A stretch of DNA of 64,000 bases, taken from NCBI GenBank assembly GCA_015207585.1, contig JADEWQ010000008.1, positions 1-64,000 of the forward strand. Reading direction: 5' to 3'. Within the stretch, counting starts at the first letter, position 1. Each line of letters opens with the position of its first letter. The notes below the pieces were generated by a model. The model worked only from the letters and a program-made list of their open reading frames with translations, was not told where the DNA came from and did no database searches. Positions 1 to 64,000 of the stretch are shown one piece after another. This stretch comes from Pleurocapsales cyanobacterium LEGE 06147 (GTDB lineage Bacteria; Cyanobacteriota; Cyanobacteriia; Cyanobacteriales; Xenococcaceae). A program made the translations under genes and the position numbers.

Positions 1-1
1 G

Positions 2-793
2 GCGATGGTGGCAGGAGAGAGAAATCCGCACAAGTTGGCCGCACTCAAAGATAGGCGCATCCAGAGCAGCACATCAGAAATTGCCAAAGCCTTAACCGGA
101 GACTATCGAGCCGAACATCTTTTTGTGCTCCAACAAGAATTGACTCTTTACGATATTTATCAACAGCAAATTGCCACTACTGACCGAGAAATTGAGAAAT
201 GTCTCGCTAAGTTTGAGAGCCAAACGGAAGACTCACCGCCACCAAGGAAAGGGAAAAAGCGGAAAAAAGCTCCTGGTAATGAGCCTAATTTTAACCTTCA
301 TAACCACCTGTTTCGCCTCAGTGGCGTAGATTTTACCCAAATTGATGGACTTAATGTCCTGACTGTGCAGACGATTCTCTCGGAAGTAGGATCAGACCCT
401 ACTCGCTTCCCTACGGTCAAGCACTTCTGCTCTTGGCTAGGTTTATGTCCCGGTTCGAGGATTACTGGTGGTAAAGTTAAAAGTTCTCAAACTCGTAAAG
501 TGATTAATCGCGCCGCTAATGCCTTTCGCCTGGCGGCTCAATCTTTAAGTCGCTCTCGTTCTGCCCTAGGTTCTTTTTACCGACGACTACGTAGTCGATT
601 GGGAGCTCCCAAAGCCATTACCGCTACTGCCCACAAACTGGCCAGAATGTTTTATCGTTTGTGGACTACCAGAGAAGCTTATACGGACCCTGGTACTGAT
701 TATTATGAACAACAATATCGAGAACGAATGGTGAACAATCTCAGGAAAAAGGCGATTTCTTTGGGTTTTGAACTAGTGGCTCAATCCCAGTAA
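2..793 (+). mobile_element. IS110-family transposase, C-terminal part (cut by left window edge)
   Basis: The reading frame is open from the left edge, so the ATG at 5 is probably internal. What is visible is the linker and the C-terminal Transposase_20 domain of IS110-type enzymes (about residues 105-200 of the visible part, around GLNVLTVQTILSEVG and FCSWLGLCPG, followed by TGGKVKSSQTRK). In this family the N-terminal half carries the DEDD catalytic domain; that half lies outside the window, so whether the enzyme is intact cannot be judged. IS110 elements usually lack terminal inverted repeats, and none is seen downstream of the stop. Nearest downstream gene is 246 bp away and unrelated. Confidence 0.88.
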
Positions 794-1039
794 CTAATGG
801 TGTTTCTCGAGAGCGATCGCCTCTCATTATTAACTAACTAAATCCTTGCTTTGCTCTTAATTATTTATCTCTGAAATTGAGAAGTTAAAAATCCAAATTA
901 GCTGTTTTTAAATACTTCAACTAATTAAAGTAGCATTTTATACAAATTTTCAATTAACTTTTTATAAATAACTCTCTAGCTAGACGCTATTGTTACCTCG
1001 AAGCCTCAAAATTGCTGAGAGATGCTTTAATTGATTTCG

Positions 1040-1918
1040 ATGAGATTAAGAATAAGAACTATATTTAAACTGTTACAAGAAGCCTTTCAAGAATGGCAAG
1101 AAGATAAAGTATCGCGTTTAGCTGCAGCTTTGGCATACTACACTGTCTTCTCAATTACTCCGCTGCTAATTATCGCGATCGCTATTGCGGGTGCTGTCTT
1201 TGGGAGAGAAGCTGCCGAAGGGGAAATAATGGGACAACTGCAAGATTTAGTTGGCGAGCAAGGAGCACAAGCGATCGCTGTTGCGCTCGAAAATGCCAGT
1301 CAGCCTGGCGCGATCGGGATTGCCTCCCTCGTCAGTATTGCTTTCCTCTTATTAGGTGCTTCGGGTGTTTTTGCCGAACTTCAAGATTCCCTCAATACAG
1401 TCTGGAATGTTCAACCCAAGCCAGGCAAAGGCGTTTGGCAATTTATCCGCAAACGTCTTTTATCTTTCGCCATGGTGTTATCGATTGGCTTTTTGCTGCT
1501 GGTATCTCTTATTATTAGTGCTGCCTTATCGGCATTAAGTAGATTTGAAGTAAATATTTTGCCCGGTTTTGAATATTTGTGGCAGCTCCTCAATTTTTTC
1601 GTTTCTTTCGGCACGATTACTCTTCTTTTTGCCTTGATGTATAAATATGTCCCCGATGCCAAAATAGCGTGGAAAGATGTCTGGATCGGCTCGATAATAA
1701 CCGCTTTACTATTTACCATAGGCAAATCTATTCTAGGCATATATCTCGGCAGAGGCACCTTGGGTTCTGCTTACGGTGCTGCTGGTTCTCTAGTCGTTTT
1801 TCTCGCTTGGGTATATTACTCTGCTCAAATTCTCTTTTTTGGCGCAGAAGTTACCCAGGTTTATGCCAGAAGATATGGATCGAGAATTGTCCCTACTAAA
1901 AATGCTCAACATCAGTAA
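1040..1918 (+). CDS. YihY/BrkB-family inner membrane protein
   Basis: About 292 residues when started at the ATG at 1040; a TTG at 1031 extends the frame by three codons but the ATG is more likely. The protein has six predicted hydrophobic segments, beginning with an AALAYYTVFSITPLLI stretch near residue 30, which is the YihY/BrkB (Virul_fac_BrkB) hallmark, and ends in a short charged tail. The family is found in the cytoplasmic membrane of many bacteria; despite the old ribonuclease BN and serum-resistance names its transport substrate is not firmly established. It stands alone, with an IS110 gene upstream and thyX downstream. Confidence 0.88.
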   Translation: MRLRIRTIFKLLQEAFQEWQEDKVSRLAAALAYYTVFSITPLLIIAIAIAGAVFGREAAEGEIMGQLQDLVGEQGAQAIAVALENASQPGAIGIASLVSIAFLLLGASGVFAELQDSLNTVWNVQPKPGKGVWQFIRKRLLSFAMVLSIGFLLLVSLIISAALSALSRFEVNILPGFEYLWQLLNFFVSFGTITLLFALMYKYVPDAKIAWKDVWIGSIITALLFTIGKSILGIYLGRGTLGSAYGAAGSLVVFLAWVYYSAQILFFGAEVTQVYARRYGSRIVPTKNAQHQ

Positions 1919-2122
1919 ACAGAGAACAGTCATCAGTCATCAGTTATTTACTTCTGACTTTTGTACAGAGGTTCGCTTTTTAGTTCGCCTTTGGCGACAT
2001 AGAACGTCCGTACTACTGACTCAGTGAATCCTGTATTAGTTGGAAGAATTGTTTAAGGAAAAAAGTTTAATCGCGATCGCACTCCAGAGTATAGTTAGAG
2101 TCTCAACTAGTATTTGGTCGTA

Positions 2123-2845
2123 ATGGACAAGTTTCGGATCGAAGTAATTGCTCGTACACCAAACCCCCAACAAGTCGTTTGGGCGGCAATGCATCAAGAT
2201 TATTGTGAAGACTTTATTGGGGATAGAGGCGATCGCTTTCCCGAAGAAGAAAAAGCAGGAGAATTGATTATTAGGCACTTATTATCTGCTAATCGAGGGC
2301 ATTTCGGACCTCTAGAACATCCTCAGATTACCTTAAATGTCGGCTATTTTCCTCATTCGATGATGCAGCAGGTGCGTACTCACAGGGTAGGAGTTTCCTT
2401 TGACGTACAATCTTTTCGCTATACGGGACAGCGTATTATCGATGTAGTTGAAGGCAAAAGAGATATAGAAGATGTTTTTTATCTGCGTCCTGTAGGAGAT
2501 TATAGCGATCGCCAGGGTAAGCGTTATTTTTATTCCCCAGAACAACGAAACGAAGATTTAAACTGGTGCCTGAATGCGTGCAAACTTTATCAAAAACGCA
2601 TCCAAGAAGGATTGGCTGAAGAACATGCTAGAAGTTTAATTCCTTTCGATGCCAGACAGCATTTTGTCCTAAGTTGTAACGCGCGATCGCTCATGCACTT
2701 ACTCGATTTGCGCTGGAAAAAAGATGCTCAACTCGAAGCACAAAAATTCTGCGAACTTCTCTATCTTCGTTTTGAAGAATGGATGCCTGCGGTTGCTCTA
2801 TGGTACAAGGAAAATAGAGCGCAAAAAGCTAGATTATCTCCTTAA
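2123..2845 (+). CDS. thyX: FAD-dependent thymidylate synthase ThyX
   Basis: Converts dUMP to dTMP with methylene-tetrahydrofolate, using FAD and NADPH; it replaces ThyA. About 240 residues, normal for the family. The signature region reads RTHRVGVSFDVQSFRYTG near residues 82-99; it is a variant of the canonical RHR-x7-S motif, with THR and one extra residue before the serine. Downstream, NARSLMHLLDLR and the C-terminal helices match the family. I prefer the ATG at 2123; an in-frame TTG at 2114 would add three residues. No partner gene is adjacent, and the DNA on both sides is low-information intergenic sequence. Confidence 0.92.
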   Translation: MDKFRIEVIARTPNPQQVVWAAMHQDYCEDFIGDRGDRFPEEEKAGELIIRHLLSANRGHFGPLEHPQITLNVGYFPHSMMQQVRTHRVGVSFDVQSFRYTGQRIIDVVEGKRDIEDVFYLRPVGDYSDRQGKRYFYSPEQRNEDLNWCLNACKLYQKRIQEGLAEEHARSLIPFDARQHFVLSCNARSLMHLLDLRWKKDAQLEAQKFCELLYLRFEEWMPAVALWYKENRAQKARLSP

Positions 2846-2869
2846 AGTGGTTAGACAATTGACAATCTG

Positions 2870-3140
2870 CGTAGCTTTAGCTCGCAGATTCTTGGTTCAA
2901 CGAGTCTCCGTTAGACACCAGGATTTCAAGGGGTGTCATCTGAGGTTTCCTCAGATGTTATACGCCCCGCACCCAATGCCCAAGAGGGAGTCTCTCCACG
3001 GCAGTTGCTACAACGGAGGTTCCCTCCGCAAGGCACTGCCTCCTAAGCGTACCGCCAGTTGCTCATGGGGAGGAGCTGTCTTTGGAGTTCATCTCCAAAG
3101 CTTGAAAGCTCTGTGGAAACCACGGGGCTTACAAGCTTTA
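2870..3140. repeat. Cluster of short hairpins with trinucleotide loops
   Basis: No convincing gene is present. The stretch is packed with short perfect inverted repeats around small loops: TCTGAGG-ttt-CCTCAGA at about 2939, CGGAGG-ttc-CCTCCG at about 3015, TTTGGAG-ttcat-CTCCAAA at about 3080. A further one, CCTGGG-gtt-CCCAGG, occurs at about 3760 inside the neighbouring pseudogene. Such iterated palindromes are common in repeat-rich cyanobacterial genomes. An open frame runs through here on the plus strand, but its translation has no protein-like pattern. Confidence 0.6.
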
Positions 3141-3835
3141 TTATTCTTTGGTGCATACCAACTATTGGTTATCGTCTTGGGTGAGGATAGAATTAAAAAA
3201 ACACCAACCTTTAGTGCAGGTTCATACTTATCACTCTTTGGGAGCAGTTAAGTATAGCACCGTCGATAAGATTCCAGCGATCGCCGCGAAACGATTACAA
3301 ATAGAAAAAGCCTGCTTAGAGAGCGCAGACAGAGTTATTGCTACGAGTTCTCACGAAGAGGAAGATCTACGCAATACGCAAACTAGTTTCTAAAAAAGGC
3401 AAAATTGAAATCATTCCCTGCGGAACTGAGATAAAAAGATTTGGCACACTTGAGCGAATAGTGACAAGGAAAAGCCTGGGAATAGCACTAGATGCCAAAG
3501 TCGTGTTGTATGTAGGACGCTTCGAGCGGCGCAAAGGTATTGAAACACTAGTGCGAGCAGTAGCAAAATCCACTCTGCGCGAGTATGAGAACTTAAAGCT
3601 AATTATTGCTGATGGTAGTTGTCGCGATCGCACTGATGGAATAGAGCGCGAGCGAATTGAAAAAATCGTAGCGGAATTGGGTTTGAGCAGTATAACTATA
3701 TTCCCAGGAAAAGCTATTTTGCTTAATGATAAGTTCCCTTTCATCCGAAGTGCGTGTCGCCTGGGGTTCCCAGGCTTTTATGCCGTACTTTTACTTCTTC
3801 GGAGAAACGTATTTCTCGCTCACATTCGTTAAAAT
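3140..3835 (+). pseudogene. GT4-type glycosyltransferase remnant, frameshifted and truncated
   Basis: Two overlapping frames together give the middle of a GT-B, GT4 family glycosyltransferase. The first (3148-3393) carries HTYHSLGAVKYSTVD and IEKACLESADRVIATS; the second (from about 3370) continues with VSKKGKIEIIPCGTEIKRF, VLYVGRFERRKGIETLVRAV and LGLSSITIFPG. The break coincides with a tandem ACGCAAT/ACGCAAA pair near 3369-3382, so a 7-bp duplication is the likely cause of the frameshift. The N-terminal Rossmann half is missing, and the C-terminal donor-binding EPFG region is replaced by unrelated codons containing a hairpin repeat. No function is expected. Confidence 0.8.
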
Positions 3836-3845
3836 ACTTTTAATT

Positions 3846-5024
3846 TTAATTTGAAGACCCGATTGCCAATGCCCTTGCTAGTTCGGCAGCTACTTGTGGA
3901 CGAGAGAACTCTGGGGGTGGTAACTCGCCCCGCCGCAGCATTTCCCTAACTTTTGTTCCCGAAAGGTGAATTCTCTCTTCGATACTACTAGGACTAGTTT
4001 TTGTCGTTGCCATTTGTTGGGTACGAGTGCAGTAGAAGGCATGTTCGAATTTCATCGGTAAAATGCCCAACTCTTCTGGCTTAAATTCATTAAATATATG
4101 TTGAGCGTCATAGGTACCATAGTAGTCACCCACTCCTGCATGGTCGCGACCGACAATAAAATGGGTACAACCATAGTTTTTACGCACTAGGGCGTGAAAA
4201 ATAGCTTCTCTAGGACCAGCATAGCGCATTGCTGCTGGATTGATTGCTAAAATCACCCGCTCTTGAGGAAAATAGTGTTCGAGCATAATTTCATAGCAGC
4301 GCATCCGTACCTCAGCCGGAATATCGTCACTCTTGGTTGCTCCCACGAGAGGATGTAAAAATAAGCCATCTACCACTTCGAGGGCACATTTAATAATATA
4401 CTCGTGAGCGCGATGAATGGGATTGCGCGTTTGGAAACCAACGATTGTCTTCCATCCTTTTTCCCTAAACATAGCTCTCGACTCGGCTGGGTCTATCTGA
4501 TATGGAGGAAAGAGGGGATGAGATTCTCGTTCTAGTAACCAAACCGGACCAGCTAGATTAACCGGTCCCTGGTCGTAAACTACTTTTACCCCAGGATGCT
4601 TATCTTCATCAGTACGGTAGACGTTTACTGCTTCGTGAACTTTGTTATAGCGATATTTTTGGGTTAGTTGTAATATCCCAACAAACTTGCCGTTAGGATC
4701 GTCGAGGCGTATCCAGCTACCTTCTTGTAGGGGTTCGGCTACTTCTTGACTAACTGAGAGAGTGATTGGAATTGACCAAGGAAGACCATTAGCTAAACGC
4801 ATATCGTCAACAACACTCTCATAGTCCTCTTGTTCCATAAAGCCTTTGAGAGGACTAAAACCGCCAATGGCAATCATAACTAGGTCAGAAGTAGCTCGCC
4901 CGTCTAATTGCACTCTGGGTAAAGAGTCAGCTTGAGCTAAAAATTCTTCCTTTTCTGCTGCCGTAGCCACACGATTAATTAAATGACTGCCGTGAGGGGC
5001 AATTGCGTCTGTAATTACACTCAT
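3846..5024 (-). CDS. sat: ATP sulfurylase (sulfate adenylyltransferase)
   Basis: Makes adenosine 5'-phosphosulfate and pyrophosphate from ATP and sulfate, the first step of assimilatory sulfate reduction. 392 residues, the usual single-subunit Sat length. The conserved [12 protein letters not shown] motif (QxRNPxHxxH) is near residue 199 and the GRDHAG motif near 292; the N-terminal PUA-like domain contains [16 protein letters not shown]. The ATG start gives the typical cyanobacterial N-terminus. It is monocistronic here, with a glycosyltransferase remnant downstream and the divergent peroxiredoxin upstream about 170 bp away. Confidence 0.95.
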
Positions 5025-5194
5025 ATTTATTTATCTAGCTGAAACCAACAATCCTAACAAATTAATAAACGATTGAAACACGATCAAAAAACAATTGGGT
5101 ATTGTTTCTGATTTTAGGTCAGAAATAATTTTTTGCTTTCTCTGTTTCAATATATGTAAACTTACGTTAAATTAAACCACAATATCGTAAAGTT

Positions 5195-5762
5195 ATGAAA
5201 CAGAAGAATTTACTATTTATCTTTTTAGCTAGTTTTTTATTGCTCCTAAGCTGGCCCAACTTTACACCTACTGCCTTTGCTTTGGGCGGTTCTCAACCTT
5301 CTCTCAACCGGCCGGCTCCAGAATTTACTTTGCCTACCAATTTTGCCTACCAATACGGATGATGGAGATATATCTCTTTCTGATTATCGCGGTCAGTGGG
5401 TCGTACTGTATTTTTATCCTAAAGATTTCACTTCTGGTTGTACTTTGGAAGCTCGTCGCTTTCAGCAGGATTTACCCAAATACCAGGCAAAAAACGCTCA
5501 AATTTTGGGCGTCAGTGTCGATGATGTTAATTCTCACGCCGAATTTTGCGATGCCGAAGATCTCCAATTTCCTTTGTTAGCAGATACCGATGGTCAAGTT
5601 AGTAAAGCTTATGGTTCGTGGTTGGGTTTTATGTCTCTACGCCATACTTATCTAATCGATCCAGAAGGAATTTTGCGGGAAATTTTTCTTGGTGTTCAAC
5701 CTAGCATTCACAGCCAAGAAGTTCTCGCTCGCCTCGACGAACTGATCGCTGCCAATTCTTGA
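5195..5762 (+). pseudogene. Exported peroxiredoxin (PrxQ/BCP-like), frameshifted by a 13-bp tandem duplication
   Basis: Translation from the ATG at 5195 gives a signal peptide (KQKNLLFIFLASFLLLLSW, cleavage after AFA) and the start of the thioredoxin fold (PAPEFTLPTN), then terminates at TGA near 5357. The rest of the enzyme is in another frame (DDGDISLSDYRG, YPKDFTSGCTLEARRF with the peroxidatic Cys, FPLLADTDGQVSKAYG) to the stop at 5762. At the break the 13-mer TTGCCTACCAATT is present twice in tandem, at about 5330 and 5343; removing one copy restores a continuous frame of about 185 codons. The family reduces hydroperoxides with thioredoxin. The EACxF resolving cysteine of classical BCP is Arg here. 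Either a very recent lesion, a phase-variable switch or a sequencing artefact. Confidence 0.85.
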
Positions 5763-5936
5763 TACCAATTAATAACTTTATGACATCTAAAGCTTAAATT
5801 CTCGATCGCGATAAAATAAAAACAATACTTATCTATTTTGCAGCTTTAGTCCCCTATTCTGGGAATTTTTATCTTTGAAAATCGCTTCTTTGGTAAAGAA
5901 ATAACCCCTAGAGTAGTTAGTCAAACCGTCTTTTCA

Positions 5937-6464
5937 ATGAGTAAAGGAACGAGAAAAGATTATTATGTATCGTGGTCGGAGTACCATCAAAAAATTGAAA
6001 CCTTAGCCATTAAAATCTATCAATCTGATTGGCAATTTAATCAAATTGTTTGCCTTGCCAAAGGAGGACTGCGGGTAGGCGACATTCTCTGTCGTCTCTA
6101 CCGTCAACCCCTAGCTATTTTATCGACTGCTTCCTACGGTGGTGTAAATAATCGCATGCGGGGAGAAATAACTTTTTCTAAACACCTCTCAATGACGCAA
6201 GCAAACTTAGGTAATAAAGTGCTGCTAGTAGACGATTTAGTGGATTCTGGGAATAGTCTGGAAGGAGCGATTAATTGGCTTAAGGAGCATTATGGTCGAG
6301 AAATAGAAGAAATTCGGACAGCAGTAATTTGGTATAAAAGTTGTTCGACGAAAACCCCAGATTACTATGTTGAATATCTTGCCGATAGTCCTTGGATTCA
6401 TCAACCTTTCGAACGCTATGAGCAAATTACCCCGGCCGAACTCGCTACTCAAGTAGTTACTTAA
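5937..6464 (+). CDS. Phosphoribosyltransferase-domain protein
   Basis: 175 residues with a type I PRTase fold. The PRPP-binding motif VLLVDDLVDSGNSL is at about residues 95-108, and the early strand QIVCLAKGGLRVGDIL is typical of hypoxanthine/xanthine-guanine-type enzymes. The cyanobacterial members are usually annotated just as phosphoribosyltransferase; the nucleobase substrate cannot be read from the sequence. The start ATG at 5937 follows a poor ribosome-binding site. It is monocistronic, with the peroxiredoxin upstream and a non-coding stretch downstream. Confidence 0.85.
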   Translation: MSKGTRKDYYVSWSEYHQKIETLAIKIYQSDWQFNQIVCLAKGGLRVGDILCRLYRQPLAILSTASYGGVNNRMRGEITFSKHLSMTQANLGNKVLLVDDLVDSGNSLEGAINWLKEHYGREIEEIRTAVIWYKSCSTKTPDYYVEYLADSPWIHQPFERYEQITPAELATQVVT

Positions 6465-6806
6465 GCTTATATACTTAAATAAATTAGTATATTTACGGAA
6501 GACACTTAAGTTAATTACTCTTAAACTCTATGGCATAAAAAGAGGTATTGTTTGCGCACAATACCCCAAATGAAGAAAAGAGAACTGTAAATCCAAAATA
6601 ATTTAACTGAGTCGTGAAGTAGATAGTACATTAGTGATGAGCTAATGTATCTTCTCTTTATTGTAACCCTAAATACAATTGAGTATAATCTTTAGTTTTT
6701 TTTTAGACTATTTTTCTGATTACTCTTTTGTCAGGAAACTACTTGAATATATCATTTGGTAAATTGTTAATTTTTGTTAACAAATTTACTGGTCGCCTAA
6801 ATCTTT
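6465..6806. other. Intergenic stretch with two hairpins between convergent genes
   Basis: 342 bp with no credible gene. It holds two stem-loops: GGTATTGT/ACAATACC (6544-6551 and 6558-6565), which read on the minus strand is followed by TCTTTTTATG and could end the DUF72 gene transcript; and TACATTA/TAATGTA (6627-6633 and 6643-6649), followed on the plus strand by a T-rich run and possibly ending the phosphoribosyltransferase transcript. Confidence 0.5.
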
Positions 6807-7682
6807 TTAAAAAAGACTAAGTTGAGTTGGCTCAATGCAGTCATCCGAGCTATCTTGGGCAGACTCTTGAGTTGACAAAGCTGGCAGGTTAGCTTCTGTC
6901 TGTTTGAGGAGATGTTGAAAGTATCGAGCCGTATCGGGCGAATTTTCTTCAATGGGACAGTGGACAAAAAAGTAAATAGTTTTTCCCTGCCGTAACCAGC
7001 AATCTACCAAAGCAACCCACTCTTGGATAAAAAGTTGATTGTACTGCCTCTGGGGATGGCTGATAAAGCGGATGAGGCTAAAATTTGCAGTGACTATTGG
7101 TTGCAGGGGAACTTTTGGTTTGCGTCGACTATGGCTTACTTGTGGATCGTCAGGAGAATTGTAGATCGGACGGGTATCGAGTAATACTCTACCTGCGTTC
7201 AATCCTGTCAGCAGGGCATTGAGTTGACTGGAGTAAGGTTCTCTAAACCAAGACTGATGGCGAACTTCGACTGCTATGGGGAGAGAATTTTCGCTCAAGA
7301 CAGTCAAAAAATCTGCTAAATCTTCTAAATAAGCAGGACTATAATTGGGGGGTAATTGAGCGAGAATAGGTCCGAGGCGATCGCCTAATTCCTTCATCCT
7401 CTCTAGAAAACTAAGTGCTGCTGGCAGAGATTGTTTGAGCAGACCTTGATGAGTAATGGTTTTAGGTAATTTGGGACAAAATTTAAAACCAGAAGGAGTT
7501 TCTTGTACCCAACGCTTAACTGTTTCTGCTTTGGGAACGGCATAAAAAGTAGTATTACCTTCGACGGCAGTAAAACGCTGGCTGTAAAGGCGTAAAAAAT
7601 CTCTAGAGCGGCTTTGAGATGGGTAGAAATTGCCTACCCATCCTTTATAAGACCAAACTGCACAACCTAGATAAAAAGTCAC
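6807..7682 (-). CDS. DUF72 (YecE-like) protein
   Basis: The DUF72 barrel starts with TFYLGCAVWSYKGWVGNFYP and continues with FTAVEGNTTFYAVPKAETVKRW, FKFCPKLPKTITH and LAQLPPNYSP, all family signatures. The family has a TIM-barrel-like fold and no established reaction. The frame can be read back to an ATG at 7775, but the extra 31 residues are encoded in a simple-repeat tract (GGGAACAGGGAACGGGGAAC), so I prefer the GTG at 7682, which puts the start right at the conserved core. The C-terminus ends in QLSLF, a tail seen on several unrelated proteins. Confidence 0.82.
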   Translation of the reverse strand: MTFYLGCAVWSYKGWVGNFYPSQSRSRDFLRLYSQRFTAVEGNTTFYAVPKAETVKRWVQETPSGFKFCPKLPKTITHQGLLKQSLPAALSFLERMKELGDRLGPILAQLPPNYSPAYLEDLADFLTVLSENSLPIAVEVRHQSWFREPYSSQLNALLTGLNAGRVLLDTRPIYNSPDDPQVSHSRRKPKVPLQPIVTANFSLIRFISHPQRQYNQLFIQEWVALVDCWLRQGKTIYFFVHCPIEENSPDTARYFQHLLKQTEANLPALSTQESAQDSSDDCIEPTQLSLF

Positions 7683-7895
7683 TTTGAATTGGGGAACAGG
7701 GAACGGGGAACAAAAAGTTTTAAGTTTTGAATTTTGAATTAAAATACAATTTCTTCTTAATTCATAACTGGACACTCAAAACTCATAACTCTTGAATTCT
7801 GACTTCTGTACAGACGCGATATATCGCGTCTCTACTGACTTGGTAACTTCTTGACTGATAACCGGTAACTGATAACTGCTCACTGATAACTGTAT
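7683..7895. repeat. Simple repeats and a 20-bp perfect palindrome
   Basis: Low-complexity intergenic DNA upstream of the DUF72 gene. It contains GGGAAC-type iterations (about 7696-7710), a perfect palindrome AGACGCGATATATCGCGTCT at 7812-7831, and repeated TGATAACTG units at about 7855-7890. No gene is supported. Confidence 0.6.
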
Positions 7896-9149
7896 TTAAA
7901 CCGGTTGTACGGGAACTGAACCTTGAGGGAGCAAAGCAATGGTCTTTACTTCCTCCATGTCTGCTATTACAGCATCTCGCAGTTGCTCTCTCAGTTCGGG
8001 GGTAACGGCTAAAGCTCTCGTCCAGTCTGGTATTTGTGCCCCCGCTGGATCGGAAAAATATAGTTCTCCCGCATCGTAAATGACGGCTTCAAACAGTTCC
8101 GTAATTACTTCTTCACGATGGCGATCATACTCTAAATTATTAAACCGCGCATCGACAAAATATTGACGGGTATAATCTTGCGCTTCTCGACGAAATTTGA
8201 CCCGCAAAGTGTGAATGTGATCGCGACTAATAACAACCTGTTCCGTTTCTGTAAGAGTCCGCAGAATGGAACGGAGGATATCACGACACATTCTCCGCAG
8301 TCCTTCTTGGGAAGAACTACCTACTTGTTGGTGTTTGTGGTCGAAAACGCCTAAATCGATTTGAGCGATTCTTTTTTCGGCAATACTTCGATAAACTTCT
8401 GCAAGCAAACCTATTTCTAATCCCCAGTTACCAGGAATGCGGATATTGAGAGCAAGATCGCTAGTGAGGGCAAATTCTCCTGAAAGAGAATAACGATAAG
8501 CGCTGAGATAACGCAAATACTGACGATAACCAAACATTTCTGTCAGCGCGGTTAACAGTGGCGTAATGAATAGACGTACGACTCGACCATTAAGACAGCG
8601 CGGATACTTACCGATCCGAGCGTAATAGGCTTTGTTGAAGGCAATACCAAATTCTTTTTCTAGTAGGGGAAAGAGTAACTTGAGAGGATAAGAACGGTCA
8701 TAGGTAATGATATCGGCATCGTGGAGCGCGATCGCTTCTGCTTGAAGAGAGGCTATTCCCAATCCCAACCAAACGGCTCGCCCTTTACCTTTAAACGCAA
8801 GTAAATTTAAACCGCGATCGCGAAGATTTTCTAATATTTGAGTAACTCTCGTGCCATTCTCCCAGATGACAAAGGTTGGTTGCGGCAAAATAGAGAAGAA
8901 TTGTACCGCCCTGGCATATTGTTCTAAAGTTTCTGCATAAAGGGAGATAACGACTGTTTTAATAAAAGCGCAATCTTTCAGACAATCGCGAATTTTTACT
9001 ATAGCTGGTCTTTCTAATTCTTCGTATAAGGCAGGAATTAGAACGGCTGTCGATGACTCTTCACTTAGTTCAACTAATCGCTCTTCTAGCCACTCTAAGT
9101 TGCAACCAAAATCGTGAATAGTTGTAATTAATTCCTGTTTATAGTCCAT
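7896..9149 (-). CDS. GT81-type glycosyltransferase, glucosyl-3-phosphoglycerate synthase-like
   Basis: 417 residues. The nucleotide-sugar region is recognisable: STAVLIPALYEEL near the start, FKGKGRAVWLGLG and the metal-binding LHDADIITYD (a DxD) around residues 118-150, then NRGWGLE-like IPGNWGLEIGLLAEVY. This pattern fits retaining GT81 enzymes (GpgS), which transfer glucose from NDP-glucose to 3-phosphoglycerate, the first step to the compatible solute glucosylglycerate. The N-terminal 35 residues (NLEWLEERLVELSEESS) also fit cyanobacterial members. The phosphatase partner GpgP is not adjacent. Substrate assignment is by family only; a mannosyl- or other glycerate synthase cannot be excluded. 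Confidence 0.75.
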   Translation of the reverse strand: MDYKQELITTIHDFGCNLEWLEERLVELSEESSTAVLIPALYEELERPAIVKIRDCLKDCAFIKTVVISLYAETLEQYARAVQFFSILPQPTFVIWENGTRVTQILENLRDRGLNLLAFKGKGRAVWLGLGIASLQAEAIALHDADIITYDRSYPLKLLFPLLEKEFGIAFNKAYYARIGKYPRCLNGRVVRLFITPLLTALTEMFGYRQYLRYLSAYRYSLSGEFALTSDLALNIRIPGNWGLEIGLLAEVYRSIAEKRIAQIDLGVFDHKHQQVGSSSQEGLRRMCRDILRSILRTLTETEQVVISRDHIHTLRVKFRREAQDYTRQYFVDARFNNLEYDRHREEVITELFEAVIYDAGELYFSDPAGAQIPDWTRALAVTPELREQLRDAVIADMEEVKTIALLPQGSVPVQPV

Positions 9150-9245
9150 AATAGTTGCTAAAAATTTAGCTTATCTCATGCATTATGCAATAAAACTTTA
9201 ACCATTAGAGTTTATTTAAATACAAACTCTCTAATTCAAACTACT

Positions 9246-10796
9246 ATGCAAGGCAATGGTAAAGTTTATTTAGTAGGAGCAGGACCTGGAAGTCTTTCCT
9301 ATCTTACTTTGAGGGGTCAACAACTACTTGCTCGCGCCCAAGTACTGATCTATGATGCGTTGGTAGACTTTCAGTTGTTAAATTTAGTACCGTCTGATTG
9401 TCTTAGGCTAGATGTAGGTAAGCGCGGCGGCAAGAAAAGTACGCCACAGACAAAGATAAATCAATTATTAATTGCTTATTGCTTGCAAGGCAAACAGGTA
9501 GTCAGGCTTAAAAGTGGAGATCCTTTAATCTTCGGTCGCGCGAGAGCTGAAATAGAAGCACTACGAGCGGCAGGATGTCCTTTTGAACTCGTACCGGGAA
9601 TCTCTTCGGCTTTAGCTGCACCGCTTCTAGCAGGTATTCCTTTAACAGATAAAGATTGGAGTAGCTGTTTTGCAGTTTTGAGCGGTCATCAGCCGGAAAC
9701 TCTAGATTGGGGAGCTTTAGCAAGAATTGACACGCTGGTAATCTTGATGGGAGGACATACTTTAGAGGAAATTATCCACAGATTACTACAACAAGGGCGA
9801 TCGCCTAGCGAACCCGTTGCCATCATTCGTCATTGTGGTCGTCCCGAACAAAAAGTTTATTGGGGGACTTTAGCCGATATAGTAAAGAAAACCCAGAGTA
9901 TTTCTCTCTCTCCAGCAGTTATCGTTATCGGTAAAGTTGTGGAACTAGGTAATCGTTTCGATTATATTCAATCTTCACTGTCTCATCATCCTTCCCTTCC
10001 TCTGGCGGGAAAAACTATTCTCGTCACTCGCGCTGCCAAACAATCTAGTCAATTTAAGGATTTACTCCAACAACAAGGTGCAACTGTCATCGACATGCCA
10101 GCATTAGCAATTACACCTCCTTCTAGTTGGGAGGGTTTGGATCGGGCGATCGCCAATTTAAACGATTTCGATTGGTTGATTCTCACTTCTGCTAATGGGG
10201 TAGAGTACTTCTTCAATCGTTTGGCTGCTTTGGGTAATGATGTCCGTGCCTTAGCAGGAATTAAAATTGCCGTAGTGGGTAAAAAAACTGCTGCTACTCT
10301 CAAACAGAAGAATTTACAACCAGACTTTATCCCTCCTGATTTTGTTGCCGATTCTTTAGTCGAGCATTTTCCAGAAACTTTAAGCGATCGCCAAATTCTT
10401 TTTCCTCGGGTGGAAACTGGTGGCAGAGAAGTCTTGGTTAAACAATTAAGCGATCGAGGAGCAAAAGTAGTAGAAGTAGCTGCTTACCAATCTAATTGTC
10501 CGAGAGAAATTGAACCTCATGCTTGGTTTGCTTTACAACAAAGACAAGTAGATGTAATTACTTTTGCTAGTTCTAAAACTGTTAAAAATTTTGCTCGACT
10601 GACCGAAAAAGCTTTAAAAGCCGATCCAAAAGAAACAGTACAATCTCTCTTAGCCAATGTTACTCTTGCTTCTATTGGACCGCAAACTTCTCAAACTTGC
10701 GAAGAACTATTTGGAAGAGTTGATGTAGAAGCAAAAGAGTACACTTTAGAAGGATTAACAGAAGCACTAGTTAAGTTTTTAAACTACAGGGAATAG
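9246..10796 (+). CDS. cobA-hemD: Fused uroporphyrinogen-III C-methyltransferase / uroporphyrinogen-III synthase
   Basis: A 516-residue two-domain enzyme. Residues 1-245 are a SUMT (CobA/SirA type): KVYLVGAGPGSLSYLTLRG, YDALV, RLKSGDPLIFGRA and the VPGISSALAAPLLAGIPLT stretch, which bind S-adenosylmethionine and precorrin. From about residue 255, AGKTILVTRAAKQSSQFKDLLQQQGA begins the HemD fold, with ILTSANGVEYFFNRL and VITFASSKTVKNF as later landmarks. HemD cyclises hydroxymethylbilane to uroporphyrinogen III and the SUMT domain makes precorrin-2 for sirohaem and cobalamin. The fusion therefore spans the branch point. A canonical ATG start is used. cobU is found 43 kb away in the window. Confidence 0.9.
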   Translation: MQGNGKVYLVGAGPGSLSYLTLRGQQLLARAQVLIYDALVDFQLLNLVPSDCLRLDVGKRGGKKSTPQTKINQLLIAYCLQGKQVVRLKSGDPLIFGRARAEIEALRAAGCPFELVPGISSALAAPLLAGIPLTDKDWSSCFAVLSGHQPETLDWGALARIDTLVILMGGHTLEEIIHRLLQQGRSPSEPVAIIRHCGRPEQKVYWGTLADIVKKTQSISLSPAVIVIGKVVELGNRFDYIQSSLSHHPSLPLAGKTILVTRAAKQSSQFKDLLQQQGATVIDMPALAITPPSSWEGLDRAIANLNDFDWLILTSANGVEYFFNRLAALGNDVRALAGIKIAVVGKKTAATLKQKNLQPDFIPPDFVADSLVEHFPETLSDRQILFPRVETGGREVLVKQLSDRGAKVVEVAAYQSNCPREIEPHAWFALQQRQVDVITFASSKTVKNFARLTEKALKADPKETVQSLLANVTLASIGPQTSQTCEELFGRVDVEAKEYTLEGLTEALVKFLNYRE

Positions 10797-10938
10797 ATGT
10801 TAAGCCAATTGCAGTTATTCGCAAATGAATGGAATTATTCCTTTGCTGGTAAATTACTAAATATACTTAATTTGATACGATATTACAACCTTATTTTTTA
10901 TTAATTAGTGATTGAGTAAGGTAGAAGCAATAAAATCA

Positions 10939-11547
10939 ATGAATCAAGTTCAACAGATCTCAGGCAGAGGAGTTCCGGTTATCGGTAATGATATCGATAC
11001 CGATCGCATTATCCCAGCAAGATTTTTGCGTTGTGTCACTTTTGAGGGACTGGGAAAACAGGCATTTGCTGACGATCGCGTTCAAGCTAGCGGACAGCAC
11101 CCCTTCGATTTGCCTCAATATCAAGGAGCAAATATCTTAGTAGTTAATGGTAATTTTGGCTGTGGTTCCTCTAGAGAACACGCACCGCAAGCCTTAGCCA
11201 AATGGGGAATTCAAGCAATAGTAGGCGAAAGTTTTGCAGAAATTTTCTTTGGTAACTGTATTTCTATAGGTGTTCCCTGCGTTACTGCTACGCCAGAAAC
11301 TGTCCAACAATTACAAAAGTTACTGCAAGAAGATCCACAAGTTTCTATGACTGTCGATCTAGAAGCAATGGAAGTACATTGTGGAGACTTTCCCGCTTCT
11401 GTTTCGATGGATGAAGGTTTGCGACAAATGCTGGTAACGGGAACTTGGGATAATTGCGGACAACTAATTAACTACGTCGAGCAAATTAAAGCTACTGCAT
11501 CGAAGTTACCTTATCTGCATTGGGATCCTGCTACAGCAAGTTATTAA
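10939..11547 (+). CDS. leuD: 3-isopropylmalate dehydratase small subunit
   Basis: About 202 residues from the ATG at 10939; a TTG at 10912 would add nine. With LeuC it isomerises 2-isopropylmalate to 3-isopropylmalate in leucine synthesis. The swivel-domain signatures GNDIDTDRIIPARFL and NFGCGSSREHAPQAL are both present near residues 14 and 66, and the C-terminus ends soon after YLHWDPATASY. leuC is not adjacent. The downstream 700 bp contain only mobile-element debris. Confidence 0.93.
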   Translation: MNQVQQISGRGVPVIGNDIDTDRIIPARFLRCVTFEGLGKQAFADDRVQASGQHPFDLPQYQGANILVVNGNFGCGSSREHAPQALAKWGIQAIVGESFAEIFFGNCISIGVPCVTATPETVQQLQKLLQEDPQVSMTVDLEAMEVHCGDFPASVSMDEGLRQMLVTGTWDNCGQLINYVEQIKATASKLPYLHWDPATASY

Positions 11548-11549
11548 AC

Positions 11550-11662
11550 GGTCACCAGTAGGGGCTTTCCGACCGTTTGCAAGAGGAGGGGCGATGCCTT
11601 ACCCATAAGTCTCAGAAGCCTTAATGGAGAAGGGTTTTGCGGAAAGGGAAGCTATGGTGACC
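11550..11662. repeat. 113-bp imperfect hairpin element
   Basis: Begins GGTCACCA (11550-11557) and ends TGGTGACC (11655-11662). The inverted match continues inward with gaps: CTTTCCG at about 11565 pairs with CGGAAAG at about 11641. The element starts only two bases after the leuD stop, so it could fold into the 3' end of that mRNA. No coding potential is seen. It may be a small palindromic repeat or a MITE relic. Confidence 0.5.
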
Positions 11663-11698
11663 GAATTCTGAGAAAATAGACAAAACCAATAAAAAGGA

Positions 11699-11800
11699 TT
11701 TGGGTTGCTCAGTGGTCAAGATTATTTGTTGGGGCTGAAGATTCACAGCGCCTTGGCTGTCAGCGAACAAAGTGTGCCGTTGGGGATACTCGACCAATAA
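11699..11800 (+). pseudogene. IS4-superfamily transposase scrap
   Basis: In frame +2 relative to leuD the DNA encodes GQDYLLGLKIHSALAVSEQS followed by VPLGILDQ and TAA at 11798-11800. The HSALAVSE...PLGIL pattern matches the central region of IS4/Tn5-like DDE transposases. Only about 30 codons survive, with no start and no rest of the catalytic domain, so this is a remnant of an old insertion. Confidence 0.55.
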
Positions 11801-11807
11801 AGGATAA

Positions 11808-12107
11808 TTGTTAAGGGTAGGGCTGTTTCATTCTGGTAAAAGATAGATGGGGAAATAGGGAAATAGGGGGTTTTTTAGACAAGTCATCTGGATTTTGAGC
11901 TCATTTATCGATTAATATTTTTGGTCAGTCAACAAATTGTTAGTAATTTCAGTTGCTTTAACCAGAATAATCAAAAAGACTTGAAAGACTAAATTAACTT
12001 AAAAATAAGTTAATTTCTTGATATCTCCCCATTACACGGACTCCCTATCGCTCTATTTTCTAAAATCGTTAATTTATCGGACTTGGCAACAGCCCTACTT
12101 GTTAAGG
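11808..12107. mobile_element. MITE-like element with 13-bp TIRs and 9-bp target duplication
   Basis: The element spans 11817-12098 (282 bp). Its left end GTAGGGCTGTTTC (11817-11829) and right end GCAACAGCCCTAC (12086-12098) are inverted repeats with one mismatch. Immediately outside, TTGTTAAGG occurs on both sides (11808-11816 and 12099-12107), a perfect 9-bp target-site duplication. There is no transposase frame inside, and the interior is AT-rich. The left end closely resembles the outer end of the ISAs1-type remnant near 47370 (GCAGGACTGTTTCATTCC against GTAGGGCTGTTTCATTCT), so a transposase of that family is the likely mobiliser. Confidence 0.8.
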
Positions 12108-12255
12108 GGGGCTAGGGGGGATCTTGAATAACAGTATTTGTTTGGAGATCCCCCTTGCATCCCCTAAACCTCTCCCTAACCCTCGAATAAATAGGAGAGA
12201 GAACAAAATATCTCCCCTGTTAGAGGAGATTTAGAGGGGTTAGGGCTTGAAAAAA
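12102..12255. repeat. G-rich intergenic inverted repeats (GGGGGGATC / GATCCCCC type)
   Basis: TTAAGGGGGGCTAGGGGGGATC near 12102 is mirrored by GATCCCCCTTGCATCCCCTAA near 12147, and a second pair (CTCTCCCTAACCCTC near 12170 against TAGAGGGGTTAGGG near 12231) lies just beyond. These look like the palindromic intergenic repeats common in many cyanobacteria. The MITE just upstream is inserted at the edge of this repeat. No gene is present. Confidence 0.55.
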
Positions 12256-12272
12256 GTTGCACGGGAGGTATT

Positions 12273-12632
12273 CTAAAAATTAACTAGAGGAACGCCAGGA
12301 GATTGTCTTCTGGTACCTTCTATAGAATCCCATTCTCGATTCGGTGGCTGAACTTCTTCTAAAACAAGTTGCTCGTCGATATTTGTAGGTCTGTCGTAGA
12401 CTGTTTTTGAGGAAGAGTTATCCATCTCTCGATCGATTGCTTCCGCTTCCCAAAACCACTCTGACGAACTTCTGTTGCGAACTCCTTCTAACTCTAAAGC
12501 TCCTTCTGTTGGAGCAATGAAACTTTCATCAGCTGCTGAAGGAATCGACCAAATAATTGCGCCTGTGGCAAGTAATCCAAATGTAACTGGCGCAGTAGCC
12601 TTTACCAATCTGGAATTAATCACGATCGTCAC
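12273..12632 (-). CDS. Hypothetical secreted or membrane-anchored protein
   Basis: 119 residues, function not recognised. The N-terminus has a positively charged start and a hydrophobic segment (APVTFGLLATGAIIWSIPSAA) with a plausible signal-peptidase site after SAADES, followed by an acidic, Ser- and Glu-rich stretch with no cysteines. The start is a GTG at 12632, or the GTG three codons in at 12623, which sits at a better distance from AGAGG. It could be an exported cyanobacterial lineage-specific protein. Confidence 0.55.
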   Translation of the reverse strand: MTIVINSRLVKATAPVTFGLLATGAIIWSIPSAADESFIAPTEGALELEGVRNRSSSEWFWEAEAIDREMDNSSSKTVYDRPTNIDEQLVLEEVQPPNREWDSIEGTRRQSPGVPLVNF

Positions 12633-12874
12633 CTCTGTCGGAAAAAGGTATTTAATTTTGCCTGCGGCTTGATAAGTTTTTTTTAATCTTATTAACTGTT
12701 TTAAAGTCTTGCTTGAAGCGATCGCAAAGTCTTAACATTATCATAGAAAGCTTTATACAACTAAAAACATTTGTAATTTTTTTACTCAGCCTAATTATGG
12801 TCAAGCTTTCAATCAAAAAAACAACAAATATGTAACTATTTAGCAGCTTTAATATCAAGGCAAACGCTCCTAAT

Positions 12875-13297
12875 ATGATTCAAGCTTTTAAAAAACCTTT
12901 ATTTTTCTTAACTAATTTCCTAACCGCATTGACTTGTTTAAATGCTTTTTTTCTTTTTCCTTCAACAGCCAATAACCCACAATACTTTTGGAAAATCGTA
13001 GAATTAGTCCGAAACGACATTTACAGAAATCATCCTGACTTAGTAGAAAACCTAGTCCTTCACCAGGAAACTCTCGTGCAAGTCGGCAGTTATTCCGTTC
13101 TCAGTTGGGATTCCTCAGTCAACGGTTTCTCTGTCGTTGAGAAGAAACCAAGCGGTTGGCAATTGATTGGGACTTTTTTGGGAGAAGTTAATACCTATCA
13201 TATGAGTCGAGTTGGTGGAGTGCCTCCAACTATAGCCGAACAATTGCGGGCAAAAAATTTACAAACTAGAAGGAGGCTAGAAAGAAGTCGATCTTAA
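12875..13297 (+). CDS. Hypothetical exported protein
   Basis: 140 residues, not recognised. A classical signal peptide (KKPLFFLTNFLTALTCLNAFFLFPSTA) occupies the first 33 residues. The mature part is a small mixed domain (YFWKIVELVRNDIYRN, LVQVGSYSVLSWDSSVNGFSVVEKKPSGWQLIG) ending in a basic tail RRRLERSRS. Both flanking genes are unrelated. Codon use looks like that of its neighbours. Likely periplasmic or lumenal. Confidence 0.6.
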   Translation: MIQAFKKPLFFLTNFLTALTCLNAFFLFPSTANNPQYFWKIVELVRNDIYRNHPDLVENLVLHQETLVQVGSYSVLSWDSSVNGFSVVEKKPSGWQLIGTFLGEVNTYHMSRVGGVPPTIAEQLRAKNLQTRRRLERSRS

Positions 13298-13413
13298 CTT
13301 GCTTTAAGCTAATGTGTATTTAATATGCATAATGCTTCAGTTATGCCGCTTGGGTTGTCTATTATAGCAACGCATTAATACTAGGGAAGCACGTTAAGCT
13401 TGATGATTAATTC

Positions 13414-14463
13414 ATGCCGCAATCTCAACCCATTATCTCAATTTCTCCAGTTCTAGCCGAACGTCTTCGGGCAATGCCGAAAGCAGAAATCCATGTTCAC
13501 ATTGAAGGTGCAACCGATGCCGAGACGTTTTTTCAGATGGCACAGCGTAATCAAGTTGAGTTGCCTGTTGCTTCGTTAGAAGAATGGAAGAAGTTCTTTA
13601 AATTTCGTAGCTTTCCCCATTTCATCGAGGTTTATACGACTGCCGTTCGATGTTTGCAAACTCCGGATGATTATGCCTTGATGATTGAATGCTTCTTCAA
13701 GCGACAGGCAGAACAAAATATTCTCTACACCGAGGCATTTCTAAGTGCGTCTTTCCTGACGCAGAAATTTGAGAATGAAGTAATCTTGGACGCGATCGCA
13801 AGCGGAGTTAAGTCCGGGAAAGCAAAGTATGGTGGACGGGTAAACTTAATTCCTGATATTTCCCGTGAAATTCCTGACTCTCAAACCCGCGTCCTTGAAT
13901 TTGTCTTAGAAGGCAAAAAGCGAGGATTATTTATCGGTTTGGGTGTTGGTGGTCTGGAAATTGGCTATCCGCCAGAGTTATTTACTGAAACGTTTGCTAA
14001 AGCGCGTCAGCAGGGATTAAGAGTTGTTGCCCATGCAGGTGAAGCCGTTGGAGCCGAAAGCATTTGGGGTGCGATCGACAACTTGCAAGCCGAACGGATT
14101 GGACACGGTATTCGCTGTTTAGACGATCCCGAACTCGTAGCCGCGCTTCGTCAACGTCAAATTCCCCTGGAGGTCTCTCCCCAAAGCAACTATTGCCTTG
14201 GCATTGTCGAATACGAGCGACCTCATCCCATTCGCCAAATGATTGATGCCGGACTGTATTGCACTGTCAATTCAGACGATCCTGTAATGTTCTCAACTAG
14301 TTTAGTGAATGAATATCTAACGTTAGCTTCTCAAGGCTTTTCCTGGGAGGAACTTTGGCGGCTCAACCTGAATACGTTAGAAGCAACGTTTCTAGATAAG
14401 GATGAGCAAGCCAGCTATTGTAATGAGTGGGAGAGATTTAGACAAACAGAGATTGATAATTGA
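13414..14463 (+). CDS. add: Adenosine deaminase family protein
   Basis: 349 residues with the metal-dependent amidohydrolase signatures of adenosine/adenine deaminases: HVHIEG (first two zinc ligands, about residue 27), VVAHAGE (about 207), ERIGHGIR (about 226) and the SDDPVMF motif (about 288). It deaminates adenosine to inosine in purine salvage; adenine deaminase activity is possible for this subfamily. Third-position GC seems higher than in the neighbours, which hints at horizontal transfer, but I could not compute it. It stands alone, facing radC. Confidence 0.88.
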   Translation: MPQSQPIISISPVLAERLRAMPKAEIHVHIEGATDAETFFQMAQRNQVELPVASLEEWKKFFKFRSFPHFIEVYTTAVRCLQTPDDYALMIECFFKRQAEQNILYTEAFLSASFLTQKFENEVILDAIASGVKSGKAKYGGRVNLIPDISREIPDSQTRVLEFVLEGKKRGLFIGLGVGGLEIGYPPELFTETFAKARQQGLRVVAHAGEAVGAESIWGAIDNLQAERIGHGIRCLDDPELVAALRQRQIPLEVSPQSNYCLGIVEYERPHPIRQMIDAGLYCTVNSDDPVMFSTSLVNEYLTLASQGFSWEELWRLNLNTLEATFLDKDEQASYCNEWERFRQTEIDN

Positions 14464-14573
14464 TGTTGACAGCGAATTGCGTTGTTCAAAAGCTTTTGGC
14501 AGACAGCTAACAGTTTTGAGAAAACCTTAAAACCCGTGTCCTACTATAAAGATAATTTCCCAATTTTAATTGC

Positions 14574-15329
14574 TTATTCTCCTTGCGGATAACGATTCCA
14601 TAGCTCTATCATTTGTTGTCGAATACTTTGGTGGTTACCATTGCCTAAAATTAAATGATCTAAAACGGGAATATCTAAATACTGTCCTCCTTGCAACAAC
14701 TGTTCTGTTAGCTCGATATCCGCCTGAGAAGGTTCTAGTTGTCCAGAGGGATGATTATGAGCCACAATTAGTTTAGTAGCACCTTGTCTGATAACTTCGC
14801 GAAAAATTTCGCGGGGATGGACTAAAGTTTCAGTAGCCGTACCGATGGTAATTACTCGTGTCGCGATCAAGCAGTTTTTCACATCCAACATCAGTACTGC
14901 AAATCTTTCCTGTTGTTGCCACATGAGGTCGTGACTCAAAGCAGCAGCGGCAGCAGCAGGGTTATCAATTAACGCTCGCTCATTGGGTCTAAATTGAAAA
15001 GTACGCTTGCCCAACTCCACGGCTGCTACAATAGTCGTAGCTTTAGCGGGACCAATACCCGGAATTTGAATTAACTCTTGTGGGTTAACATCTCTTAGCA
15101 CGTCTAGAGGGTTTCGCTTATATTGGCTTAATTGTTGTAGGATGTGCTGTCCCAAACCAATAGCAGAAAGCTTTCCCTTGCCCTGACCGGTACCGAGTAA
15201 AATCGCCAATAGTTCTGCTGTAGTTAAATTTTTTGCCCCCAGCGCAAGCAAACGCTCGCGAGGACGTTCGCTAGTCGGTAAATCGGCAATTCTAAGATTG
15301 TAGGTCATGTAGGCAAGATTTTTGAACAT
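14574..15329 (-). CDS. radC: RadC-family JAB1/MPN domain protein
   Basis: 251 residues. The N-terminal part has a helix-hairpin-helix ([24 protein letters not shown]), and the C-terminal MPN/JAB domain has the metal motif [15 protein letters not shown] with the upstream glutamate. RadC was named for DNA repair, but its role is doubtful in most bacteria. Starting at the ATG at 15308 ([20 protein letters not shown]) fits the family core best; the ATG at 15329 adds seven residues. It runs divergently from the truncated tnpB. Confidence 0.92.
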
Positions 15330-15413
15330 TTACGCTCTTTTATATCTGCCTAATTGCACTATTTGCAAGTTACCCAGAGCGATTGGTTAGCGATCGCCAT
15401 CACCTTGAAAAAG

Positions 15414-16001
15414 ATGAAGGCACGATACAACTACCGGATATATCCAAAACCAAATCAAATAAAAGCTTTGGCTAAGGCTTTTGGGTGTGTCCGTGTAGTC
15501 TGGAATGATGCCTTAGCAATTTATCAAGAAGCTAGTAAAAACAATGAACCAATTTTTCTTCATAAGTTAACCACGAGACTAGTTAGCGAAAACCAAGCCC
15601 TAGCCATCGAAGATTTGAATGTTTCTGGATTACTTAAAAACCGTAAATTGTCTAGAGCTATTAGCGATGCAGGTTGGTATTCTTTTAGGCAAATGCTAAC
15701 TGCTAAATGCGATAAATACAACCGTCATTTAGTAGTAATTAACAGATGGGAGGCTACATCTCACAAATGCTCTAAATGTGGTTTTCATGGTGGCAAGAAA
15801 GAATTAAACGTTAGAGAGTGGAGATGTCTTAATTGTGGAGCTATCCACGATAGAGATATCAACGCCTCAAATAAGATCGAAGTCGCGGGTGGGCTATCCG
15901 AGACTCTAAACGGACGAGGGAGAGATAGTAAGACTACTTCGGTGGCCAATCTCAGTGAACCGTCAACCCACCTAAAGCCTACTCAATTGAGTTTGTTTTA
16001 G
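15414..16001 (+). pseudogene. tnpB: TnpB (IS200/IS605 OrfB) with large internal deletion
   Basis: The N-terminus (MKARYNYRIYPKPNQ...FGCVRVVWNDALAIYQE) and C-terminus are typical TnpB, but after about 45 residues the frame jumps straight to FLHKLTTRLVSENQALAIEDLNVSG. The missing block of roughly 200 residues includes most of the recognition lobe and the RuvC-I aspartate (the GIDLG motif). The RuvC-II glutamate (AIEDLNV), the zinc ribbon (CSKCGF...CLNCGA) and the RuvC-III HDRDIN remain. The join is in frame and no stop interrupts it. Full-length TnpB is an RNA-guided nuclease; this 195-residue form should be catalytically dead. No tnpA is adjacent. Confidence 0.88.
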
Positions 16002-16036
16002 GAATCTCCACGCCTTCAGGCTGGAGAGGATGTCAA
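16002..16036 (+). mobile_element. Right end of the tnpB element (hairpin plus TCAA)
   Basis: Directly after the tnpB stop lies the subterminal hairpin CTCCA-c-GCC-ttca-GGC-TGGAG (16006-16026), then AGAGGATG and TCAA (16033-16036). This is the usual right-end structure of cyanobacterial IS605/IS1341-type elements, where TCAA is the cleavage tetranucleotide and the hairpin region forms the scaffold of the guide (omega) RNA. The bases after 16036 would be the guide segment if such an RNA is still made. Confidence 0.65.
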
Positions 16037-16065
16037 GAGTTGCTTTGCGAGTCAATGGTTATGTT

Positions 16066-16266
16066 TTAAATATCCTCGGGGATAATCCATTGGGGAGGTT
16101 CGGTTAATTTTTTCTTTCTGGCTATTTCGGCTATTTCAATCATTTTGTCGAGAGAAGTCTCCTCGATAAATTGAGAGGCTTCTTCTGCATATTTTTTATT
16201 GGGGCATCGGTCGCCTAAAACACAGCCATTAACACAATCTACAGCGCAGTTAACTTCAGTAGTCAT
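16066..16266 (-). CDS. Small cysteine-rich conserved hypothetical protein
   Basis: 66 residues. The N-terminal half has a tight cluster CAVDCVNGCVLGDRC (C-x3-C-x3-C-x5-C, residues 8-22), followed by a helical, acidic segment (YAEEASQFIEETSLDKMIEIAEIARKK). The cluster could bind zinc or an iron-sulfur centre; neither can be decided from sequence. The frame is clean, the ATG is preceded by a purine-rich GGAGATGAACGC-like leader, and similar small proteins are common in cyanobacteria. Function unknown. Confidence 0.65.
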   Translation of the reverse strand: MTTEVNCAVDCVNGCVLGDRCPNKKYAEEASQFIEETSLDKMIEIAEIARKKKLTEPPQWIIPEDI

Positions 16267-16958
16267 CAGCGTTCATCTCCATAGTTTCTTTCTTGGCATT
16301 TTAGTAATTTTCTTGTTTTGGGACAGGGAAAAAACTTTACCCAATATGCCACCTTCTCGAATCATAGCCCCTTCTCAACTAACAGCACGGGTGTCTGGAA
16401 TTTGTTTCAGGCATAGTCCCTCCCCTTGCAAACAGCTGTTTGCCCGTACAAAGTTTAAAAAAACAAACGAATAGTTATTAATTTATTTTAAAAGTAAGTT
16501 TAATAAAATGGAATTAGCTTAAATTTTTGTTTATCAAACTACTTTAGCATTGCTCATATTGCCAATTTAAATACTTTTTTGGGATACTAAATTAGTAAAT
16601 TGAATAGTCAAAAAATACAAAATATATAATTTTATGAATATTGCTTTTTTAAAACTATTAGACAAAAATAAATATTTTAATTTGTCTATCAACCTGTAAT
16701 TTTTAATATATTAAAACAGCAAAATTAATAATGATTCGCAACAAACCAAAAAATAAGTTCTGCATATCCTCCTTGTAAATACTAACCTAACTGAATAATT
16801 TGATGCAACAGTAGCATAGTAGCTAAATTGCTTTAAATTGCCCAATCTTGCTAAAGATAATAAAGCAAATATTAATAAATAAAACTCATTACTAGCGGTT
16901 TAGTAAAGTAAAAGTTATAATTTGCGCGAAAACTGCTCGAAGGCAATAGAGAATTATT
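16267..16958. other. AT-rich non-coding stretch
   Basis: About 690 bp without a supportable gene. The second half (16480-16930) is extremely AT-rich with many A and T runs, and probably carries the promoter of the ftsL-like/ftsI operon. A plus-strand frame at 16199-16474 overlaps the cysteine-rich gene and does not look protein-like. Confidence 0.4.
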
Positions 16959-17513
16959 ATGTCTGCTCTTCCCAACCTATCTCCCCAAGAAGAAAACTAC
17001 TATGTTAACAATAATCTTTCTTCCCTACGCCGTTCCCAATATCGAGGCAAGCAAAAGTCATCCTCAAATTATCGATCGGTAAAAGTTACTGAGAAACAAA
17101 AAATCCAACCAATTTTTCCTGCTAGTCCTGCTGACTTACCAAAAGTAAAGCTTCCAGTAAAAATCCAAATATTACTTCTTTTGCAACGAGGATCTTTTGT
17201 TTTAGCTTTTACTTTAATAGCTAGTAGTATTAGTGTTTATATTTCTACAGTGCGAATACCTCAAATTTGGAGCAAAGAGTACAGCAACTTAGAAACCTTG
17301 CAACGCCAAGAACGTCAACTGACAGCAATCAACGAAACCCTTAAACAGAAAATAGCGCAACAAGCGGAAAATGCAGAAAACAATTTAGTTCCATTGACAT
17401 CGACTAATGCTATTTTTCTGCCACCTGCGTCAGTATTACCACAATCAGATGTCAACGCTGCTAAAGATAGCCAAAATCACTTGCTGGCACGCGATATTCC
17501 TCTGGGTTACTAA
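16959..17513 (+). CDS. FtsL-like bitopic membrane protein upstream of ftsI
   Basis: 184 residues: a basic, Ser-rich cytoplasmic tail (1-70), one transmembrane helix (about 84-105, GSFVLAFTLIASSISVYIS), and a short coiled coil (about 115-150, YSNLETLQRQERQLTAINETLKQKI). This layout and the position 30 bp before ftsI match the divisome protein FtsL, which holds FtsB and FtsI at the septum. The sequence itself is poorly conserved, as usual for FtsL. Start ATG follows GAATTATT with no strong Shine-Dalgarno. Inference rests on topology and context. Confidence 0.72.
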   Translation: MSALPNLSPQEENYYVNNNLSSLRRSQYRGKQKSSSNYRSVKVTEKQKIQPIFPASPADLPKVKLPVKIQILLLLQRGSFVLAFTLIASSISVYISTVRIPQIWSKEYSNLETLQRQERQLTAINETLKQKIAQQAENAENNLVPLTSTNAIFLPPASVLPQSDVNAAKDSQNHLLARDIPLGY

Positions 17514-17548
17514 TTTTTCAATTTGGTAGCACTAACAAATCTTTGATT

Positions 17549-19444
17549 ATGACTAAATCTAACCTTAAGAGGTCATCACTCCGAGCAAAAAATCATCCAA
17601 ACTCTTCCCAATTTTTTCGCTCTCGCCAGTCTCAAAAGAGGACTGATGGGATCGAACCCAAACAGCGGTCTTTTTTCAGATTATTGTTAGTTTGGGGAGT
17701 ATTAGTGTTGGCTGCTCTGGCATTAGCAGGTAAATTGTATTATTTACAAATAGTCGATCCAGTTATAGTTTACCAACAAGCTCCTAAAGGAAAAACACTC
17801 AAACAAATAGCTGCAGGTCAACAGTTTACAAAAATCCACTTTTATAGACCTCGTCGTCAGATTGTCGATCGCCAACAAAATGTTCTCGCCACAGATCGAA
17901 TTAGTTATGAGCTTTATGCTCACCCCTATTTGTTTAAGAGAAATGTTAACAAGGTATTGCCAGAAGAAGTTGCAGCTCGATTAGCAGCGATTTTGGAAAT
18001 AGAAACTCCAGAAAAACTCCTGAAAATGTTTCGCCAAAGAGATCGAGGAATTCGAGTAGCTAGTAATCTACCGGAATCTGTCAAGCAAAAAATTACTCAA
18101 CTGCGAATTGACGGTTTAGATTTGGTGCAGAACTACAGACGTTTTTATCCTTATCAAGAAATGGTTGCAGAGGTTGTAGGTTATGTCAATCGCGATAAAA
18201 AACCTCTTCCGCAGGCAGGAGTCGAATTTACGCAGCAAAAATTATTGGAACGTCCCGAATTAAGCTGGTCCCTCAAGCGCAGTTTTAGCAATAATCAAGC
18301 AATTTTTTATCCGGGAGAATTAAGCCAGTCCCAACAATTACTCAAATTTGACGATCTGCGCTTGCAATTGACGCTAGATCTCCAATTACAACAAGCAGCA
18401 CGTCAAGCTTTGCAAGATAAGATGGAACATTATCGAGCTAAGCGCGGTGCAGTCATTGTTATGGATGTACGGGATGGTTCAATCGCTGCGTTAGTCTGCG
18501 AACCCACTTACGATCCCAATCGTTATTTTGAGTACAACGATATAGGATTGTTTAAAAATTGGGCAATTACCGACTTATACGAACCCGGTTCCACTTTTAA
18601 ACCGATTAATGTAGCGATTGCCTTAGACGCAGGAGTCATCAAGCCGAGCGATCGCTTTGAAGATACGGGTCAAATTAAGGTCGATGGCTGGACAATTCGC
18701 AATCACGATTTTGAAACTGAGGGAGCGCGGGGCGTACTGAGTATTGCTAAAATTCTGCAGCACTCTAGCAATGTGGGCATGATCCAGATTGTAGAACGCT
18801 TAAATCGCAAAGATTATTACCATAGTCTGCAAAAGTTAGGCATACAAGAAAAACTGGAATTTGATATTCCCGGTTATACTGCCGGACAACTCAAAGATGA
18901 AGTAGAATTTATCGTCAAACCGATCGAAGCGGCTACTGCTTCTTTTGGACAGGGTTTTTCCCTGACTGCTTTAAAATTAATTCAGCTTCACGGCGCGATC
19001 GCCAATGGCGGTAAATTAGTTACTCCCCATGTCATCAGAGGCTTAGTTGATTTTCAAGGCAATCTTCACTGGCAACCCTCTTTACCCAGCAAAGAAGTAT
19101 TTTCTCCAGAAACCAGCCGCTCTGTTCTAGAAATGATGGAAACTGTGGTAAAAGAAGGTAGCGGACAAACTGCGAGGATCCCTGGCTATCGAGTTGCAGG
19201 TAAAACGGGAACTGCTCAAAAAGCTAACGCCGTAGGTGGATATGATGAGAGCGCTAAGATTACAAGCTTTGTTGGAATCTTTCCCGTTGAATCTCCTCGC
19301 TATGCTGTTTTAGCTGTAGTGGATGAGCCACAAGGACAATATACATTTGGGTCTACTGTAGCTGCTCCTATTGTCAAATCTGTAATTGAAGCGATTATTG
19401 CGATCGAAGGTATTCCTCCTTCTACCAAAAACAGTGACCCGTAG
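17549..19444 (+). CDS. ftsI: Peptidoglycan transpeptidase FtsI (PBP3/PBP2-type)
   Basis: About 631 residues from the ATG at 17549; a TTG two codons earlier is also in frame. One N-terminal transmembrane helix (LLLVWGVLVLAALALAG), then the PBP dimerisation domain (FYRPRRQIVDRQQNVLATD), and the transpeptidase domain with SxxK in EPGSTFKPIN (Ser about 348), SxN in QHSSNVGM (about 399) and KTGTAQK (about 550). It cross-links septal peptidoglycan in cell division. It is probably cotranscribed with the upstream FtsL-like gene. A strong hairpin follows 77 bp after the stop. Confidence 0.93.
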   Translation: MTKSNLKRSSLRAKNHPNSSQFFRSRQSQKRTDGIEPKQRSFFRLLLVWGVLVLAALALAGKLYYLQIVDPVIVYQQAPKGKTLKQIAAGQQFTKIHFYRPRRQIVDRQQNVLATDRISYELYAHPYLFKRNVNKVLPEEVAARLAAILEIETPEKLLKMFRQRDRGIRVASNLPESVKQKITQLRIDGLDLVQNYRRFYPYQEMVAEVVGYVNRDKKPLPQAGVEFTQQKLLERPELSWSLKRSFSNNQAIFYPGELSQSQQLLKFDDLRLQLTLDLQLQQAARQALQDKMEHYRAKRGAVIVMDVRDGSIAALVCEPTYDPNRYFEYNDIGLFKNWAITDLYEPGSTFKPINVAIALDAGVIKPSDRFEDTGQIKVDGWTIRNHDFETEGARGVLSIAKILQHSSNVGMIQIVERLNRKDYYHSLQKLGIQEKLEFDIPGYTAGQLKDEVEFIVKPIEAATASFGQGFSLTALKLIQLHGAIANGGKLVTPHVIRGLVDFQGNLHWQPSLPSKEVFSPETSRSVLEMMETVVKEGSGQTARIPGYRVAGKTGTAQKANAVGGYDESAKITSFVGIFPVESPRYAVLAVVDEPQGQYTFGSTVAAPIVKSVIEAIIAIEGIPPSTKNSDP

Positions 19445-19520
19445 GAGCTTTCTTCTCGTTTGTCCGTATAACAGTGAAGAATTACTAGTTATCAAATCAA
19501 TTTACGAAAAAAAGAAAAAG

Positions 19521-19553
19521 CCTTGGGAGTCTTGCCGTGTTTCGACCCCAAGG
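19521..19553 (+). terminator. Probable intrinsic terminator of the ftsI operon
   Basis: Stem CCTTGGG-(a)-GTC / GAC-CCCAAGG (arms 19521-19531 and about 19544-19553) with a 12-base loop, followed by ACTTTCTCTTTTAC. The position 77 bp after ftsI and the T-rich tail fit a rho-independent terminator. Confidence 0.65.
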
Positions 19554-19871
19554 ACTTTCTCTTTTACACTTACTCCTCACACTAAATAAATAGTAATTCT
19601 TGGCTACAGAAGATAGTTGTTCTAAGTGACACTTTTTAAATTGTCATATTTTTTGTCTACTTACTAAGCTCGACTTTATCCATTTTGTTTTGTTGACGAC
19701 TTAATGAATTTGAACTCAAAATTTACAAACTAGACACAGAATCTTTATACAATAAGGTTATGAGCTATTTTATAATCAAGTTTGGTTTTGGTGGCTTTAC
19801 CTGCCTGACTGTAAGGAAACAGATTTAAATTTTAGATTTTGTTAACTTAACTTTGACAGGGATAAATTCAA
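19554..19871. other. Non-coding stretch before the ATP-grasp pseudogene
   Basis: About 318 bp with no gene; AT-rich and without clear repeats. It presumably holds the promoter of the decayed ATP-grasp/HAD pair. Confidence 0.35.
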
Positions 19872-20909
19872 GTGGCTTACTTGGATTTGAAAAAAGATAA
19901 AACAGAATTTTCTAGATGCGGTTATTTAGATGAATTTAATCTTCTGTTCACAAGTGTAGGCAGAAGAGTTTCTCTTGTTCAAGCTTTTAAAGAAACTTTA
20001 GCTCATTTAAAAATAACTGGCAGTATTATTACAGCCGACTCTAAGAAAAATGCTCCTGCTTCGTTCTTTGCAGATTTTTACGAACAAGTACCACAACTTC
20101 AAACTCCTAACTACATTAACTACTTGCAAAAAATTTGTGAAAAATATCAAATTAAGCTTTTAATTCCTCTGATTGATACTGAATTATTTTTGCTGTCTCT
20201 TCATAAAGATAGTTTTGAGGCTATGGGAGTTACGCTTTTGGTGTCTTCTCCTAAAACTAACGAAATTTGTTTTGATAAAAGAAAAACTTATACTTTCTTT
20301 AAAAGTATCGGCGTTCAAACTCCAGAAATATTTAATCCAGCCAAAATTTTGACTGATTCTCAAGCTCAATATCCCTTTCTAATTAAATCTGCTAATGGTA
20401 GTTGTAGTATTGGAGTCACCAAAGTTGAAAATGCCAAAGAATTAGATTTTTTTAAAGACTATATACCTAATTCAATTGTTCAAGAATTTGTCGTTGGCGA
20501 AGAATATACCCTGGACATCTTAGCTGATTTTCAAGGACAGGTAAAATCTGTCGTACCTCGACTGCGAATTGAAACGCGAGCAGGAGAAATTAGTAAAGGA
20601 ATAACAGTCAAAAATCAAGCAATTATTGCTGCTGGAAAAAAAGTTATCGAAGCTTTACCTGGTGCTGTAGGCTGTTTGACCGTTCAGTGTTTTCTGCTAC
20701 CAAACGGCGATCTTAAATTTATCGAAATCAATCCTCGCTTTGGAGGTGGTATTCCTCTCTCTCTCTAGGCTGGTGCGGACTTTCCCCGTTGGATTATAGA
20801 AATGATGTTGGGGCGAGAGTCTGAGATAGAAATTGATGGTTGACAGGATGGTGTTGTCATGCTTCGATATGACAACGCGATCTTTGTGACTAAGGAAATG
20901 ATTGAATGA
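19872..20909 (+). pseudogene. ATP-grasp (carbamoyl-phosphate-synthase-like) protein with two in-frame stops
   Basis: The frame from GTG 19872 gives an ATP-grasp enzyme: NLLFTSVGRRVSLVQAF (N-terminal Rossmann domain), CFDKRKTYTFFKSIGV, YPFLIKSANGSCSIGV, VQEFVVGEEYTLDIL and the Mg-binding FIEINPRFGGG. It stops at TAG (20766-20768), yet the same frame continues with AGADFPRWIIEMMLGRESEI, meets TGA at 20841-20843, and goes on to VVMLRYDNAIFVTKEMIE and TGA at 20907. The stops replace what look like Gln (CAG to TAG) and Trp (TGG to TGA) codons. Its end overlaps the next ATG by four bases (ATGA), so an ATP-grasp/HAD operon once existed. Such pairs act in nucleotide or natural-product metabolism; the substrate is unknown. 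Confidence 0.85.
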
Positions 20910-21163
20910 TTAAAATTCTCGTATTTGACTTGGATGACAAGCTATTTCCCGAACACAAATTTGTGCGAAGTGGATTCAAGGCTGTTGGCGCTTGGATGTT
21001 AAATGAATATTCTGTTGCTGATTTTTTTGAGGTAGCTTGGCAGTTTTTTGAACAGGGAAAGCGAGGAAAAATTTTTAACCTCACTTTGAAGCAACTTGGA
21101 ATGGCAGATGAACCTCTGATAATTGAGAAAATGTTACAGAATATACTAGAGAACTGTTTTGAA
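20906..21163 (+). pseudogene. HAD-superfamily hydrolase, truncated by IS21 insertion
   Basis: The first 85 codons (IKILVFDLDDKLFPEHKFVR, GAWMLNEYSVADFFEV, LGMADEPLIIEKMLQ) are the cap and first motif of a HAD phosphatase translationally coupled to the ATP-grasp gene. Motif I should read DxDxT; here it is DLDDK, so the conserved Thr is Lys. After about 21160 the frame runs into non-homologous DNA and then into the C-terminus of an IS21 transposase. The chimeric 295-residue frame ending at 21793 is therefore not a real protein. Confidence 0.75.
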
Positions 21164-21189
21164 AGTCAAAAGTCAAAAGTTTGCTTTTC

Positions 21190-22255
21190 ATCCTTGGTTG
21201 TGAGCGTTACGCTCATAGTTGTCTCCCCGTCAGCCATTCATCTCTATCATGACCGTCTAGTGGGCTTTATCGGCAATCAGGAGGTGGTACAACTGCCGAG
21301 AGTCTATGCTAAGACTAACACGAGTAAACGACGCGCTCGCAGTGTCAATTACCGCCACGTTATCCATAGTCTGGGACGCAAACCGAGAGCTTTTCTTGGC
21401 TACCGATGGCGAGAGGAACTCCTTCCAAACGAATCTGATCGTCGTTTGTGGCGAAACTTACAAGAGCAGTTTTCTCCTGACCAAGCCTGCCGCTTGATGG
21501 TGGAATGTCTTTACATCGCCGCCGTGCAAGATAAGGAGTATTTGGTGTCCCTGTGGGTTGAACGACAACTAAGAGAGCAAACCCTGACCCTGATACGTTT
21601 GCAGCAGAATTGCTGCTGCGTGCCGACCCAAACCTGCTTCGACACCTTCACAGTCCAACAGCATTCTTTAGCTCATTACGACCAATTATTACATCATGAC
21701 TTCAGCCGACACGACCGCTCAGACTTTACCGATGCTGCTCAAAGCCCTCCGACTGCCCCACATGCAGCGGCAATGGCAGTCCCTCGAAGCTAAAGTCCAA
21801 CACAAGGCTGGTCGCCTAGTCAGTTCCTGTTCGCCTTGTACGAATACGAACATCAACAGCGCTACGTTCGCCGGGTACAGCGCTACCTTAAAGAAGCCGG
21901 ACTCCCAGCCGCTAAATCTCTGTCTAACTTCGATTTTACCTGTTGTCCTTCGGTCAATCAGGGCGAAGTGCTTAACAAAGCTTAAGATACCGCTTGGCTG
22001 CACCGAGGCGAAAATCTCCTGCTCGTCGGTCCCTCCGGTATCGTTATGAAATTAAAAGCCTACTGATTACGGCTAATCAAACCTTTAGCGAGTGGGATAC
22101 TATCTTTGCTGATGCCACCATGACGGTAGCGGCGAAGGTGCGCCTACGGCGACCGCCTCGTTCACCACGCGATGATTATCGAGCTCCAAACTCAAAGCTT
22201 TCGTCAAAAGTCGGCTTTAGCTCGCTCTACTTCGGCTGAGCCTAACAGACAGAAT
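21190..22255 (+). mobile_element. IS21-family remnant (IstA C-terminus and frameshifted IstB)
   Basis: From about 21235 to 21690 the DNA encodes the C-terminal part of IstA (IHLYHDRLVGFIGNQEVVQL, RSVNYRHVIHSLGRKPRAFL, GYRWREELLPNESDRRLWR). From 21696 IstB begins (LPMLLKALRLPHMQRQWQSL), breaks frame, and reappears as LYEYEHQQRYVRRVQRYLKE, GLPAAKSLSNFDFTCCPSVN, then ENLLLVGPSG (Walker A, lacking the GKT) and scattered later pieces to about 22250. IstA is the transposase and IstB its AAA+ helper. The 5' part of istA is missing and istB has several frameshifts, so the element is dead. No terminal repeats were recognised. Confidence 0.82.
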
Positions 22256-22825
22256 AATCTTCCCTAACCGGAAAAGATAGTTGACATTAAACACTGTCAC
22301 AAGTCTGGGCTTGGTTGGCTCATTAATAAGAGTTGTGTCTTTATCGTATTGGTATAAATTTACTCGTTAGGATGAGATTACCGAGAAATACTTTCGGGTA
22401 TTTGACTAACGACCTAGACTTTTCTCCGAATCTAAATCTCTACACTCTTTAATGGAGAAGCTATTTTATAGCAATTTAGGTCAGCAATCTCAATAGGTGT
22501 CTTATCTAGCTTCGATCGTTTTTTGGCTTCAGAATTGCAGTCACAATAACTTACGAAAAAAGACATAGTTAAATGCCTAAAAGCTCTGGGCTTTAGGAAT
22601 CTGAGATCTTGCACCTGGTGCATCAACGCCCAGAACTAAAATTCCGGGCTAAAAAATCTAGTCCATTTTAATGGACTGAAATGCTTATCTAGTCTTATGC
22701 ACGAAGACTTTGGCGATCAACCGGGAAATTGATTTCAGAAGTGGTTGTTGAGAATAAGAAATGCCAGTTTTATAACCGGTTACTTAACTTACTTTTCAAA
22801 CATATATATTCAGGAGACAAAAAAC
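22256..22825. other. Non-coding stretch with a perfect palindrome
   Basis: About 570 bp without a supportable gene. It contains the palindrome AGTCCATTTTAATGGACT at about 22660-22677 and the short inverted pair TGCACC/GGTGCA at about 22611. A minus-strand frame at 22432-22626 has no protein-like features. The 3' end holds the leader of the pentapeptide gene. Confidence 0.4.
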
Positions 22826-23347
22826 ATGGATGCTCAAGAAATTTTGAAACGATATGCAGCAGGACAACGAGATTTTAGTCACGTAAGTCTGATTCGGGTA
22901 TGTCTGACTAATGCCAATCTAGTTGGAGCGCACTTGGTTGGAGCACAACTGATTGGAGCTGATCTACGGGGGACAAAGCTAACTGAAGCTCATCTGAGTC
23001 AAGCCAGGCTGAATCAGACAAAGCTGGCTGATACAGAAATGATTAAAGCCTGTCTGACTGATGCAGAAATGATTGATTCTGACTTGAGTGGAGCTGACTT
23101 GAGGGGAGCTGACTTAAGTGGAGCCGATCTGAGTTGGGCTAATTTAGGAGGAGCTGACTTGAGGGGGACAAACTTGAGAGGAACAAACTTGAGGGGAGCC
23201 GACTTAAGAGGGGCAAACCTCACTGGAGTCGATTTGAGAGAGACCAAGTTAGAGGGAGCTAACTTAAGGGAAGCTTATCTAGATGAGTCAGAACTTCCAG
23301 AAGCTACTGAACGTTACACCGAAGATGTCGAGCAGTTTCGAGGGTAG
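22826..23347 (+). CDS. Pentapeptide-repeat protein
   Basis: 173 residues from the ATG at 22826, which has a good AGGAGA ribosome site 9 bases upstream; the longer frame from 22745 lacks one. After a short N-terminal helix (DAQEILKRYAAGQRDFSHV) come roughly 25 tandem A(D/N)LxG repeats, for example GADLRG, GADLSG, GANLTG and GTNLRG, which fold into a right-handed quadrilateral beta helix. Such proteins are abundant in cyanobacteria; the N-terminal KRYAAGQRDF motif is typical of them. The molecular role is unknown. The repeat is also visible at DNA level as GGAGCTGACTTGAG-like units. Confidence 0.9.
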   Translation: MDAQEILKRYAAGQRDFSHVSLIRVCLTNANLVGAHLVGAQLIGADLRGTKLTEAHLSQARLNQTKLADTEMIKACLTDAEMIDSDLSGADLRGADLSGADLSWANLGGADLRGTNLRGTNLRGADLRGANLTGVDLRETKLEGANLREAYLDESELPEATERYTEDVEQFRG

Positions 23348-23426
23348 GTGATGTTGGCAAAATCAATCTAAAATCTCAACAAGGCTGGAGGAGCAATGAG
23401 AGATAGTTGCTGCCTCACTCATAGTC

Positions 23427-23801
23427 TTAGGGTCTTAGGGTGCGTGCCTTGTTCGCGACTGAGAATGAAGGGATCGATGCTCTCAGTAGTTGGTGCATGC
23501 TGGCTGGATGAGCGATCGCCCAAAGGTTGAGACTCAGACAGACGCAGGCTAGGGTTAGCAGAATGTAGGTCGGAGCCATGACTACCCCAATGATGAACCA
23601 GGTGAAGACGTGCAGCAGCATGATCGAGGCAAAAAAGCTGGCAGTGACCATCGCTTGTTGAACTTGGATTTGAGAGCGAAGTCGTCGTCCTACAAGCGAT
23701 ATTGTTCGCAAGGTTAACAGCAAATTTGCTGGCACCATCAAGGTACAAATTGCGACGCAATGATTGCGTGAAAACTCAAACAGAAGATTTATATTGAACA
23801 T
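23427..23801 (-). CDS. Small multi-pass membrane protein, hypothetical
   Basis: Starting at the internal ATG at 23801 gives 124 residues (MFNINLLFEFSRNHCVAICT); the frame opens at 23852. Three or four hydrophobic segments are visible (AICTLMVPANLLLTL, MVTASFFASIMLLHVFTWFI, IGVVMAPTYILLTLACVCLS). A conserved-looking tail PASMHQLLR follows. No family was recognised. It lies downstream of the fasciclin gene on the same strand (gap about 100 bp) and may be cotranscribed. Confidence 0.6.
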   Translation of the reverse strand: MFNINLLFEFSRNHCVAICTLMVPANLLLTLRTISLVGRRLRSQIQVQQAMVTASFFASIMLLHVFTWFIIGVVMAPTYILLTLACVCLSLNLWAIAHPASMHQLLRASIPSFSVANKARTLRP

Positions 23802-23906
23802 TAGTGCATCCCATATTGTCAGAGAGGTGAGGCGCACCCATCTCTCTGACAAAAAAATTGTAGAAAGTTGGGTGCGCCCGATAGTATTAGCTACTTAAGC
23901 GTTTGC

Positions 23907-24308
23907 TCATGCAGGAATTAATACTGTGTCGATGACGTGGATGACACCGTTATCGGCAGCCACATCCGGTGTTGAGACTGTAGCATCATTCACCTTGACA
24001 CCGTTGGAAGCGTCAATTTTCACGTTTGAACCTTCAACCGTGGTAGCTGACTTCAGCTTAGTTACGTCAGAAGCCATTACTTTGCCCGAAACGACATGAT
24101 ACGTCAGGATTTTCTTGAGCTTGGGAATGTCTTTAAGCAACGCATCTAATGTTCCGTCTGGAAGCTTTGCAAACGCTTCATCTGTCGGTGCAAAGACAGT
24201 GAATGGACCAGCGCCCTTTAAAGTATCTCCCAGATTAGCAGCTTTGATTGCAGCAACTAGGGTTTTAAAAGAACCTGCGTTAACGGCAGTATCAACAATG
24301 TTAGCCAT
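23907..24308 (-). CDS. Fasciclin (FAS1) domain protein
   Basis: 133 residues from the ATG at 24308, preceded by AGGTG; a GTG three codons upstream is less likely. A single complete FAS1 domain: [37 protein letters not shown] (H1 box) and [14 protein letters not shown] (H2 box). No signal peptide is present, unlike many FAS1 proteins, and this short intracellular-looking form is common in cyanobacteria (the Sll1483/Sll1735 group). FAS1 domains mediate adhesion or act in stress responses, but the ligand is unknown. Confidence 0.92.
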
Positions 24309-24536
24309 GTGTTTCACCTAGTTTTGTGTAATCTGTTAACCATTGTAAACTATTTTTAAGAAAAAATCCCTGCTGTTAGACGTTTTCTCTCTTTCTGATG
24401 AGTTTTGAATTACAAAAGTCAACAAAACTTCTTTAAAGTCCTAAAATTTTAGATTTTCGCTATTTTTTAGCTCTGCGATCGCAACAGTTCGATGCCAATA
24501 CCGCTTAGATCGAATCGCTGTTCGGTCGACCGGTTA

Positions 24537-24995
24537 TTACAGATAGTGCTTTTGTCTATCGATGGATATAGGAGCAGCCATCAGTAAAATCCTCTCCAGC
24601 AGTCTTGGCACAATACGGTTACACCACACCACTAAATGGCTTTGCCATCCTGCCAAGATTTCAGACGATTCCTCATGCAGTCCGGCAACGAGTACCCGAG
24701 CTACTTTCTTGGGAGTTATGGGCACTACCCACCGAAACCACTGAAATTCTCGCACCATGTCAGTATCGGTCAGCGATGGCAGCAAAGCTATCACTCGAAT
24801 ATTGTAGGCAGCTAGTTCACTGCTTCCACGCCTAGCACTTCGATTTCCCTAGCAACTTCAGCTAACCGCGCCGCGTCCCCGTGCTAGCAACAACAGACGT
24901 TTTGCTCCTTGCTGTGCCAGTTCAAGAGCGATCGCTCGTCCAATGCCACGAGAAGCTCCGGTAACTAGAGCTGTCTTTCCTTGAATGTATCATGA
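24537..24995 (-). pseudogene. Short-chain dehydrogenase remnant with internal deletion
   Basis: Reading leftward from about 24995: IQGKTALVTGASRGIGRAIA and LELAQQGAKRLLLLARG, the NAD(P)-binding TGxxxGIG fold, then a frameshift, LAEVAREIEVLGVEAVN, and an abrupt jump to a C-terminal part (NIRVIALLPSLTDTDMVREF, ARVLVAGLHEESSEILAG) ending at 24537. About 120 residues, including the catalytic YxxxK, are missing. The 85-residue minus-strand frame 24537-24794 is just the surviving C-terminus. Not functional. Confidence 0.75.
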
Positions 24996-25376
24996 CCAAA
25001 CCCTCTCAAGTTTAGACTTAATGGGCTGTTAATGGGCTCTTAGAGCATGGGTATTTTCGTCTCCTAGATACGAGTATTAACCGGAAATTACTCTGCCATC
25101 ACACTCTAACAAGAGGATTGCGGATCTGCGAAATTTCCGAATAGAAACCAGGGATTGTAATATCTTTATACACAGTTCTCACAAACGGGGCTTCCAGTCA
25201 AAGGGGAAAAAATACTTGTATAACCTTTACCTTGAACAGGCTCTATCTGATTTATCTTTGGTTCCTCAGCCAAGAAAACTATGAGAGAAGGTGTTGGCTA
25301 GACAAGCACCTTTTTGACCGCCGAGTGCGATCGCCTTTATTGAATAATAGAAATATCAATCGTTCTCAGAATTCTT

Positions 25377-25676
25377 ATGTCTTCTTCCTTCAACCAGGGT
25401 ATTCTCGTTACGATTATCTGCGAAGCCGTATTACAAGATCGTCTGATCAAATTACTAATGACATTAGGTGTCTCCGGCTATACGATTATTCCGGCACAGG
25501 GTGCGGGTAGTCATGGTAAACGTATGGGAGATATGGCTGGCTATAATACCAATATTGAAGTCAAAACTATAGTTACGCCAGAGACATCTGACCAATTGCT
25601 TGAAGACTTGAAGCAGTTTCCTGCAACTCACGCTTTGATTGCCTTTAGGCAAAATGTAGAAGGCTTGTTTGATTAG
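25377..25676 (+). CDS. PII-like signalling protein (SbtB-like)
   Basis: 99 residues with the GlnB/PII fold pattern: LVTIICEAVLQDRLIKLLMT, GVSGYTIIPAQGAGSHGK (resembling the GYTV...G.GS loop of SbtB), then NIEVKTIVTPETSDQLLEDL. It lacks the T-loop tyrosine and the C-terminal signature of classic GlnB. SbtB-type proteins bind adenine nucleotides and control the bicarbonate transporter SbtA. No sbtA is adjacent; the upstream 370 bp (25011-25376) have no gene. The target is therefore unknown. The family call is by pattern only. Confidence 0.7.
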   Translation: MSSSFNQGILVTIICEAVLQDRLIKLLMTLGVSGYTIIPAQGAGSHGKRMGDMAGYNTNIEVKTIVTPETSDQLLEDLKQFPATHALIAFRQNVEGLFD

Positions 25677-25767
25677 GTAATGTTATAGATAATTGCTTTC
25701 ACTTACTCTTTTGAGTATGTGAAAGGTTGCCATAAAGACTTTAATTTTTCTATCTTCTCGATTATTC

Positions 25768-26007
25768 CTATAACTCTAATTCTTCCTCTTCTTCTTCTCT
25801 CTCTAGATCGGATATTGAAATCCCTATAATGTCTTCCAGTTCTTCTGACACATCGTCGTCATGGGAGCGCTCGGACTCAGGGGATTTGAATAATCGATCT
25901 GTGCGTTCTAACCAGTTGAGAATAGATTCACTTTCTCTTAGGGGAATAATCCGTGCTGGCTCGTTTCGGGATTCTTCATTGAGAGCGGGATTGTAAAATG
26001 TAACCAT
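25768..26007 (-). CDS. DUF3134-family protein
   Basis: 79 residues. The N-terminal NPALNEESRNEPARIIPLRE and ESILNWLERTDRL match the cyanobacterial DUF3134 family, whose function is unknown. The C-terminus is an acidic run (ISDLEREEEEEELEL). ATG start at 26007. It follows prohibitin on the same strand with a gap of 115 bp. Confidence 0.8.
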   Translation of the reverse strand: MVTFYNPALNEESRNEPARIIPLRESESILNWLERTDRLFKSPESERSHDDDVSEELEDIIGISISDLEREEEEEELEL

Positions 26008-26122
26008 TTTTGCTTACCTATTGAGACTTTGTCTACCTATACTTCGACTATTTGCGAATATCCGCCTTTTGTTAAGTTCGCGACTCAGTATCGTTTGCTC
26101 AACAAAGAAACTACTATGAGCG

Positions 26123-26965
26123 TTACTGCTGAACATCGCCAAGATTAAACAGAAAAGGAACACTTGTTTGCTCTTTCCCTCCCATTACCAACACCTTGGG
26201 CATTTGAGACCCGCCTTCTCTCCAGGCTTGAATCGCCTCTTTTTGCAACACTAGCTGACCGCCTTGGGCTTTCAAAGTTTCAGCTAGCAACCTTTGAGCC
26301 TCTGCTTTACCCTTAGCACGGTTGATATCAGCCTGTGCCTCTTGTTCTGCTTCTTGAGCCACATAAATAGCTCTTTTGGCTCTCTGTTCGGCGATTTGTT
26401 TCTCTTCGACTGCCTTGGCAAACTCTGGGGAAAAATCCAAATCGACTACACTAGTATCGAGTACAATAATTCCGTACTTTTCTAGCCTCTCGCTTAAAGC
26501 ATCATCAAAATCTTGCTTGAGTTCATTTCTTTTGGTGATGGCTTCTTCTACTGTTCTCCTCGCAGCAGCAATCTTAAAAGATTCCTGAGTTTGGGGGGCA
26601 ATAATTTTAGAGACAATATTTGCCAAAGTTCCTTGTGTTCTGCGAATTTCCACGACTACCAAAGGATCGAGGCGAAAATTAATCGCAAAACGAGCTGATA
26701 AATCCTGAAGGTCTTTGGTGGAACTTTGTGCTGGTACTTCAAATTTTTGCACGGTCAGATCGTAGATGTCTACTGCAGAAACCAAAGGCGGTTTAAAATG
26801 AATTCCCTCTAGCAAGACTCCATCTCTAGCTTTTCCTAAAATGCTTATTACCCCCGCCTGACCGGGATGAAGAATGACAAAGCTATTAAATCCAATCAAG
26901 AGGCTCAAGATTACCAAGATGACGGGTACTAACAGTTTATCGCTTAAAGAAAATTGTTTTTTCAA
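26123..26965 (-). CDS. phb: Prohibitin / SPFH (band 7) protein
   Basis: 280 residues. An N-terminal membrane anchor (LLVPVILVILSLLIGFNSFV) is followed by the SPFH domain (LHPGQAGVISILGKARDGVL, GIHFKPPLVSAVDIYDLTVQ) and a long charged coiled coil (VVDLDFSPEFAKAVEEKQIA, AEQEAQADINRAKGKAEAQR). This is prohibitin-like rather than flotillin-like. Cyanobacterial prohibitins form large ring assemblies in the thylakoid or cytoplasmic membrane and are linked to membrane protein quality control. The gene is the last but one of the co-directional minus-strand run. Confidence 0.92.
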   Translation of the reverse strand: MKKQFSLSDKLLVPVILVILSLLIGFNSFVILHPGQAGVISILGKARDGVLLEGIHFKPPLVSAVDIYDLTVQKFEVPAQSSTKDLQDLSARFAINFRLDPLVVVEIRRTQGTLANIVSKIIAPQTQESFKIAAARRTVEEAITKRNELKQDFDDALSERLEKYGIIVLDTSVVDLDFSPEFAKAVEEKQIAEQRAKRAIYVAQEAEQEAQADINRAKGKAEAQRLLAETLKAQGGQLVLQKEAIQAWREGGSQMPKVLVMGGKEQTSVPFLFNLGDVQQ

Positions 26966-27067
26966 GTTTTACTTTCCAAAGTGTTAATTGATGACGAGCG
27001 AAGACTTATAGCAATTAATATTTAAATAACACTACAAGCCTTTCCTCAGTTTTGACAACACAATCGA

Positions 27068-27178
27068 CTACTTAGCTTCCGGTCCGTCATATCTCTTGGG
27101 GTCTTTCTTTTGCTTCTTAGACCCATCTGATTGCTTTTTGGGTTTTCTAGATTCTCTGTTGCCTTTTTTCTTTGCCAT
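27068..27178 (-). CDS. Tiny lysine-rich protein
   Basis: 36 codons: it starts MAKKKGNRESRKPKKQ and ends DPKRYDGPEAK before TAG at 27068-27070. The ATG at 27178 has an AGGA ribosome site eight bases upstream, and the frame lies in an otherwise empty 350-bp gap between OCP and prohibitin. About 40 percent of the residues are Lys or Arg, so it should be strongly basic and disordered, possibly binding nucleic acid. Small MAKKK-type proteins occur in many bacteria; function unknown. Confidence 0.55.
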   Translation of the reverse strand: MAKKKGNRESRKPKKQSDGSKKQKKDPKRYDGPEAK

Positions 27179-27314
27179 AATGATTCCTATATTTATTTAT
27201 TGAATACTTAAAGATATGAGCGAAATGAAAGTTCGTTTCCTAAAGTGTTTAACCGAGCTAGGCAGAGCAAGATTTTCAATTCCCACTTGCTTATGCCTAA
27301 GTTCGGTTAAGATG

Positions 27315-27806
27315 CTAATTCACTTTCTGACGTACTAGATTTAGTAATTCCTTTGGCGATGCTAGTAGATCGACCGCTACAAAGAAAATCTTGCCTTCAG
27401 AATCGAGCAAAAACCGCCAGGCAATATTCATCCCCACACTAAAACCAAACCAAGGAGTTTGAACTTTGCCCGTAACTTTAATGGAGGTATATCCTTCTTC
27501 CATTGACTCAATAGTGCCTCGTTCTGGCATCAATTTGAGTCCCTGGCATTCTTCCCGCATATAGGCGAGAATGGCTTCGCGACCAACAATTGGTTTTTGG
27601 AAGGGCGGTTGCAAAGCACCATTAGGAGCGAATAGATTAACAGCAGCTTCAAAGTCGTTAGCATTCATGTTGTTGATGTAACTCAGCACTGTTGTGTTAG
27701 TCACGCCTTTGATAGACGCTTGGGTACGGGCTGCTATCGTAGTGGGGACAGCTATAGGTTCTCGAAATTTTGGGCGACTGCCAGAAAAATTTGAGTCAAA
27801 GCCCAT
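27315..27806 (-). CDS. C-terminal half of the split OCP (CTDH-like)
   Basis: If translated on its own from the ATG at 27806 this gives 163 residues, close to the size of free-standing C-terminal domain homologues (CTDH) that shuttle carotenoids. The NTF2-like domain is complete: TTVLSYINNMNANDFEAAVN (Y201 position), LFAPNGALQPPFQKPIVG, REECQGLKLMPERG, and NIAWRFLLDSEGKIFF (W288 position). No ribosome site is visible before the ATG, which lies inside the former linker. Independent expression would need reinitiation after the TAG about 60 bases upstream. Confidence 0.6.
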   Translation of the reverse strand: MGFDSNFSGSRPKFREPIAVPTTIAARTQASIKGVTNTTVLSYINNMNANDFEAAVNLFAPNGALQPPFQKPIVGREAILAYMREECQGLKLMPERGTIESMEEGYTSIKVTGKVQTPWFGFSVGMNIAWRFLLDSEGKIFFVAVDLLASPKELLNLVRQKVN

Positions 27807-27866
27807 ATCAACGACAGCATTACGCAGGATGGTAATTTGCTGTCCCGGATCGGCACTTTCAATTGC

Positions 27867-28349
27867 CTAAAGCACGGCATTAGCCCGAGAAGAAAGCTTA
27901 TAGCCCTGAGGAATAGGAGCGACAAGTCCCTGTTCCATCCATTCTCCCAACTGATTCCAAAAGCCTAACTTAATGTTTGTGGTGAAGGAGCCATAGGTAC
28001 GGCAGATAGGTGTGTCAGTATGGTTAACTAGATCGCACATAACTTGCGTTTGCTCGGCAGAAGGCATCTGTTTAATCTGGTTGAGAATATTTTGGGCAAA
28101 GATCATGTTGGCAGCTCCTGGAGCAGCAACCGTAATTGTTTTACCCATTTCGGTATAGGCAAACCAGATTAATGCTAGTCGCTCCTCAGCATTCAGTTGA
28201 ATGAATTGTTCAATCGTTTTTGGAACAACGCTTGCAATCTGAGTGCCTGAAAAAATAGTCTGAGCAGACTCGATGCTTGGTGGGCAAAGCTTTTGAGTCT
28301 GAATTCTTGTTCTTTCGAGCGGCCGATCTATCACTGACTCCTGTGTCAA
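27867..28349 (-). CDS. N-terminal half of the split OCP (HCP-like)
   Basis: 160 residues up to the amber codon. It contains the whole all-helical carotenoid-binding domain: IESAQTIFSGTQIASVVPKT, ALIWFAYTEMGKTITVAAPG (W41 and Y44 positions), TQVMCDLVNHTDTPICRTYG and LGFWNQLGEWM (W110). The W101 position is Phe. Free-standing N-terminal homologues (HCP) bind carotenoid and quench singlet oxygen or phycobilisomes, so this piece might still be useful. It would be constitutively free of its regulatory domain. Confidence 0.6.
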   Translation of the reverse strand: MTQESVIDRPLERTRIQTQKLCPPSIESAQTIFSGTQIASVVPKTIEQFIQLNAEERLALIWFAYTEMGKTITVAAPGAANMIFAQNILNQIKQMPSAEQTQVMCDLVNHTDTPICRTYGSFTTNIKLGFWNQLGEWMEQGLVAPIPQGYKLSSRANAVL

Positions 28350-28381
28350 TATTGGGGCGAAAACTCAAGAAGTATCAATGC

Positions 28382-28419
28382 TAGCTAGATATCTTGGATT
28401 GAAGCTAAATATCTAGCTA
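28382..28419 (-). terminator. Strong inverted repeat between the Psb34-like gene and the split OCP
   Basis: TAGCTAGATAT (28382-28392) and ATATCTAGCTA (28409-28419) are perfect 11-bp arms with a 16-base loop. The repeat lies 10 bp downstream of the Psb34-like stop and 33 bp upstream of the OCP start. No clear T-run follows on the minus strand, so a transcript-end, an attenuator or an operator are all possible. Confidence 0.45.
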
Positions 28420-28428
28420 TTGGTATAC

Positions 28429-28746
28429 CTAGCTCACAGCAAATGCAGTCAGTAATACGGTGGCAACAAATAGCATAGCTCCTGCTCCTAAGAAGATATA
28501 ACGCTTTTGTTGTTCTGGTGATGGATAGTCTGCCAAGGACATATCGGGTTCGGTTGCGTAGTTATTGATGATTCCCTCATCATCAACGGTGTAACCTCTT
28601 GAGAGAGGTGTATTAGGTAATTGACTGTTATCAAAACTTGTATTTGTTTGTATCTCGGCGGGGATTAGTTCACTTCCATCACTGATATGATGCGCTACTA
28701 CCTTATCTTTAAGGGTGATGGTACTAGGTATGTTTTGTTTGTTCAT
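28429..28746 (-). CDS. Psb34 / ssl1498-family light-harvesting-like protein
   Basis: 105 residues from the ATG at 28746. The C-terminal part is the family signature: GYTVDDEGIINNYATEPDMS, YPSPEQQKRYIFLGAGAMLF and a single transmembrane helix ending TAFAVS. Family members resemble high-light-inducible proteins without chlorophyll ligands; Psb34 binds photosystem II assembly intermediates through CP47. The first 50 residues (NIPSTITLKDKVVAHHISDG) are longer than in Psb34 itself. Adjacent OCP genes on the same strand suit a light-stress role. Confidence 0.78.
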   Translation of the reverse strand: MNKQNIPSTITLKDKVVAHHISDGSELIPAEIQTNTSFDNSQLPNTPLSRGYTVDDEGIINNYATEPDMSLADYPSPEQQKRYIFLGAGAMLFVATVLLTAFAVS

Positions 28747-28978
28747 GTTTAAAGTATAACATTTTTTAAAAAATCTTGCTTGTAATACAATTATTTGATA
28801 TAATTTCATTTTTTAATTAAATCCTATATTTTAAAATTCGCGATCGCTACTGAAAGTTTCAGCTATTCAATTTGCGATCGCGTACGCGCCTCGGCTGTGC
28901 CGAGATCGCAATACTTAGTAATCATCGGAATGCAGATAAGTAAGTTGACTTGGTAGGTTTCATAGGGCTTTGACTGTA

Positions 28979-30136
28979 TCATATAATTTTTGGAAAATTA
29001 AGCTGTTCTTCCCATCTTTCTTTACCATACATAAACTGAGAAGTCTCTCCTAAATCTTGACCTCTTCTCCATAGTTGCATTCCCAAGACAAGCTGTCCTA
29101 ATTCCCAGGCTTTGAGAGCGTCTAATACATCGTGGTCATACTCGACAAGAGCATCGGACAGAGCGATCGCGTTAGTAGCAGCTTTGGATACACTTGCTGC
29201 TGTATGGGGACGGGGAATAAACGCTGCATCTCCCACCAGAGCTACACGATCGAATACCATGTTAGGTACGCCCAAATCTAAAATTGTCTGTACAAAAGGC
29301 TCTTTAGTCGCTGCGATTAGTTTTTGAAAAGGGGGAACTAAAACGCGATCGGCATAGGAACGCATCTCTCGTTCGATATCATTTGCCATCATTCCAGGCG
29401 CAATAGAATATTCTCGGCGTTTGCCGTTTTTATCCGTTAAAACGCGAGGTAGTTCTGTAGTTTTATCATAATTGACATACCAAACCCAATTAAAACGTCG
29501 TTTTCCCGGCACTAAGGCTTCATTCTCGCCTGGAATTACATACTGAAGAATATGGGAATTGCGGAATTGATAGAAAACAAATCTTTCGGTCATAATAGCT
29601 GCCGTTTCTGGATCTAGTTCTTCTTCATCTACTAGCCCTCGATAAGCAACATAGCCAGCGTACATAGGGTCGTAGGTTGGTAGGAGTAGTTGGCGGACAG
29701 TGGAAGTAACTCCATCCGCACCGATTAATAAATCTCCTGTTTTTTGAGTGCCATCGGCAAAAATTGCCGTAACCTGTTCGTCGTGCTGTTGAAAATTAGT
29801 TAGAGATTTGCCTTGATGATAATGCTCGTCGGGAAAATGTCTTCTCAAAGAATTGTAAAGCAAATTCCAAGAAGTTAGAGTCTGAAGCATGGGCATTGCT
29901 TGGATGCTGCCATCACGCTGTAAGTAATACCGTTCCTTAGCCACTACGCCTAAGTTTTGATGGGGAATACCACTGAGATTGAAAGCTTCAACTACATCTG
30001 GTTGTAAAACCACGCCCCCTCCCCGACTGCTGAGAGGACGGGGAGAACGTTCGTAAACATCTACCTGCCAGCCAATAGAACACAGTAAAACTCCTGTAAA
30101 CAATCCAGCTAGCGAACCACCAATAACGATCGCCCG
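28979..30136 (-). pseudogene. FAD-dependent monooxygenase (PHBH/UbiH type), start lost by deletion
   Basis: The frame reads RAIVIGGSLAGLFTGVLLCS (a GxGxxG-type FAD-binding motif), WQVDVYERSPRPLSSRGGGV, the DG motif LLIGADGVTSTVRQLL and GDAAFIPRPHTAASVSKAAT, the second FAD motif, through to 28979. Class A flavoprotein monooxygenases hydroxylate aromatic or cyclic substrates with NAD(P)H; the substrate is unknown. No start codon precedes the Rossmann motif: a TAG lies four codons upstream, and the first possible start (TTG 30103) is inside the nucleotide-binding loop. The DNA directly upstream is the interior of the TrxR-like gene, so a deletion fused the two. Confidence 0.78.
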
Positions 30137-30956
30137 AAGCTGCTAGGTTGTTGTTGCGAACCAACATCGTCACCTTTTCGGCGTATTGAGAAAAATACAT
30201 CACAGCCTGCCCTGCTGAATTACCTCCACCGATAACAAATATGTGCTTGTTAGAACACAATTGGGCTTCGCTAGCACCCGCCCCATAAAATACGCCACGA
30301 TTGAGGAATCGATCTTCATTGGGGAGATTGAGCCTTCGATATTCAACACCCGTAGCGCAGATGTTAGCACGGGCAACCATTTTGCTGTCGTTTGCCATAT
30401 CAACGTAAATTCGATTATTTCTGAATTCTGCTTTAACTCCCTCTCGTAAAATCAGCAATTCAATTCCGAATTTAACTGCTTGCTGTCGCGCTTTCTCTGC
30501 CAAATCAGCACCGCTAACTCCTTCGGGAAAACCCAAATAATTTTCAATTAAGGAACTGCTACCTGCTTGTCCGCCAACGGCATAACGCTCAATTAGAATT
30601 GTACGCAATCCTTCAGATGCCGCATAAACCGCAGCACTTAAACCAGCAGGACCTGCACCATAAATCGACAGATCGTATTCTTTAAATTTTGGCTGCGTCA
30701 CCCAACCCAACTGTTGAGCAACTTCTCGCACTGTAGGGGCAAACATTTGACTTCCATCTACAAGTTCGACGATTGGCAAGCGTAACTCTTCTACCGACGC
30801 AAAACCCAATTCTCGATAACAATCTTCGTCGCAGGTTAACTCAATCCAATCGAACTCTACTACGCTACGTTTGAGAAAATCGCGGATTTCATAGGCTTCT
30901 GGTGAATTTGGTCTACCGTAAAGTTTAACTTTGGAAATATTTGAATCATTGTTCAT
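30135..30956 (-). pseudogene. Glutaredoxin-like/thioredoxin-reductase-like flavoprotein, C-terminus deleted
   Basis: Residues 5-85 form a thioredoxin-like domain (KVKLYGRPNSPEAYEIRDFL, LPIVELVDGSQMFAPTVREV) without a CxxC. From 93 a TrxR-like fold begins: DLSIYGAGPAGLSAAVYAAS, GGQAGSSSLIENYLGFPEG, and the NADPH motif IFVIGGGNSAGQAVMYFSQ. The usual catalytic CxxC of TrxR is absent (GVFYGAGASEAQLC), as in a known cyanobacterial subgroup. After MLVRNNNLAAS the sequence runs into the monooxygenase DNA in the wrong frame, adding 48 unrelated residues. About 60-100 C-terminal residues (second half of the FAD domain) are lost. Confidence 0.8.
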
Positions 30957-31007
30957 AATTTAAATCCGTTACTCAATTACTTCTGTATGGTGTTGGTAAA
31001 TAAACGG

Positions 31008-31640
31008 TTATGTTGTTGTCATATTTTGTAAAGCAGTTAAAAAAACTTCTACCGATTGTCCACCAACGATGATTTCTCGACCCATTTTGATGGTTGGTAC
31101 GCTACGAATATCTCGGCTAGCTGATTGTTTTTCCAACTCTCGAACTTCTTTTGCACCTGCATCGGTATGAAGAAAATCTTTGGTTTGTTGCTTATCTATC
31201 CCAACATCAGCAGCGAGTTTAGCTAAAGTTTCGATATCTGTAATATCTTTTCCTTCAGTAAAATAGGCGTTGAAAATGCGTGTAGCTATCTCTGTAGTTT
31301 TATCTGAAGACGCAGCCAACCAAGTTAAACGATGAGCTTTTAGTGTGTTGGGAGTCTTGCTCATTAGGTCATAACGAAAGTTAATTCCATCATCTTTAGT
31401 TGCCTGAATTGTTTGAGCATCAAGCTGTTGAGAATATTCCCAGCTACCAAATTTGTCAGTGCGATAAGCCTTACGATCCCTTCCTGCTTCGGGCATGGTG
31501 GGATTTAGCTCGTAAGGATACCAAATTTGCTCGATCGCAATGGGAGAATCAAGTTGTGCGATCGCTTTATTAAGTCGTGTTTCTGCAACCAAACACCAAG
31601 GACAAATAAAGTCTGAGGTAATTTCAATGGTTAAAATCAT
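31008..31640 (-). CDS. DsbA-family oxidoreductase (FrnE-like)
   Basis: 210 residues with a thioredoxin fold and helical insertion. The active site is FICPWCLVAE (CPWC at about 13-16), followed by IWYPYELNPTMP, and the cis-Pro region SVPTIKMGREIIVGGQS near the end. This is the cytoplasmic FrnE/DSBA-like group (2-hydroxychromene-2-carboxylate isomerase superfamily), not a signal-peptide-bearing DsbA. FrnE proteins act in oxidative-stress tolerance. It is the next gene upstream of the TrxR-like gene (gap 51 bp), likely the same operon. Confidence 0.88.
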   Translation of the reverse strand: MILTIEITSDFICPWCLVAETRLNKAIAQLDSPIAIEQIWYPYELNPTMPEAGRDRKAYRTDKFGSWEYSQQLDAQTIQATKDDGINFRYDLMSKTPNTLKAHRLTWLAASSDKTTEIATRIFNAYFTEGKDITDIETLAKLAADVGIDKQQTKDFLHTDAGAKEVRELEKQSASRDIRSVPTIKMGREIIVGGQSVEVFLTALQNMTTT

Positions 31641-31737
31641 GTCATATTTCCTCTACTGCTTGAGTAACTTCTAAAAGAAAACGCGATCGCGAGTAGCTTA
31701 AAACACAAAGCTCCTCACTCATCACTCTCAAGTTCTT

Positions 31738-32697
31738 CTACCGGACAAGACCTAAATTCAGTAGTTCCTGGGCAGATGCCAGTACGTCAATTGCTAAAAA
31801 GAAAATCTTGCCTTCAGGATTGAGCAAAAACCGCCAGGCAACGTTTATGACAACACTGCCACCAAACCAGGGAGTTTGTACTTTCCCCGTCACTTTAACT
31901 TGGGTGAACTCTCCTTCTGCTGGCTCAGATACCCCCCGCTCAGGCATCAGCTTGAGTCCGTAGCAGTCATCCCGCATATAGGCGAGGATGTTCTCTTGAC
32001 CCATAATCGGTTCCTCGAAAGGGGGTTGCAGGGCACCGTCTTGGGCAAATAAAGCCACAGCTACCTCGAAGTCAAAGGCGTTCATATTCTCCATGTAGCT
32101 CAGGACTGTAGAGTTGTCGATACCCTTAATTGTGACCCTCTTTCGAGGTGCGAGAGCTTTAGGTGGAACCACAGGTTCTTTAACTTTTGGAGTACCGTCA
32201 GTTGGGGCATACCCCATCTTGGCAACAATATCCTGTAAGACAGTGAGTTGCTGACCCCCTTCCAGTTGACGGATGGCTTGGAGGACATCTGATGCCTTTG
32301 CAGACAGTTTATAGCGTTCTGGAATGGGAGCCACAATTCCCTGTTTCATCCACTCGCTTAACTGATACCAGAAGCCCAACTTGACATTCGTGCCGAAAGA
32401 CGAATAGGTACGGCAGATGGGAGTGTCAGTATGGTTAACCAGATCGCACATCACTTGCGTTTGCTCAGCAGGAGGCATTTGTTTGATTTGAGTCAGAGTT
32501 TTTTCTGCGAAGACCATGTTGACTGCCGACATAGCTGCGGGAGTGATGGTAACTCCCATCTCGGTATAGGCAAACCAAAGTAAAGCCAACTGATCCTCAG
32601 CACTGAGTTGATTGAATGATCCAATCGTAGCTGGAACTGCATCAGCTACTTGAGTGTCAGGGAAAATTGTTCGAGCTGAGTCGATGGTATAAGACAT
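31738..32697 (-). CDS. ocp: Orange carotenoid protein, variant lacking the R155-E244 pair
   Basis: 319 residues from the ATG at 32697, which gives the normal N-terminus SYTIDSARTIFP and has GGAG nine bases upstream; a TTG at 32712 is unlikely. Both domains are intact. Numbering matches the Synechocystis OCP: W41 and Y44 (LLWFAYTEMG), W110 (LGFWYQLSEWM), Y201 (VLSYMENMN), W277 and W288 are kept, so carotenoid binding is expected. W101 is Phe. The interdomain salt bridge R155-E244 is not kept: R155 is Gln (LTVLQDIVAKMG) and E244 is Asp (MRDDCYGL). This suggests an OCP2/OCPX-like or unusually labile form. Confidence 0.93.
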   Translation of the reverse strand: MSYTIDSARTIFPDTQVADAVPATIGSFNQLSAEDQLALLWFAYTEMGVTITPAAMSAVNMVFAEKTLTQIKQMPPAEQTQVMCDLVNHTDTPICRTYSSFGTNVKLGFWYQLSEWMKQGIVAPIPERYKLSAKASDVLQAIRQLEGGQQLTVLQDIVAKMGYAPTDGTPKVKEPVVPPKALAPRKRVTIKGIDNSTVLSYMENMNAFDFEVAVALFAQDGALQPPFEEPIMGQENILAYMRDDCYGLKLMPERGVSEPAEGEFTQVKVTGKVQTPWFGGSVVINVAWRFLLNPEGKIFFLAIDVLASAQELLNLGLVR

Positions 32698-32820
32698 GAT
32701 AAAATTCTCCAAAAATCGATTGAGCTATTTAGTTAAAAAGTTAATTTTAAAAGGTGAGTACTGGTACTGGTAGGCATTACCCAACTCTGTCTTATTTGGT
32801 TACTGCCTACCCTCAGTTTT

Positions 32821-33096
32821 CTACTCTCTGTTCATCTTGTTCATCAAATCTCTGGTCTTTTTCTCCTCCCACTCTGAACCGAGGAAACCCGTGATTCCGA
32901 ACACAGTAAACCCATGGACAATAATCCCGATTCCCCATCCTAGTAGAGGCCAGTAGAACCACCAACCTCCACCAGTCAGAAAATCAATGAAGAATAACAG
33001 TGCTATCACTCCGATGTAGGTAGCAAGATGGATGTAGAAACCTTTAAGTACACGAACTCGACGCTTGGCACGGCGGTATCTTTCGTCGCTTTCCAT
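32821..33096 (-). CDS. 2TM-domain membrane protein
   Basis: 91 residues from the second ATG at 33096; the first ATG at 33105 directly abuts AAGGAG, so it cannot be used efficiently. Two transmembrane helices (FYIHLATYIGVIALLFFIDF and FYWPLLGWGIGIIVHGFTVF) with a GGWW turn and the tail GSEWEEKKTRDLMNK define the 2TM domain. In cyanobacteria and Bacteroidetes such domains often accompany histidine kinases or regulators. It lies 123 bp upstream of OCP on the same strand. Confidence 0.82.
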   Translation of the reverse strand: MESDERYRRAKRRVRVLKGFYIHLATYIGVIALLFFIDFLTGGGWWFYWPLLGWGIGIIVHGFTVFGITGFLGSEWEEKKTRDLMNKMNRE

Positions 33097-33152
33097 TTTG
33101 TTCATCTCCTTATAGTTGTGATGGTTGTATCTATCGCGCTGAAAACCATCTG

Positions 33153-33404
33153 CTAATCTGCTCGAATAGCTTGGCGATCGCGAGTCTCTACAGACGAACC
33201 CGAAGAAACAAGGTGTGGACGGCTTTGAAAGAGTTGATTTGCAGCTTGTTTAACAATGTAATCGCGCTCTCTGTTAAAGCTTTCACCAGTCCTAGATGGC
33301 GATCGCTGCTCCTGACAAAGATACCGGATCTGCTCCAGTTCTCCAGGGGTGAGATAGCGAACCTCAGCATCTGCATTGACAATTATTTTTGTAATAATAC
33401 TCAT
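33153..33404 (-). CDS. Truncated allophycocyanin alpha (ApcA)-like protein
   Basis: 83 residues. The first 60 or so clearly match the N-terminus of allophycocyanin alpha-type subunits: MSIITKIIVNADAEVRYLTP, GELEQIRYLC, and DYIVKQAANQLFQSRPHLVS (compare SIVTKSIVNADAEARYLSPGE and RIVKQAGDQLFQKRPDVVS in ApcA). It stops at TAG just before the conserved ATCLRD stretch that carries the bilin cysteine, with an unrelated tail SSVETRDRQAIRAD. Full subunits are about 160 residues. The first two helices, which contact partner subunits, and part of the globin core would remain. It sits between a response regulator and the OCP cluster. Confidence 0.72.
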   Translation of the reverse strand: MSIITKIIVNADAEVRYLTPGELEQIRYLCQEQRSPSRTGESFNRERDYIVKQAANQLFQSRPHLVSSGSSVETRDRQAIRAD

Positions 33405-33451
33405 TAACTAACTCCTGAAAGGTTTAAATTTAGGTCTATGCTCTTGAAAAC

Positions 33452-33925
33452 TTAGATAGCTATTGTTACGAAATTACTCGAAGTCCTGTGCGTAATGGCA
33501 AATAAGAACCGCTCGATCGCTGAATAGACAAGCACAGTAACGAAATCATTAAGATCCAGGGGTTTGGTGAACCAAAAATCGAACCCACCTGAGAGAGCAA
33601 GTTGACGAGTCTCTTCATTGATATAACCTGTCACAGCAATGCCTAACAATACTTTCCCTCGTGTTGCCGAGATCGTTCTTGCTTGTTGAACCAGGGTCAA
33701 ACCATCTACCTCTGGTAAGGCAACATCACTCACGAGGATGTCTGGTTGCCATTCTACAAATATTTTCAGAGCTTGCTGGGCTAAAAATGCTTTTCTTACC
33801 TCTACACCATAGAGCTGTAGCAGCAACTCAATCAAATCGCAGCAATCGACATTATTGTCTACAACAAGCACTCGCAGCCCTTGAAGAAATGGAAGATTAA
33901 TAACCAATCCATCATTTTTATACAT
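33452..33925 (-). CDS. Single-domain response regulator
   Basis: 157 residues. A receiver domain spans about 16-135: VLVVDNNVDCCDLIELLLQL (the acidic pair is reduced to VDN), DILVSDVALPEVDGLTLVQQ (phosphoacceptor Asp in SDV), IAVTGY (conserved Thr) and FTKPLD (Lys). There is no output domain, so it should work as a phosphorelay shuttle or by protein contact. No kinase is adjacent. It heads the minus-strand run that includes the ApcA-like fragment and the OCP genes, from which it is 47 bp away. Confidence 0.85.
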   Translation of the reverse strand: MYKNDGLVINLPFLQGLRVLVVDNNVDCCDLIELLLQLYGVEVRKAFLAQQALKIFVEWQPDILVSDVALPEVDGLTLVQQARTISATRGKVLLGIAVTGYINEETRQLALSGGFDFWFTKPLDLNDFVTVLVYSAIERFLFAITHRTSSNFVTIAI

Positions 33926-34213
33926 ACTGCTCCAAGTAGACTAAGAGGAAAATTGAGTTCAAGTAGCGATCGAAAACCAGATATAATAGACTTCTTGCGT
34001 ATAATTACACTTTGGTTTTGAGAAGTTAAAAATTATATAAATATACCTTTAATTTGTCTACTTAATAATATGACAGATCGATGTTTCAGATTAGGTCTTG
34101 GTGAATGTTTGAAATGTATAAAATGAGTTGGTAACGTTTGATTTTTTTACAAAATTTAAAACAAGAAATGTAGTCGGATTCAGAAATATAATTTTTAGAT
34201 AATTACTTATTAC

Positions 34214-36514
34214 TTATCCCCATTCCCTCTCTTCCAGTTCTTTCTGGGGCAATAACAAGGCAGCTTCAATCTCTCTTCGCACTGCAACTGTCACTTCACA
34301 GTTACTATTAAGGCAATCTATGAGCAACTGATTGGCATCATAATAGCGTTGCAGAACTTGCTGCTGCTCGGGGCTAAAGTGCCAGTGAGACTGTATATTG
34401 CGATGAAGGGAGATTGCGGTTCTTAACTGCTCGGTCCAGGCGAGATGGTTGATTTGCCACCATGACCGAAACCTTGCTCTGTCCTGCTCTGGATCTGGAA
34501 GTTGTTCTTTGAGTTGTTGCAAAGATTGCTGTAACCCAACATCAAGGACAATAGTGAGGGCATTGCTGAGGGCATCCGCGCAGGCATGTGCATGGGCAAA
34601 ATCAGAACTAGAGCCAAGGGTGCATTCCAACACCAGGTTATCCAATAACGCATCGAGGAAAATACCTTGGTCAAGGGTACAGGCAAGAGCGAAGTGAGGA
34701 GCAAGATGAGGAGCTTGGATAAGACCAAGATAAAAAGCACGAGTTGCAGCTAAAGTGGGTTGGGGTGTAATCAGAGATTTTTGACTTGCCCAGGTTAAAA
34801 ACTCTTGGAGATAAGGATCTTGGGCTACTAGGGCATCGATTTGTTGCTTCATCAACTGTACGAGGGAGTCTGCACTCCGTAACATAGCAGCCGTCAACAA
34901 AAAGATTTCGCGCCACCGTGGTTCAGTGATGTGACTAACCAGACGTTCTAAGGCTCGCTCTAATGACTGTAAATTATGACTGGCAACGATTTTTCGGGCA
35001 GTGAAGTATTCTTGAAATGTTAAAGAGGAAAAAGAGAAAATTCCCCGTACTCTTTCTGCTAATAGCCCGTGCTGCAATTCGAGCGCCTTAAGCACCACTT
35101 CACTATCGTGTTGTAATTCTTCTGGCTCGGTGGGAGCATTCGGTAAATTACTGATAAAGTCGCCAATATAATGTTCGGCAGCTCGTTGCTCAAAAAAGTA
35201 ATTACCCTCCTCAAACGTCGCGGCGGCAATCTGACTCATCAGTTTGAGCTTTTGTGGCAATAAAAACCCTTGATAAACTTCATCCCGCTCGATGCTTCTA
35301 ATTTCATCCCATTTGCCTAAAAGAAGGTCTAGACATTGCTTATAGAATTCGGCTTTCTTGCTGGGAAATTTTTCTTGGCGATGGAATACCCAACAAGCAA
35401 GATGTAAAAACAAGGGCGTAACGGCGAGTCTGCGGAATGGAAGGTTTTCGGGCAAGTCTAATTTTTCAATGAACTGAACTGCCAAATCTAGCTCATCTTG
35501 GGCATTTTTCCTAGTAAATACTGTGAACCACTTCTGGGCGAAGGCGACAATTTGCGATCGGGTAAACGGGGCGATTTCGACATCGGTGAAACGTCTGAGG
35601 TTAAATGTTTTGACAGCCGTTCGACAGGTGACGATGAACAAATTTTTGGGATATTTCTCAGAGAATCTGCGAATTTCCTTCAAAACTGCGTTGTTATCTT
35701 GATGCAGCACTTCATCGAGTCCATCCAGTAACAGTAACACTCTGCCCTCACGCAGTAGGGTTTCGATCGCAGAGTGTTCGGAAATGCCACAGGTGAGAAA
35801 TTCAGAACTGATGTAGTTTAATAAGCTGAATGCCCCTGTCTCTTTTGATTCGTCAGCAAAATCTCTCAAAGTAATAAAGATGGGAACTAGATTGGCAGCA
35901 AAATTACCTTGGTTACATTGAATGGCGAGATGTTGCAAAAAAGTAGTCTTTCCACACCCAGGTTTACCCAATACCCTAAGCTTAGAATAGGTTTCGACTG
36001 CCCTCATGCCTGGTATTTGTGTCCGAGAAATCTGACCTAAACCAAAGCGAGCGAATTCTTTGGAGGTAAGGTTTTGCAAGTTAGAGATTTCTACCCACTG
36101 TTGACTGGCAATCTCCTGCAAAATATTGACATCGATGTAAATGTCTTCTATTTCAACAGGACGGTTAGTATCTAATAACTGTAAAGTACCACACTGGTCT
36201 TGAATTTTGTCTTGGCGTTGCGCTCGCACTTTTTTTACCAGCGCATCAATATTTATGGCTATTCGCTCTCCTGATTCAGAAACCTCTGCTGGGGGATTAG
36301 CCGCAATTTCCCGCCACTCTAGTTCCAAGACAGAGCAAATTTCAATAAAAGTATAACGTTCGATCGGACGACCTGTAAAAAATCTCCAAACTGGCTGGCG
36401 AGTCTTTAGATTTACTTCCTCTGCCAGGTTTTCTTGAGTCCAACCCTTACTAGCAAAAGCTTTTTTTGCTTGTTTAATGCCTGTTGCTGATGCCTGGAGC
36501 GATCGTTTTGCCAC
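34214..36514 (-). CDS. HTH-NACHT NTPase, candidate antiphage STAND protein
   Basis: 766 residues, GTG start at 36514. Residues 10-60 form a Cro/XRE-like helix-turn-helix (WTQENLAEEVNLKTRQPVWRFF), 75-150 a linker, 175-330 the NACHT NTPase with Walker A GKPGCGKT (183-190) and Walker B RVLLLLDGLDEV (258-269), and FIVTCRTA as sensor 1. The C-terminal third is helical, like the NCH2 domain found behind cyanobacterial NACHT modules (DQGIFLDALLDNLVLE, WWQINHLAWTEQLR). Bacterial NACHT proteins are STAND ATPases that oligomerise on sensing a trigger, and several defend against phages. An N-terminal HTH rather than a nuclease effector is typical of the cyanobacterial group and leaves the output unknown. 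No effector partner is adjacent. Confidence 0.85.
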   Translation of the reverse strand: MAKRSLQASATGIKQAKKAFASKGWTQENLAEEVNLKTRQPVWRFFTGRPIERYTFIEICSVLELEWREIAANPPAEVSESGERIAINIDALVKKVRAQRQDKIQDQCGTLQLLDTNRPVEIEDIYIDVNILQEIASQQWVEISNLQNLTSKEFARFGLGQISRTQIPGMRAVETYSKLRVLGKPGCGKTTFLQHLAIQCNQGNFAANLVPIFITLRDFADESKETGAFSLLNYISSEFLTCGISEHSAIETLLREGRVLLLLDGLDEVLHQDNNAVLKEIRRFSEKYPKNLFIVTCRTAVKTFNLRRFTDVEIAPFTRSQIVAFAQKWFTVFTRKNAQDELDLAVQFIEKLDLPENLPFRRLAVTPLFLHLACWVFHRQEKFPSKKAEFYKQCLDLLLGKWDEIRSIERDEVYQGFLLPQKLKLMSQIAAATFEEGNYFFEQRAAEHYIGDFISNLPNAPTEPEELQHDSEVVLKALELQHGLLAERVRGIFSFSSLTFQEYFTARKIVASHNLQSLERALERLVSHITEPRWREIFLLTAAMLRSADSLVQLMKQQIDALVAQDPYLQEFLTWASQKSLITPQPTLAATRAFYLGLIQAPHLAPHFALACTLDQGIFLDALLDNLVLECTLGSSSDFAHAHACADALSNALTIVLDVGLQQSLQQLKEQLPDPEQDRARFRSWWQINHLAWTEQLRTAISLHRNIQSHWHFSPEQQQVLQRYYDANQLLIDCLNSNCEVTVAVRREIEAALLLPQKELEEREWG

Positions 36515-36766
36515 GGAAAAAAGACCTCATCCAAGTTTGTTGTTAAAATATTGTAGAAGTTACAAATATTTTTAAACCTCTATTCTTGGATCGTAACATT
36601 TTCCTCTAAATTAACTTATACAAAATCGATTCAATTGCACTCTAATTTTTTCAAGCAATAATCAAAACAGTTCAAAGCATCTTCGGATAAGAACTGTAGA
36701 TAAATTTGTATAACTTAATTTTCACTTTGCTACAGGCGATCGCGTTGATTTCAAGCTCTGCTAAGT
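36498..36766 (-). repeat. NACHT leader region, copy A of a 260-bp direct repeat
   Basis: This stretch covers the first six codons of the NACHT gene and about 250 bp upstream. It is repeated at 38546-38804 in the same orientation with moderate divergence. Shared blocks include AGCGATCGTTTTGCCACGG, AAGACCTCATCCAA, ATAAGAACTGTAGATAAATT and CTTTGCTACAGGCGATCGCG. It must contain the NACHT promoter. Confidence 0.85.
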
Positions 36767-36844
36767 CAAACAATACACTACACTCTGCTCATTAAAATCG
36801 GCTTCTAGGCGATCGAGAATGGTTAATCAATTGCGAAAAATCTA

Positions 36845-38431
36845 TTAACTCCTAACAAGCATTGGTTCTTGTTTGGACGATGCAGAAACTTCTAATGCAT
36901 CGTAGCCTAGTTGTTGAGTAATTCGTTCTCTAGCTAAAATACGGTACTCCCAAAAATGTTCTCCAGCAGCGCATAAACCCAAATACAGATTGAGAACTTG
37001 GGGCTTGTTCAGCAAAATTATCCATAGCTGTCGCCAAAACTGTCCCCGAATGTCCGGTCGGCGGATGCCCTGATGCCAGATTAACTGAGTGACAAGCCGT
37101 AACCCCTTGCCGATGGGAAATTGCATCGTTTGCCTTTGTCTTGGTTGTGAACCCAGACTGAGACATTGCTGGAAACAGCGCCTGAGATAGTTCGTAGGCT
37201 CATATAATTTCCAGAAGCCTTCTACATACTCTCTAGCAATTTCTGTAATAGGACGGGTGGGAATGAAATTCATTAAAGTATTCTGATCTCCCACTTCAGT
37301 TACGCCAACGCCTTCTACTAAACGTTGCTCTTGTTGGAGACGAGTCCAGAGAGCCGTGTTGGGCAAAGCTTGGAGGATTCCTAGCATCGGTTGAGGAATA
37401 CTAGTTTGTTCAACAAACTCTCTAATTCTTTCGCCTGCACCAGAACGTTCTCCGTCAAAACCGAGAATGAATCCTGCATAGATCAATAGACCTACCTGAT
37501 TGATCTTACGACAGGCTTCCACAAGTGGATTGCGAGTATTTTGCAGTTTGCGCGTTACTTGCAAACTGTCTTGGTCAGGGGTTTCAATACCGAGAAAAAC
37601 AGCATAAAAGCCTGCTTGCACCATCAGCTCTAGCATTTCTTCGTCTTCTGCTAAATTTACAGACGCTTCGGTGATAAAACTAAAGGGGTAATCATGCTGT
37701 TGCATCCAAGGAATCAATTCTCTTAAGAAACGTTTGACATTGCGCTGATTGCCAATAAAGTTATCATCAACAACAAAGAGTGACCCCCGCCAGCCTAAAT
37801 CATATAGGGTTTGCAACTCTGCTAAAGTCTGATTAGGTTCTTTGGTCCTAGGTTTGCGACCATAAAGGGAAATAATGTCACAAAATTCGCAGTTGAAGGG
37901 ACAGCCACGAGAGAACTGGATTGCCATCATGAAGTAGGCATTTAGTTGGAGTAGATCGAAACGGGGTATTGGGCTAAGGGTTACATCCGGCTTATCCATA
38001 GAGCGGAAGATACCTTGTGCTTTGCCTTGAGTAAGTGCTTCGAGTAACTGCGGCACTGTTATTTCTCCCTCATCCAGGATCAGGTAATCTGCTCCAGAGG
38101 CAAGGGCATCTTGTGGAACAGAGGTAGGATAGGGACCACCCACTGCCACTTTTTTACCTAAGCGTACCCCTTTTTGAATCAGGGCGTGGAAATCTGGTTT
38201 CTGCACCAACATGGCAGAAAGAATAACCAAATCACACCACTCCCAATCTTCCTCTGTTTCAAGGCTGACATTGCGGTCATAAAATCGAATGTCCCAATCT
38301 TGGGGAAGAAGTGACGCAACGGTAATAATTCCCAAAGGTGGAAGGACTGCCTTCAGTCCAGCGATTTCCATAAAGCGATCGTAAGACCAAAAGGACTGAG
38401 GAAACTGGGGATATAGTAATAATACTTTCAT
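36845..38431 (-). CDS. B12-binding domain radical SAM protein (DUF4070)
   Basis: 528 residues. Residues 1-140 are a cobalamin-binding Rossmann domain (VLLLYPQFPQSFWSYDRFME, KVAVGGPYPTSVPQDAL). The radical SAM barrel carries CPFNCEFCD (Cx3Cx2C at about 176-183) with GRKPRTK and GSLFVVDDNFIGNQRNVKRF after it, and the C-terminal 170 residues match DUF4070. Class B radical SAM enzymes of this layout do methylations or ring changes; HpnP, the hopanoid C-2 methylase, belongs to the same broad group, but nothing here proves that substrate. It lies between the two copies of the NACHT leader repeat. Confidence 0.88.
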   Translation of the reverse strand: MKVLLLYPQFPQSFWSYDRFMEIAGLKAVLPPLGIITVASLLPQDWDIRFYDRNVSLETEEDWEWCDLVILSAMLVQKPDFHALIQKGVRLGKKVAVGGPYPTSVPQDALASGADYLILDEGEITVPQLLEALTQGKAQGIFRSMDKPDVTLSPIPRFDLLQLNAYFMMAIQFSRGCPFNCEFCDIISLYGRKPRTKEPNQTLAELQTLYDLGWRGSLFVVDDNFIGNQRNVKRFLRELIPWMQQHDYPFSFITEASVNLAEDEEMLELMVQAGFYAVFLGIETPDQDSLQVTRKLQNTRNPLVEACRKINQVGLLIYAGFILGFDGERSGAGERIREFVEQTSIPQPMLGILQALPNTALWTRLQQEQRLVEGVGVTEVGDQNTLMNFIPTRPITEIAREYVEGFWKLYEPTNYLRRCFQQCLSLGSQPRQRQTMQFPIGKGLRLVTQLIWHQGIRRPDIRGQFWRQLWIILLNKPQVLNLYLGLCAAGEHFWEYRILARERITQQLGYDALEVSASSKQEPMLVRS

Positions 38432-38545
38432 GAGATTGTCGATAAAGCTTCGCTATTGGGATTCTTTAGTTAATAAGCTCGATGCATACTTTCTATTTAT
38501 TGCATCTCCTTCTAAGACTTTATCCTCGCCTGCGTGCTGGAAATC

Positions 38546-38804
38546 AGCGATCGTTTTGCCACGGGGAAAAGACCTCATCCAATTTTTTTCAGGATATTTT
38601 AGAAGTCTATGACAAATAAGATTTTTAAACTTCTACTCTTTGATGGTAGCGTTTTCCCAAAAATTAAGTTATATATACGAAATCGAGTCAATTGTGTTCT
38701 AAATTCCTCAAGCAATAATTAAAGGATAAGAACTGTAGATAAATTTGTATAACTTAATTTTTACTTTGCTACAGGCGATCGCGTCGATCTTAGGCTCTGT
38801 TAGT
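38546..38804 (-). repeat. NACHT leader region, copy B, with a ghost of the start codon
   Basis: Second copy of the 260-bp repeat. On the minus strand it still encodes GTG GCA AAA CGA TCG CTG (M-A-K-R-S-L), identical to the first six residues of the NACHT protein, then diverges and stops after 16 codons. It lies 115 bp upstream of the radical SAM start and may now drive that gene. Confidence 0.8.
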
Positions 38805-39326
38805 ATAGATATACTCAGCGATCGATTCTTTACTTAAACAGGTAGCAGTAATCGGATAATATATTTTTTTTATAAAAAAAGAAAGTATACAAATTGGCGG
38901 TAGCTAATTTACCTTAAATAAATAATTTGTACCTTTCTTAGCATGACAAAAATAGTATGACAGTCGGGTGTTTAAAATCGAGTATACACAAAAGTTAGGC
39001 TGAGGTGTGAATTGTATAAATTGTCTTAGAAGTTTAGGTTTTGTCACAAAATTTCGCCTAGCTTAATCTTAGAGAATGATACTATATTGTGCAAACTAAG
39101 CTAAAAGCATCTATACAATTAATTTTGAGTAATTACTCGTTCGTTAATTATTTCTAAAACCATACCCTACAAAGTATCTCCTTAAGCCGTGATTTTTTAT
39201 TTTCTTTGCATCAATAGTCTAAAAAAATAGGATGTGCGTCGGAGTCGAAATAAATTTCAGCCGCACTCTTCCTATCCCTGGCTATGGGATGCTTTCAGTC
39301 GTACATTGATACTGGATGACCGACTC
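38805..39326. other. AT-rich non-coding stretch
   Basis: About 520 bp without a supportable gene or clear repeat. Some short segments near 38955-39055 resemble 34060-34160 (for example TATGACAG and TTTTGTCACAAAATTT), but too weakly to call a repeat. Confidence 0.35.
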
Positions 39327-39575
39327 TCATTTTTCCGATTTATAAAGGGACTGTTGAAATTCTCGACCAATCAAACTACCAAATTGAGACCAACCCATAT
39401 TGGGGGTTTTAGATAGGGTAGACTTAATTCTTTCGAGTTTTTTTCTAAACCCCATTAATTCTTTGGCGTTAGGCGGCAGAATTTCACTATAAGCTAATGC
39501 TAATTCCTCGTTAGTTGCCGTATTAAAATCAATGGATTCTCCGACTGTGATTAGATTCCGAACGATAGGCAACAT
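39327..39575 (-). CDS. Small hypothetical protein
   Basis: 82 residues, not recognised. The sequence (NTATNEELALAYSEILPPNA, GFRKKLERIKSTLSKTP) is compatible with a compact helical protein and has no signal peptide or membrane segment. The ATG at 39575 has only a weak GAGAAAA leader. It is isolated between non-coding DNA and gene fragments, so it may be a lineage-specific or decaying gene. Confidence 0.45.
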   Translation of the reverse strand: MLPIVRNLITVGESIDFNTATNEELALAYSEILPPNAKELMGFRKKLERIKSTLSKTPNMGWSQFGSLIGREFQQSLYKSEK

Positions 39576-39725
39576 ATTATTTTTCTCAATTATTTAATTA
39601 ATTAGCTAGTTTTAGAAAACCAATACTCTATTTAGTTTGACAGATATTAGAGGTTTGAGTAGGTAATACTAGACGAAAATTCAAAGTTCGTAGTAAAAAT
39701 AAGTACCGCGATCGCGTTAAGCCAT

Positions 39726-39892
39726 GAAAACCTACAGACGAAGAAATCTCGAAAATTATCGAGGATTATGAGGACTGTTTTCGATTGCCAATGACAGATG
39801 TATTGAACTACGGATGTCAAAAACTCGTTCAAAGTTTGTGCGATCGTTTTCCCAAGCTGAATCAAAAAATCAAACGAGAGACGAGAGAGTAA
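39726..39892 (+). pseudogene. C-terminal fragment of an unidentified protein
   Basis: The plus frame between TGA (39723) and TAA (39890-39892) reads KPTDEEISKIIEDYEDCFRL, PMTDVLNYGCQKLVQSLCDR and FPKLNQKIKRETRE, which looks like a real protein C-terminus, but no start or upstream part exists. The family is unknown. Confidence 0.35.
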
Positions 39893-39944
39893 AATAATTC
39901 CTCTATTGGCGACGGGGTAGAGGCAAAACGTCTGGACATAATAA

Positions 39945-40274
39945 ATGAAAGCGTTAATGCCAAGAATAGAAATTTCCCTATCTCAAATACGGCATAATAC
40001 TCGGATGCTATCCAAACTTTATGGGCAACAAGGAATTTCCTTAATGGGAGTCTCTAAAGCAGTACTAGGAGATCCTTCGATTGCCGAGGCAATGATTCAA
40101 GGTGGAGTAAAATTCATTGCCGATTCTCGCCTTGAAAACATTCAAAAAATGAAAAATGCCGGAATATCGGCTCAGTTTGTTCTCCTACGCACGGCTTTAA
40201 GCCAGGCAGAATCTGTGATTCAAAATGTGGATATCAGTCTTAGACTTCTCCTTTCATTACAAAGCAATTTATAA
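39945..40274 (+). pseudogene. Alanine/ornithine racemase-like PLP protein, N-terminal fragment
   Basis: 109 codons. The start PRIEISLSQIRHNTRMLSKL, then GISLMGVSKAVLGDPSIAEA (with the PLP lysine in SKAV) and SRLENIQKMKNAGI match the alanine/ornithine racemase-like family with an AlaR N-terminal barrel. The normal enzyme has about 350 residues. After QNVDISL the frame leaves the family sequence and ends at TAA. The remaining two thirds are not found downstream. Confidence 0.7.
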
Positions 40275-40544
40275 ACTGTTCTTAAAGCGATCGCAGTTTA
40301 TGGACAAGTTTAGCAAAGGTATCTTCTCTAAATGACTAGGTTACTTACCAACGTTGTTTTGTCTGATTTGCCCAAATCTTGCAATTCCTCAATCAAATGT
40401 TTAACATCTAACTCTTAAACATTATGCGCTCGCAATTGGGTTATAGTTTGCTCGAGCCAAAGATAATAGTCCTATTCGTATATGTGATTCATGAATTATT
40501 TTTACAATGAGGCTATTATCAAGAAAAATCCCAAATTTTATTTA

Positions 40545-41255
40545 CTATTTATACCAATCTTCTCGCCACTGTTTCATTTGGTCAATTTCTTGCTGTTGAG
40601 AAGTTAAAATATCTTGACTCAATTGTTGAATTTCAGGACGCTCAGATTTGCTTAAGGCATCTCGCGCCATCTCGAGTGCTCCTTCGTGGTGAGGAATCAT
40701 CCCATCGATAAATCGCAAGTCAAACTCGGTATCGGCTTTACCCAAATCCATACTCATCATCATGCTTTGCATCATCTCTTCAGTCATTGGCATCATATGA
40801 TTTATCTCTGACTGCCAGGCTTGTGGCGTATCACTGGCATCGGAATACCAAGCTTTGCGCCACTGTTTCATCTGCTCGATTTCTTGTTCTTGAGCAGCAA
40901 TAATCTCCTGGGCAAGCTCTTTCATTTCAGGACGTTGAGAGTGCTGCAAAACCTCTTGAGCCATGTTAATAGCTCCCTGATGGTGTAAAACCATAGCATC
41001 TATGAACCGCAGATCGTACTCGGCATCAGCAGGTCCCCAATCCATTGACCTTTCATGATTCATGCTATCATGATGCTCCATCATGTCACCGTGCTGAGAT
41101 GTTGGGCTAGGATCGCCCTTAGCTTCGCTGACGGCAGGAGAATTTGCTCCTGGTGTGGAGTTAGAAGTAGCTGTAGAACAAGCTATTGTCAGAAAAGATA
41201 CGCCCATAAATGCTAGAGAGACAAGTGCACTAGTTTTTAAGGATTTTATTTGCAT
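40545..41255 (-). CDS. Lipoprotein with two DUF305 domains
   Basis: 236 residues from the ATG at 41255; the frame extends to 41333 but the signal peptide starts here (MQIKSLKTSALVSLAFMGV) and ends in a lipobox-like LTIACS. The mature part has two tandem DUF305 units of about 75 residues: DLRFIDAMVLHHQGAINMAQ and DLRFIDGMIPHHEGALEMAR, each with the HH pair and closing QEQEIEQMKQWR or QQQEIDQMKQWR. The linker is Met- and His-rich (NHMMPMTEEMMQSMMMSMD), which suggests copper or silver binding. DUF305 proteins are often next to metal-resistance genes; smtB and smtA lie about 1 kb away. Confidence 0.85.
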   Translation of the reverse strand: MQIKSLKTSALVSLAFMGVSFLTIACSTATSNSTPGANSPAVSEAKGDPSPTSQHGDMMEHHDSMNHERSMDWGPADAEYDLRFIDAMVLHHQGAINMAQEVLQHSQRPEMKELAQEIIAAQEQEIEQMKQWRKAWYSDASDTPQAWQSEINHMMPMTEEMMQSMMMSMDLGKADTEFDLRFIDGMIPHHEGALEMARDALSKSERPEIQQLSQDILTSQQQEIDQMKQWREDWYK

Positions 41256-41346
41256 AGATTTCCAATTCAGCTTACCTAAAATATTTAGGATGGCATGGGA
41301 ATATGAAATCAGGATGAAATTTTCAATTTGCACCTTCAGAGTTAGC

Positions 41347-42132
41347 TCAGACAGCCGAGACGGGATTTAACCAACGCAAAATTTCTTTATTGAGTCGGAA
41401 CAAGTCGCGGGATAATCCTTGTTTAATCCATTGTCCGATCGCATCGAAAGCAGTAAAGATCTCTCCGGTTTGCCAATCGATCTCTTGACTGAGAGGGGTT
41501 AAATGGTTGCCAGGAAGAGTCAGCAAAGCAACCATACTAGGAAAGCGTTTTTGTAAAACTGGATTGAGGATTAAAGTCTGATCGATAGTATCGTTATTAA
41601 ATCTAATTAGGAGATTGCGACGAACCTGATAGTTATTAGCAATTATTTCGTTGGTTTCTGCTGGAGAAGGAGTAAATTCCACGTCAAAAGCAGGAATAAC
41701 TTTATATTGTCCAAATTGTTCGATAAAAGGAATCGCTCGATTGGCGGGATAATTGTTAAAAGAAATCAGAATATTACCCGCTCGTTCGACCGAAAATAGG
41801 CTGCCGATGAGAAGATGAAGTTTGCATCCCATACTATGTCCTATTCCATAGATGGGAAGATAGCGTTTACCTAAAACGTTAGTTTTGTGTAAGCGATCGA
41901 GGATTGTCTCGAAACGGTTGAGAACTTCGCGAGCGATCGCTAAATGATCGAGAGTATTTAAGAAAGGAGTAGCCACAATGGCATATCCTCGTTTGGCAAT
42001 TTGTTCGAGGAGACAACGATAAGTTACTTGAGGTGCGGTAGCCACAAAAGCACCGCCTAAAAAATGAACGATACCAATGACTTCTCCACGAGGAAGATAA
42101 ACCCAACCACCAGATATTTCTTGCCAATCCAT
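41347..42132 (-). CDS. DUF1350-family protein (alpha/beta-hydrolase-like)
   Basis: 261 residues. Family landmarks are GWVYLPRGEVIGIVHFLGGA near the start, YAIVATPFLNTLDH, and YGIGHSMGCKLHLLIGSL with a GHSMG nucleophile-elbow-like turn. DUF1350 is found in cyanobacteria and plastids; its activity has not been established. ATG start at 42132. It is divergent from smtB with a 140-bp gap. Confidence 0.85.
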   Translation of the reverse strand: MDWQEISGGWVYLPRGEVIGIVHFLGGAFVATAPQVTYRCLLEQIAKRGYAIVATPFLNTLDHLAIAREVLNRFETILDRLHKTNVLGKRYLPIYGIGHSMGCKLHLLIGSLFSVERAGNILISFNNYPANRAIPFIEQFGQYKVIPAFDVEFTPSPAETNEIIANNYQVRRNLLIRFNNDTIDQTLILNPVLQKRFPSMVALLTLPGNHLTPLSQEIDWQTGEIFTAFDAIGQWIKQGLSRDLFRLNKEILRWLNPVSAV

Positions 42133-42243
42133 TGTTCTAGTTAACAGTTATCAATTATTAGTGTAGGGTTATTTCATCTTTGTTGTCTTCCCACCCGGAT
42201 ATCGTCGATCGCTAAACTAGAAGTAGTCATTAATAATGAATAT

Positions 42244-42259
42244 CTGAAAGGATTTTCAG
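42244..42259 (+). promoter_or_regulatory. SmtB-type operator upstream of smtB
   Basis: CTGAA-aggatt-TTCAG, an imperfect dyad inside ATCTGAAAGGATTTTCAGT, 12 bp before the smtB ATG. It matches the half-site (TCTGAA/TTCAGA) seen twice in front of smtA and so implies autorepression of smtB. Confidence 0.65.
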
Positions 42260-42271
42260 TAATTAAATTAC

Positions 42272-42682
42272 ATGAATTACAATCTACCACTAGATCGGAA
42301 TTTTGTTGGTTCTGAAGCAAAAATCGAGGATTTAAAGTGCCATCCTCCCCATCCAATCGAAACAGAGCATCTGGAAAAATTTTCCGGTCAAATTCTCAGT
42401 TCTGAGAAAGCGCAGCGCATGGCAGAATTTTTTAGCCTGCTGGGAGATTCTAATCGATTGCGCATTCTTTCAGTACTGGCTCGACAAGAACTGTGTGTCT
42501 GCGATTTAGCCGCTACTTTAGATATGAGTGAGTCTGCGGTATCTCATCAATTGCGAACCCTCAGAGTGATGCGCTTAGTCAGTTACGAAAAAAAAGGGCG
42601 AAAGGTTTTCTATCGCCTTCAGGATCATCATGTTTTAAAACTTTATCAATCTGTAGCAGAACATCTTGATGAGACTGATTGA
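42272..42682 (+). CDS. smtB: ArsR/SmtB-family zinc-sensing repressor (SmtB/ZiaR-like)
   Basis: 136 residues with the winged-helix fold: [40 protein letters not shown] (recognition helix) and [20 protein letters not shown]. The alpha-5 metal site D-x-H-x10-H-x2-E is present exactly as in SmtB (DHH...EHLDE at the C-terminus). It also has the CVC pair in helix 3 and N-terminal ligands (LKCHPPHP), so the alpha-3N site of ZiaR/CadC could form too. The apo-protein represses; Zn release opens the promoter. The target smtA lies downstream in convergent orientation. Confidence 0.9.
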
Positions 42683-42697
42683 AGCTTAAACACAAAG

Positions 42698-42741
42698 ACG
42701 CTCTTCTCGTCAGTTGTCAAAGCTCAGACACAGAAGAGCGT
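42698..42741. terminator. Bidirectional terminator between smtB and smtA
   Basis: Perfect 10-bp arms ACGCTCTTCT (42698-42707) and AGAAGAGCGT (42732-42741) with a 24-base loop, placed in the 97-bp gap between the two convergent stop codons. Confidence 0.65.
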
Positions 42742-42779
42742 TAATAACTACAATAACTACATTGAATTAAGAAAAATGG

Positions 42780-42953
42780 TTAACTATCGCATTCACATCC
42801 GGCATGAGAACAGCCCGCTCCATCGGGATGTCCATTAGCACAGGCATCTGAGCAGTAATATTGACCATCTTTTTGGATGGCGTCGCTAATATTGACAACA
42901 CACAAGCAAGAAGAACAAGCACATTTCATTTGGGTAACGGATGCAGCTGTCAT
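42780..42953 (-). CDS. smtA: Cyanobacterial metallothionein SmtA
   Basis: 57 codons: MTAASVTQMKCACSSCLCVV, then NISDAIQKDGQYYCSDACAN and GHPDGAGCSHAGCECDS before TAA. Nine Cys (four in CACSSCLC, five later) and the zinc-finger-like YCSDACANGH with His ligands are the SmtA/BmtA hallmarks; the protein sequesters four Zn ions and also Cd. The gene is missed by length-filtered gene calls. Two SmtB-type dyads lie 35 to 88 bp upstream. In Synechococcus 7942 smtA and smtB are divergent; here they are convergent. Confidence 0.93.
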   Translation of the reverse strand: MTAASVTQMKCACSSCLCVVNISDAIQKDGQYYCSDACANGHPDGAGCSHAGCECDS

Positions 42954-42987
42954 TTTAGGTCTTCTCCAAAGGCGTTAGCAAATAATA

Positions 42988-43041
42988 TCTGAATGTCTAT
43001 TCAGACATTATTTATTATAATATCTGAACAGATATTCAGAT
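42988..43041 (-). promoter_or_regulatory. Tandem SmtB-type operators upstream of smtA
   Basis: Two dyads: TCTGAAT-gtct-ATTCAGA (42988-43005) and ATCTGAA-cagata-TTCAGAT (43022-43041), 7-bp arms each, 17 bp apart, in the 160-bp promoter region of smtA. They share half-sites with the dyad in front of smtB. Confidence 0.78.
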
Positions 43042-43112
43042 GTAAAAGAATTATTAAGTACTTCGTGCCTTGTGATTGCTTACTATCGCACTCATCGCGA
43101 GCATTGTAACTC

Positions 43113-43328
43113 TCAATCGCAGTCGCAACAACGAAGACAAAGTCGAAAAACAGCTAAGACTGCAATAACTTCAGCCGAGACTAAAAATGGTTGTGGAGTT
43201 AAAGTAAGTCCCCAGAGGAGAAAAATAGCTCCAGTTATGGCTGCTGCAATCTGAGCCACTTCTTCTTTAACTTTTAGACCGAACCAAATCGTTCCCAAAC
43301 CTATCGCCAAAAAAATCAAGAAACTCAT
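43113..43328 (-). CDS. Small two-helix membrane protein with cysteine-rich tail
   Basis: 71 residues. Two or three hydrophobic helices (FLIFLAIGLGTIWFGLKV, IAAAITGAIFLLWGLTLTP, VSAEVIAVLAVFRL) and the C-terminus CLRCCDCD. The four closing cysteines and Asp residues, and its position just upstream of the smtA operators on the same strand, suggest a metal-related protein, but no family was recognised. Confidence 0.6.
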   Translation of the reverse strand: MSFLIFLAIGLGTIWFGLKVKEEVAQIAAAITGAIFLLWGLTLTPQPFLVSAEVIAVLAVFRLCLRCCDCD

Positions 43329-43594
43329 GCTGTAAATTAGAGTAGAATTATCAACATTTATCTAAGAAGGAGTCAGGAGCCAGAATTCAGGAGTCAGTAT
43401 TCAAAAGTAAATTAATTCTGCCTCCTTCTTCAATTATCATCTGCATATTTTTTGAGGAAGGATGTCAAGAGTCTATAACAGAGTTCCTTGTTTTTCTAAA
43501 AACCTGTTGTTACCGAAAATTGCTTCGATCAATACGAGAAACTATAAAAAAGAATAATTTCTGGCGATCGCCCTCAAAACAACAAATATAAATA

Positions 43595-44896
43595 ATGACT
43601 AATTATTTACCGATCGTGGATAGTAGATCTCTTCTGGAGCAAGTATCCTCTCTACATTTATACCAATCTGTTTTCGATGACGAAGTTGGGGCAGCTTTTA
43701 TCGATCTTCTCCACGATATCAGTATATGCGATCGCCAGTCCAAGACAAACAAAGAAACTGCTGAAGTAAATTGCTTACAAGTGTACGGTCGTTGGTTCAA
43801 AATCTTAGCTGCAACCGGACAAAGCTGGCAAGATCATCTTATTACTAAAATACTTTTGGACGAGAATCCTTTCAGTCAACAAGTCCAAAAAATAGCTCTA
43901 GAAGATTTACCTTCCTCTTTAATTGCCGCAGTCAAACACGATCTCCAAATCGTACAAAATATCTATAATTGCAGCACACAAACAATATGTGAGTGGGTAC
44001 AAACTGCATCGAACTCTCCTTTAGCTCCTATTCCTTGGATCGAAAGATCTACAAAGACATTCTTTGCTCGGCGGGAAAACTGGACAGAAGCCTTAGAAGC
44101 CTTAGCCGGATACTACCGTCAACACGGTACGGGGATTTTTGCTCGATATCGTGCTTTGCGCTGGCAACAAGGAAAATTAATCGGTATTGTTCATCCCGAT
44201 CCGGTGCAACTATCTGAAATAGTAGGTTATGAATCCCAAAAAGAAGTATTGCTCAAGAATACGGAATTTTTATGGACCGGATATCCGGCTTTGCACATTT
44301 TACTTTATGGCAGTCGCGGTTCCGGCAAATCCTCTTTAATTAAGGGATTATTGAACCAGTATGGCGATCGCGGACTCAGACTAATTGAAGTAAGTAAAGC
44401 AGAATTAAAAGACTTGCCAGTAATAGTCGAGCAATTGTGGAATGTTCCTCAAAAATTCATTATTTTTGTTGATGACTTATCTTTTGAAGAAGATGACGAT
44501 GCTTTCAAAGCTCTCAAAGTAGTTTTAGAAGGAAGTTTAACTGCTAGAGCAAACAACGTCATTGTTTATGCTACATCCAATCGACGGCATCTGATTCGGG
44601 AATTTTTTGGCGATCGACCCCGTCCTCGAGAAGGAGATGAAGTTCACGCTTGGGATACGCTACAGGAGAAATTATCCTTTAGCGATCGCTTTGGTTTGAC
44701 TCTTACTTTTGAACCTGCCAACCAAGATACTTACTTAAAAATCGTCAACCATCTGGCTAAACGGACAGGAATTAATATTGCTCGGGAAGATTTAGAATTT
44801 CGTGCCAAACAATGGGCAACTCGTCACAATGGACGTTCCGGACGGACGGCAAAACAATTTATTGATTATCTCCGCGCAGAGCTAGCTACTTCTTAG
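43595..44896 (+). CDS. DUF815 AAA+-like ATPase
   Basis: 433 residues. The C-terminal half is a DUF815 ATPase: NTEFLWTGYPALHILLYGSR, Walker A YGSRGSGKSSLI (about 235-246), KFIIFVDDLSFEEDDDAFKA (Walker B about 285-292), VIVYATSNRRHLI (sensor 1) and LQEKLSFSDRFGLTLTFEP. The N-terminal 200 residues are helical and belong to the same family. The role of DUF815 proteins is unknown. ATG start; no operon partner. Confidence 0.88.
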   Translation: MTNYLPIVDSRSLLEQVSSLHLYQSVFDDEVGAAFIDLLHDISICDRQSKTNKETAEVNCLQVYGRWFKILAATGQSWQDHLITKILLDENPFSQQVQKIALEDLPSSLIAAVKHDLQIVQNIYNCSTQTICEWVQTASNSPLAPIPWIERSTKTFFARRENWTEALEALAGYYRQHGTGIFARYRALRWQQGKLIGIVHPDPVQLSEIVGYESQKEVLLKNTEFLWTGYPALHILLYGSRGSGKSSLIKGLLNQYGDRGLRLIEVSKAELKDLPVIVEQLWNVPQKFIIFVDDLSFEEDDDAFKALKVVLEGSLTARANNVIVYATSNRRHLIREFFGDRPRPREGDEVHAWDTLQEKLSFSDRFGLTLTFEPANQDTYLKIVNHLAKRTGINIAREDLEFRAKQWATRHNGRSGRTAKQFIDYLRAELATS

Positions 44897-44904
44897 TTCG
44901 AGGT

Positions 44905-44985
44905 CCTTCGCCCTAAGACGGTGCAGAATGCACTGCTGTGGAAGGCAGCGGAGCCTGCTCGGACTTCGTCAGAACCACAATCGTA
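44905..44985. repeat. Short hairpin-rich repeat after the DUF815 gene
   Basis: The segment contains TGCAGAATGCACTGC and CGAGGTCCTTCG...CGGACTTCG-like inverted pieces just downstream of the DUF815 stop. It resembles the iterated palindromes near 3 kb in style and could serve as a transcript end. Confidence 0.35.
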
Positions 44986-45164
44986 ACATTGTTAATTTTA
45001 GATGAGCATTTGGGAACTATGTAACCATGACTAAGGAAAATCACTCGACTATTATTATTCATCCTTAGTTCCATCAAGCTAGCTAGCTAGCGATTTGGCT
45101 AGTCTATGTTCCTAGAAAGATACAGCTGATAGCCTAAAAAGTTAATTTATACGAATTAAGTAAG

Positions 45165-47171
45165 ATGGAATCACCTAAAGTTATTAATAAAGTTCTGCTC
45201 AGTTCCGTTGCCTTTGGTGTCAGCTTCGGCATCGGCATGCTGGTTAGTGAAAAAGATATAAAAAATGCACTGACTACTGGTGCGCTTGCTGCTACTGCTG
45301 GCTTTGCAGGAGCATTAGTTAGCGAGCGAAAAAAAGCAGATGGAGAAAACTTAGTCGAAGATTCTCTACAAACTCAAGTTCAAGAACTCAAGACTCAAGA
45401 AGATTGGTTGCATCAGTCTATTGCTGAAGCGACTACGAAAATGCAAGAAGTAGAAGCTGGTATTAATTCGCTACAAACAGAACATGCTCAGTTATTAGAG
45501 AATATTGCCGATCTCAATAGTCAAAAGCAGCAATTAGAGACAGAATACAACAACTGGCAAGCTCAAGTTAGAGAAGTATTTCAACAGCAAGAACAAACGA
45601 ATCAAACTCTTTCTTCTTTAGAAACTCAAAAAGAAGCAATAGAGACTAGCATAGCTACTCGACAAACAGAATTGGAACAAATTCGCGATCGCCTCATGCA
45701 AGCTCAGCAGCAACAAGAAGAACTTGATACCTATTTAGCCAGATTAGAAAGTCGCAAACAAGAGCTAGAAACAGAAAATCAGAACCTACAAGCTCAAATT
45801 CAAGAATTAGAGCAACAACACGCACAATTAGCTCAAGTTATAGCACCTCTGGCAGAAGAACCAGCCGAGTCAGAAACTTTTGAAGATCGTTCTAATGAAG
45901 AATTAGAAGAATTAATCGGTTTAGAAGAACTAGATAATTTTAGTAAAGAAGAATTAGTCTCTGTAGCAGTAAAGTTAACTGATGAAGAATCCATTTCAGT
46001 GGAAAACCCAATGGACGAAATGGAGGAAATCGCTTTTCAAGAAGAACCAATCTTTTTAGAAGACTTAGATTCGATTGACGAACAAGAAAGTGTGAACGAA
46101 GAAAGCGAACCTTTCCTTTCTTTGATAGAGTTAGAGTCAACCCCAGAAAACTCAAAAGAATTAGATAATCTTTTCGATGGCAATCCTATAGCTGATGACG
46201 ATTCTTTCCGCGAGGAATTAGCTCAACCGGAGTCTACCACAGAAGATTTTGTTCTTTTAGATGAATCTATCGAACCGAGCGAGGAAATTGCTTGTGAAGA
46301 ACCAATCTCTTTAGAAGAGTTGGATTCGATCGACGAAGAAGCGATCGCTTCTATGACAGAGTTCGAGTCAGCAGCAGAAAATTCAGAAGGATTAGATAAT
46401 CTTCTCGATTCAACTAATACTTTTGACTCCCAGTTTTTAGAGCAGCTCATGGACGAGACGGCAGAATTAAGTATATTAGATTTAGATCTTGTAGAAGAAT
46501 TAGCTCAACCAAAGTCACCAGAGTCAACAACAGAAGAATCTGTTACTCTAGAGAACTTAATGAGTGAAGCAGAGATAGCATCTCCGGTCAAATCGCGAGC
46601 AGCTCAAACCGAGCTAACAAATGAGTTAGACGATCATTTTTTCAGCTTTATTAACGAAGCTACCGAAGAAGAAACAACAAATACAGGGCAAGAATCTGAA
46701 CAGTTAGACTTTCTTATCAGTTCGAGCTATACTTCAGAGTCAAGGGAACTGGAAATTACATCTACAGAGTCTGGATTTCTAGAGAATTCGATCGATCGTG
46801 CTGAAGAAAATTTCCTAGAAAACTTTGAAAGTTTAGAAAAATTACCAGAGACAGAAATTGATGAAAGCTCGACCATCGACCATTTTCTCACCGAAAACTT
46901 AGACCTAGAAAATTCTTTCGATCGCTGGGAAGAAACTAGTGAAGAATTGGGTCAGTTAGACGATTTATCTACCTCAATGTCTGAATATTCTATGCAAGGA
47001 AAACTGGAGGAGGTAGAGGAAAAACTTTGTGAATTGAACTCAATTTCTGAAGCATCTCTGGAGGAATTTGAGGATTTACTAGAATCGATGGAGGAGCAAA
47101 ATAGTTCGATTTCTTTCAGCGATGATGTTGATGACATCGAAACAACAAAAACTCAAAATTTGTGGGATTAG
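45165..47171 (+). CDS. Membrane-anchored coiled-coil protein with long acidic tail
   Basis: 668 residues, no family recognised. The N-terminus has a Gly/Ala-rich hydrophobic hairpin (VLLSSVAFGVSFGIGMLV, ALTTGALAATAGFAGALV; about residues 9-52), reminiscent of glycine-zipper anchors. Residues 65-225 are a continuous coiled coil (QDQLQTQVQELKTQ-like heptads, ESRKQELETENQNLQAQIQE). From 230 to the end the protein is highly acidic and repetitive, with recurring EEPISLEELDSIDEE- and SAAENSEGLDNLLD-like units, and ends NLWD. Such a layout fits a scaffold or spacer at the membrane. The low-complexity region seems to have grown by internal duplication. Confidence 0.75.
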   Translation: MESPKVINKVLLSSVAFGVSFGIGMLVSEKDIKNALTTGALAATAGFAGALVSERKKADGENLVEDSLQTQVQELKTQEDWLHQSIAEATTKMQEVEAGINSLQTEHAQLLENIADLNSQKQQLETEYNNWQAQVREVFQQQEQTNQTLSSLETQKEAIETSIATRQTELEQIRDRLMQAQQQQEELDTYLARLESRKQELETENQNLQAQIQELEQQHAQLAQVIAPLAEEPAESETFEDRSNEELEELIGLEELDNFSKEELVSVAVKLTDEESISVENPMDEMEEIAFQEEPIFLEDLDSIDEQESVNEESEPFLSLIELESTPENSKELDNLFDGNPIADDDSFREELAQPESTTEDFVLLDESIEPSEEIACEEPISLEELDSIDEEAIASMTEFESAAENSEGLDNLLDSTNTFDSQFLEQLMDETAELSILDLDLVEELAQPKSPESTTEESVTLENLMSEAEIASPVKSRAAQTELTNELDDHFFSFINEATEEETTNTGQESEQLDFLISSSYTSESRELEITSTESGFLENSIDRAEENFLENFESLEKLPETEIDESSTIDHFLTENLDLENSFDRWEETSEELGQLDDLSTSMSEYSMQGKLEEVEEKLCELNSISEASLEEFEDLLESMEEQNSSISFSDDVDDIETTKTQNLWD

Positions 47172-47367
47172 TTGAATAAAACAATTTAATTCAACTTCTT
47201 AGGCTCGAATAAGTGGTAATTGAGCAGATATAAAACAAATAGCTTGCGGTGGCGAAGTTTATTCGTCACCATATTTTTTCTTATGTTCTAATTATCTATA
47301 CTTGTAGACCCCCCTAAATCCAAGCCACTTGCTCTACATGGGGAGGCCCCAGGCTTCCCTTCTTAAG

Positions 47368-47800
47368 GGCAGGACTGTTTCATTCCACAAGGGCAAGAAG
47401 TTTGTCAAGATCATGAGAGAGAAATCTTTGAGCAGTTGTGATAGAAGCATGACCATTTCGGCGGAGGATGTTGAGAGCGATAGCTCTCAAGAGGGAGAGA
47501 TTTGCGGGGGCATTACCCATACGTATTTTTGAATCATTCTCTTGGAAAACTACGTCTTTAACCCAATGCAGGCAATTTTCAATACACCAATGAGAGCGAA
47601 TATCATAAGTAAATTCTTGTGCTGTGTGAATGAGGCTACTAATGTAACAGACAACCTGATGAGATGGTTTGTCTGCTCGTGTCCCAGTTCTGCTGACTTG
47701 AATTAAAGACTTAATTCCCACCCAGGACGGGTCAATGCCATTCAAATCATCAAAAACTTCTACGGTTCTTGTAGTCAGACGATTCCTAGTTGTCTGAATA
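47368..47800 (-). mobile_element. ISAs1-family remnant (transposase C-terminus and one inverted end)
   Basis: The minus strand reads QTTRNRLTTRTVEVFDDLNG and continues IDPSWVGIKSLIQVSRTGTR, DIRSHWCIENCLHWVKDVVF, QENDSKIRMGNAPANLSLLR to the stop at 47380. This is the C-terminal part of an ISAs1/H-repeat DDE transposase, with the HWxIEN...HWxLDV-like block. Upstream of about 47800 a TAA cuts the frame, so the N-terminal half is missing. The end GCAGGACTGTTTCATTCC, which overlaps the stop codon, looks like the terminal repeat and resembles the MITE end at 11817. Confidence 0.82.
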
Positions 47801-47907
47801 TAATATTAAATCCGTCTAATTAGTTGTAATAAACCCGATTGCCTTAATTCTTTTCTTTCCTTCTGCCCTCTGGAGGGGCTGTGTGGCGGGGGGGGTCCGA
47901 ACGCAGT

Positions 47908-48861
47908 TCAATCAGAAAGTCGGGTACAAGTGGCGGAAATTTTTTTCGTTGTTCTAGAGTTTGATTTACTTTTTGCAGGTGAAAGTAGAAGTGTTGGTAG
48001 TTGCTCCAAGATCAGAGAATCAGCCATAGGTCCGCCAATGACACCCCAAACACGATGATCAACAAAGTAAACTCGACCTTCTTTCCAGGCGCGTGAATTG
48101 TGCAAGAGGGGATTTTTAGCCCATTTTTGTTGGAGTTTTTCTAATGGAACGTTATAAGTAGATTCGTCATTCCAATGATCGAGCCAAGTATGGACAATGA
48201 TAATATCTGCATCCAGTTGAGATAATGTTTCAATGGTGACTACAGGTCTTACTCCTGGTTTGCGTTCCACATCTTGAAGCAACACAGATTGAAACCCAAT
48301 TTCTTCCAAGAGTCGAACTGCATCTCCACTATAGCTAATTTCAATATAGTCCATTGATTGACTGCAAACTACATTCAACACTCGCGGGTGGGTGTTGATA
48401 AGAGGGGCTAATTTGCTGCGAACTTCAGCCAACTGTTGTTTATGTGAGTCAATAACTTGTTGTACATTGTCTTCACGGTGGAGTGCTTTAGCTAAAATTT
48501 GAATGTTGTCTTGCCAAGTTTCCTCCGTGTTGTCTATTAGCACAGTCGGCGCAATAGCAGACAAGAGCTGATTTTCCTGAAATTTTATACCCAGAATCAA
48601 ATCTGGTTTGAGTAAAGTCAGTGCTTCGAGGGAGGGGTTGTTGCGATCGCCTAAATTAATCGGTTGAGTTGTGACGAAATTACCCAAGTAAGGAATCTGT
48701 TGGCTGGGGTTGTCAAATTGGCGCGCTCGCAGCAAATAAGTATCTGCATAAGCAAAAGGCTGTACATCAAGGGCCAGCATCATACTGAGCAGTTTTGGTT
48801 CGAGTGCAACTACTTTCTGGGGTTTACCGCAAATAGTTGTTTCACCACCTGCGTGTTTCAC
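47908..48861 (-). pseudogene. FecB-like iron-siderophore binding protein, N-terminus deleted
   Basis: 317 residues in frame. The mature domain is recognisable from VVKHAGGETTICGKPQKVVA, through NPSLEALTLLKPDLILGIKF, to DHRVWGVIGGPMADSLILEQ: a periplasmic binding protein of the FecB/FhuD/CirA group that delivers ferric siderophores to an ABC importer. No signal peptide or lipobox precedes it; the DNA immediately upstream encodes the C-terminus of the TonB receptor in another frame, ending in a shared stretch. A deletion has thus removed its export signal, and the remaining frame has no proper start codon context. Confidence 0.78.
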
Positions 48862-50430
48862 AACTCGACAATCAGTAGATGGGTTTGAGATGATTCAAAA
48901 TATTCAGTGCCAAATAAATTTTTAAAATTGAGTTGGACTTGCCAAGTATCCCGCCTGTAGAAAAGACTGGCATCGGCACGCACATAGGAAGACAGCACCA
49001 AATCGTTGGGAATTTCCGCTTCTCGATCTCCTACATAAAAGATCCCTACCCCAAACCCAAACCCTCTGAGGTTCCCCTCTTGAATCTCATAAGTCGTCCA
49101 CAGACTAGCACCATTACCTGGGGCATTAATCAAGGTATCATCTTCAGGATTAAATTCATCACCCACGGAAATAAAAGCGTCGTTAAAAAACAAGGAAGCA
49201 ATGATATTCCAACCACTTACTGGTTCTCCTGCTAAATCGAATTCAATTCCCCGACTTTTGACTTCACCAATAGGAATGGAAAAATCTGGATCTAAAGGAT
49301 CGGTTCTGAGAAGGTTGGTTTTAGTAATCTCATAAGCAGCTAAAGTAGCTGAAAAATTGCCAAATTCTCCTTTAACACCCACTTCGTACTGAGTCCCCCG
49401 TTGGGGTTCGATTATCTCTCCCTCTCTAGTTGTAGCGTTATTAGGGATAAAGGAACGACTATAGCTGGCATACAGAGAAATTGGTTCGATAGGTTGATAG
49501 CTAAGCCGACACGAGGTGAAAAGGCTTCATTATCAAATTCATCGGAACTAGAAAAAGTCTCGCCATCTATTTCCTCCCCAAAAGAATCAATTTTATTATT
49601 AACAAAATCATATCTACCGCCTACTAAGTTATGATTTTAGAACCGATCTCAGTTCCCGAATCCATTTCTGAGGGTTCTAGAATTATCAAATCCGCGAATA
49701 CTAAAGCGATCGCTAATAGTTGCAAAATCTCTTTGGGGTGTAACTCCTGATACGTTACGTAAGGCATCGCCAATATGAGTGATTCCTTGGTCTTCAATTA
49801 CTTGGCGGGGAACTACTTGAATCGATTGAGGAATATCCCGGATTGGAGTATCGGTTCTGGTACCAGTAGTAGCATCGGGAACGAAATAACTTTCTTCTTC
49901 CCCTCACCAGTAGCGATGACTTCAATTTCTTCATCGGCTTCAGGAGAGGCTGTTGTTTGTGGCGTTACGCTTAACACTAAATCTTCCCGGGAAGGAACTA
50001 CTTCGGCAGAGGGTGCTTGTTTTTCTCCCGTAATTGTTATCCTAATGGTACTGTCATCGATGCTCGTGACGCTGATTTCTGTAATTCCTGGTGCGGGATT
50101 AGTTTCCCTAAATTAATTGCCTGTTGGTAAAGCTAAGGTGGCATCGAGAATTTCAATCACTAGGTTATTGTCTTCAGGTAGGATTAACGGGACTAATTGT
50201 TCTCCTGTCGGGGTTTCTAATATTACTTCTAATCCATCATCGGTTTGATTGACTTGTACTTCCGTAACACGAGTAACCCCTTGAGCAATTAAATCAAAAG
50301 CCTTATTTTTGGAAAATAATCGTATTTCCTCTGCTTCTCGTCTCCCCTGCTCTCCTGTAAGTGCAGGTTGGACCATTAAAAAAGCGATCGCACCACTCCA
50401 GCCTACGATTTTAACTAGATTTTTCAACAC
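48862..50430 (-). pseudogene. AMIN-domain TonB-dependent siderophore receptor, multiply broken
   Basis: Starting at 50430 the frame gives a signal peptide (LVKIVGWSGAIAFLMVQPAL) and an AMIN domain (GVTRVTEVQVNQTDDGLEVI) up to TAA at 50113-50115, then continues in the same frame with FRETNPAPGITEISVTSIDD. A frameshift near 49900 is followed by the plug (DIPQSIQVVPRQVIEDQGIT, SIRGFDNSRTLRNG). Most of the early barrel is deleted. NLVGGRYDFVNNKIDSFGEE and EAFSPRVGLA follow, a one-base loss near 49490 shifts to YQPIEPISLYASYSRSFIPN, and the barrel ends YFESSQ at the join with the FecB-like gene. Cyanobacterial receptors of this type import ferric siderophores. Confidence 0.85.
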
Positions 50431-50702
50431 TTAACCTCTCCACCAGACTTGCTATTTATAGAGAATTATTTGCAAGTAATAGAACGTAGCTAATCTTATG
50501 TAATTTTTCGGAGAGAAGTCTATGCCATAGAGGAGGAATTTAGATACCTAGAAGAGGAATTAAGTAGCAAGTACAAGCAATCAGGAACGGGTTATAAATG
50601 TAGATATACAAACAATATTGCTTACTCACTTAAACCAGGTTGTTACAATGAAAGTGTTCCCAATTATCAGCGATCTTGAAGAGATCCGCGAAGCGGTGCG
50701 CT

Positions 50703-51032
50703 ATGACTCGTCAAGAAATCGAACATCAGCTTCTCACCCTATCGCTTTCTGACAAAGCAAAGATCGTTCAAAGTCTAACCAAAACCCTTAGCATGAGCGG
50801 AAAGGGAATTACCAAAACTCCTGGTGTCTGTGGTGGGGAAGCTTGTATTGCGGGAACTCGAATTGCCATTTGGCTGTTAGTCGAAGCACAACAGCTTGGC
50901 ATTAGTGAAGCTCAACTATTGCAGGACTATCCTCATCTCACTGCTGCCGATCTCGTCAATGCTTGGGCATATGCCGATGCCCATCCTGAAGAAATTGCCG
51001 CAGCAATTCTCGCTAATAACCAGGTTGCCTAG
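50703..51032 (+). CDS. DUF433 antitoxin-like protein
   Basis: 109 residues from the ATG at 50703; the longer frame from TTG 50676 begins inside a palindromic repeat (CCGCGAAGCGG). The DUF433 domain is GITKTPGVCGGEACIAGTRI followed by AIWLLVEAQQLGISEAQLLQ and LTAADLVNAWAYADAHPEE, a MerR/HTH-like fold seen in antitoxins paired with DUF5615 PIN-like proteins. The partner starts four bases after this stop, so translation is coupled. Confidence 0.85.
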   Translation: MTRQEIEHQLLTLSLSDKAKIVQSLTKTLSMSGKGITKTPGVCGGEACIAGTRIAIWLLVEAQQLGISEAQLLQDYPHLTAADLVNAWAYADAHPEEIAAAILANNQVA

Positions 51033-51035
51033 CCA

Positions 51036-51377
51036 ATGGCACTCTTGTATGCTGATGAACAGTTTCCACGGTTAGTCAGCGAACTACTTCGGACAATGGG
51101 ATATAATATTTTGACGGTGCAGGAAGCTAACAATGATAACTTAGGCATTCCTGATAAGGATGTATTAGCTTTTGCCATTAGAGATAATCGCGCAGTTTTG
51201 ACTCTCAATCGCCGAGATTTTATTCGATTACACCGTGCTAATTCCGAGCATTTTGGTATTATTGTCTGCACTAACGACACCGATCGCCAGCGAATGGCAA
51301 CTCGGATTGACTAAGCTATTGCAGCTCAGAAATCTTTAAAAGGTAAGTTGATTCGTGTTGTGCGCCCTGCAAGTTGA
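51036..51377 (+). pseudogene. DUF5615 PIN-like toxin, cut short by an in-frame TAA
   Basis: The first 92 residues (LLYADEQFPRLVSELLRTMG, LGIPDKDVLAFAIRDNRAVL, TLNRRDFIRLHRANSEHFG, IIVCTNDTDRQRMATRID) are a DUF5615/Mut7-C-like PIN domain with acidic residues DE, D and N.RD at the nuclease positions. TAA at 51312-51314 ends it, but the same frame goes on with AIAAQKSLKGKLIRVVRPAS before TGA at 51375, which is the usual family C-terminus. The stop thus removes about 20 residues. The core may still fold; whether the toxin is active is open. Confidence 0.78.
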
Positions 51378-51434
51378 AAGCGATCGCAAATTCTCCTTCT
51401 CTTTACGCTATAATTTGAAGTCAATTTAAAATTT

Positions 51435-51540
51435 TTATTCCAAAATAATCCGTTTTCCTCCACGACATTGCCCTGGAGTAATGCCATATTTGTTTTTAAA
51501 CGCATTGGCAAAATGACCAACATTAGAATAGCCAGTCCTA
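51435..51540 (-). pseudogene. AraC-family regulator, C-terminal HTH scrap
   Basis: Reading leftward from 51540: TGYSNVGHFANAFKNKYGIT, PGQCRGGKRIILE and TAA at 51435-51437. The GYSxxxxFxxAFKxxYGxTPxxCR pattern is the second HTH of AraC/XylS regulators. In cyanobacteria PchR-like AraC proteins control siderophore receptors like the one nearby, so this is probably the remains of that regulator. Confidence 0.65.
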
Positions 51541-51699
51541 AATTAATACTTAAACAAAACAATATAATAATTGATAATTACTATCAAATATTTTGAAAGA
51601 TAAGTTTAACTTAAAGCGAGCAATTAATAATAGCGATCCCGCGAATGCGGATGCTGCCGCACCGCTTTTTTCTCTTTTACTAAAATGGTAAGGGGATAA

Positions 51700-52317
51700 C
51701 TATGGATTAGAACCATTCTTCATTTCTCTAAGATAGCGGGGACGACAAGGAGTTCCCCACGCCACTTGCTCAGCCGGAATATCCCGAAAAACGCTGCTTC
51801 TAGCTCCTATTACTGCATTGGCACCAATTGTAACTCCTGGTCCGATAAGACAATCGGTTGCTACCCACACACCATTAGCGATCGAAATCGGGGCAGTAAT
51901 GAGACTGAAGGCTCGATCTTGAATATCGTGACTGCCGGTACAGAGATAGACTTTTTGAGAAATAACGCAATGAGAGCCAATCTCGATACGGTCTACACTG
52001 TATAAAACTACATCATCTCCGATCCAACTGTAATCCCCAATTTTTACCTTCCAGGGATAAGTAAAACGAGCTGTAGGACGTATCACTACACCCTTACCAA
52101 TTTTTGCCCCAAATAAACGCAGAAGCCAACAGCGAAAGAAATTGAAATGATGGAAACTGAGAGGAAAAGCGATCGCCTGAACTAACCACCACCATAAAAT
52201 AAACCAGCTCGCTCTTCCGCGATCGAAGTTAGATTGATTATATTTTCTTAAATCTACTAGAGGTTGAGTTTCTTCAAGAGAAATAGTTTCAATAATTCTT
52301 TTCGTATCAGTTGTCAT
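51700..52317 (-). CDS. WcaF-like hexapeptide acetyltransferase
   Basis: 205 residues. The C-terminal two thirds are left-handed beta-helix hexapeptide repeats (IGKGVVIRPTARFTYPWKVK, IGDYSWIGDDVVLYSVDRIE, IGPGVTIGANAVIGARSSVF) ending PCRPRYLREM, as in WcaF colanic-acid acetyltransferases. The N-terminal WFILWWWLVQAIAFPLSFHH is a hydrophobic lead typical of the subgroup. Acetyl-CoA dependent O-acetylation of a polysaccharide sugar is likely. It follows the GT2 gene on the same strand (gap 109 bp). Confidence 0.85.
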   Translation of the reverse strand: MTTDTKRIIETISLEETQPLVDLRKYNQSNFDRGRASWFILWWWLVQAIAFPLSFHHFNFFRCWLLRLFGAKIGKGVVIRPTARFTYPWKVKIGDYSWIGDDVVLYSVDRIEIGSHCVISQKVYLCTGSHDIQDRAFSLITAPISIANGVWVATDCLIGPGVTIGANAVIGARSSVFRDIPAEQVAWGTPCRPRYLREMKNGSNP

Positions 52318-52426
52318 TGTTTTTTTAGACCCTGATTTTAGATTTTTAATAGAAGTAATTAGTACTGAAGTAAAAATTTTATTATTTCTGTAGTTGTACT
52401 GTTTCTGGAAGAAGAATTTGTGGTTG

Positions 52427-53332
52427 TTATAATTGCTGATTTACCGTATTAAGTTGACCGCCAAACTTACGTAATTCATATAGTTTAACGCCGATTTGAT
52501 ATTCATACTGACTTAAAAGACGAGCATAAATATATCCAGGTATGCCATCTAAGAAGCCGAGGCGAATAAAATAAAACAGAATAAATCTTAGTGTGGGTTT
52601 AAAAGGTAATCTAATCCAAATTTTTTTCAAGAAACGCTTGCGCTGAACTGCATCGCCAAATAAATTAGCACCAATCGTCCCACTATCATTTTTGCCAGTA
52701 AGAAGATTGTAGTAAACACGAGCTTCCCAATTAGAGTAGCGATTGTGCCTGGCTAACCATTGATAAATGTCACGGAAGTCAATATGCAGCATGTCTTCTT
52801 TAAGATAGCCAATTTTTCCTTTTAAAATGACATGTTCGTGGACTTCGTTATCACCGGTATTGGTTATATCTTCCGTGTTTAAGTTTTCGTAGCGACCTGA
52901 TTTATGCTTAAACAAACGCAAATTCCAATCGGGATATTTACCACCAAAACGAATCCATTTACCCAAAAAAAATACTTTTCGATTGAGATAATAACCGTCG
53001 TATTCCGGATTTTCAATTGCTGTAGCAATTTCATCCCATAACTGCGGTGTAATGCGCTCGTCGCAATCAACAATTAAAACCCATTCATTACGAAACGGTA
53101 AATTTTCAAGCGACCAATTTTTTTTCTTCGGCCAACGACCGTTAAAATAAAATTGAACTACATTGGCACCGTAGTTTTTAGCAATTTCTACAGAGCGGTC
53201 TTCGCTTTGAGAATCGACCACAAAAACTTCATCGGCACGAGCAACGCTTTCTAAACAAGCTGGTAAATTTAGTTCCTCATTTTTACCAGGAATGAGAACA
53301 GAGACAGGAATTTTGTTTGACCGATCCGTCAT
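52427..53332 (-). CDS. Family 2 glycosyltransferase (LPS/EPS type)
   Basis: 301 residues. A GT-A domain spans 8-230: VSVLIPGKNEELNLPACLES, DEVFVVDSQSEDRSVEIAKN, WVLIVDCDERITPQLWDEIA (DCD metal site) and FRFGGKYPDWNLRLFKHKSG. The pattern resembles WaaE/KdtX-like transferases. The C-terminal region (FKPTLRFILFYFIRLGFLDG) could be an amphipathic or membrane-associated helix pair. Together with the following acetyltransferase it probably acts in surface polysaccharide synthesis. Confidence 0.87.
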   Translation of the reverse strand: MTDRSNKIPVSVLIPGKNEELNLPACLESVARADEVFVVDSQSEDRSVEIAKNYGANVVQFYFNGRWPKKKNWSLENLPFRNEWVLIVDCDERITPQLWDEIATAIENPEYDGYYLNRKVFFLGKWIRFGGKYPDWNLRLFKHKSGRYENLNTEDITNTGDNEVHEHVILKGKIGYLKEDMLHIDFRDIYQWLARHNRYSNWEARVYYNLLTGKNDSGTIGANLFGDAVQRKRFLKKIWIRLPFKPTLRFILFYFIRLGFLDGIPGYIYARLLSQYEYQIGVKLYELRKFGGQLNTVNQQL

Positions 53333-53467
53333 GTTTATCTAGCTATCTTTAAATAAAATATTGGCTTGGATTTTTTTGTAAATTTCAGAATTATTCCCTG
53401 TATTACACAACAAGGTTAACATCGACTTAGAAAAAAGAACATAATTTGGATCGCCCTTGCTTTTGTT

Positions 53468-54037
53468 ATGAATTCCATCCAGACAAATTCTAAGCAAATT
53501 ACTCTCGTAACCGGGGCAGCGCGTTCTGGGAAAAGCGAATGGGCGGAGATGCTTGCCGGGCAAACGGGTAAAGCGATAATCTATATAGCAACTGCATTGG
53601 TAGATCCTAGCGATCGCGAATGGCAAGCAAGAATTGCTCGACACCAACAAAGAAGACCTTCCCATTGGCAGACTTTATCTTTACCAACAGAAATAGCCCC
53701 AACTATTACCAAGGCTCTGGCTTCTCATTGTCTGCTGATTGATTCTCTGGGAACTTGGGTGGCTAATTTGCTCGATCTAGAAGAAAGTTTGTGGCAAAAA
53801 ACTACCGATAATCTCATTACCAGTCTTGAGCTAACTGCAGCAGATGTAATTTTAGTAGGAGAAGAAACAGGCTGGGGAGTGGTTCCTGCTTATGAATCGG
53901 GAAGGATCTTTCGCGATCGCTTGGGTTATTTACTCCGACAAATCGGTTCTAGGGCAGATGCGGTCTATCTCGTTGCTGGCGGTCATGTTCTCGATCTGAA
54001 AGCTTTGGGACAACCTTTAAGAAATTCTGAAATTTAA
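53468..54037 (+). CDS. cobU: Adenosylcobinamide kinase/guanylyltransferase
   Basis: 189 residues. The P-loop VTGAARSGKSEWAEMLAG (GAARSGKS at about 15-22), IYIATALVDPSDREWQARIA with RHQQRRPSHWQT (the guanylylated His region), and ILVGEETGWGVVPAYESGRI are family signatures. CobU phosphorylates and guanylylates adenosylcobinamide in late B12 synthesis. ATG start at 53468, divergent from GT2. The cobA-hemD fusion elsewhere in the window serves the same pathway earlier. Confidence 0.93.
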   Translation: MNSIQTNSKQITLVTGAARSGKSEWAEMLAGQTGKAIIYIATALVDPSDREWQARIARHQQRRPSHWQTLSLPTEIAPTITKALASHCLLIDSLGTWVANLLDLEESLWQKTTDNLITSLELTAADVILVGEETGWGVVPAYESGRIFRDRLGYLLRQIGSRADAVYLVAGGHVLDLKALGQPLRNSEI

Positions 54038-54173
54038 TTGCTCGACCCCGTATAAAGCGGCAAAAAATAGATAAATCGCAATAGTATAGTTGTAGTAAGT
54101 AATAGTTGATAACTAGCTACTAGGATCGATTATTCAATTATCAAAAAAAAGTTGACAATTGTAAGTTATTAAT

Positions 54174-54596
54174 ATGGCATCAGAGCAACAGGTTAAAGAA
54201 TATCTTGCTTTTTGGTTTCAGCTAGGTAAAAAAGTGCTGTTGCATAATGGTCGAGAAATTATTTTACCTCAGCCCGTATTTGAGGGCGATCGCTACTCTC
54301 CACAATTTGAAAATTGCTGGCAAAAAATTTTAGCTAAAGAAGGTAAAAATTGTTATCTAGAAGGTACAGATCAAACCATCGAACAGTTACTCGATTCTAC
54401 TTGGGACATAACTTCTTGCGCTAGATGCGGGATGCCCGTACCCACAGTAGCTATAGGCGTGCAACCTTTAAGTTGTCCTTGCAACGACCTGAATAATTGG
54501 CCTAACTCCGAACTCCCGACACCGCGATCGGCGGTAAACAGCCAAGCTCATTTGGGAAGAATTCAAGATCGTTTGATAGGAAACAGAGAACCGTGA
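54174..54596 (+). CDS. Conserved cyanobacterial hypothetical protein
   Basis: 140 residues. The N-terminal half (QQVKEYLAFWFQLGKKVLLH, QPVFEGDRYSPQFENCWQKI) and a cysteine pair-rich middle (SCARCGMPVPTVAIGVQPLS, then CPCND) look like a small zinc-binding protein; the CxxC...CxC spacing would allow one Zn site. Function unknown. Same strand as cobU, gap 136 bp. Confidence 0.7.
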   Translation: MASEQQVKEYLAFWFQLGKKVLLHNGREIILPQPVFEGDRYSPQFENCWQKILAKEGKNCYLEGTDQTIEQLLDSTWDITSCARCGMPVPTVAIGVQPLSCPCNDLNNWPNSELPTPRSAVNSQAHLGRIQDRLIGNREP

Positions 54597-54697
54597 GTTA
54601 ACTTAAATTCGACGCTCGTCAAAAAATAACCTTACCACTACTTAAAGCTGTTTGTGGATCTAAGAAGACGAAGTCCAGAAGTAGATTGTTAACAACC

Positions 54698-55924
54698 TCA
54701 CTCGTGCAGTAGCAGTAAATCTGGCATCTGAAATAACGATTGATAAACCAGTACTGCACCACCAATCGCCGCAGAATCTTTTCCAAATCTGCAAATTCCT
54801 AACCGGAATCGAGCTGTATTGTCAAAGCCATACCCACTTCCGTCGGGTAAGCAACTTTGCAGCATCTGATCCAACTGGTCTTGCACGTAAGGCACCAATA
54901 CTTTCAGTTGTCCTCCAAATACAATCCGTTCCGGGTTAAGCACACCAACCAATCCTCGTACACCCCAACCCAGATACTTTCCCCATTGTTTCACAACCGC
55001 TTGAGCGATCGCATCTGCTTGTTCCAACCGAGACAGCAGTGTATCAAGGTCGATAAATTCTCCACTGTGTTGATGATAGGCATTCAACAACCCAACCTTG
55101 CTGCACAAGGCTTCCAAGGTTCCAGGACGCTCTCCTGCCGATACATTTACACTATGCGGGTCAATCATGAGTTCACGAACTTCGCTGGCAGTGCCTCCGG
55201 CTCCTCGCAACAAACGATTATTAATTATGACTCCAGCTCCAACTCCGACATCCAGCAACAGATACAGTAAACTATGGCTGGGCATCGATCCACTCAAATA
55301 CATCTCGACAAGTGCTCCTGCATTCGCATCATTTTCAACAAACAACGACACATCAAGATGAAGATCCAAATAGGTTCGCAAGTCTACATTTTTCCAATGC
55401 AGTCTAGGAGCACAAAGAACGATGCCTTCTCGGTTTAAGGTGCCTGGAATCGTAATGCCAATTCCCTGATATTTCGCTTTACTTTGGGCATTTGCCTGCC
55501 AGATGTGTTGAATCAATTCAATTAATTGCTGGGTAACGGTTGCTGGATTGGTGTCTGCGGTCATGGGTGCCTGTACTCGACGAGTGACTTGTGCTGCAAA
55601 ATTCAGTTCCACAACGCGGATTTCTTCAACTTTAATTGCAACCCCAATAAAGAAGGCTCCGTCTGGATCGAGTTCTAACTCTACCCCAGGACGCCCTCCT
55701 TCTTTTCTGGATGCAGTTTCTTGTCCTTCTCGCAGCAGTCCAGCTTTAATTAGTTCTGCGGTAATGACGGTGACTGTCGAGCGAGTCAAACCTGTTCGCC
55801 GAGCAATCTGGGCGCGGGTGAGACGAGGATTATAGCGTAGCAAGCTCAGAATCCGAGCGAAGTTGATTTGCTTAAGTAAACTCGCATCAGTAGTCAATCT
55901 TTTCTTGTTGATATTTGTTTTCAT
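54698..55924 (-). CDS. ROK-family transcriptional regulator
   Basis: 408 residues. Residues 18-75 are a MarR/XylR-like winged helix (FARILSLLRYNPRLTRAQIA, RRTGLTRSTVTVITAELIKA). The ROK domain follows, with GIGITIPGTLNREGIVLC, FVENDANAGALVEMYLSGSM and LLDVGVGAGVIINNRLLRGA. The zinc motif CxCGxxGCLE is not kept (VSAGERPGTLEA), so sugar-kinase activity is doubtful and a NagC/XylR-type sugar-responsive repressor is more likely. A perfect dyad lies in the promoter region between this gene and the divergent one. Confidence 0.88.
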   Translation of the reverse strand: MKTNINKKRLTTDASLLKQINFARILSLLRYNPRLTRAQIARRTGLTRSTVTVITAELIKAGLLREGQETASRKEGGRPGVELELDPDGAFFIGVAIKVEEIRVVELNFAAQVTRRVQAPMTADTNPATVTQQLIELIQHIWQANAQSKAKYQGIGITIPGTLNREGIVLCAPRLHWKNVDLRTYLDLHLDVSLFVENDANAGALVEMYLSGSMPSHSLLYLLLDVGVGAGVIINNRLLRGAGGTASEVRELMIDPHSVNVSAGERPGTLEALCSKVGLLNAYHQHSGEFIDLDTLLSRLEQADAIAQAVVKQWGKYLGWGVRGLVGVLNPERIVFGGQLKVLVPYVQDQLDQMLQSCLPDGSGYGFDNTARFRLGICRFGKDSAAIGGAVLVYQSLFQMPDLLLLHE

Positions 55925-55985
55925 TTGTTTTCATAAGAAACTATCCCTCGCCTAGTTTGTTTTAATGAAAAACTATTATATGTTA

Positions 55986-56004
55986 GTTTGTTTGCTAAAC
56001 AAAC
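55986..56004. promoter_or_regulatory. Candidate ROK-regulator operator
   Basis: GTTTGTTT-gct-AAACAAAC, perfect 8-bp arms, in the 119-bp gap between the divergent ROK gene and the 56044 gene. A partial half-site TTTGTTTT recurs at about 55918-55932 near the ROK start. Autoregulation and control of the rightward genes are plausible. Confidence 0.55.
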
Positions 56005-56043
56005 AAATTAAGGTGGGATTGTAGCGTTAATGAGGTCTTAATT

Positions 56044-56355
56044 ATGCAGACCTTCCAACAGCAACATCACAACGAAAAGCTTGAACAACTTCCTCCCCAG
56101 GACCATGATTTAGCCAGTTCAAAGCTATGGTGGCTCTGGCAGACTTTTTTAGATTTCTGGTGTTCACCCTCTGGAGAACCTCGAATCTGGCAAAGAACCG
56201 ATCGCTTTGGCAACCCATACTGGCGAGTTTATGACCCGGTGAGCGATCGCACTATCCGCTTCAACGACAAACAAGAAGTGATGATATGGCTGGATGAACG
56301 GCACTATCACAGAGCACATTCCAATCTTTGGGTCTTTGGGACATCAGTTAATTAG
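56044..56355 (+). CDS. Conserved hypothetical protein
   Basis: 103 residues. The segment GEPRIWQRTDRFGNPYWRVY followed by DPVSDRTIRFNDKQEVMIWL is well ordered and looks like a small beta-rich domain seen in other cyanobacterial hypothetical proteins. No transmembrane helix is convincing despite the aromatic stretch WWLWQTFLDFW. It shares its promoter region with the divergent ROK regulator and may be cotranscribed with the DJ-1-like gene 71 bp downstream. Confidence 0.68.
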   Translation: MQTFQQQHHNEKLEQLPPQDHDLASSKLWWLWQTFLDFWCSPSGEPRIWQRTDRFGNPYWRVYDPVSDRTIRFNDKQEVMIWLDERHYHRAHSNLWVFGTSVN

Positions 56356-56426
56356 CTCCGATCGGTCAACAATTCAATCCGTGCAATGGAAAAACAAACG
56401 GATTCATCTTTTGAAAGAAAATACAC

Positions 56427-57338
56427 ATGAAAGGCATGAAAAATATACTTATCTCTCTATTCTCACGCGCTCTTGTGAGCCTACCAGAGCAACCCTCCCC
56501 TACTGCAAGGAGCATGGGTCGTGTGCTCATGGTGGTTTCCAACACCAACACATTGCAACTCAAAGATAACCGAGTTGTTTCTACAGGCTACTATTTGAAT
56601 GAACTCACTGTACCAGCCCAGTACTTGCTTGAAGCCGGTTATGAAGTCGTCGTTGCAACTCCTAGTGGCAAGAAACCAGTCATAGACGCGCATTCCAATA
56701 ATATGTCCTTTTTCGGCTATGACCAAGCCGCTTGGCAACGCGCACTCACATTTGTTGACACCTATCCCAGTTTGCAGAACCCCAAGACGTTGAAAACAGT
56801 GGTATCGGAAGGATTGGAGCGCTACCTCGGCGTTTACGTTCCCGGTGATCGTGCAGCGATGAACGACTTGATGCAGGATGCTGATTTCGGGCAGATACTA
56901 GAATATTTACATCAGAAATCCCAGCCGACCGCTTTCCCGGGTCACGGGTCAGTTGCAATGTTGACCACTTTGCCAAATGCTGTTGCTTACCGAAAAGCTC
57001 TGGTGGATGGCGATGAAGAGACTGCGAAGACTGCCTCTGTCGATTGGCAATATGCTGGCTATCGCATGACGAGCTTTTCCAATGAAGAAGAGTATGTGGT
57101 TGAAAGCGAGATTTTCAAAGGTCAAGTACCGTTCTACGTCGCCGATGCCCTTAAAAGTTTGGGAGGTCGTGTCGAGCATGGGCCGAGCTACCGGAGCTTT
57201 GTTGTACATAACAGGGAACTGCTCGCTGGTCAGAATCCCTCTTCAGCTCGTGCGATCGCTCAAGAGTTCGTTGAAGCTCTCGACGAGGCGCGGGTCATGC
57301 CAACTTGGGTGAGAAAATATTGCTTGGGACATGCTTAA
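56427..57338 (+). CDS. DJ-1/PfpI (Hsp31-like) superfamily protein lacking the nucleophile cysteine
   Basis: 303 residues; the ATG at 56514 is an alternative start that would put the conserved strand MGRVLMVVSNTN first. The fold is clear: TGYYLNELTVPAQYLLEAGY, EVVVATPSGKKPVIDAHS, GVYVPGDRAAMNDLMQDADF, and a C-terminal VVHNRELLAGQNPSSARAIA. The nucleophile elbow, normally CHG after the alpha/beta core (LCHGP), reads TAFPGHGSVAML, so the Cys is Gly. Family members act as glyoxalases, deglycases or chaperones through that Cys; this one should differ. The N-terminal extension is not a clear signal peptide. Confidence 0.82.
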   Translation: MKGMKNILISLFSRALVSLPEQPSPTARSMGRVLMVVSNTNTLQLKDNRVVSTGYYLNELTVPAQYLLEAGYEVVVATPSGKKPVIDAHSNNMSFFGYDQAAWQRALTFVDTYPSLQNPKTLKTVVSEGLERYLGVYVPGDRAAMNDLMQDADFGQILEYLHQKSQPTAFPGHGSVAMLTTLPNAVAYRKALVDGDEETAKTASVDWQYAGYRMTSFSNEEEYVVESEIFKGQVPFYVADALKSLGGRVEHGPSYRSFVVHNRELLAGQNPSSARAIAQEFVEALDEARVMPTWVRKYCLGHA

Positions 57339-57376
57339 TGTAAATTTATCACTCACGTTGAGTTGGCATTAAGCTC

Positions 57377-57401
57377 ATCCCCCGCAACAAAAACGGGGGA
57401 T
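57377..57401 (+). terminator. Intrinsic terminator after the DJ-1-like gene
   Basis: ATCCCCCG (57377-57384) and CGGGGGAT (57394-57401) form a perfect GC-rich stem with a 9-base A-rich loop, followed by TTCGCATTATTTG. It lies 39 bp after the stop and 66 bp before the convergent DUF1517 stop, so it could serve both. Confidence 0.75.
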
Positions 57402-57466
57402 TTCGCATTATTTGTCATTAGTTATTGGGACAAAGGCAAATGACAACGCTACCTCAGCCACTATAG

Positions 57467-58426
57467 TTAGACTAACTTGAGATTGGGATAGTAAGTCAGA
57501 ATATCGTTAGTGCTAAGAGTATCGCCTTCTGCTTGAGGAGTCCAGAGAACTTCTACGGCAAGGAGGCGATCGCTGCCTATACTACCTATCTGTTGTAGTG
57601 CTCGACGCAAGTCTTCAGAATCATTAATTTGGGATAATTCCAACCTGCCTTCTACACCGACAATAATGGTAGCAATAATATATTCTCCCGAATCTTGCTG
57701 CAGTCTTTCAGCTAATTCGCCACCACCGGAAGGTAATGCTTCTCTATTACCCTGTCTCAAAACATTATCAACATTGGAGAGAGTTTCTTCTGTAAACTTA
57801 CTGCGTTCGGTTAGAGCTAACTGGTTAAATTTTGCCTCCGCCGCATCTAATCCTGCTTTTTGCGATTCTGCCGAGCCATATACCCAATACTCGGGGTGAC
57901 GCAGCAAAGCTAAAGTTGCTTCTTGTAAAACCATCGCCCGACCACTTGCCGAACTAGTATCGGCAGTCCGAGCTAGTCGATCCAATTCCTGCTGTAGTTC
58001 CCGAGCGCTAGAGAGCAAGCCTACTTGTACTTGAGCGACAGAAACTGTAGGATTGCTAGTATAGCCTACATCGCCGCTAACTCCACTATTGCGAAAACTT
58101 CTGACGAGGAAGTTGGCAATGGCAATAAAGATCAGGATAGAAAATAAACCGCCAAAGCCACCAATACCAAAGAAAGGAATCAGAAAGGGAAAACCAAATC
58201 CGCCGCCACCGGGATAGCCATAGCCAGGAGTAGAGCGATAACCACCACTGGGTGGGGAGTATGTGCGACTGGGAGCGCGGAATGAACCACCACCAATTCT
58301 CCCACCAGTGCGAGCAGCTAAGGCATCGTGAGCGTTACCTAGTAAAAGAATAGCTACCAAACCGAGCATTAACAAAGATTTAAACCAAATTTTCTTATTA
58401 GATAAGATTTTGTTTTTCATGGTCAT
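57467..58426 (-). CDS. DUF1517-family membrane protein
   Basis: 319 residues. A signal or anchor (FKSLLMLGLVAILLLGNAHD) is followed by a Gly/Pro/Tyr-rich spacer (YSPPSGGYRSTPGYGYPGG), a second hydrophobic segment (GFPFLIPFFGIGGFGGLFSI) and the DUF1517 domain (VAQVQVGLLSSARELQQELD, LLRHPEYWVYGSAESQKAG, EYIIATIIVGVEGRLELSQI). The family is shared by cyanobacteria and plastids; function not established. The ATG at 58426 is preceded by a repeat-like leader. Confidence 0.87.
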   Translation of the reverse strand: MTMKNKILSNKKIWFKSLLMLGLVAILLLGNAHDALAARTGGRIGGGSFRAPSRTYSPPSGGYRSTPGYGYPGGGGFGFPFLIPFFGIGGFGGLFSILIFIAIANFLVRSFRNSGVSGDVGYTSNPTVSVAQVQVGLLSSARELQQELDRLARTADTSSASGRAMVLQEATLALLRHPEYWVYGSAESQKAGLDAAEAKFNQLALTERSKFTEETLSNVDNVLRQGNREALPSGGGELAERLQQDSGEYIIATIIVGVEGRLELSQINDSEDLRRALQQIGSIGSDRLLAVEVLWTPQAEGDTLSTNDILTYYPNLKLV

Positions 58427-58488
58427 TATTATTGATCAGAATATTTACTACTAACTGATGACTGTTAACTGGTAACTGTTAACTGAAA

Positions 58489-58761
58489 TTATCCTCCACC
58501 TACAATCGTAACTATTTCTAAGCGATCGCCATTTTCCAGTTGAGTATCTGCCCAATATTGCCGATGTAAAATTTCGCCGTTATATTCTACTGCCACTAAA
58601 CGAGGATTGAGACCCAAGCTAGTCAATAATTCGGGTAAATTAATCGGTGATGTAGAATAATGAGTTTCGCCATTAACTTGCAGGGTAATCTGAGTATGTT
58701 GAGGGCGGGAAATTTTGTCCTGCGCAGGAAGCGCAGTATTTTCACTAGTTGTCTCAAACAT
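58489..58761 (-). CDS. thiS: Sulfur carrier protein ThiS
   Basis: 90 residues. After a 25-residue extension comes the ubiquitin-like ThiS fold (ITLQVNGETHYSTSPINLPE, LLTSLGLNPRLVAVEYNGEI) ending in the required diglycine (RLEIVTIVGGG). The C-terminal Gly is thiocarboxylated and donates sulfur to the thiazole of thiamine. It starts 14 bp after the thiE stop on the same strand, an operon. The adjacent thiG is not in the window. Confidence 0.93.
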   Translation of the reverse strand: MFETTSENTALPAQDKISRPQHTQITLQVNGETHYSTSPINLPELLTSLGLNPRLVAVEYNGEILHRQYWADTQLENGDRLEIVTIVGGG

Positions 58762-58775
58762 TAATTTAACTGGTT

Positions 58776-59810
58776 TTAGGAAATTAAATGAAGCAACTGT
58801 TGCTGTCTGGTCAGTCTAGCCAGAAAGCTTTGAGTGACCGAGCCAGGTCGTTCTGCTTGCATGATAGCGCGAACGACTGCCACCCGTTGTACTCCTGTGG
58901 CGAGAATTTCATCGAGATTATCCAAATCAATTCCACCAATGGCAAACCAAGGAATGGGACAGTTAGCTACTGCATAACGCACATAATCCAATCCCGCTAT
59001 CGCTTTTCCTGGTTTAGTAGAAGTTTGATACACCGGACCGACACCAATATAATCTGCACCTTCTGCGATCGCCTTAGCCATTTCTTCCTTATTGTTCGTC
59101 GAACGACCGATTATTTTGTGAGGACCCAGAATTTGTCTTGCCAGAGCAATAGGAAAATCCTGCTGTCCGAGATGAACTCCATCGGCATTTACCGCAACCG
59201 CTACATCCACTCGATCGTTGACGATCAACAAGGCTCCATATTTATGGCACAATTGACACAATTGCTGCGCTCTTGCCAAACGAACGAGATCGTCAGCTTC
59301 TTTGTCACGATACTGCACTAAAGTTAATCCTTCTTGTAATGCCGCTTCTACTACAGCCAATAATTGTTCGCAGGGAGAAGTTATTAAATAAAGGTAGGCA
59401 TTTTGTAATTGTCGACAACGGTAATCGAGCAATAAATTACTTTCGAGAGTATAGACGCGATAGCGCATTTGCTTGCAGCCTGTGCTCATTTGAGGTTGGT
59501 AAAGCTTGCTATACTCTTCTAGTACCCTCAGTGCTTCTTGAGTGCGGCATAAATTCGCTTGTAATATTTGCTCGATATTACTCCGCCGCTCTTCTTGAGG
59601 ATGAGATAATGCCGTTCCTACATCTCCAGGAGTATCTCTAGCTTGACGCACTTCTCTAGTATGCCACATAGCCAGTTCTTGTCGCATGTGCTTGCATTCT
59701 TCTGCCCACTGCTGGCGATCGAGACCGAAACGACACCACTCCTCAATGATGCGTAGTCCTTCCCTCGCTCTATCCAAGTTAGCATCTAAAATCCGATAGA
59801 TTGCCCTTTG
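58776..59810 (-). CDS. thiE: Thiamine-phosphate synthase with N-terminal extension
   Basis: 344 residues from the ATG at 59810 (MQRAIYRILDANLDRAREGL); the frame opens at 59882 but those codons are not conserved-looking. Residues 1-135 are the helical ThiD2-like extension typical of cyanobacterial ThiE (RIIEEWCRFGLDRQQW, EVRQARDTPGDVGT). The TIM barrel follows: LVQYRDKEADDLVRLARAQQ, LIVNDRVDVAVAVNADGVHL, IGRSTNNKEEMAKAIAEGAD and GPVYQTSTKPG. It joins the pyrimidine and thiazole moieties. Cotranscribed with thiS. No TPP riboswitch was recognised upstream. Confidence 0.93.
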   Translation of the reverse strand, partial: QRAIYRILDANLDRAREGLRIIEEWCRFGLDRQQWAEECKHMRQELAMWHTREVRQARDTPGDVGTALSHPQEERRSNIEQILQANLCRTQEALRVLEEYSKLYQPQMSTGCKQMRYRVYTLESNLLLDYRCRQLQNAYLYLITSPCEQLLAVVEAALQEGLTLVQYRDKEADDLVRLARAQQLCQLCHKYGALLIVNDRVDVAVAVNADGVHLGQQDFPIALARQILGPHKIIGRSTNNKEEMAKAIAEGADYIGVGPVYQTSTKPGKAIAGLDYVRYAVANCPIPWFAIGGIDLDNLDEILATGVQRVAVVRAIMQAERPGSVTQSFLARLTRQQQLLHLIS

Positions 59811-59975
59811 CATAATATATAGTTTTTGGTAGTACTTGACTTTAATGACATTTTCTCGAACAAAGAGCGATCGCAAAAGCATCTGTTTCGCAGTGCGTAT
59901 TTTTGCTAAAATATTTTTTCGAAAATGTAAAGAAACAATAGCTGTTATCCAGATTGAGAACCGAGCTGGAAAAGT

Positions 59976-60854
59976 TTAGTTAGTCGCATTTTTGGGCTCG
60001 ATGGTCAGCACTGCAGGAACTTGGCGCACGTGCTTTTCTAGCGGTTTTACTTTTTCGACTATTTTGATAAATTCTTGATAATTGGGAACTCCTGCACCAG
60101 GAACATAACCTGCATCGCCAATAATATCCGAGGGAGCTTCGTTCATAGCATTTTTGATATTTTCTTGCTGATTTCGTTCTACTGTAGGAGCGAGTAGCAC
60201 TAATCCTGCAGGAATCCAGCGACTTTTGTGCAACACCCGAAATTGAGTAGGAACAAATTCTTTTCGATAACGTTCAAACTCATTTTCTGATAAAGCTCCA
60301 GCTTCCACCTCTCCTTTACTAAGCCATTCCAATACTTTTTTGGGAGTGGGTGCAAAGCGAACTCGAGCTAGAGTTAAACCATAGAGGTCATACAAAGGAA
60401 GATAATATCCTGCGGCCGAACCGGGTTCTCCTAGAGCGACAGTTGTATTAGCAAGATTGGCTAAATCTTGGATTTGACTGTCTTCTCTCACTACTATGAG
60501 AGATCTTTCTAGGCTGCTGACTCCTTGGAGGGGAAAAAGAGGCTCGTAAAGCTCTTGAGAAATAGCGATCGCTGCTAAACCTGGAGGAGCGAAGGCAAGG
60601 GACCAGTTTTTTCGCCGAATTTGCTCTAAAGCTTGCAGTTCATTGTAGGCTGGTTCGAGATCGACAATCGAGCGCGTCTGTTTGGCTAGATATTGCTGCA
60701 GACGCTCGTACTTATCTACAGAGACTGTACCTTCACCGTAACTAACCACGCCGATTGTTAGCCTTTCAGGGTTAAAAGCTTCTTGAGAACTGCATCCCGA
60801 GACTAATAGTCCTATTAATAAAAAAAACTGAGTTAGTTGCCAGCGAAGCCGCAT
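59976..60854 (-). CDS. PhnD-like phosphate/phosphonate-binding lipoprotein
   Basis: 292 residues. A signal peptide with lipobox (WQLTQFFLLIGLLVSGCSS) is followed by a periplasmic-binding-protein fold of the phosphate/phosphite/phosphonate type: TIGVVSYGEGTVSVDKYERL, NWSLAFAPPGLAAIAISQEL, TVALGEPGSAAGYYLPLYDL and EAGALSENEFERYRKEF. No permease or ATPase gene is adjacent, so it is an orphan binding protein, perhaps acting with a transporter elsewhere or as a sensor partner. Confidence 0.85.
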   Translation of the reverse strand: MRLRWQLTQFFLLIGLLVSGCSSQEAFNPERLTIGVVSYGEGTVSVDKYERLQQYLAKQTRSIVDLEPAYNELQALEQIRRKNWSLAFAPPGLAAIAISQELYEPLFPLQGVSSLERSLIVVREDSQIQDLANLANTTVALGEPGSAAGYYLPLYDLYGLTLARVRFAPTPKKVLEWLSKGEVEAGALSENEFERYRKEFVPTQFRVLHKSRWIPAGLVLLAPTVERNQQENIKNAMNEAPSDIIGDAGYVPGAGVPNYQEFIKIVEKVKPLEKHVRQVPAVLTIEPKNATN

Positions 60855-60899
60855 ACTTTACATTTAATTTTCCAAAATCACAACTAGTTTATATTTTTA

Positions 60900-61156
60900 T
60901 TGTCTCTCGAAATAAAATTAATTGTGAAGAAAAATCGCTTTTTAGCTAAAACGTATTTAACAAGACAAAATTTTAGCGATCGCCACTCAGCTAGGGAAAA
61001 CCGATTCAACTGCTGTTCGGGAACCACGACTTTGGGTACGCGCAACATCTTAAAAGCTTATGCTAACTATTTAATACAGAGCAAACCAAGCAAAGTATTA
61101 GCTTGCATTTCAAGGAAGGTTATATCCTTTCCTAGCTCGATGCTAAACTTATATAG
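60900..61156. other. Non-coding leader and promoter region of hsp20
   Basis: The gap 60855-61197 contains no supportable gene; a plus frame at 60900-61163 has no protein-like pattern. A loose dyad (TTAGC...GCTAA at about 61099-61146) with an inner AAGGA/TCCTT stem may fold in the hsp20 leader. A perfect CIRCE element was not found. Confidence 0.35.
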
Positions 61157-61189
61157 TTTTTAGGATCTAAAAAGACATCAAAAAGGAGG
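61157..61189 (+). promoter_or_regulatory. hsp20 leader hairpin and strong Shine-Dalgarno
   Basis: TTTTTAG-gat-CTAAAAA (61157-61173) is a perfect AU-rich hairpin 9 bases before AAGGAGG (61183-61189), which is 8 bases from the first ATG. An upstream TCCTTT at about 61130 could pair with the AAAGGA of the Shine-Dalgarno. AU-rich leaders that mask the ribosome site act as RNA thermometers for hsp17 in Synechocystis; by analogy this may do so here. Confidence 0.5.
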
Positions 61190-61197
61190 CTAAGCAT

Positions 61198-61710
61198 ATG
61201 ATGATGATGCGTTGGCAACCTTTCGAGCGAATGGAAAGACTACAACGTCAAATAGATCGCATTTTTGACGATATAACAGATACTTCGATTGAGCGTGAAA
61301 CTTTTTGGCGTCCTGCCATTGAGTTAATAGATACTCCAGATAACCTATTGTTAAACGTTCAGCTTCCTGGAGTCGATCGCAATAATATTGATATTCAAGT
61401 AATGCGAGATGCTGTACTAATTTCTGGCGAGTATCCGTATCCGCAACAGTCAGAAACAAATAATTGGCTCCACTCTGAGTTTGCCTACGGTAAATTCCGT
61501 CGGTCGATTGCTTTACCTATTCCGGTTGAAAATGAGCGAGTAAGTGCCCAATTCCAAAATGGTATTTTGACTTTGACACTACCTAAAACCGAGCAAGCAC
61601 GCCGTCGGGTTGTGAAGCTCAACTTAGGCGAATTAGCCGATTCAGCATCTACGGCTACTCTGGACGCTGCCAGCGAAAGGGTGCCAAACGGAAACGCTCA
61701 CGCTAGTTAA
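61198..61710 (+). CDS. Small heat-shock protein Hsp20
   Basis: 170 residues, beginning with four tandem ATG codons (MMMMRWQPF), so the exact start is ambiguous by up to three residues. The alpha-crystallin domain runs from about 40 to 140: FWRPAIELIDTPDNLLLNVQ, LPGVDRNNIDIQVMRDAVLI and the conserved FQNGILTLTLPKTEQARRR. The N-terminal amphipathic part FERMERLQRQIDRIFDDI is the HspA/Hsp17 type. It binds unfolding proteins and membranes during heat stress. Monocistronic, with a hairpin downstream. Confidence 0.93.
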   Translation: MMMMRWQPFERMERLQRQIDRIFDDITDTSIERETFWRPAIELIDTPDNLLLNVQLPGVDRNNIDIQVMRDAVLISGEYPYPQQSETNNWLHSEFAYGKFRRSIALPIPVENERVSAQFQNGILTLTLPKTEQARRRVVKLNLGELADSASTATLDAASERVPNGNAHAS

Positions 61711-61725
61711 TTTAAAAGTAAAGGC

Positions 61726-61747
61726 TCCTCCAGTTAGTTACGGAGGA
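61726..61747 (+). terminator. Possible terminator of hsp20
   Basis: TCCTCC (61726-61731) and GGAGGA (61742-61747) with an outer GGC/GCC pair and a 10-base loop, followed by TTGTTAATCTTATTT; 16 bp after the hsp20 stop. Confidence 0.5.
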
Positions 61748-61815
61748 TGCCTTGTTAATCTTATTTATAACTATTTAAGGAGACTCGATATTACTTATTT
61801 AAACTTATCTAGTCA

Positions 61816-64000
61816 TTAAAAAATATCTTTTCTTTTTTGTAACAGAAATGCAATTAGCAAATAGACAAGAGTATGTGCTCCCAAAATGCTCCAATTTAAA
61901 GCTAGATTATCCCAATTTGCTTCGTATACAGAACTCGGTTCGAAAATCTCTGCTAGATCGATAGTGTCGGTACCGGGAGACATGTTTGGCATCATAGCGT
62001 TTACATTAGCTAAGGAACCATAAGCACCAATCGACCAACGACTTAACATGAACCAAGATATTTTGCTCGACCAATCGTCGAGGTTAAATAACACTCCTGA
62101 AAAAATAATCTGAGGAATCATAATTAAAGGAAGAATGCTATTGCCCTCATTTTCGTTTTTAACGTAAGCCGAAAGCATTAAACTCAAACTAGTGCTGGCA
62201 ATTAAAGTAAGAAAGGTAGTAATGGCAAATCCAATTGGCCAAGGTATTAAGTTTGACTCCGGCCAATTAAAGCCTAGTAAGACTGCAATAGTAATAAGAA
62301 TGGTTTGCGCGATGGCAATTCCACCACGAACGAGGAGTTTAGAACTCAGATAAGGCAATAAACCCAGATTTAACAGTCTTTCGCGAAAATAAATGGCTGC
62401 TTCTTTGACAATTTCTCTAATGGAGTTGGAAAGTCCTACCCAAATAGCGATGCAGCTAAAAATAAACAGCAGTTTTAAGGCTAAAGAAGCTTGAGTAATC
62501 GTAGGACTATCTAACTGTGCTAAAGGTTCTTCATGCTGTAAGGATAGGGCTGTCAATCCAATTGTAATTGGTCCGGCGATGGAAGCTAAAACTAAGCTCA
62601 TCGTGTCCCGTCGAACTAGTTGCCAGTATCGCTGACTTAACAGCCATAATTGTTTAAAAGGTGAAATACCTGTATGAACTGAAGCATCTGTAGATTGTTG
62701 TTCATCTTTACCCGGACTGAGAGAAGTTTCAATATAAGAAATATATTGAGGCGACTGGAGATATAAACTTGCCCATTTATCAACTTCTGCAATGCCCTTA
62801 TCTAGTTGAAGATAAATATCTGGGAAAAACTTAAAATCCGGTTGCTTGTTGAAGAAAGGTAATGCCTCTCGGGGTGGTCCAAAGAAGCAAAGTTTTCCGC
62901 CTCTCCCCATAAAAGCAATGCGATCGCAAACTTCAATATTGGCAGTAGCATGAGTAACCAAGACTACCGTCCGTCCCTGATCTGCCAGTTCCCGCAGTAA
63001 ATTCATCATTTCCTTATCTAGACCGGGATCGAGACCAGATGTTGGTTCGTCGAGAAAGAAGAGTTTGGGGTCGGCAAGCAGTTCCACCCCAATACTGACC
63101 CGTTTGCGCTGACCGCCACTGAGGTCGCGTACTAGAGTGTGACGGACGTGAGTTAGTTTAATTTGGTCGAGAGTTTTGTTGGTGAGTCCCTTAACATTAA
63201 TATCTGGTGGCAAACGCAGCTTACAGGCATAGGTCAGTACCTCTTCTACGGTCAAATCCAGATGGATAATATCGTCTTGAGGAACGTAGCCAATTTGCGA
63301 TCTGTAGATTGCCCAGTTTAGTCGCAAATCATCGCCATTGAGATAGACATTTCCCGAAGTAGTTGGAGCTATCCCTAACAGAGATTTCATCAGAGTGGAT
63401 TTTCCGGCTCCACTGCCTCCCACTAAGGCAACCAACTGTCCTGGCTCGATTGCTAAAGAAACATTATCGAGAATGACTTTTTCTTTACCCTGTTTATCTT
63501 TAACCTTGCGTAGTAGTTCATGGGCATCGAGACGAATTTGATTAGTGGCATTGTTTAATTCGAGCGCATCGCCCGTATATAGTAAGATAAACGGTCCGAT
63601 TTGAATGGTGTCGCCGCGATGAAGTAAGATGCGTTTTTCTAGTCTCTTCCCATTGATAAAAGTACCGTTGGTACTGTGGTCGTGAATAATATGTCCTCCC
63701 TTGCTATCGGAATAAACCGTGGCGTGGAGGCGAGAGACGGTAGGAGCATCTAACTGTATGGAAGAGTAGTAATTGGGACGGGGAGCCCTACCCAATTCTA
63801 CCGGCCACTCTCTAAGACCATTTAAATCCAAACGGCGCTTGCTCGGCATCGTTGGTTTAGTGCCGCTGGGATTGTAATAAGTTAACAGGATTTGGTAACG
63901 GGGATCTTGACCTATTTGTAGTTGCACCCCATGCTTGAGCAGATAACCCTGAGACACATTAATCCGAGTTTGATTGATAAAAATACCGTTACGACTGGGA
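61816..64000 (-). CDS. FHA-domain ABC transporter (fused ATPase and permease), cut by right window edge
   Basis: The frame stays open to the window edge, so the GTG at 63957 is internal. Order: the end of a first FHA domain (NGIFINQTRINVSQGYLLKH), a second FHA (VELGRAPRPNYYSSIQLDAP, TVSRLHATVYS, HSTNGTFINGKRL), an ABC ATPase of the ABCG/White type (ALVGGSGAGKSTLMKSLLGI Walker A, LSGGQRKRVSIGVEL signature, KLFFLDEPTSGLDPG Walker B) and an ABC-2 permease with six hydrophobic segments. FHA domains read phosphothreonine, so transport may be under Ser/Thr kinase control. The substrate is unknown. Full length is probably about 800 residues or more. Confidence 0.92.
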   Translation of the reverse strand, partial: PSRNGIFINQTRINVSQGYLLKHGVQLQIGQDPRYQILLTYYNPSGTKPTMPSKRRLDLNGLREWPVELGRAPRPNYYSSIQLDAPTVSRLHATVYSDSKGGHIIHDHSTNGTFINGKRLEKRILLHRGDTIQIGPFILLYTGDALELNNATNQIRLDAHELLRKVKDKQGKEKVILDNVSLAIEPGQLVALVGGSGAGKSTLMKSLLGIAPTTSGNVYLNGDDLRLNWAIYRSQIGYVPQDDIIHLDLTVEEVLTYACKLRLPPDINVKGLTNKTLDQIKLTHVRHTLVRDLSGGQRKRVSIGVELLADPKLFFLDEPTSGLDPGLDKEMMNLLRELADQGRTVVLVTHATANIEVCDRIAFMGRGGKLCFFGPPREALPFFNKQPDFKFFPDIYLQLDKGIAEVDKWASLYLQSPQYISYIETSLSPGKDEQQSTDASVHTGISPFKQLWLLSQRYWQLVRRDTMSLVLASIAGPITIGLTALSLQHEEPLAQLDSPTITQASLALKLLFIFSCIAIWVGLSNSIREIVKEAAIYFRERLLNLGLLPYLSSKLLVRGGIAIAQTILITIAVLLGFNWPESNLIPWPIGFAITTFLTLIASTSLSLMLSAYVKNENEGNSILPLIMIPQIIFSGVLFNLDDWSSKISWFMLSRWSIGAYGSLANVNAMMPNMSPGTDTIDLAEIFEPSSVYEANWDNLALNWSILGAHTLVYLLIAFLLQKRKDIF

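Follow-up and report, generated by a model that had tools for sequence, protein, structure and literature searches.

Nezha is reportedly about 134 bp long and tied to ISNpu3-like elements, and it is said to be moved by an insertion sequence (IS) with matching ends. A passage in a later paper (PMC10969869) cites it as a cyanobacterial MITE (Zhou et al. 2008). ISPlr1 of Planktothrix rubescens, assigned to the ISAs1 family (PMC9366434), has a length of 1423 bp, the ends CAGGGCTGTTTCA/TGAAACAGCCCTG and 10-bp direct repeats, and its only reported sites are REP-like palindromic repeats, rich in G/C, within the mcy cluster (Chen et al. 2016, PMC4766695). For the targeting of REP sequences, Tobes and Pareja (PMC1525189) list the families IS3, IS110, IS4, IS256 and IS5, but not ISAs1; examples are IS1397 and ISKpn1 (IS3), IS621 (IS110) and ISRm22 (IS4). 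Here we describe an element on contig JADEWQ010000008.1 of Pleurocapsales cyanobacterium LEGE 06147, within a stretch of 64,000 nucleotides that was analysed as a whole (the window). With a probability of roughly 0.9, the element is a non-autonomous type I MITE of an ISPlr1-like branch of the ISAs1 family, mobilised by a transposase and inserted in a G/C-rich palindromic intergenic repeat.

Ends, borders and target duplication

Direct reading confirms a segment of 282 bp (positions 11817-12098) that is delimited by 13-bp inverted ends with one mismatch, GTAGGGCTGTTTC from 11817 and GTAGGGCTGTTGC from 12098 on the other strand, as described in the first-pass annotation. The segment is not a product of chance, because the whole 282 bp recurs. 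On both sides it is flanked by TTGTTAAGG (11808-11816 and 12099-12107), which had been described as a perfect 9-bp duplication; the repeat is indeed perfect, but its length is 10 bp (TTGTTAAGGG, 11808-11817 and 12099-12108), or 11 bp if one mismatch is admitted. In related copies the border lies one base beyond AGGG...CCCT (Y-AGGG...CCCT-R), with duplications of 10-13 bp, mostly 11-12 bp, and the base just outside AGGG on the left is C or T in 80 of 80 ends. Judged by these relatives, the MITE of the window more likely reads TAGGG...CCCTA and comprises 280 bp (11818-12097); on the same geometry its duplication is 11 bp long, ATTGTTAAGGG/CTTGTTAAGGG, with one mismatch.

The body of the MITE (11818-12097, plus strand; TAGGGCTGTTTCATTCTGG...GGACTTGGCAACAGCCCTA) is a non-coding, long imperfect fold-back. 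The longest open reading frame touching the 280 bp has 37 amino acids, and there is no transposase gene. The left end (11818-11834, plus strand) corresponds to the ends, AGGGCTGTTTCATTCT, of full-length elements of the ISAs1 type; the right end (12086-12097, minus strand) reads TAGGGCTGTTGC, with one variant base within its first 12, where most relatives have TGTTTCA. The left target-site duplication consists of the 10 perfect bases at 11808-11817, extended to the 11-bp form by position 11807, and the right one occupies 12098-12108, 10 bp being identical to the left copy. The MITE is located between two convergently oriented reading frames. Elsewhere in the window, a single reading frame (9246-10796) combines a uroporphyrinogen methylase (TP_methylase) domain and a HemD domain; it lies immediately upstream of a protein, probably LeuD, that has an aconitase C-terminal domain.

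Copies and unoccupied counterparts

Searching the genome for further copies, as the first-pass annotation had proposed, yields three that are near-complete with respect to the 282-bp query, on contigs C218 (239 bp), C4 (371 bp) and C11 (left end worn, with CCGGTTCAAGGG on either side), as well as several fragments (C24, C174, C93, C240 and C32). Intact ends, a target duplication and multiple copies, as expected for a MITE, are hence all found. Matches extend to 17 of 60 related genomes and 9 of 40 genera, a tally in which the own genome may be counted. When named genomes are scanned for the exact pattern, the left end turns up in Xenococcaceae, Microcoleus, Moorena, Tychonema, Kamptonema, Nostoc and Laspinema. 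Fifteen members, one of which comes from Moorena, can be aligned from end to end and have a conserved interior, so that the MITE constitutes a family of its own rather than a collection of deletions that arose independently. On C218, 5 kb from the MITE copy there, lies a cousin of 153 bp (L052, G000:C218:51234-51386); its ends are degenerate and its duplication, CCCTATAATAA, has 11 bp.

The copy on C4 interrupts a repeat unit that is also present without an insertion elsewhere in the same genome. Its flanks on the left and the right agree with contig C70 at 97.8% and 97.3%, C219 at 95.8% and 97.2%, and C191 at 93.8% and 97.3%, respectively, and at all three counterparts the two flank matches overlap by exactly 12 bp, CCCTTTGTAAGG. 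This overlap demonstrates insertion with duplication for the sibling on C4, not for the copy in the window. Among the related genomes searched, none of which is of the same genus, the leuD loci that were fetched do not carry these ends, and the homologue of the small downstream reading frame and leuD are found on different contigs; therefore only paralogous empty sites are possible. The outcome named beforehand as speaking against a MITE, namely no other copies and an unbroken alignment through the region, did not appear: copies exist, and the C4 sibling has paralogous unoccupied sites.

A G/C-rich palindromic target

The first-pass annotation had placed the insertion at the edge of a G-rich repeat, and the element does adjoin GGGGGGCTAGGGGGGATC, which forms one arm of a palindromic G/C-rich repeat unit. 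The copy in the window keeps only the right-hand arm (12103-12122, TAAGGGGGGCTAGGGGGGAT); the left arm is absent. Units of the GGGGGGCTAGGGGGGATC type occur unoccupied elsewhere in the own genome, which also contains 28 perfect CCCCTT-N-AAGGGG palindromes. The flanks of 80 distinct ends are C-rich at 11-16 bases and G-rich at 2-4 bases from the end, corresponding to CCCCTTNNNAAGGG. Both arms (CCC...GG) are present at 26 of the 80 ends versus 0.3% of 15,414 random positions, and the motif is found at 0 of 23 and again 0 of 23 ends of two other ISAs1 end types.

We note that what the flanks show is the motif and not recognition of a hairpin at the target: a half-swap control, in which halves of different sites are joined, gives nearly equal palindrome scores (2.76 versus 2.90), and the C-rich/G-rich motif itself accounts for the palindrome excess. 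A separate observation concerns a compound repeat, GATCCCCCTAAATCCCCCTTNNNAAGGGGG...CCCCCTTGNCAAGGGGGG, on C70, C191, C219, C26, C119 and C217 of the own genome (G000), often comprising two palindromes about 30 bp apart; it is apparently the place at which these elements land.

Transposase-bearing elements with the same ends

The left end of the MITE in the window is identical over AGGGCTGTTTCATTCT to ISAs1-type ends in genomes G009, G026, G373 and G038 and in Laspinema. G026 harbors a transposase-bearing ISAs1 element of 1231 bp with the same ends and an 11-bp duplication, and Laspinema an ISAs1 element of 1360 bp with the same ends, one in-frame stop in its transposase, and the flanks CCCTTAAAAAGG/CCCTTAATAAGG. 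Six copies of 1198 bp in G373 (transposase frames open over about 400 codons) and two copies of 1199 bp in G038 (frames likewise open) have these ends as well; by inspection, all eight are flanked by palindrome arms of the CCCCCCTT...AAGGGGGG type. Their duplications are 11-12 bp long in 6 of 8 cases, and in the other two the flanks stem from unlike palindromes. The partner elements match the ISAs1 transposase model NF033564. The ISAs1 link drawn in the first-pass annotation is therefore upheld, by full-length family members with the same ends and by the remnant discussed below. The advised check for a full-length element succeeded in other genomes, but the own assembly contains only ISAs1 fragments: no intact transposase of this group was found on its 244 contigs, from which copies could be missing. 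The copy in the window is thus probably immobile at present.

End pairing was based on strict matching, as loose matching gave many chance pairs; for classic ISAs1 copies, de novo end finding gave ends at four loci only. A tree of the transposase C-terminal part (116 columns, deep forks unresolved) does not gather all elements with these ends in one clade; their transposases fall into a number of small clades, most of them well supported, that lie apart from the classic CAGGGTAA group. Two further observations were made among these elements. At 494-664 of locus L292 (G373:C1) there is a short element with same-type ends on both sides, and a full-length IS copy with the same ends is located about 130 bp away. 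Genome G015 (L128, L130 and further copies) has nine matches to one ISAs1 type, which score identically and contain several in-frame stops; two copies that were read have 9-bp duplications, TCTTTGGAT and GTCCTCCAG. This element, itself disabled, may owe its multiplication to a transposase produced elsewhere.

As a mechanism, we propose that the DDE transposase of a full-length relative would recognise ends of the TAGGGCTGTTTC type and would mobilise the MITE in trans; the MITE would insert close to the middle of an intergenic palindromic repeat rich in G/C (consensus CCCCTTNNNAAGGGG), and insertion would duplicate about 11 bp of the target. The MITE has only about 16 terminal bases in common with the transposase-bearing elements, and its interior is unrelated to theirs, as would also be the case if a transposase of another family, sharing a CAGGG-like end by chance, had moved it. 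We regard such a coincidence as very unlikely: the 16-base identity of the ends, the target preference and the 11-12 bp duplication are all common to the MITE and the transposase-bearing ISAs1 elements, but absent from the two other ISAs1 end types in these genomes.

Relationship to the ISAs1 remnant in the window

The window also contains an ISAs1-family remnant (47369-47802, minus strand), which consists of the end GCAGGACTGTTTCATTCC and the last 140 transposase codons and adjoins CCCTTCTTAAGG. The encoded C-terminus matches NF033564 with an E value of 1.8e-29 and is 43% identical to the G373 transposase over 138 amino acids. In the transposase tree the remnant clusters with L284 and C204, the latter from the own genome (support 100/98). 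L284 is its closest full-length relative, with ends CAGGGCTGTTTCATTCCACAAG within CCCCCCTT..AAGG sequence.

The reported resemblance of the first 18 bases of the MITE to the end of the remnant holds at 15 of 18 positions, and both adjoin sequence of the CCCTT..AAGG type. The MITE might accordingly be thought an internal-deletion derivative of the exact IS left at 47369; this origin is highly improbable, since the similarity does not extend beyond about 17 bases, the interior of the MITE family is its own and is conserved across genera, and the ends of the remnant and of L284 continue CATTCCACAAG whereas those of the MITE continue CATTCTGGTAAAA. Nor is the interior of the MITE an internal deletion of any IS examined. 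Because the two differ past the first 17 bases, the remnant is not demonstrably the parent of the MITE; it is a relative within the same broad group of end type and target type. The last alternative, a conserved structured RNA or regulatory element whose repeat-like ends are incidental, draws on a fold of the 280 bp far better than that of shuffled sequences (z -5.7) and on the conservation of the interior across genera, but has the slimmest chance, as copies occur at unrelated loci with flanking duplications, an Rfam search of the element gave no match, the consensus fold consists for the most part of the terminal inverted repeat, with a weak inner helix in addition, and the element sits between convergent frames.

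Split transposase frames in cyanobacterial ISAs1 elements

A total of 28 distinct cyanobacterial ISAs1 transposase genes switch reading frame at roughly the same codon. The change coincides with a run of seven adenines (A7) and a second frame of +1 in 17 of the 28 genes, and with A8 and a second frame of -1 in eight. The loci include L111, L119, L121, L126, L162, L273, L277, L281, L318, L322 and others, as well as L055 of the own genome (G000:C141); the partner-type elements of G026 and G009 are of the A8 type. Several of the split elements are multi-copy within one genome, with seven matches in G260 and six in G352. Recoding is favoured over decay because run length and position are consistent, and the pattern suggests programmed slippage or frameshifting. 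No report of ISAs1 recoding was found among the best-ranked literature matches, judged by title, abstract and term counts. A more general proposal, for which we see somewhat less than even odds, is that a widespread cyanobacterial ISAs1 branch and its satellite MITEs would be site-specific for REP-like palindromes as a safe haven, with duplications of 11-12 bp, and that many ISAs1 members would recode at A7/A8.

Comparison with known systems

The element in the window is in itself ordinary. As ISPlr1 has already been published with this behaviour, the MITE represents a well-supported new example, not a new kind. Its interest lies in carrying the ISPlr1 target rule over to a family of MITEs and, in several genera of cyanobacteria, to elements that bear a transposase. 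A demonstrated empty site and a countable target motif provide a ready system for studying how an ISAs1 transposase chooses palindromes, and part of the clutter of G/C-rich repeats in cyanobacterial intergenic regions is thereby accounted for.

Nezha, as described above, resembles the MITE of the window in being a cyanobacterial MITE linked to an IS with matching ends, and differs in its reported length and its tie to ISNpu3-like elements. With IS1397, ISKpn1, IS621 and ISRm22 the MITE has palindromic extragenic repeats as targets in common, ISRm22 being inserted at the axis of palindromy, but their transposases belong to families other than ISAs1. The likeness to ISPlr1 comprises ends of the CAGGGCTGTTTCA type, duplications just outside them, G/C-rich REP-like palindromes as targets and a cyanobacterial host. 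The differences are that ISPlr1 carries a transposase on its 1423 bp, whereas the MITE has none; that a 10-bp duplication is reported for ISPlr1, compared with 10 perfect bp in the window and 10-13 bp, mostly 11-12 bp, in the relatives; and that the MITE has T as its terminal base and a variant base in the TGTTTC stretch of its right end.
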